Positions 1 through 30,350 of a stretch of 30,350 nt of DNA are shown in pieces. Source of the stretch: Hydnum rufescens UP504 (Eukaryota > Basidiomycota > Agaricomycetes > Cantharellales > Hydnaceae); contig MU129151.1 of NCBI GenBank assembly GCA_014904985.1, positions 51,994-82,343 of the forward strand, written 5' to 3'. The position numbers and the translations under genes were made by a program. The notes beneath the pieces were generated by a model. That model was not told the DNA's origin, did no database searches, and was given only the letters and a program-made list of their open reading frames with translations. Within the stretch, counting starts at the first letter, position 1. Each line of letters starts with the position of its first letter.

Positions 1-52
1 TGAACTTAGAAAATACTCGGGTTTGAAATGAGGCCTTTGGAGGCAGTGCTGA

Positions 53-161
53 GGGGCCCCTGGGGCCCCTAAAATGCCGCAGGGGCCCCTGGGGCCCCTG
101 GATCAGTACTTGAGCCCCCCTGAGCCCATCCAAGTTAGCCCACAGGGGCCACCAGGGGCCC
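53..161. repeat. GGGGCCCC palindrome cluster
   Basis: The 8-bp palindrome GGGGCCCC occurs five times (53-60, 62-69, 82-89, 91-98, 154-161), mostly as GGGGCCCCT repeats. The same octamer reappears on both sides of the copia element (near 6460 and 11565). No coding signal is seen. It may be the edge of a dispersed repeat cut by the start of the window. Confidence 0.7.
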
Positions 162-480
162 CATGGGCTGTATATCTAATTAGAGCATATAAATGCAACC
201 CTCAAAATATCTAATTAGATACTGATAATTGGCTGACCAGCCTGGTGGCACGAGTACAATATTACATGCAGTCCCTCACTTTACTCTTGAATTTGTGATA
301 ATGATGTGATATGAATGCCAGAGTTTTTGGCTTTGCTCTCACTTACAGTTGTGTGATATATTATGCTGAATATGTAAATCTTTTGACTCGGCAATGAGTG
401 GTGTTGAGTCTTACAATTGAGTTTGGAACTTAGAACTCGTTTTCGATGACCAAAGTACATGTTGAGAAAATCATTATATG
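162..480. other. no gene seen
   Basis: AT-rich sequence with no open frame, intron signals or repeats that I can connect to anything else in the window. It may be flanking or 3' sequence of the decayed minus-strand gene that follows. Confidence 0.5.
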
Positions 481-500
481 GATGTCTTGCTGACTCTTAC

Positions 501-1670
501 CAGTGTTCATATAGCATGCTTTCTGCTTGTGCTGATCCAGCATCATTTTGGCACAGTCGGAGACTCATGCTACATGACATCTCCCACGAGCTCTGTCCAC
601 CTTTGCTTGCCCTATGGAGCATCCCCTTCTTCGTTTGTGCTGTGTGGCACATCTCGCTATATCTCTCCATGACAATAAAAGTTGCTGATGTGTCATTTGA
701 CATACCAGTCAGAGTCAAGGACACTGCACCAAAACACAAGGAACCCACTCGTCATTCACCTGTATTTTCCACATCTCTTATCCTGTCGAACATTATGCTC
801 AAACTCAAACTCAGCCTCCTCCTTGGCCATGTGCTCGGCCTTGCAGTCCGGTCCATGATGATCCCATGTTTTTCCTCACTGCACTATCATCAGCCTGCCC
901 CCAAATCCCTGCCTGGTCCTTTCACTATCCACTCGCCACATTCCGACTGTTTCCGGGCACGGCTGGGGGAATGGGGGGATCAAATTTTCTGCTTGAAGAC
1001 AATCCAATTGTTTTCATTGCAATACTCAGCTTGCCGTCAAGTCCCCCCTTTGTCCTTTCGCTGGCCACTTTTAGTCTCTTGCTTTTTCCAAGCATGGTTG
1101 AAGAAGTGGGGGGATCATGTTTTCAGCTCGAAGACAGTCCAATGTTTTTCATCGTGATACTCAGCTCCCTCCCTTTGTCCTTTTGCTATCCATCAGCCTC
1201 TCATGTATCTCTGAGCACAACTGAGGGAGTGGGGGCCAGCTTTATCATGTTTGTCTCTAGTTGCCATTGCCAGCTCTGTTTTGGGATTCCTCCATCTTGT
1301 TCCATGTCACACTCCCTCATCCTCAAACTTGTGTCCAGCTTCACATGCAGCTTCAAGTGTCATTGTCACATGCTGTTCGTTGCTACAATATTGTCAGTGT
1401 ACCATCAGATTTGTACTTCATCGTTCTACTGTTCATTCACTGTCTCACAACAATCTGGAGATGTCAGGGTTGCTTGCAATCTTTTCTCTCAAGTGTTGCC
1501 AATTCCCCTCCATTCTATATCGCAGCTGTGGTTATACTCGGCTTTGAATGCAATCCTGCGTTATCTGTCATGATGCTATTGTTGGCTGCCTCCAAGTTCT
1601 TTCCATCCACTCATCCTCCCTCAACTATCATCACATCTCTGCACTCTCCATCGTGATTTCAGGAATCCTG
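501..1670 (-). pseudogene. decayed minus-strand gene with 44-residue repeats
   Basis: The plus-strand open frames here look like antisense shadows. On the minus strand, 501-715 reads as an open exon (M-S-N-D-T-S-A-T-F onward, about 70 residues) ending exactly at a GTAAGAGT splice donor (plus 493-500). Further upstream, 855-1262 encodes three diverged repeats of about 44 residues with a shared core like G-L-S-S-S-R-K-x-D-P-P. The reading frame contains TGA at 1123-1125 where the sister repeat has AGA (Arg), and TAG/TGA near 925. Exons above 1265 could not be resolved, although an ATG-headed stretch beginning M-A-T-R-D-K reads into the repeats. I do not recognise the family. The strand is chosen because repeat similarity is clearest and hydrophilic, protein-like sequence appears only there. 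Confidence 0.45.
855..1262 (-). repeat. three diverged ~132-bp tandem repeats
   Basis: Three direct copies of about 132 bp, the most similar parts being around 973-1010 and 1106-1143 (GGGGGGATCA then TCTGCTTGAAGACA-like sequence). The period is a multiple of three and keeps frame on the minus strand. One unit carries a 6-bp deletion, also in frame. It is part of the decayed gene above. Confidence 0.7.
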
Positions 1671-1688
1671 TTCGCAATGCCCCATGCT

Positions 1689-1735
1689 TTTTCTTTTTTT
1701 CTTTTTTTCTTTTCATGAGCTTTCTTCTTTTCATT
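1689..1735. repeat. polypyrimidine tract
   Basis: T-rich run of TTTTTTC blocks followed by CTTTC repeats. It is low-complexity sequence between the decayed gene and the next region, with no other signal. Confidence 0.7.
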
Positions 1736-1739
1736 TATT

Positions 1740-2399
1740 GATGGTTCGGCTAGGTACTTGGAATACAAGCAGTGACCCACCCTCTCTAGCCCCCTCAATG
1801 AAGACCCCCCAAAAATAGCCAAGGGAACAGGCTGGGGAGCAGGTTGAGCACAGACGTATCACGTTATTTTAATGTTAGGAAACTAAAAAAAGGCAGGTTT
1901 TGAATGGATGGCAGCACCAGGCTGAATGGACAGCCTGGAGGCCCCACTTTTTGGCTGGGTGGACCCCTGGGGGGTATCCCTGCCCACTGATCCCAAGCCC
2001 ACAGGGTGCTGGTAATGGTGGGCACTGGATGCACTTTTTTTTTTTGGATGTAGTACAGTTTTGTATTGAATATTTTGAATGGATGGCAAGCAGGGGGGGC
2101 AGGGAGCCTGCCCAGTGGTGTCAAGCATATATCCAGTATGCCTGCCCATCCAATGTCTGCCCCCCACCCTAATATTAGGCAAATTAGACTGGAGAATCAG
2201 ACACAGTGCTTACTGTCATTCTTGCATCCCCTTTCACAGTACCATACCATGTATGATGCCATCAATACTACAGTATAGGCTGGTTCTCGCTCGTAACAAT
2301 AGCATTATTCTCTGTTTGTGCATCTATTTTCATTGTCTGTGGAGTAAAGCTGACAGGATATGCTCTGCTAGATCCTCCCATCAATATCTTGTGCATCAT
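1740..2399. other. intergenic sequence with a direct repeat
   Basis: No convincing gene. A 16-bp direct repeat beginning TTTTGAATGG occurs at 1898-1913 and 2073-2088, flanking GC-rich sequence and a T11 run. The later part (2280-2399) may be the promoter or an unresolved first exon of the gene starting near 2400. Confidence 0.4.
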
Positions 2400-2498
2400 A
2401 TGGCTCATGTGCAACAAGGATCAGAGCAACCTGTGGCACTGTGCCTTTCTGGTTCACATCATCTTGTGCCTGAGGTGGTCATTCACCTTGGCCATCGT

Positions 2499-2745
2499 CC
2501 CACACCCCGTCCTCCCACACCCCGTCCTCCCACACCCCGTCCTCCCACACCCCGTCCTCCCACACCCCGTCCTCCCACACCCCGTCCTCCCACACCCCGT
2601 CCTCCCACACCCCGTCCTCCCACACCCCGTCCTCCCACACCCCGTCCTCCCACACCCCGTCCTCCCACACCCCGTCCTCCCACACCCCATCCTCCCACAC
2701 CCGTCCTCCCACACCCTGTCCTCCCACACCCTGTCCTCCCACACT
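2499..2745 (+). repeat. 15-bp minisatellite (PTPRP-coding)
   Basis: About 16 head-to-tail copies of CCCACACCCCGTCCT. The first thirteen are almost perfect. The last copies carry CCAT or CCTG variants, and one unit at ~2701 has lost a C (14 bp). The unit is five codons, so in the host frame it encodes P-T-P-R-P pentapeptides. The single-base loss moves the reading frame from the upstream to the downstream exon sequence. Confidence 0.95.
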
Positions 2746-3404
2746 CCCTCCTGTGTCTATGCCTATGCCAACTCGGTCTTCTTGTAATACCCCATGCGAT
2801 CAGTCACTGCAGTTGAACCTTCCAAGGGTGGACTCTCAGGTTTCAAAACACCTGACATCCAAACTAAAGTCTGCAATGGCTTGTACCAAAGTGAGGTCCA
2901 AGGCTGGGGAGAAAGATCCAACAGCCTCAAAGTTTGCAGTGCATGGAGTGACTTCCAGGAGGGATAAGGTTGGATATTCTCAAAATGGGTCTCCAAGTCT
3001 TTCCTCAACCAGCCATGACATTCATTCCTCCCTTCCCATTCTGAGTCTCCACCCATCTAAACCCATCATGGACTTGGCTTCTAACCCCCTCCAACCTCCT
3101 CTCACTGAATCTAAAAATGCTGTGACATTGATCTCAGCTCGAAATTCTAGCAATCAATCGACTTCAATATCATGGTCAACCTCGAAATCTGCCCTGCCTT
3201 CCCTGGAACATACCAAGGATTGTGGGGTTGATGTCGAGGACTTGCAGACATTCTGGGGTGACGATTATATCATGGCAAACACAATGTTAGGCATTGAGAG
3301 CTCAGGATCTGATGCTGATGCTGATTGGGACCCTGTGATATCTACTGGTGGCAAGGACCTAAGCGACGGAGAACACTTCAGTGATGCCAATAGTGCCGAA
3401 GATG

Positions 3405-3412
3405 TTCATGTG
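3405..3412. repeat. MITE target-site duplication, left copy
   Basis: TTCATGTG, repeated exactly at 4148-4155 on the other side of the 735-bp insertion. Eight-bp duplications are the hallmark of hAT transposases. Confidence 0.9.
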
Positions 3413-4147
3413 TATGGTTGCCAAAGTCAGGTTCAGGTCAGGTTTTGCCCCATTTGGGCAAAACCTGAACTTAACCAAAACCTGAATCTTCTCAATTGGC
3501 AAAACCTGAACCTAACCTGAAGAAAACCTATCTTAGGTTAGGTTCAGGTTAGGTTCAGGTTTAACCCAGGTTCAAACCTGAAATCATGAGCCCCTTCAGA
3601 CATGAGAAATATCTGAGCTCAACACTGATTTCAACCATAATCCAGAATGAGTCATCAATTCTGGCAAGTTCCAGAATTGTGTAAGCAGGTTCCTTGGTGG
3701 AGAAATATGTTACTTTGAAGTGAAGTTATACATAAAACCTCATGAACAGTTTATATTGACTATACATAGACTATACATAGACTATGTATAGTCAATATAA
3801 ACTGTTCATGAGGTTTTATGTATAACTTCACTTCAAAGTAACATATTTCTCCACCAAGGAACCTGCTTACATAATTCTGGAACTTGCCAGAATTGATGAC
3901 TCATTCTGGATTATGGTTGAAATCAGTGTTGAGCTCAGATATTTCTCATGTCTGAAGGGGCTCATGATTTCAGGTTTGAACCTGGGTTAAACCTGAACCT
4001 AACCTGAACCTGAAAACATGGGGCCCAAAACCTGAACCTGACCTGAGGAAAATTACATGAAACCTGACCCCAATGGAACCTGACTTGGGTCAGGTTCAGG
4101 TTTGAACTCAGGTTTTCCAGATTTGTAACCTAACTTCAGCAACCATA
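3413..4147. mobile_element. hAT-like foldback MITE inserted in a gene
   Basis: 735 bp, non-coding, bounded by TATGGTTGC at the left and its complement GCAACCATA at the right, with 8-bp direct duplications outside. The ends carry many AACCTGA/TCAGGTT subterminal repeats. The inner part is an almost perfect inverted repeat (about 3538-3776 against 3784-4013) folding around an 11-bp TATACATAGAC motif that is itself duplicated at the centre. One visible arm difference is a G/A change (GTGTAAGC versus ATGTAAGC). There is no transposase, so mobility would depend on an hAT element elsewhere. It interrupts the coding frame of the 2400-6326 gene between a Val codon and a Gln codon. Confidence 0.88.
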
Positions 4148-4155
4148 TTCATGTG
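4148..4155. repeat. MITE target-site duplication, right copy
   Basis: TTCATGTG, identical to 3405-3412. The coding sequence resumes at 4156 in the frame left at 3412. Confidence 0.9.
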
Positions 4156-4450
4156 CAATCTATGGGCAAAGAGCCCAGCCCTGTGTGCTCAGTTGCCAAG
4201 AAGGCCTCTCCTGGGCCTTGTGGACACAGAGGTAGATTCTCACAAGCTCAGTTGGACGAGGTTGAAAAGCACGCTGAACTGTTCCGGGGTGTGATGGCTA
4301 GCTTGGCCAAGTCATGGGGCTGTCATATTTCAATGCTATATCGAGTGGCTAAAGTGGCAGGAGCTCTGAAGAAGCATTGATGACCAAATGCTTGGAATTC
4401 GTTTCAACACCAACAAAAGAAGTTGAAGAAGACCCCTCTGGTCTTGGTGT

Positions 4451-4498
4451 GTAGGTTTAATATTCATCGCTCTACTCATTTTCTGATGCCTTATATAG
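4451..4498 (+). other. predicted spliceosomal intron (48 nt)
   Basis: Donor GTAGGT, branch-like CTGAT 13 nt before the acceptor, acceptor ATATAG. Splicing here gives a T|GA junction codon. The donor-side T is followed by G in the genome, so this may be a decayed CpG (C|GA = Arg). Confidence 0.5.
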
Positions 4499-4716
4499 GA
4501 AAAGGAGGTGCAATCGTACGTCAACACCTTCAGCCAACATATGTCAAGCTGCGTGATGAGCTTGGGTGGCCCAGTTCTGAGGCCTGGCATGAGCATCGCA
4601 ATACCCTTATAGACGATCTCAGTACAGAGAAAGCATCTGATACAGCTCATATTGCCATGTCTGGAGGTGATGTGGCCCATCAGATGGCCTTATCCCAATC
4701 AAAAATTGATAGTGAG

Positions 4717-4778
4717 GTATGTACTATTCTACATATTTATTCATTCTGTGCTACATGGGCTAACATGCTGATGTCTAG
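4717..4778 (+). other. predicted spliceosomal intron (62 nt)
   Basis: Donor GTATGT, acceptor GTCTAG. It joins I-D-S-E to G-Q-A-L-H-Q-I-G in phase 0 and removes a stretch without coding character. Confidence 0.8.
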
Positions 4779-5391
4779 GGACAGGCACTTCATCAGATTG
4801 GGGTTCATCTCGTGTACCTGATGGTGTCAGACCTTGCCTCCTCAACAGCAGCACATGGCCAGAACTCAATTAACTTCAACAGCGAGGAACTAAGGGCATG
4901 GGTGGACCATGAATGGAATTCTCATGACACTCCTGAAATGAAGAAACCCCTTGCCTCACTATATACATATATTCTAGAGTGAAAGGGGGTGGCTGAAGAC
5001 CTTGTTAAATTCTGCAAGGATCAGGATGAGGCTACTCGCACTAAGGAGATGAAGGATCAGTACACCTTATGGAAGGCCATCTCAGTGGATTTACTAAGGA
5101 TGCTTCATGTGTATCCTTTGAAAGATCCACTGTTGAGATTTCTCATGAACCTACCTCATGTCTCAGGATCACTGCAATTGGACTACAAGACTATGCCCTG
5201 GTCATCAATTGTTCAGAAAATGAGGTCATTGCAAATCCGCTGTGTCTGTTGGCCAGACATTGAGGGTATGCCTTTGCTTGGCACATTTGGTTCGGATGAC
5301 CTCAAGACACATCATTGGCGACTGCTTTATGATGCGATACGCTCTACTGATGTGTTCACAACTCTCCATTTTGAACAAATTGGTGACTATG

Positions 5392-5447
5392 GTATGTCCT
5401 ACCATTATAGTATTCTTGGATTTGATTACTGAATGGTTTTTTGGTAG
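5392..5447 (+). other. predicted spliceosomal intron (56 nt)
   Basis: Donor GTATGT, branch-like TTACTGAAT, acceptor TTGGTAG. It joins G|AC to keep an Asp codon and connects the frame ending G-D-Y to L-G-D-D-D-I-L. Confidence 0.85.
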
Positions 5448-5879
5448 ACCTGGGTGATGATGATATCCTAGTCACCGGGATGAACAATGTGCCATTGCTC
5501 ACTGTGCAGCAGGCAGAAGGCCTCCGAAAGGGGAAGAAGTGTAAGATAGTGGAGGCCGAGGTTACCGATGAGCGTGCCGATGAAGGGTCTGGGTCAAAGG
5601 TTCTGCGAGTGCTTCTGCCTTCTGTTTCCGGCAGGCCAAAGCCAGCAAAGAGGAAAGGGAAAGGGAGACTAACCCTGAAGTCCCTCCCTTACATTGATGA
5701 TGCCTCTGATGTGCCAGTGACACCTACAATTTCAGTCCATGAACCTGAACTATCTCTATCAAACTCGTCTTTGCCTGAGACAATGCCAATTCCTACAGCC
5801 TTGCCAACTCCTCCAACAGACACAGGAGTTACTCCTTTCAGCTCGAAACCTGGCTCAACACCATCATATTTTCCATCAT

Positions 5880-6235
5880 CTCTTCTTCCACCTTCGTCCA
5901 CTCTTCTGCCTTCGACCACTCCTCCACCCTTGTCCACTCTGCCTCTGTCATCTACACTCCTCCCATCATCAACTTTTCTGCCATTGTCTACTTTTCCGCC
6001 ATCTACTTTTCCGCCATTGTCCACTTTTCCACTGTTGTCCACTTTTCCCCCATTGTCTACTTTTCCCCCATCATCTACTTTTCCCCATCATCTACTTTTC
6101 CCCCATCATCTACTTTTCCCCATCATCTACTTTTCCCCCATCATCTACTTCTCCCCCATCATCCACTTTTCCATTGTTATCAACTTTTCCGTCATCAACT
6201 TGTCCACCATCATCAACTTTTCCTCCATCCTCAAT
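5880..6235 (+). repeat. Ser/Thr/Pro-coding 18-bp repeat
   Basis: Degenerate array whose best unit, TCATCTACTTTTCCCCCA, encodes S-S-T-F-P-P. Most units have five C, but two near 6080-6120 have only four, so each is 17 bp and moves the frame back one base. The tail of the gene is then read in a different frame from its start. C-run slippage is the obvious cause. Confidence 0.85.
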
Positions 6236-6382
6236 GCTTGCTCTGGGCGAAACTCAACTATTTGACTGGGATGATGTCATTCAGACTATATGCACTCAAT
6301 CTTCATACCAGGGTTCAGTCAGTTAGCCACTACAACTGCTACCTTGGGATGACCTGGTCTTGATTGACTGTGTGATAAACTT

Positions 6383-6388
6383 AATAAA
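6383..6388 (+). promoter_or_regulatory. possible polyadenylation signal
   Basis: AATAAA 57 bp downstream of the stop of the 2400-6326 gene. The motif is short, so support is mainly positional. Confidence 0.35.
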
Positions 6389-6554
6389 TAGATCCTCTTA
6401 TAATCTGGTTTGTATATAATGATAGCAATCCCTATATATATGCTTAGGCCAAAGTCTCCATTGGGGCCCCTTGAGAAGTAGGCCTACTTAGATTCAAAGG
6501 GCAATGGACCAAGGAACGGTTTGAAAGAGCAGTGTTAAGCCTATATATGGCTTT

Positions 6555-6559
6555 ATATC
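6555..6559. repeat. copia target-site duplication, left
   Basis: ATATC directly before the LTR, matched by ATATC at 11518-11522. Five bp is usual for LTR-element integrases. Confidence 0.93.
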
Positions 6560-6870
6560 TGTAGAAATGGAAAGCCTGTGACGTGGGAACTGTAATCGAT
6601 TGGTTTCAGGTAAGTGTATATACATGGAGTTAAAGGAGGACTGGAATGCTTGCCTGCGACGCAGGAACTGTAATCGATTGGTTACTGAGTCACAAGGCCT
6701 GCATGACATTATATAGACGGAGAGAAACAATGCATGTACACACAAAGAGAAACAATGCATGCTTTGGTGCATATCTGGATGAGGTGCATTTTGCCATGGA
6801 AGTGGTGTGCAATGAGGAAGTGGCAGCGGACGTTGTGGTAGTGGCAGTGTCAGAGTGTTTTGCCATAACA
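6560..6870 (-). repeat. copia 3' LTR
   Basis: 311 bp; on the element strand it starts TGTTATGG and ends TTTCTACA. It matches 11204-11517, including a shared internal AATCGATTGGTT motif that occurs twice in each LTR. Confidence 0.95.
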
Positions 6871-6882
6871 TGCCCCCTCACT
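6871..6882 (-). promoter_or_regulatory. polypurine tract
   Basis: On the element strand GAGTGAGGGGGCA abuts the 3' LTR. A purine-rich run at this place primes plus-strand DNA synthesis in LTR elements. Confidence 0.7.
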
Positions 6883-6899
6883 CTGACTACTGACAGGTA

Positions 6900-9800
6900 C
6901 TAGGTGTCATGATTTGGGGGGAGGTGTGTCAGCCCCACCAAGGATCGGAAGAGGTGGACTTTGTGCTGGCCAAGGGGCTTGGTGAAGAGGTCCACAGGAT
7001 TGTTGGCAGTGGAGATGAATTTAAGGTCAATGGAACCATCGGTAACGCACTGGCAGATGTAATGGTGGCGGACATCAATATGTTTGGTGTGGGCATGATT
7101 AATGGGATTTTTGGCAAGGAGTTGGGCACCGCGATTATCAATGAAGAGAGTGGTGGGGGAGGTAATGTCCTGATCCAAATCCAGCAGCAAGTGGCGGAGC
7201 CAGATAAGCTCTTTGGTAGCTTCCGCAGCAGCGATATATTCTGCTTCGGTGGAGGATTGAGCAACCATGGCTTGGCCTTTGGAGCTCCATGAGACCAGAC
7301 CACCCGACAGGGTGAACACATAGCCAGAGACGGATTTGCGAGTTGTCAGGTCCATAGTCGGAGTCAGTGTAACCAAGGAGGTTTCCACTGTCAGATCAGA
7401 AGGTAATGCCATAGTGGATAGTGCCAGCAAGGTAGCAGAGGAGGTGCTTGAGAGCGGTGACATGTTCAGTGCCTGGACGAGAGGAGAATCTAGACAGTGC
7501 AGCAACAGCATAGGCGATATCGGGGCAGGTTCCAGTCATCACATACATCACGGATCCAATCACTTCAAGGTATGGAAAATTGCGAGCAGCATCAACCTCA
7601 GCATCAGTTGCAGGCTCCAGTACGATTTTTTCTGGAAGGGGGGTTGAAGTTGGTTTGCAGTCAGCCATTCCAAATTGGGTGAGTACTGTTTTCAGATACT
7701 GTGACTGGTCAACAGTGAGGGTTGAGGTTTGAAGGTTGTAGTGAACATGCATCCCAAGGATCCAGCGTACAAGTCTGAGGTCAACCATTTCGAAGCGGGA
7801 CTCCAATTTGGTAATGATATGTTGCATCGGAGCTGTATTATTGTAGCCAATAAGAAGGTCATCGACATACAGGGATATGACAACATAGTCGTCATTTCGG
7901 TGTAGCAGGTAGATGCAGTGATTGGCTTGTGTGCGGTTGAACCCCAAGGTGAGAAAGAAGGTGTCGATAGTGGCATACCATTCACGTCCCCCTTGCTTCA
8001 GACCATATAAAGCTTTCTTGAGCTTCCAAACCCAGGTCTCCTTCCCTTGTTCCTCATAGCCCTTGGGCTGGCGCATAAAGATATCTTCCTTGAGGATGCC
8101 ATGAAGGAAGGTGCACTTGACATCCATGTGATGGATTTTCAGGCAGTGCTGAATGCAAAGGGCAAGGAAGACTCGGATAGCAGCAGACTTGACAACAGGA
8201 GCAAAACTTTCAATGTAGTTGATATTTTCCCATTGTCAGTCACCATGAGCCATCAAGTGAGCTTTGTAGTGGGTAATCTGTCCATGTTCATCATGCTTCC
8301 GGCGGAGTACCATTTTATTCCCAATGAGGTTTGGGATGCTGATAGTGTCAGGGTTTATGAGGTTGTAGACATCAGCCTTTCGGATAGAGTCGAGTTCAGC
8401 ATGAATGGCAGCATCCCAGAGATGGGATTCTGGTCCAGCAAGTGCATCATCGGTGCGGGGTAGGTCAGGAAGTTTGGTATCAATATCCAAGGTATTGTCC
8501 GCCCCCTTGATGTGGGCAGTGCTTAGAAGGCTGATGAGCTCCTGGGCGAGATTGGCCTGTAGGGAACCCTCAGGTGCATCCTTGCAAATGGTGTCTCATA
8601 AAATGCCATAATGACCATAGTCATCAGGCTCAAGGTGCTTCGGGGCTTTAATGGAGCAACGATCACATAGCCTGGGTAGGGGTGCAGCAGGAGGAGGAAG
8701 GGCATCTGGAAGGTCAGGGGGAGGATCATGTAGGGAGGGCTCACTGGCTTGGTCGGCAGGTGGTCGGTCGGCATCCTCACTGGGTGGGCCCTCAGGGGTG
8801 GTAAATTCGATGTCAGGGTGTGGGAGAGTGGTTTCAACAAACAAGGGGGAGCAGCTAGTGTATGTGTGGTGCATAGATGGGTCCCAGAACCGGTATCCAC
8901 TGACACCTTCTGGGTACCCCAGGAACTTTACCTTCTGAGCTCTATCACCCAATTTTTTTGCTCTGTCAGCTTTGGGAATGTAGATGTAAGCATCACAATA
9001 GAAGACTCGAAGGTGCAAGATGTCAGGTTTGCAGTTGTAGAAGGACTCGAAGGGAGTGATTCCACCATTTGAGGATATCATGGTGTGCTGATGACAGTAA
9101 GTGGCAGTGGCCAAGGCTTCAGCCCAAAGTCCTTGAGGACAATCCATGTCCTTGAGCATGGCCTGAACCTTATTCATGAGCATGCGATTCATCCACTCTG
9201 CAACACCATTTTGCTCAGGAGTACCAGCAACAGTGTGCTCGACTTGGATTCTGTGTTCAGTGCAGTAAGTCTCCAGCTCAGTATTGATGTATTTGCCTCC
9301 ATTATCAGTGCGTAGGATGCCAATGTGATGTCCAATTGAGTTCAGGAAGATTTTGTCCATTTTGATGAACCAAGGTGTGAACTTGCTTTTATGTTTTAGG
9401 GAACAAGTCCAAACCATTCCAGATTTGTCATCAACAAGTGTGGCAAAGTAAAGGTTGCCTCCAAGGGACGGGATGTCCATTTCACTGTAAATGTCTGAGT
9501 GGATGCGGCCAAGGATGTCGGGCACATGAGTGTGACTGATGTCAAAGGGGAGGCGAGTCATTTTGGCCATAATGCAGGATTCACAGGGAGTGTTGCTGAC
9601 TTTGTCAAGGGCAATTCCATCAACTCCATCGACAAGTTTGTGGCACAGCATATCCTGTAGGGTGTGGATACTTGGATGGCCAAGACACTTGTGAAGAAGG
9701 TCTAGGGAGGGGGTGGGGTGAGTGGTCTGCAGGGCCTGGGGTGATATGGTGGGTGGTGAGGAAGGGAGAGACAGGGCTGGGTGAGTGGGCTGAAGGTGCA

Positions 9801-10308
9801 GCTGGAGTAGTGTTCCATGTTCACAGGATTCTGCAATGATTTTTCCAGATTTTGTGCAAATAAGGCATTGGTTGCCTGTGAATATGGCCTCGTGCCCTCG
9901 ATGCATAAGGGTGCATATTGACAGCAGGGCATTCATCAGTTTGGGGACGTGCAGGACCCGGGCAAGTCGCAGGGTGATGTCATGGCCACTGACAATTCCA
10001 GGCAGAGATACTGGGCCCTCCCCATAGGCAAGAATGTGTGAGCCATTGGCAAGGCACACCTTTCAAGGGATTGGGTAAGTCTCATATGAGGTGAAGTTGG
10101 TCATGGTTGGGGCCATATGGTCAGAGCATCCAGAATCGATAACCCACATTGATCGCAAAGGAGGTGCAAGATTGGCTTTGGCAGTAGCTGCATACATTTC
10201 CACTGGTTCGGAGGGAGGACTGGCTGTGGCAGTGGCCATCATCACATCTGCTTCTCTGTCAATGGCATGAACAGTGACAAGGTTTGCCTGTCCCTCCTTC
10301 CCACTCAC
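6900..10308 (-). pseudogene. pol: copia pol: protease, integrase, RT, RNase H
   Basis: Continuous with gag in one frame. Protease shows the D-S-G triad (W-V-I-D-S-G-C). Next come the GAG-pre-integrase H-K-C-L-G-H with C-E-S-C zinc ligands, an integrase core with I-H-S-D, R-T-D-N-G-G and T-P-E-Q-N-G giving the D, D and E residues, then a Pro-rich linker. Reverse transcriptase has M-D-V-K and the catalytic Y-V-D-D, and RNase H has S-S-T-E-A-E-Y. TGA codons lie at 10063, 8596, 8236 and 7396, each in a position where Arg (CGA) would suit the family. A one- or two-base indel near 7350 shifts RNase H to another frame. The final stop TAG at 6900 sits just before the polypurine tract. Confidence 0.93.
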
Positions 10309-10428
10309 AGAGGTTTTCTCGGGGCATTTGGCTTTTACATGGCCAGGTTTTCTGCAGGTATGGCAAGTGGCTGTCTTTAGCCATTCCTCGTACTTTGCCT
10401 TCTCCTCAGGAGTTTTTGGTGGACCATG

Positions 10429-11121
10429 TCAGTTCCCGGTATTGACCTGCAGGGTGGCTGATGAACCTTTTGAAGATGAGTCTGCAACAGACTGCTGTAT
10501 GTGGGTCTCTTCGTCCATTAGTGCCCCCTTGACATCATCCAATGTCACTGATGTGACACCTGTGAGTAGTGTGGTATGGACAACATTGTATGAGGCTGGC
10601 AGCCCATGGAGGAGGGCAAGGGCCAGGAGAGTGTCAGGAATGGGGGGGCCACTGATGGGACCAGATGTGATATAGTCGGCAGCAGCAGTTTCAAGAGCAG
10701 CAGCAAAGTCGGCAATGGATGTGAAGCTGGAGAGGGAGGAGGAGAATATTTTCTGGGCAGCATAGAACTGAGCAGAAAGGCCCTTTGGTTCATACATGTG
10801 GCGCAATTTATTCCATGCAACAGAAGGAATTTCATCATGAGTGATGTGGGATTTCACAGCCAGTTCACAGGTGAGGATGACATTGTACAAGACATTGATG
10901 GTGCCCTTCTCCCAGATCTCCATCTTCGATTCATACTGTGGATCATCAATTAGAGTGTCATTGGCACTGATGATTTTCACAGCAGGTGGGGTGGCATTTT
11001 TCCCTTGGATCCAGGACCATTGTCCGGCATGACAAATGATGAGACACAGATCGGCAGCCCATGCGGCATAGTTCTCACAGCCACAAAGCTTCATGACAGA
11101 TAGCTTGGCAGATTCAGTCAT
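10429..11121 (-). pseudogene. gag: copia gag, capsid part
   Basis: Starts with ATG at 11121, 83 bp inside the 5' LTR boundary, and runs 230 residues to a TGA at 10429. It has the usual copia capsid plan: an aromatic N-E/C-N-Y-A-A-W-like opening and a central helical region with W-N-K-L. The zinc knuckle C-H-T-C-R-K-P-G-H-V-K-A-K-C (CX2CX4HX4C) lies in the same frame just beyond the TGA, at about 10323-10365. That makes the stop look like a mutation rather than a natural gag terminus. Confidence 0.9.
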
Positions 11122-11190
11122 GGTGACTGGTCAAGTAGAGTGCAAGGTGGTGACAAAGGTTATAGCTGGTGGTGCTTTTCAGTAGGGCAA

Positions 11191-11203
11191 TGGGCCCATA
11201 ACC
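11191..11203 (-). promoter_or_regulatory. primer-binding site, initiator tRNA-Met anticodon half
   Basis: The 13 bases next to the 5' LTR read TGGGCCCATAACC on the plus strand. This matches the anticodon stem-loop (CAT anticodon) of many eukaryotic initiator tRNA-Met genes. The element strand is therefore complementary to an internal tRNA segment rather than the 3' CCA end, as in half-tRNA priming known from Drosophila copia. Confidence 0.8.
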
Positions 11204-11517
11204 TGTAGAAACAGAAAGCCTGTGACATGGGAACCATAATCGATTGGTTTCAGGTAAGTGTATATACATGGAGTTAAAGGAGGACTGGAATGCTTGCCTG
11301 CGACGTGGGAACCATAATTGATTGGTTACCGAGTCGCAAGGCCTGCAAGACATTATATAGACAAAGAGAAACAATGCATGTACACACAAAGAGAAACAAT
11401 GTGTGCTTTGGTGCATATCTGGATGAGGTGCATTTTGCCATGGAAGTGGTGTGCAATGAGGAAGAGGTGGCGGTGGACATTGCGGTAGTGGCAGTGTCAG
11501 AGCGTTTTGCCATAACA
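11204..11517 (-). repeat. copia 5' LTR
   Basis: 314 bp, TG...CA on the plus strand. Compared with the 3' LTR it has a 3-bp indel near 11465 and about two dozen substitutions, most of them CpG to TpG or CpA. It should contain the element promoter, but I could not place a TATA box with confidence. Confidence 0.95.
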
Positions 11518-11522
11518 ATATC
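11518..11522. repeat. copia target-site duplication, right
   Basis: ATATC, identical to 6555-6559. Confidence 0.93.
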
Positions 11523-11559
11523 CATCAAGGTGCTGAAATACAAAGGTCACTGAAAACAC

Positions 11560-12260
11560 CCCTTGGGGCCCCAATGATCCAAAGCCTGCTTAGGCCCAAA
11601 TAGTGCCATGTTTTTGGGCCTAACTAGGGCTGATTTTGTGGCTGACTGAGGTGGGGAGAGGGCATCAGCAGACCAGGGTCCATTGACCTTCATACTGCCT
11701 TCATAGAAGGCAAAAGAAGGATAAGTCTCCAACCAAGCATTTGGCAGCTGATCAATATACTGGAATGACTGGCAACTGTTGGTGTACATCAAGCTCCAAG
11801 GTTGGTGACAAAAATACAGCCATGATAAATTAGAGACTAAGTATAGATTAGTGATGGTGCAATAACTAGTGAGACAGAAACATACCAATGTTGGCTGATA
11901 TCTCCCCTGAGGCAACAGTGAGGGTGCAAAGGTCAGGATATTCCTCCAATGGACAGTAGATGGTATTTGACAGCTGTCCTGAGCTTGACCACATGAAGGG
12001 TTCTATGAGATCTATGGTCGAGGCACATAAGACAAGCTAACCACAATGCAAACTGATGACATATGCTCAACAGAAGCTTCAGATAACTCCCAGGTAAGGA
12101 GGAGAGTTGGAAGGGTCAAACCAACAAGTTCTGGATCCTTGTGAGGATGATGTGATGCTCCAGAGTGCATCATGGCATCCTCAGCAGGGGGATCTTGAAC
12201 CATTGAAGGGGTTCCACTGCCAGAACCTAGTTCTTGACCCTTGTGGGGATGATCCTCCAT
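11560..12260 (-). pseudogene. fragment of an intron-containing hypothetical gene
   Basis: On the minus strand an ATG at 12260 opens M-E-D-H-P-H-K-G-Q-E-L, with an internal near-repeat H-P-H-K-(G/D)-x-E-L. An exon at about 11886-12013 reads D-L-I-E-P-F-M-W-S-S-S-G-Q-L-S and ends at a GTATGT donor. The intron 11837-11885 (49 nt) has branch CACTAATC and acceptor CTTAG. The next exon includes A-W-L-E-T-Y-P-S-F-A-F-Y-E-G-S-M-K. I could not join all pieces in one phase and do not recognise the family. The copia element sits directly downstream, so the 3' end may have been separated or lost. Confidence 0.4.
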
Positions 12261-12283
12261 TGGGCTGGATGGCTAAATATTAT

Positions 12284-12395
12284 TTGGATGTACTTCATCC
12301 AATTTCCGCATTTAGGCTTTTTTAAAAATAAGAAACACTTTATTATGTAACTGGATATCCAAAGTTATTATTGGGATATTACCTAATGCACCCTT
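12284..12395. repeat. dispersed repeat fragment, related to palindrome arms
   Basis: From TGTACTTCATCCAATTTCCG onward this resembles 29094-29210, and the mirror segment around 26105-26220, over about 105 bp with frequent substitutions. It is an older solo piece of the sequence found in both arms of the 4.9-kb palindrome. Confidence 0.75.
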
Positions 12396-13160
12396 TCCTT
12401 GTCTAGACATGACTAGACATGTCTAGACATGTCTAGGTGTAGATTAGTAGACAGACATGCACAGGAGCAACCACAACTATTGATTCAGACAGCATTAGAC
12501 TCCATGAGACACCTAATGATGTTGTCCAAGCAGTTGCCTTTGTTTTGATTTGGACACTGTAGACACACATCTGCAATGGTCCCACAATTATTGATCTAGA
12601 CACCATTAGACATCTCTTAGTACTGCAACCTGAGCAAGTGCCTTTATGTCAAAATGTTTGATTTAGACACCATTAGACACCACCTAATGATGTCACCTGA
12701 GCAGGGGCCCTTATGTCAAAAAGTTTGATTTAGACATTACTGTGCACACATCCACAACAGTACCACAAGTGTTGAATTAGACACCATTAGACACCATCTA
12801 ATGATCTCCCCCTGAGCAGATTCCTTTGTTTTAATTTAGACACTAGTAGACATGCATCCACAATAGCACCATTATTATTGGATCTAAACATTAGACACCT
12901 ATTATTACTGCCACCAGAGGTCTTGGGCTCAAAATGTTGATTTAGACACCAGTAGACACACAGTAAGGACGATAGACACCTCTAAGGCTCCAGAAAATAT
13001 CTTATTAGACATGCCTAAATTAGACCTGTAACACTCTCCAGCCAGTGAACAAACCCTCCCAGGCAGTGCCTGCAGCAGGCTATTTTAGACATGTCTATAT
13101 AGTGAACTTCAAAAAAAAATTCCCCAAAAATACCCCTCAGGCATGTCTTAGACACACCTA
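12396..13160. repeat. degenerate TAGACA-rich tandem repeats
   Basis: Begins with CTAGACATG/CATGTCTAG palindromes (12404-12437). It continues with irregular units of roughly 110-120 bp sharing TTTAGACACCATTAGACACC, then a CTAATGAT block, then a GAGCAGG-CCTTTGT block. There is no reading frame and no splice-signal periodicity as seen at 17-21 kb. Confidence 0.7.
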
Positions 13161-13169
13161 TACTCAGAA

Positions 13170-13249
13170 CACCTCTTAGGTGGTTTGTAGCTATTAAAAA
13201 TAATACATACCTGATGTAGCCACACACCCACTGTGACAGGTGTGTGGCT
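13170..13249 (-). repeat. hairpin-intron module 1 (partial)
   Basis: On the minus strand, hairpin B (AGCCACACACC with its complement, 13218-13249) is followed by the donor-like GTATGT at 13210 and the shared TATTTTTAATAGCTAC spacer. Hairpin A is replaced by a short CACCT/AGGTG stem, and no acceptor is evident. Confidence 0.6.
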
Positions 13250-13351
13250 CCTATGCACCATCATTCCTCCATGGCTCATGTGCACCATTGTTCACCTGTT
13301 CACTTGGGGGGCTTGGTTCATGTCCTCATGTCCTCACAGGTTGGTGTGGAC

Positions 13352-13470
13352 TCATGGCTGGGTGGGTGTTTGTGGTTTGGTGTGGGCTTGTGGCTGTGTG
13401 GGTATTCATGGTTTGGTGTGGGCTTGTGGCTGCATGGGTGTTTGTGGTTTGGTGTGGGCTCATGGCTGCA
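13352..13470. repeat. 36-bp tandem repeat
   Basis: Three copies of a CTGNNTGGGTNTTNNTGGTT-type unit, 36 bp each. The opposite arm (about 14605-14680) encodes the same unit as Q-P-Q-A-H-T-K-P-Q-T-P-T in an open exon-like frame with fewer copies. Confidence 0.85.
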
Positions 13471-13503
13471 TAGTTATTCACACATTGGGGTTGGACTCCT
13501 GAT

Positions 13504-13643
13504 CTAGAATGGAATCTATGTGTTAGTTAAAATTAAAAATCATGCAAAGAGAGCAGCAACTGCTGCTCTCTTTGCATGTTCATAGCTATTAAAAATAATG
13601 CATACCTTATTAGCCACACACCTGCTGTGGCAGGTGTGTGGCT
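13504..13643 (-). repeat. hairpin-intron module 2
   Basis: Minus strand: hairpin B (13612-13643, 14-bp stem), AAG, donor GTATGC at 13605, then hairpin A 13541-13578 (18-bp perfect stem around CATGCAAAGAGAGCAGCA). Then branch TTAACTAAC and acceptor CATTCTAG ending at 13504. The intron-like part is 102 nt. Confidence 0.8.
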
Positions 13644-13755
13644 CTCTGTCTTCTTCTCTGCAGCTTTTGTCATTGTTCATTCATTTGTTCATTTGTTCAC
13701 ATGTTTCTGATCTCATGGCTGTGTATGGGGTGTTGTTTGTGGGTGGGAGATCTAG

Positions 13756-13901
13756 CTAGAACAGAAACTATAATGTTAGTCATAGGTTTAAACCCCAGGC
13801 AAAAAGAGCAGCAAGTGCTGCTCTTTTTGCCCATTTGTAGCTACAGAGAAGAGAAAACTTACCTTATATGACCACACACCCACACCAGCAGGCGTGTGGT
13901 C
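13756..13901 (-). repeat. hairpin-intron module 3
   Basis: Minus strand: hairpin B at 13870-13901 (CCACAC family), donor GTAAGT at 13862, and hairpin A 13798-13831 (16-bp perfect stem of GGCAAAAAGAGCAGCA). Then branch ATGACTAAC and acceptor CTGTTCTAG ending at 13756 (107 nt). Its upstream sequence shares GCAATTGCCAGTGTTGAGTT with module 8. Confidence 0.82.
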
Positions 13902-14180
13902 CTATTCCCTTCCTCATTCAGGGTCATATTCCTGTTGTGGTCAAGTCAATGAGCTGCAACTCAACACTGGCAATTGCTGGAATCCAAATGGTGCCCAAGT
14001 GCTGGCATGGCAAAGAGGGTATGAGCAAATAATGTGGACACTAAAAGGAATATTTATTATCCAATAATAAATATTCCTTCACATTATTTGCTCATACCCT
14101 CCTTGCCATGCCAGCATCAAGTTGTGGCTCATCAGACTCAACCACAACAGGAACATGACCCTGAATGAGGAAGGTAATAG

Positions 14181-14324
14181 GACCACACACCCACTGCTGT
14201 TGGTGTGGTCATATAAGGTAAGTTTTCTCTTCTCTGTAGCTACAAATGGGCAAAAAGAGCAGCACTTGCTGCTCTTTTTGCCCAGGGTTTAAACTTATGA
14301 CTAACATTATAATTTCTGTTCTAG
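14181..14324 (+). repeat. hairpin-intron module 4
   Basis: Mirror of module 3: hairpin B 14181-14210, donor GTAAGT at 14218, hairpin A 14248-14283 (17-bp perfect stem, 2-base loop), branch ATGACTAAC, acceptor TTCTAG at 14324. The intron-like part is 107 nt. Confidence 0.82.
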
Positions 14325-14442
14325 CTAGATCTCCCACCCATGAACAACACCCCACACACAGCCACATGATCAGAAACACATGAACAAATGAACAAACAAA
14401 CAAACAAACAAACAACAACAAAAGCCACAGAGAAGAAGACAG

Positions 14443-14581
14443 AGCCACACACCTGCTGTGGTGGGTGTGTGGCTAATAAGGTATGCATTATTTTTAATAG
14501 CTACAAACATGCAAAGAGAGCAGCAGTCACTGCTCTCTTTGCATGAGTTTAATTTTAACTAACACATAGTTTCCATTCTAG
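14443..14581 (+). repeat. hairpin-intron module 5
   Basis: Hairpin B 14443-14474, donor GTATGC at 14481, hairpin A 14508-14545 (16-bp stem), branch TTAACTAAC, acceptor CATTCTAG at 14581 (101 nt). The following 14584-14755 stretch is open (Q-E-S-N-P-N-V-Q-I-P) up to the next donor. Confidence 0.8.
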
Positions 14582-14755
14582 ATCAGGAGTCCAACCCCAA
14601 TGTGCAAATACCTATGCAGCCACAAGCCCACACCAAACCACAAACACCCACACAGCCACAAGTCCACACCAACCCAAGGACACAAAGACATGAACCAAGC
14701 CCCCCAAGTGAACAGGTGAACAATGGTGCACATGAGCCATGGAGGAACATAACAA

Positions 14756-14850
14756 GTAAGTTTTTTTTGTTCAACTATATACATTCACACAAAAAGAGCA
14801 GCATATGCTGCTCTTTTTGCATGTCTCTTAATTTTTAACTAATGTATCAT
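14756..14850 (+). repeat. hairpin-intron module 6 (acceptor lost)
   Basis: Donor GTAAGT at 14756, CTATATACATT spacer, perfect 30-bp palindrome 14790-14819 (hairpin A family), branch TTAACTAAT. Where modules 4 and 5 have TTCTAG this has TTCCAA, so the acceptor looks mutated. No hairpin B precedes it. Confidence 0.75.
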
Positions 14851-15022
14851 TTGCTGTTCCAAATCACAAAATCCCATCCAACCACATTGAATCCTGTGCA
14901 ACAGCCCTCCCCCCCTTCAAAGCTTCAAAAACATGCACAATGCCCCCATGTCACCTACTCCGAAACACATGCAAATGCATGTACAGACACTGAGACTGGG
15001 ACAATATGAGGCACCAAGAGGG

Positions 15023-15155
15023 AGCCACACACCCACTGCAGCAGGTGTGTGGCAATCTGGTGAGTGCTCAACTATATACACTCACACAAAAAGAGCAGCA
15101 TATGCTGCTCTTTTTGTGCATCTTTAACTAATGTTGTATTTCATATTCTGGGTTG
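15023..15155 (+). repeat. hairpin-intron module 7 (acceptor lost)
   Basis: Hairpin B 15023-15053, donor GTGAGT at 15060, CTATATACACT spacer, perfect 34-bp palindrome 15085-15118, branch TTAACTAAT. The acceptor position reads TTCTGG instead of TTCTAG. The preceding open frame ends T-P-T-A-A-G-V-W-Q. Confidence 0.75.
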
Positions 15156-15848
15156 CAAACTACCCACATATAAACTTGTGACCCCCCCTGGTTGATCCCT
15201 AGCAAAAAATCAGTACCAGCACAACCCCCTCATGAGTCCCACTTGAAAGATGCATGTAATAATAAGTAATAAACAAATAAACAATCATTGCAAGTCAGTA
15301 CTCTATGTTAACAATTTTGATACATGTATACTATGGCATTGGGTATTGGGTGAGGAAATTGTCCCATGGGAATCCCACAGGGATCCCTTGGGTTTTTCAA
15401 CCCCATTATGTATCCTGCAGCCCCTGCCCCTGTGTGTCATGGGGGGCAGGTTTTCAGCCCCATGGGGTGCAAGGTCCTGAATTCCCCCATGGGGACCCCA
15501 TGCAATAGCCTAAGCCAGCCACAGTGAGTTTACCAGGGGAATCAAGCTCAAAGAAGAATTATATGTAGTAGGAATTTGTCCCTCCACCATTGATGATCTC
15601 CAGTGTTCATACAAAAAAAGCCACCATCAGGTGCCTGCCTTTCCTCCTGTCACCTCCTATGTTATTCATGATCTCCAGGGTGCAATCAATGCAGCCTGCT
15701 CTCTTAATTTGGCCTATGCCCAATGTAGAAAGACTCCAAACCTAGATACCCACTCATGCTGAACTATACCTGCTGACCATGCCACTAGTCCTCCAAATTC
15801 AATCAAATATCTGCCACACTGCACTCTCTACCCCTCAGGCTGACAGAC
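15156..15848. other. no gene seen
   Basis: Contains CATGGGG/CCCATGG-rich low-complexity sequence at 15360-15500 and otherwise unremarkable DNA. No splice-signal periodicity, hairpins or repeats matching the neighbours were found. Confidence 0.5.
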
Positions 15849-16290
15849 ATGGAATCCCTCCCCCCTCAACTTACTTTTGAAGCTCACCAACACATGTCTC
15901 AGGATGAATTCTTGACTTTCCTAACTTCCCCTGGTGTTGAAAACCTTCCTGGGACCATCCCTCTCTCTGTGGTTGCAAATGCCCTATGTGGTAAAGTGGA
16001 GATATTGGGTGCTTCAGGTACATAGAACAGCTTGGTTGAGTGGTTTGTCACTCAAGGTGGTGGAGACACTGCAGTCCACCTTGATGCCAAGGTTTGTTCA
16101 CCACCTCACCTACATATTTGGCAGTGTTCTCACTCATTTGTTCCAGCTCTGGTACATGGCCAACTCTAAATTTGGTGATGTCAATGAGCCTATTACTGTC
16201 AACTTTATTGCACTGCTCCTGTACTCTGCTGCATCACCATGTGGAAATCTATACTTTAACAAAGTCAGTCCTCCTCCTCTGTGCTGACAC
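15849..16290 (+). pseudogene. possible gene remnant
   Basis: An ATG at 15849 opens 58 codons (M-E-S-L-P-P-Q-L-T-F-E-A-H) to a TAG at 16023. The same frame then continues protein-like (N-S-L-V-E-W-F-V-T-Q-G-G-G-D-T-A) until more stops after 16160. Overlapping open frames exist in other phases. No family was recognised and there is no clear intron. It could be chance. Confidence 0.25.
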
Positions 16291-16985
16291 AGAAATTGGT
16301 AATTCCTTATAGATAATTACCCTGGTGCCTTCATCTAACAAATGTGCTCAGCCACTATCACCAAAATATTCCCATTCATCTAATCAGGTTGCTGCCAACA
16401 TTTAAACCAAGTGGGTGGGTAAATTTCACTGTTGCTTGGACCCCACAGATTTGTCATAGCACCCAGTATGGCTTCATGTCTATCTCCAATATTTCAACTT
16501 TGACATATTACATGCAATGTTGTTACAGTCCATCACCTATGCCTCCAGCTTCTGGTCTCCACTTGGAGGGAAAAGCCTGGCAGAGATAAGGATTGATCCC
16601 AATGTCATGGGAGGACATCACTTTGATACATGTATGCACATGATGCCTACAATGGTGTATATTCATCAATGATCCCTGCAAGTCTGCTTGCAATATTGGA
16701 TACACCATGTCCTTGCAAATCACCATCATCCCTGATTTGAGCCTGGATAGAGCTAGCAGTATGCTCTGTGTCATGTGCATTAGGTGGATCTGCACCCCTC
16801 CCACCTCGAATCCAAATGATGACCACTAGTTTAACAAGCCGAGATAAGCAATCACCTGTGCACTTAGAATCAATCTCAACACTGACAACAAAGAAACACC
16901 AGGTATTGAATATTAGGCTTGGGGATAGACAGGTGATGCTGGAATGAATGCTTAGATTTCCTGCAGGTGGGAAATTAAGGAAAAC
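16291..16985. other. no gene seen
   Basis: No supported coding frame, repeat or hairpin. It may include 3' untranslated sequence of the minus-strand gene that ends near 16986. Confidence 0.45.
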
Positions 16986-17057
16986 CTAAACTGACCAACA
17001 CTTTGAGGAGGGGCACACTGGCCTTGATTGCCTGCAGGTTTGAGCACCTAATGAAAC
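16986..17057 (-). other. candidate terminal exon after the array
   Basis: After acceptor CACCTAG, frame 0 reads V-S-L-G-A-Q-T-C-R-Q-S-R-P-V-C to a TAG at 16986. It keeps the same phase as the single-codon exons. The alternative is reading on through 17184 (D-D-V-S-T-S-N-V-P-K) without splicing. Confidence 0.4.
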
Positions 17058-17184
17058 CTAGGTGAGATAGGGGTAAGGTTTGAAGTGTACAATGACAACA
17101 TTTACCAGGCAGAATTAAGGCAAGCAATGAATGAGATTGCAATTGTACAGAATCATGTGGCTTTGGCACATTAGATGTACTTAC

Positions 17185-20100
17185 ATCATCCTGTGGAGAA
17201 TACAATTGTCAAGAGGGCAGTTGGGAAATAGAATATGATTCCATTGTATAGATCTAGGAACTCACAAGCTACATTCCAAATGCCAGCAAAATGTGTATGA
17301 GCCAGGGACCATACAATGAGGGGTAAGAGGTGTGGACTTACATCCTATGGGGTAGTAGATGCCACCAAGGAAGAGATCAGGGAGAGAGAAATAATAAAAG
17401 GGTGGGAGACATGCACTAACCATCTATGAGGACAAAACCACCAAGAGGGACATCAGCAAGCAATGATGTATTGAAGTCTAAGACATCTGGACTCACAGAC
17501 TGGATTGTCAATGCCACCACAAGAGGAATGAGCAGGGCATGATGCATTAAATTTCAAGACATCTGGACTTACTTCCTACATTGTCAATGCCATCAAAAGA
17601 TGGATCAGTGAGGATGGTGGATCAAAATTCTATGAGATTTCAACTTACAACCTATATTGTGAATGCCACCAAAAAATGGATCAGGAAGGGACAATGCATT
17701 GAATTCTAAGACATCTAGACTTACATGCTATGTTGTTCATGCCACCAAAAGATGAATCAGCAAGGCACAATGCATTGAATTCTAAGACATCCATACTTAC
17801 AGCCTATGTTGTGAATGCCACCAAAAGATGAATCAGCAAGGGCACAATGCATTGAATTCTAAGACATCTAGACTTACAGGCTATGTTGGGAATGCCACCA
17901 AAAGATGAATCAGCAAGGCACAATGCATTGAATTCTAAGACATCCAGACTTACAAACTATGTTGTGAATGCCACCAAAAGATGAATCAACAAGGCACAAT
18001 GTATTGAATTCTAAGACATCCAGACTTACACCCTATGTTGGGAATGCCACCAAAAAAATGAATCAGCAAGGCACAATGCATTGAATTCTAAGACATCCAG
18101 ACTTACACGCTATGTTGTGAATGCCACCAAAAGATGAATCAGCAAGGCACAATGCATTGAATTCTAAGACATCTAGACTTACAGCCTATGTTGTTCATGC
18201 CACCAAAAGATGAATCAGCAAGGTACAATGCATTGAATTCTAAGACATCCATACTTACAAGCTATGTTGTTCATGCCACCAAAAGATGAATCAGCAAGGC
18301 ACAATGCATTGAATTCTAAGACATCCAGACTTACGCGCTATGTTGGGAATGCCACCAAAAGATGAATCAGCAAGGCACACTGCATTGAATTCTAAGACAT
18401 CCAGACTTACATCCTATGTTGTGAATGCCACCAAAAGATGAATCAGCAAGGCACAATGCACTGAATTCTAAGACATCTAGACTTACACCCTATGTTGTGA
18501 ATGCCACCAACAGATGAATCAGCAAGGCACAATGCATTGAATTCTAAGACATCTAGACTTACAGGCTATGTTGTGAATGCCACCAAAAGATGAATCAGCA
18601 AGGCACACTGCATTGAATTCCAAGACATCCAGACTTACATGCTATGTTGTGAATGCCACCAAAAGATGAATCAGCAAGGCACAATGCATTGAATTCTAAG
18701 GCATCTAGACTTACAGGCTATGTTGTGAATGCCACCAAAAGATGAATCAGCAAGGCACAATGCATTGAATTCTAAGACATCTAGACTTACAAACTATGTT
18801 GTGAATGCCACCAAAAAGATGAATCAGCAAGGCACAATGCATTGAATTCTAAGACATCCAGACTTACAAACTATGTTGTGAATGCCACCAAAAAGATGAA
18901 TCAGCAAGGCACAATGCATTGAATTCTATGACATCCAGACACACTATGTTGTTCATGCCACCAAAAGATGAATCAGCAAGGCACAATGCATTGAATTCTA
19001 AGACATCTGCACTTACTTCCTACATTGTTAATCCCAACCCAAAGATGTATCAACTGTTAACCATTCTTCTGAGGGTGTGTGATATGGACTTACATCCTAC
19101 AGTGTTCAGGTGACCAAGCAATCCATCAGCCAGGCCCCTTGCATCAAATTCTAAAAGATCCCAGCTTACCCCCTATGTTGTCAATACCATTCACAAGAGA
19201 AATCAGCCAGCAGTGGTATGGAATTGCACCCTCCAGACCTACCTACCCCCTTGTTGCCAATGCAAAAGATGAATCAGGCAGAAACCATGCCTCAATCAAT
19301 ATGATATCTGGACTTACATACTAAAAATGTCACCCAAGATACCTCAACCAAGTACCACCCCATGAATGGTCAGAGACACAAACTCACCACCTTACATTGT
19401 CCATGCCACCAAGAATGTGTCAGCCACTGAGTATGCATTCAATTGCCAGAGACCTCAACATACATTCTACATTTTCAATACCAGGCAATGAATGTATTAG
19501 CCAACACCCATATATCAAATGGTGGGCAATGCAACTCACTTCCTAAATTGTCAATGCCACCAAATGATGAATCAGCCTGCAATCCTGCATCAAATTGTGA
19601 GAGGTCCTGAGCCCACCAGCTACAATGTTGATACCATTGATGGGATCAGCCAGCACCACACACTAACTTCAAAGGGAGGCAGGCTTACTGCCTAGGTTGT
19701 CACAGTCATCCAGAGATGCATGAGCCAGTGATTGTGCATCAAAAAGGTATCAATTAGAACTTACATCCTCCATTATTAATGTCACCAAAGAATATATTGG
19801 CAGTGACCCCACATTGAATTAAAGGAGATCCAAACTTACATGCTACATTGTCAATGGGACCAAACAATGTATCAGAGAGTGACCATGCATTAAATTGTAG
19901 GAGATTCAGGCTTACTTCCTACATTGTCCATGTGAGACAAAGAAAGATCACTCCACACTTGTGTGTTACATTGGAAGAGAACCAGACTTACAGCCTACAT
20001 TGTCAATGCCACCAAATCTATCTCAGCCAACCAGCATTGATTCATTACTAAGGAATTCAGACTTACTTTCTGTGTTGTCAGTCCCACCAATGAATGTATC

Positions 20101-21660
20101 AGTCCTACATCCACCCATGGAAGGTAGGTGACATCCACTTACTTCCTATTTCATCAACCCCACCCAATGATATATCAGACAGCACCCATACATCAAACTG
20201 GGAGGTACCCAGGCTTACATGCTACATTGTTGATGATATTGAAAACAATGTATCACCTGGCACAGTGGGGATAGGCTCACATCCTACATTGTGAATACCA
20301 CCCATTGATGTATCAACCTGTGACCCTACATGAAATTGTAGGAGAAGCTGCCCACCAGCTATGTGATGGTGAATGCCACCAAAAATGGATCAACAAGCAA
20401 TCAGACAAACTCAAAAGGGAGCCCACATTCTTGATTGCCAATGTTATCCAGTGATGCATCAGCCAGGGATGGTGCATCAAGGTGGAGAGCCACACTTACA
20501 TCCTATGTTATCAATGTCATCAAACCATCCACTACCTGTCAGTGACCACATCAAATTGGAAGATATCTAAACATACAGACTGCAATGTCAATGGAACCAA
20601 ACAATGCATGAGCTATCACCAAAGGACCACAGATCAAATTGTGAGAGAACTGGACTTACTGCCTACATTGTCCATAACAGAGGAAGAAATATCAGCCCAT
20701 ACACACATCAAATTGCAAGATATACTGACTTTCTACAGTGTCCATCATCAATCATCCAATGACAGATCAGCTAGTAACCATGTGCCAACTCATAGGAATT
20801 CCCAACTTACATACTATATTGTCCATGTCATCAAATGATGTATCAGCCAGTAACCACCCATGAATACTTGGAAATATGAACATACTTCCTATTTTATTGA
20901 TCCCACCAGTGATGTATCAGCTGAGGACCTGATATTGAATCCACACTCACATACTATATAGTGAATGTCATCAAAATATTTGTCAGTTAGCACCCATGCA
21001 TTGAATTCCAAGACATCTGGACATACATCCTATGGTGTTAATGCCACCAAAAGATAGGTAGTCACTAATCATACATCAAATAACATGGGAAGCCAACCCA
21101 CATTCTGTGTTCATCCCACCAAAAGTTCTATAAACTCATGACCACATATCAAGATGTGAGGTGCAGTCTTACCTCCTACATTGTTCACATGATCAAGGGA
21201 TATATCAGCTGGCCATGGTGCAGATCCAAAGGTGAGAAATGCATACTCACACACTATGTTTCCATGCCACCCAAAGATGTAAACACAGTAATCCCACATC
21301 AAATTCTAAGAGGTGAAAACTCACCCCCTGTATTGCAGATTCCACCAGAAGTTGTATCAGGGAACAGCCATGCATGAAATGATGGGAGCTCCAGACTCAC
21401 ATACTGTTCCCAATGACATCAAAAAATGTATCAGGCAGCTACCATCTATCACAGTGTTGGAGATTCAGACTGACCAACTGCATTGTCAATGCCACAAAGA
21501 GATATGTAAGCCAGTGATCATGGAACAAATTTTAGTGCCTGCTGCCATACCTCCTATGTTGTCAATGCCATCCAATGAACCAATGATGTCACAACCAGTT
21601 ACCACATTTACAGCATATGATACAATCAGTACATTGCTCACAAGTGACAGAGTCACTCAC
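17185..21660 (-). repeat. array of ~58 spliceosomal introns separated by 3-nt exons
   Basis: Units average 76 bp (range 62-83). On the minus strand each reads donor (mostly GTAAGT, with GTGAGT, GTATGT, GTAAGC, GTGGGC, GTCAGT), a CTGAT/CTAAT-like branch, then (T/C)AG, three bases, next donor. Triplets start at 21551, 21475, 21401, 21325, 21251, 21173, 21102, 21027, 20951, 20886, 20811, 20730, 20660, 20577, 20500, 20427, 20356, 20281, 20219, 20143, 20067, 19992, 19916, 19840, 19765, 19689, 19617, 19540, 19464, 19388, 19318, 19247, 19170, 19094, 19017, 18941 (donor lost), 18868, 18791, 18715, 18639, 18563, 18487, 18411, 18335, 18259, 18183, 18107, 18030, 17954, 17878, 17801, 17725, 17649, 17573, 17497, 17421, 17342, 17266. 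By eye, donor GT and +5 G are kept in 57 of 58 units and acceptor AG in all, although old units differ widely elsewhere. No triplet is a stop codon. The first ones translate as E, L, Y, G, C, E, N, D, Y, E, Y, K, A, S, D, N, L. Alternative: a satellite that merely resembles introns. Confidence 0.85.
17560..18990 (-). repeat. young, homogenised block of the 76-bp array
   Basis: About 18 units nearly identical over their intron part (GAATCAGCAAGGCACAATGC core). The triplet between acceptor and donor differs from unit to unit: TTT, TTT, CCT, CAT, CCT, GGT, then GAT, CGC, CTT, GCT, CGT, GGT, and so on (minus strand). A second, milder variable site (TGA, TTC or GGA on the plus strand) lies 7-9 bases inside the intron's 3' end. 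The unit at 18941 has lost four bases of its donor. Confidence 0.9.
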
Positions 21661-21819
21661 CATGAGAATCCTGAACCTGCTATCTGCACGTAACTGGGTT
21701 TCTTCATCTTCCCCAGGTCCGGGGGTCCTGGTCATGATGTTCCCTGAACATAGTCAAATTGTACCATTATCTCATTGATACAGCTTGAGACAGGACCTTC
21801 AGCTCCACCATCAAGGACA

Positions 21820-21875
21820 CTACAAAATAATCAAGGCTATCAATCACTATCAATCCATGGAACATCCACACTCAC
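21820..21875 (-). other. predicted spliceosomal intron (56 nt)
   Basis: Donor GTGAGT, branch-like TTGAT, acceptor TTTTGTAG. It joins H-V-L-E-R to V-L-D-G-G-A-E in one frame. Confidence 0.75.
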
Positions 21876-21967
21876 CGTTCTAAAACATGTATGGTATGAA
21901 CCCGACAATTTCTTTTCCAAACCGTGAGCTCAAGCAATGATCTCTGGGTACCAGGTGGAAGTGCATC

Positions 21968-21969
21968 TA
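21968..21969. repeat. Tc1 TA target duplication, left
   Basis: TA immediately outside the left terminal repeat, with a matching TA at 23575-23576. Removing element plus one TA rejoins the gene frame (T-T-I-D-A-L-P-P). Confidence 0.85.
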
Positions 21970-22178
21970 CAGTGACCCACAAAACTGTTGCAATGTTTGC
22001 CACTTTTGACCTTCTTTGGTTATTCCTCCCCAGTCAGGCCTTCAAAAAATTTGGAAAATATGTCCAAGATATGTATGCTTCTTGTCTACATATGTGCCAA
22101 ATTTCATGGCAATCCATTAACATTTGACAGAGATATGCCCTCAACAAGTCACCTATGTCATTGCAACAGTTTTGTGGC
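21970..22178 (+). repeat. Tc1 left terminal inverted repeat
   Basis: About 209 bp. It begins CAGTGACCCACAAAACTGTT and ends with an inverted copy of the same motif (ATTGCAACAGTTTTGTGGC, 22160-22178), so each terminal repeat holds two oppositely oriented candidate transposase sites. Confidence 0.88.
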
Positions 22179-22318
22179 TGACCTTTCAGATCAGAGAAAC
22201 ATGACATTACTGTCATGTGACATTGTTTATACCCAAAGGTACAAACACAGCCAAATAAATAAACATCGGAAAAGCATAAATACCAGCAGTCCCAAGGCTA
22301 TATGCCCCCCAATCAACC

Positions 22319-23334
22319 ATGCGTGCTTTATCAAATGCACAACTTGACAATGTCCTTCATCTCATTGACTCCAAGCACTCTGCCCACAAAATCTCCTCCA
22401 TTACTGGTCTCCACACTTCTACTATCACCCATGTCTGGTCCAAACATCGCCCCCATGTTTCCAAGTCCTCTGGTGGTCGTCCATCAAAGCTTTCCCCCCA
22501 CTGATGTCTGCCATGCCATCCGTCTTATCCACACTGGGAAGGCTACCACTGCCACCCAAGTTGCCCATTCCCTCCAATCCATCACCAACCAGTCACTCTC
22601 CAATGAAACAGTCCGCCGCCATCTGAAGAGTGCTGGTTTAAAGGCTGTGGTGAAGAAGAAACGTCCCCTGCTCTCCCAGCGCCACAAGCGTGAGACTGGA
22701 CTTTGCCCTAAGCCATAAGGACTGGACTGTGGATGACTGGAAGTGTGTTGTGTGGTCTGATGAGACCAAAATTAATCGCCTGGGCTCTGATGGGTGAAAA
22801 TGGGTGTGGAAAAAGGCTGGGGAGGGCCTCTCTGATCGTCTGGTGGAAGGGACTCTGAAGTTTGGTGGTGGTTCCTTGATGATGTGGGGGTGTATGACAT
22901 GGGAGGGGCCTGGATATGCATGCAAGATTGATGGCAAGATGGATGCCAACCTCTACTGCCAAATTCTGGAGGATGAACTCCAAGGATCCCTCGAATTTTA
23001 CAACAAATCACCTGGCGATGTGGTTTTCCAGCAGGACAATGACCCCAAACACACCAGCAAAATGGCCCAAGCCTGGTTCAAAGACCATGGTTTCAATGTC
23101 ATGAAGTGGCCTGCCCAGTCCCCAGACCTCAATCCAATTGAACACCTCTGGCATCACATCAAAACAAAGCTTGGAGGATATGAAGAACCCCCCAAAGGCA
23201 TCCATGAGCTATGGGAGCGAGTAGAGGCAGAGTGGGAGAAGATTGAAGCAGGGGTGTGTCAAAATTTGATAGAAAGTATGCCTAGGAGGGTGGAAGCAGT
23301 GTGGAAGGCAAAGGGGGGGTACACAAAATACTGA
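22319..23334 (+). pseudogene. Tc1 transposase, frameshifted
   Basis: ATG at 22319 opens an N-terminal paired-like helix-turn-helix region (M-R-A-L-S-N-A-Q-L-D). An extra C in the C-run at 22494-22499 shifts frame. A second HTH part (N-E-T-V-R-R-H-L-K) follows, then about two bases are missing near 22690. A TGA at 22795 stands where Arg is expected (D-G-x-K-W-V-W). Catalytic D residues are in V-W-S-D-E-T-K and Q-Q-D-N-D-P-K-H-T-S, and E is in S-P-D-L-N-P-I-E-H-L-W, 34 residues after the second D. The frame ends at the TGA at 23332-23334. The C-terminal catalytic part is intact, but the full protein is not encoded. Confidence 0.92.
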
Positions 23335-23364
23335 ACTGTAATGATTTGTGTCACAATTTCATGT

Positions 23365-23574
23365 GCCACAAAACCGTTGCAATGATATAGGTGGCTTGTT
23401 AAGGGCATATCTCTGTCAAATATTGATGGATTGCTGTGAAATTTGGCACATGTGTAGCCAAGAAGCATATACATCTTGAACATATTTTTTCAAATTTTTT
23501 AAATGGCTGGTTGGGGAGGTATAAACAAAGAGAGTCAAAAGTGGCAAACATTGCAACGGTTTTGTGGGTCACTG
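23365..23574 (-). repeat. Tc1 right terminal inverted repeat
   Basis: About 210 bp, complementary to 21970-22178, again with an outer and an inner oppositely oriented ACAAAACCGTTGCAAT motif. Confidence 0.88.
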
Positions 23575-23576
23575 TA
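23575..23576. repeat. Tc1 TA target duplication, right
   Basis: TA after the terminal CACTG, partner of 21968-21969. Confidence 0.85.
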
Positions 23577-23891
23577 TAGTGGTTTGAAGAAGTTGGGTGC
23601 ACAATGCTACACTCTGCTTGGTATCTTCATCCATGTCTTCAAGTCATAGATTTAATAGCCAAAATCACTCCTCGGATAGAGTATACATACTTCCAACCCC
23701 AGCGAAACCAGCAGGTGGGTACTGTGCCTTCTGAAACTTTGTCTGGAGTCCGTGAACAAATTCAGCCACTTTTTGCTTCACTTCCGGGACACGATCGAGG
23801 AAATCGGATGGGCTGGCAGTAGAGTCGAGAACCGTACTCATCACTTTCGTCTCTCTTCCATCCAACTTTGTGAAGATCCCAATAACAGGCA

Positions 23892-23953
23892 CTTAACGGA
23901 GACATGGGCCAGTGCGTAAAATAGGGTCGAATGCTGCGACTCAGGGACATACC
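23892..23953 (-). other. predicted spliceosomal intron (62 nt)
   Basis: Donor GTATGT, acceptor CGTTAAG. It joins S-T-A-S to V-P-V-I-G-I-F-T-K-L-D, the expected G4 context. Confidence 0.85.
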
Positions 23954-24029
23954 TGATGCTGTGGATTCGGAGAAAAAGCCTGAGTGCAGGAATCCAAAGG
24001 GCCTGTCATTATCCGTTGGAATGCAGAGC

Positions 24030-24078
24030 CTGTAGCAATCGATGAGTCAAAGTATGAGGACGTCATGGGGGAACGCAC
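24030..24078 (-). other. predicted spliceosomal intron (49 nt)
   Basis: Donor GTGCGT, branch-like TTTGACTC, acceptor GCTACAG. It rebuilds a split Trp codon in L-H-A-I-W-L-C-I-P-T-D. Confidence 0.85.
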
Positions 24079-24248
24079 CAAATTGCATGCAACTGCTGTG
24101 AAGGCGAAGCTAACGAGCGCTTTCGAATAAATTTCCAGACGGCCTGGAGCTCCTCGACCCCTCCCGCCTCGAAACCACCAGAGTCGTGGAAAACGAAGTC
24201 AGAGTTTGATACGTAAGTGATTTCGTCATCGATATTGTGGATCCCTCG

Positions 24249-24306
24249 CTAGATGGTATGAAAACATTGAGTAACCAGCATGTATGATTGCTTGGATGAC
24301 TCTTAC
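24249..24306 (-). other. predicted spliceosomal intron (58 nt)
   Basis: Donor GTAAGA, acceptor CCATCTAG. It separates a 30-nt exon (I-K-E-V-P-R-G-S-H-Q) from R-G-I-H-N-I-D-D-E. Confidence 0.8.
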
Positions 24307-24336
24307 TTGATGGGATCCCCTGGGGACTTCCTTGAT

Positions 24337-24399
24337 CTGAGAGAGAAAGGGATGCATTAGACCAGCACCTCTGTTGAGTTGAACATCTGTAGTAATTAC
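24337..24399 (-). other. predicted spliceosomal intron (63 nt)
   Basis: Donor GTAATT, pyrimidine-rich 3' end with acceptor CTCTCAG. It follows the K-R-N-G-K-R codons after the P-loop exon. Confidence 0.75.
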
Positions 24400-24535
24400 A
24401 CGTTTTCCGTTCCGCTTCACTATAGCCGCGCCGGCGGGGCTGTCTGTTAGTCATTCGAGCAGAGTGGTCTTTCCTGCGTTCGCCGGTCCAAGTATGAGGA
24501 CCCTGAAGCGTTTGTTTCTGACCCTGTCTTTGTTG

Positions 24536-24812
24536 GAGAGTTCTTTGTCGGGGACTCCTGTGTCAGGGACTTGTTCGTCGGGGACTTGTTCGTCGGGGAT
24601 TCCTTTGTCGGGGATTCCTTTGTCGGGGACTTCTTTGTCGGGGACTCCTGTGTCGGGGACTTGTTCATCGGGGACTTGTTCATCGGGGACTTTTTTGTCA
24701 GGGATTCCTTTGTCGGGGACTTCTGTGTCAGGGACTCCTGTGTCGGGGACTTGTTCATCGGGGACTTGTTCGTCGGGGGCTTGTTCGTCGGGGGCTTTTT
24801 TGGCGGGGGCTT
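24536..24812 (-). repeat. 15-bp coding minisatellite in the GTPase gene
   Basis: About 18 copies of a GTCGGGGACTTGTTC-like unit (plus strand), coding on the minus strand for pentapeptides such as V-P-D-E-Q, V-P-D-T-G, V-P-D-K-E and I-P-D-K-G. All units keep 15 bp, so the frame is maintained. It forms an acidic, Pro-rich, probably disordered region between the start and the P-loop. Confidence 0.92.
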
Positions 24813-24864
24813 TGTTGGTGAGTTTCTTGGGGAGCTTAACATGCTTGCGGATGGATTTCCACAT

Positions 24865-25189
24865 GATTGATGGAGTAGAGAAAGAGAGAGAAGGGGCGTC
24901 TGCGTATATGAAATGTTGAAATGTCAAATACATCTGTTCAAAATGTCAAAGCCACGCAGCAGGAGCATTCCCGTTAGTGTTGCCGCGACTTGGCTTGGCG
25001 TGGCTTAGACTTGACTTCGGGCGACTCCGCAGGACTTCCGAGAGACTTGACTTATCTCCGAAGTCCAAGCCAAATTTGGGACTTGACTTGACTCTGAGTT
25101 GACTTGAATCCTTTTTTTTGTATACTTATATGCACAATAATGATACCATAGAGCATCTGATATTCCCATGACCTTGCTCAAGTGTAGTA
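24865..25189. repeat. upstream region with GACTTG repeats
   Basis: 5' flank of the GTPase gene. 24990-25110 is a degenerate array of GACTTG/CTTGACTT hexamers with a few CGACTC variants, then a T8 run. No TATA box was placed with confidence. It could be promoter sequence or a small repeat. Confidence 0.5.
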
Positions 25190-25799
25190 TAGCTACACAT
25201 AACATTACTTATCAGTTTGCCATGGTTGCTCATTCAAACAGCCCTGGAAATCACATGTTTCTGCTGTTCCTCACTCACCAGGCTGCTATGCAGCACCTGG
25301 TCTGTACATATTCTAACAGTGGAAGATATAATTATGGTACAGCATGTAGGTACAGTCTATCTTACGAAAACTTAAGATTTAAAAAAAAAACACGCGACCA
25401 GTGCCTACAGGCACTACTCATAAGGGTTTAGACATCTGAGAGGGTAGAGGACACCCTGGATCCCATGCACACCAATTTTGGTGTGCACAGGCTCCGGGTT
25501 GCTTTAAACTTTGCCATCTTGTCCTGATACTTCGTATCTTGACCTGGAGGTGGAGTCCAGGGACTTGGGAAACTTGGCATCCCTTCATGTTGCCACTTGT
25601 CCTGTTCTCATTGGTTTTATTGACCCCAAGAATGGCCAGAACCCCACCCAAACCCCCATAATGTGTGCACAAGTCACGCGAACAGTACCGGCCCTCAAGC
25701 CGGCACTGTTCATGCCACTTTGCCCCCAGGGAAGGTTGGGGACAGGGATGAGAGAGGGAAGGGGCAAATCTTGAGCCCAGATATGGCCAGAGGAGGGTC

Positions 25800-25950
25800 C
25801 TGGATGGCGGAATGGAATTTGGTGAGTAAAAAATCAAAAGTGGGGCAAAAAGAGTAGCTTTGGGCTACTCTTTTTGCCCAAATGTATATAGCAGTGCCAA
25901 GGGACTTACCTTGTCACCACACCCCAGGGTTTCTGGTGTGTGGTGGTGTG
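25800..25950 (-). repeat. hairpin-intron module 8, left copy
   Basis: Minus strand: hairpin B (CACCACACCCCAG with complement, 25916-25950), AAG, donor GTAAGT at 25909, CTATATACATT, hairpin A 25843-25879 (16-bp perfect stem GGGCAAAAAGAGTAGC), acceptor CCATCCAG ending 25800. The intron-like part is 110 nt. The sequence upstream reads open as A-I-A-G-V-E-L-H-W-K-L-P-D-R-N. Confidence 0.8.
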
Positions 25951-27359
25951 TCTTGGACTCGTCGGTGTTGCTGTACGCTGTTTCGATCCGGCAACTTCCA
26001 GTGCAACTCAACACCGGCAATTGCCCGGATCTCAAAGGTGCTGAGGCAGTTGCCTGGTTTCAAAGGCAACTCACCAAAAAAGCCTAAATGAAGTAATCAG
26101 ATAGCCCAATAGGCATTATATAATATACTATAATAACTTTGGATGATGTCCCACTACATAATACAGTGATTCCTATTTAAAAAAATGCCTAAATGCAGAA
26201 ATTGGATGAAGTACATAGAAAAAATAGCCACAGATGGACCCCTGGGCCTGATAAAGTGGAAAACCAGGCCCAGGGCTAATGGTTAGTGCCTGGAACAATG
26301 AGAGGAGTACAAACAGAACTGGAACCACTGGAAATTCCTGAGAAATAAGTGCTGGGAGGATCATTCTGAAATTTGGTACATGATTAGAGACTACCTGGAT
26401 GAAAAACATATCAAAATTTCAGCCAGATTTGTTCAGAGGTTATGGAGATATAAGGCAAACAACCTTTAACATTGAAAATTAATTTACTCCCCCTACAGCC
26501 AAGATATGGACTTGAAATTTTCATGGGGTGTGATCATATACTTGACTAAAAATATGCCAAGAATCAGCTTATTCTGTTTACTTCTAGGCATTCAACTCCC
26601 TTTTCAGGAAAAAAGAGAACAAAAAGCTACCATTAATGCTAAACACTTTAAATTAGGCCCAAAATAGGTGGAATGGGCTTATAATATTATAACCCTGACT
26701 ATATCCAAAAATGGAATGAATTGGATGTGTGGAAGTGGCTGAAATTGAGGGGGAGGGGAGGGGGAGGAAGATCACAAGTGAATTACATAGGATGTAGACC
26801 AGAGATGGCTCTGATACTCTGCCATTGATTTAAGACATATATGGGGAGTGCACATGCCAAATATCAGCCTAACTAGACTCCATTTAGGCAGTGCTCCACA
26901 GGCCTCCCCCCTAAACAACAATTTCCTCCCCAGAACCTTCTATGCATACAATTTCCCTGAAAATGCACACTTGGGTCATCCAAACACATCTATAACATCC
27001 CTCAAATTTCCAGACTTATGACTCAAGTGTCAGAGTCTCCATAATATTTTCAAGTTGCACTAAAATACACCCTCCAGTTGGGACACTTCCAGAGCTCCAA
27101 TTACTCTGATTTTTTGTAGGCCACACCTGGTCACCATTTGAGGCCCAGCCCCAAATTTTCAGCCTGTTCTGAGCACTTTTGACATTGGTCACATGACCAA
27201 GACCTTCCCCTCCCCCTGCTTCACTCAGTGCTCCAATGTGTATGGGCTTTGTTGTCATCTGTAGTAGTAGTATGCAACAGTGTGTGATTCAAATTTCAAG
27301 AGATTCCATGCAATATTCATTAAGTTATTCAAGAAACATTGTAGATCCATTCAATTTGG

Positions 27360-27402
27360 GGTCAGAACTGTGGTATTTCCAGTAAATACCACAGTTTTGA
27401 CC
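27360..27402. repeat. hairpin present only in the left arm
   Basis: 19-bp stem (one mismatch) around a 5-base CCAGT loop, starting GGTCAGAACTGTGG. The right arm lacks about 31 bp here, and this accounts for most of the arm length difference. Confidence 0.85.
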
Positions 27403-27556
27403 AGACTCCTACCCAGTCATCTGTCATGTGTGCCTCATTTCTCCGAGAAACAGCCAAGAAACGAGAAATGAGGCAAACCTGACAGATGACTGGCAAACTA
27501 TGTGTTGTGCTCTATTTGTCCTGGAAAATTTATTGCCTTGAGGAGACCTGGAGGAA

Positions 27557-27787
27557 GTGATCCCCCATCATCATTTCTCTTAACCTTCACATATCCATGT
27601 AATTAGAACCCAATGCCTAGTTTTTCTCTGTATTGCACTGTCACTGTCAGGAGTAAATAAATTAGCCTATGAGCTTGGTTCTCCTTTGCCCCAGTGCAAA
27701 TGGGAATGATTTAGTGGATAATTGATGATCTCCATTGTCACTCAGATATCAATCAATCAGTCAAGCAACATGAGGATAGGAGACCAA
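27557..27787. other. palindrome spacer
   Basis: 231 bp of unique sequence between the arms, with no gene, hairpin or repeat recognised. Such a spacer would be the loop of a transcript folding back on itself. Confidence 0.85.
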
Positions 27788-30126
27788 TTCCTCCAGGTCT
27801 CCTCAAGCTGATAAATTTTCCAGGACAAATAGAGCACAACACATAGTTTGCCAGTTGTCTGTCAGGTTTGCCTTTCTTGTTTCTCAGCTGTTTCTCGGAG
27901 AAATGAGGCACATGTGACAGATGACTGGGTAGGAGTCTGAGTTCCGACCCCAAATTGAATGGATCTACAATGTTTCTTGAATAACTTAATGAATATTGCA
28001 TGGAATCTCTTGAAATTTGAATCACACACTGTTGCATACTACTACTACAGATGACAACAAAGCCCATACACATTGGAGCACTGAGTGAAGCAGGGGGAGG
28101 GGAAGGTCTTGGTCATGTGACCAATGTCAAAAGTGCTCAGAACAGGCTGAAAATTTGGGGCTGGGCCTCAAATGGTGACCAGGTGTGGCCTACAAAAAAT
28201 CAGAGTAATTGGAGCTCTGGAAGTGTCCCAACTGGAGGGTGTATTTTAGTGCAACTTGAAAATATTATGGAGACTCTGACACTTGAGTCATAAGTCTGGA
28301 AATTTGAGGGATGTTATAGATGTGTTTGGATGACCCAAGTGTGCATTTTCAGGGAAATTGTATGCATAGAAGGTTCTGGGGAGGAAATTGTTGTTTAGGG
28401 GGGAGGCCTGTGGAGCACTGCCTAAATGGAGTCTAGTTAGGCTGATATTTGGCATGTGCACTCCCCATATATGTCTTAAATCAATGGCAGAGTATCAGAG
28501 CCATCTCTGGTCTACATCCTATGTAATTCACTTGTGATCTTCCTCCCCCTCCCCCTCCCCCTCAATTTCAGCCACTTCCACACATCCAATTCATTCCATT
28601 TTTGGATATAGTCAGGGTTATAATATTATAAGCCCATTCCACCTATTTTGGGCCTAATTTAAAGTGTTTAGCATTAATGGTAGCTTTTTGTTCTCTTTTT
28701 TCCTGAAAAGGGAGTTGAATGCCTAGAAGTAAACAGAATAAGCTGATTCTTGGCATATTTTTAGTCAAGTATATGATCACACCCCATGAAAAATTTCAAG
28801 TCCATATCTTGGCTGTAGGGGGAGTAAATTAATTTTCAATGTTAAAGGTTGTTTGCCTTATATCTCCATAACCTCTGAACAAATCTGGCTGAAATTTTGA
28901 TATGTTTTTCATCCAGGTAGTCTCTAATCATGTACCAAATTTCAGAATGATCCTCCCAGCACTTATTTCTCAGGAATTTCCAGTGGTTCCAGTTCTGTTT
29001 GTACTCCTCTCATTGTTCCAGGCACTAACCATTAGCCCTGGGCCTGGTTTTCCACTTTATCAGGCCCAGGGGTCCATCTGTGGCTATTTTTTCTATGTAC
29101 TTCATCCAATTTCTGCATTTAGGCATTTTTTTAAATAGGAATCACTGTATTATGTAGTGGGACATCATCCAAAGTTATTATAGTATATTATATAATGCCT
29201 ATTGGGCTATCTGATTACTTCATTTAGGCTTTTTTGGTGAGTTGCCTTTGAAACCAGGCAACTGCCTCAGCACCTTTGAGATCCGGGCAATTGCCGGTGT
29301 TGAGTTGCACTGGAAGTTGCCGGATCGAAACAGCGTACAGCAACACCGACGAGTCCAAGACACACCACCACACACCAGAAACCCTGGGGTGTGGTGACAA
29401 GGTAAGTCCCTTGGCACTGCTATATACATTTGGGCAAAAAGAGTAGCCCAAAGCTACTCTTTTTGCCCCACTTTTGATTTTTTACTCACCAAATTCCATT
29501 CCGCCATCCAGGACCCTCCTCTGGCCATATCTGGGCTCAAGATTTGCCCCTTCCCTCTCTCATCCCTGTCCCCAACCTTCCCTGGGGGCAAAGTGGCATG
29601 AACAGTGCCGGCTTGAGGGCCGGTACTGTTCGCGTGACTTGTGCACACATTATGGGGGTTTGGGTGGGGTTCTGGCCATTCTTGGGGTCAATAAAACCAA
29701 TGAGAACAGGACAAGTGGCAACATGAAGGGATGCCAAGTTTCCCAAGTCCCTGGACTCCACCTCCAGGTCAAGATACGAAGTATCAGGACAAGATGGCAA
29801 AGTTTAAAGCAACCCCGGAGCCTGTGCACACCAAAATTGGTGTGCATGGGATCCAGGGTGTCCTCTACCCTCTCAGATGTCTAAACCCTTATGAGTAGTG
29901 CCTGTAGGCACTGGTCGCATGTTTTTTTGTTTTTTTAATCTTAAGTTTTCGTAAGATAGACTGTACCTACATGCTGTACCATAATTATATCTTCCACTGT
30001 TAGAATCTGTACAGACCAGGTGCTGCATAGCAGCCTGGTGAGTGAGGAATGGCGGAAACATGTGATTTCCAGGGCTGTTTGAATGAGCAACCATGGCAAA
30101 CTGATAAGTAATGTTATGTGTAGCTA
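27788..30126 (-). repeat. 4.9-kb palindrome, right arm
   Basis: 2339-bp inverted copy of 25190-27556. Visible differences are few, for example one extra G in the CTCCGGG run, CATGCG for CACGCG, and absence of the 27360 hairpin insert. The segment 29094-29210 has an older relative at 12284. Confidence 0.95.
29360..29511 (+). repeat. hairpin-intron module 8, right copy
   Basis: Mirror of the left copy: hairpin B from 29360, donor GTAAGT at 29402, hairpin A 29432-29468, acceptor CATCCAG at 29511 (110 nt). Confidence 0.8.
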
Positions 30127-30179
30127 CACAGATACCCTAGGTACATAACTGTAGCTCCATTAATAGTTTCATTCAAAAA

Positions 30180-30259
30180 TGTAGCTACACTACCCTGGAG
30201 CTCCCGGGGGCTGCGCCCCCGGACCCCAGTGGAACTACACTTCAGGGTATGTAGCTACA
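30180..30259. mobile_element. 80-bp foldback element
   Basis: Terminal inverted repeats TGTAGCTACACTACCCTG and its near complement CAGGGTATGTAGCTACA flank a GC-rich hairpin (CCGGGGGC-TGC-GCCCCCGG). A partial relative (GTAGCTACACAGATACCCT) starts at about 30120, exactly where the large palindrome ends. It is non-coding, and no clear target duplication is visible. Confidence 0.6.
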
Positions 30260-30350
30260 CCTATTTACATACAAAAGACCCAGTGTAGCACCACAATGAT
30301 ACACATTCAATTCAACCTCCTTAGGTTGACATCCACACAGGACGTAGTCA
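30260..30350. other. no gene seen
   Basis: Short flank to the window end with no recognised feature. Confidence 0.5.

Follow-up and report, generated by a model that had tools for sequence, protein, structure and literature searches.

Arrays of single-codon exons with a hypervariable middle in a predicted P-loop GTPase gene family of Hydnum rufescens

The genome of Hydnum rufescens contains an expanded family of paralogous genes that carry tandem arrays of three-base exons, each a single codon, separated by short introns; the codons at both ends of the array are conserved and those in its middle are hypervariable. The array described here lies in the window, a stretch of 30,350 nucleotides from strain UP504, and its codon-by-codon layout, as read from the window sequence, is confirmed. 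We propose that predicted P-loop GTPases of one family are each followed by an array of 47-103 single-codon exons, that the variable codons are spliced as well, and that turnover of the units diversifies a recognition tail. Taking the evidence together, we consider this explanation probable.

The array and the gene that carries it

On the minus strand, 58 three-base exons are chained from 21553 to 17266 (Table 1), and each unit of about 76 bp consists of one intron and one codon. The array occupies 17185-21660 exactly, from the donor that follows ...ATTCTCATG (21661) to the terminal exon GATGAT (17185-17190), as the sequence-only reading of this DNA had delimited it; TRF recovers the 76-bp period, which that reading had also given, in two stretches of the array (17452-19052 and 19758-19944). 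A G at donor position +5, previously counted in 57 of 58 units, is present in 58 of 58, with GTAAGT at 30 donors and GTGAGT at 8, and the acceptors are TAG (47), CAG (7), AAG (3) and GAG (1). The branch motif noted earlier in most units is borne out, as 41 of the 57 introns have CTRAY at a distance of 10-50 nt above the acceptor, against 7.2 (sd 2.4) when the introns are base-shuffled. A recount of the 58 triplets again gave no stop codon. One weak spot of the chain is the donor that follows the first variable codon (18943), which is a poor GTCTGG.

Table 1. Features of the array gene in the window
Feature	Position	Strand	Content	Basis or remark
GTPase first exon	24451..24864	-	MWKSIRKHVK...; 15-bp coding repeats; P-loop GPANAGKT	window copy hits TGA (LLE*)
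Tc1-type transposon in GTPase exon of window copy	21970..23574	.	inverted ends CAGTGACCCACAAAAC, TA both sides	DDE_3, HTH_Tnp_Tc3_2
GTPase exon piece	21876..21967	-	..LELTVWKRN..VLE; ends at donor GTGAGT	start is transposon edge, no splice site; like text in P0001, P0002
Exon	21797..21819	-	RVLDGGAE	P0001, P0002: RVLGGGAK over same junctions
Last ordinary exon before array	21661..21743	-	GNI-MTRTPGPGEDEETQLRADSRFRILM	identical text in P0001, P0002
Array	17185..21660	-	58 single-codon exons and final 6-nt exon; introns mostly 73 nt	DNA signals
Constant 5' part of array	19017..21553	-	35 codons ELYGCENDYEYKASDNLDHEKAEHDALENVYGGDE; introns diverged	joined in P0002 and in relative P0006
Hypervariable part	17725..18943	-	17 codons CFFPHPGDRLARGFPAH; introns near-identical	splicing predicted only
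Constant 3' part	17266..17651	-	codons VESMDL	
6-nt exon	17185..17190	-	GATGAT (DD); donor GTAAGT	predicted
36-nt exon	16996..17031	-	AIKASVPLLKVL in window	predicted; third-base excess weak (0.158/0.096/0.168)
Last exon	16826..16855	-	ends LGLLN + TAG	predicted, alignment only

Conservation among related loci follows the splice signals. Over 18 aligned loci (L019 and L020, which lack the start, were omitted, and one unit and columns with fewer than nine letters were skipped), the mean pairwise difference was 0.000 at the donor GT, 0.036 at +5 and about 0.10 at +3, +4 and +6, and 0.030 and 0.014 at the A and G of the acceptor, compared with 0.161 in the remaining intron. Splice-site columns no more conserved than others had been named as an outcome that would speak against splicing; they are more conserved. 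The codon positions of the constant part (0.206/0.133/0.124 vs 0.161 in introns) do not on average change more slowly, although 9 of 31 constant triplets, against 12% of intron 3-mers, are the same in 17 or all of the 18 loci, many of these loci being close relatives. Stop codons are found in 3 of 748 older triplets, where 40.4 (sd 5.1) are expected. For the variable part, the lack of stops (0 of 595 recent triplets, 2.2 expected) was rejected as proof of coding; an NNT codon can never be a stop, and therefore only the older triplets count as stop evidence.

The array is part of a gene that, judged by its motifs and modelled fold, is predicted to encode a P-loop GTPase. The window's own copy is broken by a transposon and by a stop past the P-loop; the P-loop region is open in the relatives P0014-P0016 and P0018, and the NCBI model P0038 skips it. 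P0014 contains GPANAGKT, DSGG and TKLD, which we take to be the G1, G3 and G4 GTPase motifs. Pfam searches returned families of GTPases and ATPases for P0014 and P0015 and none for P0006 and P0002: Arf scored just above the cut-off in P0014 (22.7 vs 22.3 bits) and below it in P0015 (17.7), and nSTAND_NTPase5 in P0015 was very weak (13.2 bits vs a cut-off of 34). Neither NACHT nor ANK was found at E up to 0.1 in these four proteins, taken without their predicted tails. At E <= 0.001 a structure model of the GTPase (pLDDT 69.9) had 241 PDB matches, and the best 50 of these are mostly GTPases with TM 0.3-0.46 to the query; immunity-related and GIMAP GTPases are among the best fold matches, and G-alpha chains also occur in the best 50 of the 241. 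The NCBI models of array genes that we examined end ahead of the array, at its start or shortly after entering it, and the codons are missed by annotation. Downstream, the long open frame VEIDSKCTG... (54 genome matches) was rejected as C-terminal exon, its codon positions being equally variable (0.183/0.198/0.200) and a stop occurring in 22 of the 54; short C-terminal exons (Table 1) are weakly supported in its place.

Related arrays were located at 26 places in the H. rufescens genome, after overlapping rows had been merged by hand, and at least six more are present among the matches listed. All loci examined are tandem arrays of one gene family. A pattern of two adjacent ATAG-NNT-GTAAGT junctions spaced by 55-72 nt gave 770 genome matches (509 + 261) and none with the reversed control; a pattern scan of viral contigs had no match. 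Codon number varies from locus to locus. The longest chains by DNA signals have 92 (L013), 84 (L015), 78 (L021) and 103 (L029) codons, and donors, acceptors and chain stay intact over 92-103 units, and the variable part is followed by conserved codons (VESMDL or PEDL). Arrays of L014 and L016 contain in-frame stops, and L009, L011, L017, L020 and L023 contain indel-rich stretches that look like poor assembly. C267, C35, C127, C164 and C10 of the 26 places, and the six further places, are outside the set of fetched loci; L002-L008 and L010 were omitted from counts as overlaps of later fetches.

Joined codons in database proteins

Array codons in joined form are present in eight database proteins, whose JGI contigs measure 931-1641 nt. 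These contigs are apparently transcripts, given their short size and the introns they retain. P0001 and P0002 (contigs of 931 and 1186 nt) read ...RADSRFRILM-ELYGCENDYEYKASDNLDHEKAEHDALED, and P0002 joins 29 codons, 28 of them identical to the window; 33 codons are joined in a relative, P0006, from a 936-nt contig. The window stretch that corresponds to the joined codons spans about 2.1-2.2 kb. The earlier suggestion that single-codon exons in phase 0 are connected to the exon ending in FRILM thus holds for the constant part, and for the variable part it stays a prediction: no database protein crossing the variable part was found, and a further protein search gave no additional protein joining ELYG to FRILM.

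Six of the eight proteins end in intron text; in P0001 and P0002 what appears to be a cryptic acceptor leads into a stop. The text after the break resembles the genomic intron, agreeing with the intron at that place in 6/6 residues in P0004, 10/10 in P0007, 21/22 in P0008, about 19/22 in P0009, 17/21 in P0003 and 4/6 in P0006, and the retained introns differ among P0003, P0004 and P0006-P0009. Such a resemblance to genomic introns is what partly spliced RNA would show.

Hypervariable codons between near-identical introns

The sequence-only reading did not contain the membership in a GTPase family, nor the fact that recent units differ mainly at codon bases 1 and 2. Among 401 recent units from 20 loci, chosen for 73-nt introns that agree with the window consensus to 85% or more, the three codon positions have 1.70, 1.92 and 0.30 bits, compared with an intron mean of 0.31, although certain intron columns differ considerably among loci, the highest reaching 1.41 bits. 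Most recent codons are NNT, with T at position 3 in 558 of 595, and bases 1 and 2 are near random even between identical introns: the codon is the same in 2 of 8 pairs of units whose flanking introns are both identical and in 9 of 44 with at most one difference, against a within-locus baseline of 0.137. C is nearly absent from the third base (4 of 595 recent and 1 of 748 older triplets) because NNC before GT forms a CpG, and TG/CA exchanges are seen in the introns.

Variable peptides were cut by eye from parser output, for 17 loci in the analyses of words and composition and for 10 loci in the sister comparison, six of which gave 15 pairs. These six sister loci, 3-7% diverged in their constant part, have no common variable peptide, and in all 15 pairs, each under 8% divergence, the peptides align no better than shuffled ones. 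Amino-acid composition differs among the 17 loci (chi-square 682; permuted 272, sd 25), a pattern expected if units are copied within a locus. Two forms of rearrangement were rejected: shuffling of multi-codon cassettes between loci, with words of 2-6 residues not common to loci above chance, and duplication of adjacent single units as the main recent process, with 76 neighbouring identical residues where 71.0 (sd 7.4) were expected. Within loci, the excess of repeated words is slight (3-mers 42 vs 26.1, sd 6.0; 4-mers 9 vs 3.6). Linkage tests used triplets flanked by two consensus-like 73-nt introns (n=318 in one test and n=416 in another). In the set of 416, none of 46 informative intron columns was linked to the codon dinucleotide (z between -2.1 and 2.4, with shuffling inside loci). 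Linkage between intron columns within loci is also weak, with two column pairs above z 6, and the linkage test therefore cannot separate hypermutation from shuffling.

We propose the following explanation. The hypervariable remainder of the array would be spliced in the same way as the first 29-33 codons, which are joined in the apparent transcripts. Where units are gained, lost or copied within introns, whole codons would be added, removed or exchanged, and the frame would be preserved through this turnover because every intron is in phase 0 and the central ones are nearly alike. Older units at both ends would supply a fixed peptide and the recent middle units a series of NNT codons. Recombination that turns over single units, combined with diversifying selection or with mutation targeted to two bases, could then give each paralogue a new tail, which may serve as the sensing part of a nonself-recognition GTPase; this role is suggested by variability, copy number and the modelled fold.

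Splicing might instead be confined to the constant part, the variable array being minisatellite-like and usually retained or skipped, the protein ending soon past FRILM or in the array, and the codon variation being neutral. This would agree with the premature or intronic ends of all eight array-bearing proteins, and with the NCBI models P0014, P0015, P0018 and P0019, which end at FRILM followed by intron-like or other text. It leaves unexplained, however, that two of the 76 bases approach saturation when variation elsewhere in the unit is much lower, and it is at odds with the codons conserved past the variable part and with the unbroken chains described above; we judge it unlikely. Far less credible is an introner-like element placed into each codon of a pre-existing frame, which the sequence-only reading had offered for the origin of the array. 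Hundreds of near-identical intron copies do resemble such elements, but the copies are tandem relatives confined, in the examined loci, to one gene family, and sister loci differ in codons and codon number. Since sister loci 3-7% diverged have no common variable peptide, recent insertion of introns did not simply cut up an existing one, and that origin was rejected. Repeated duplication of intron plus codon, which had been named as the alternative, fits better.

With splicing of the whole array retained, accounts of what drives the variation differ. Ordinary mutation with diversifying selection, and concerted evolution homogenising the introns, would need no special mutation process, and we give it an even chance. 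The locus-specific composition, as if units had been copied within the locus, the near linkage equilibrium of the intron columns themselves and the ordinary CpG cause of third-base C scarcity all favour it; selection on amino acids, on the other hand, would be expected to bring in codons ending in A or G as well (Glu, Gln, Lys, Met) instead of such a prevalence of T, and the tail is unrecognisable at only 3% divergence of the constant part. More tentatively, the arrays may form a codon-randomising eukaryotic system, in which variation is aimed at two bases per 76-bp unit and the spliceosome joins the NNT codons into dozens of hypervariable recognition tails, with the introns as fixed scaffold. 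Such a system would parallel, in a fungus, antibody loops or the diversity-generating retroelements of phages. Those retroelements produce randomised codons in stop-free form and in a fixed frame, as the Hydnum array does; adenine-directed change across the variable repeat is not seen, saturation being limited to two codon bases, and intron adenines that are not randomised argue against the adenine-directed mutation of such retroelements.

Known systems and significance

The sequence-only reading knew of no described system of this kind, and our phrase searches of the literature on single-codon or 3-nt exons and on Hydnum rufescens introns gave no match. Codon-sized or 3-bp microexons have, however, been published: the nank genes of Tuber melanosporum, an expanded family, contain tens of them, and their diversity is attributed to alternative splicing and proposed to diversify a recognition protein (work of 2012, cited in PMC4986451, PMC3689799 and PMC10197012). 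According to passages in papers that cite this work, the two systems share tens of 3-bp exons, an expanded family, an NTPase-type gene, an ectomycorrhizal fungus and a proposed diversification of recognition; nank is a NACHT-ANK gene of a truffle with alternative splicing described, whereas the Hydnum gene is Arf/IRG-like. As far as these passages go, what is new here is the scrambling of codons between near-identical introns.

In the portions of the literature consulted, other systems are alike in part. Repeats of fungal NLR proteins (WD, ANK, TPR) are near-identical, evolve in concert and are under positive selection at particular positions, but there the repeat is a protein unit of dozens of residues, and in Hydnum it is an intron with one coding codon per unit. 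Schistosoma micro-exon genes (MEG) also combine tiny exons, from 3 bp, with variable products; their exons are 3-81 bp, their introns reach 5 kbp and their proteins are secreted. Fungal introner-like elements are likewise short, near-identical spliceosomal introns in many copies, described from unrelated genes, whereas the Hydnum introns stand in tandem within one family in the examined loci.

The spliceosome has difficulty with exons only a few bases long, and a single gene would here require 47-103 consecutive ones. Splicing of the whole array, if it occurs, would make these genes a natural setting in which to study the joining of 3-nt exons by intron definition. The layout suggests its own rationale, as single-codon exons between interchangeable introns would allow recombination to rewrite a protein residue by residue with no frameshift. 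Hydnum is ectomycorrhizal, and a second fungal lineage with such arrays in an NTPase-type family, again ectomycorrhizal, would point to the repeated evolution of a generator of diversity for nonself recognition.

Architecture and spread of the array

The minus-strand array in the window is real. Its single-codon exons are separated by introns of mostly 73 nt, and the array is terminated by a 6-nt exon. A recount places the donor +5 G, claimed at 57/58 positions by the sequence-only reading, at 58/58, and bears out the other signals described there: a CTRAY branch motif is present in 41/57 introns compared with 7.2 in shuffles, none of the 58 triplets is a stop codon, and GT and AG are nearly invariant when splice-site columns are set against the remaining columns in an alignment of 18 loci. 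Paired neighbouring ATAG-NNT-GTAAGT junctions gave 770 genome matches and none in the reversed control. Related arrays occupy 26 places in the H. rufescens genome, overlapping rows having been merged by hand, and at least six further places occur among the matches listed (two on contig C2, two on C4, one each on C6 and C9). Among the 21 loci parsed for chain length, complete chains comprise 47 (L018), 74 (L026), 78 (L021), 84 (L015), 92 (L013) and 103 (L029) codons; those of the other loci are split, or interrupted by gaps or poor sequence. Five loci (L009, L011, L017, L020, L023) carry many 1-nt indels and 'exons' that are not 3 nt, resembling uncorrected long-read gap filling, and one contig (G000:C252:58699-68174) holds pieces of array pointing both ways, which reflects either an inverted repeat or a misassembly. 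At L024 and L025 the array starts with an additional single-codon exon (V), possibly a parser artefact, ahead of ELYG, the first joined array codons; in L024 this exon lies 14 nt past the donor.

Features of the window and their coordinates
Feature	Position	Strand	Remarks
Single-codon exon chain, 58 x 3 nt	21553 down to 17266, within 17185-21660	minus	splice-signal parsing
Tc1-type transposon (DDE_3, HTH_Tnp_Tc3_2)	21970-23574		inserted at TA in a GTPase exon of the window copy
15-bp coding repeat at the GTPase N-terminus	24527-24812	minus	VPDEQ/VPDTG/IPDKG pentapeptides
Copia-type polyprotein reading frames	6900-11121	minus	presumably GAG, integrase and RT/RNase H
15-bp repeat TCCCACACCCCGTCC	2498-2752		17 copies, open in at least two frames

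The constant part and the upstream GTPase

Protein sequence searches identified eight JGI proteins (P0001-P0004, P0006-P0009) in which ELYG is joined to FRILM, the end of the last ordinary exon; an additional search found no further protein with this junction. FRILM is followed by 29 codons in P0002 (1186-nt contig), 28 of them matching window triplets, and by 33 in P0006 (936-nt contig), which derives from a relative outside the 19 loci compared; unspliced, the same stretch occupies about 2.1-2.2 kb in the window. Where the joined codons end, the proteins continue with text similar to a translation of the genomic intron due at that place, with matches at 6/6 residues in P0004, 10/10 in P0007, 21/22 in P0008, about 19/22 in P0009, 17/21 in P0003 and 4/6 in P0006. 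The C-terminus SRYHID of P0001 and P0002 equals window 19312-19292 read from directly past GTAAG, which suggests that a cryptic acceptor was probably used. Such a mixture of spliced and unspliced introns fits RNA and not an intronless gene copy. Single-codon exon splicing, claimed for the whole array, is thus supported by these transcript-like proteins at least for the constant part, joined in P0002 and P0006.

The constant part is also coding. Among older triplets, i.e. those outside the recent, near-identical central units, 3/748 are stops (apparently located in L014 and L016), against 40.4 expected when the three codon columns are shuffled apart (sd 5.1; minimum 22 over 500 shuffles). Residues E1, L2, E6, Y9, Y11, L27, Y31 and D34 are invariant in 18 loci, many of which are close relatives, so that these counts are not independent, and one Glu position exchanges GAA and GAG. 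Codon-position averages disagree, being no slower than introns (0.206, 0.133 and 0.124 vs 0.161 in the 18 loci), because several array places vary freely.

The array is preceded by a GTPase (MWKSIRK...RFRVLILGPANAGKTT...FHDSGGF...TKLD). Pfam Arf scores 22.7 bits in the relative P0014, against a cut-off of 22.3, and 17.7 in P0015; MMR_HSR1 scores under its cut-off. The structure model of P0014 (pLDDT 69.9) has immunity-related GTPases and GIMAPs among its best matches, with G-alpha chains close behind. TM values are 0.3-0.46; on these matches the predicted fold class is reasonably safe and a subfamily assignment is not. In the window copy the P-loop exon reads into TGA. NCBI models end before FRILM, at FRILM with a short stretch of other text behind it, or barely inside the array, as in P0028 (FKILM-DY-VSVDSI). 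N-terminal repeats comparable to that of the window, of different composition, occur in P0028 and P0047, and the N-terminus seems to be variable in length too.

The hypervariable middle

Across 401 recent units the three codon positions hold 1.70, 1.92 and 0.30 bits, compared with a mean of 0.31 and a maximum of 1.41 bits for the intron columns. The variable peptides share no words between loci above chance and show no excess of equal neighbouring residues, and the codon order looks random; in six loci with 3-7% constant-part divergence, 15/15 peptide pairs align no better than shuffled. Amino-acid composition is strongly locus-dependent (L029 is Leu-rich, L028 Trp-rich), which makes copying of units inside individual loci probable. 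The same codon occurs in 2/8 unit pairs with both 73-nt flanks identical and in 9/44 with at most one flank difference, the within-locus baseline being 0.137. The dinucleotide shows no linkage to 46 informative intron columns, even at 7 nt (z -2.1 to 2.4); intron columns are hardly linked among themselves, and frequent small exchanges between units are therefore likely.

The third codon base is T in 558/595 recent codons, and C in 1/748 older and 4/595 recent single-codon exons of all parsed arrays. TG/CA exchanges are seen in array introns alongside the rare third-base C. The arrays are CpG-depleted and possibly methylated; since NNC ahead of GT would create a CpG, its avoidance explains part of the T excess. 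CpG avoidance is no explanation for the shortage of third-base A and G.

Precedents, probable mechanism and possible role

The sequence-only reading knew of no described system of this kind, but codon-sized exons have a fungal precedent in the nank genes of Tuber melanosporum. The abstract of a 2012 study reportedly compares Tuber microexon genes with schistosome micro-exon genes. The latter have exons of 3-81 bp (PMC10526429), and introner-like elements are described as near-identical introns in unrelated genes (PMC4457414). The Hydnum arrays belong to another lineage and another gene family than the Tuber genes; going by the published descriptions, they also differ in unit regularity and two-base hypervariability. 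Open-licence literature yielded no publication on the Hydnum arrays; as far as these searches show, exon size has a fungal precedent and codon hypervariability has none.

We propose that phase-0 introns of almost one sequence would allow recombination between units to keep the frame, with the old end units persisting as fixed peptides (ELYG..E; VESMDL or PEDL) and the young central units being rapidly replaced. The motor could be selection favouring new tails that ordinary mutation and shuffling produce, or alternatively a process aimed at the two codon bases; we lean only slightly towards selection plus shuffling. Hypervariability, paralogue number, fold resemblance and the Tuber precedent together suggest that the tails may have a role in recognition.
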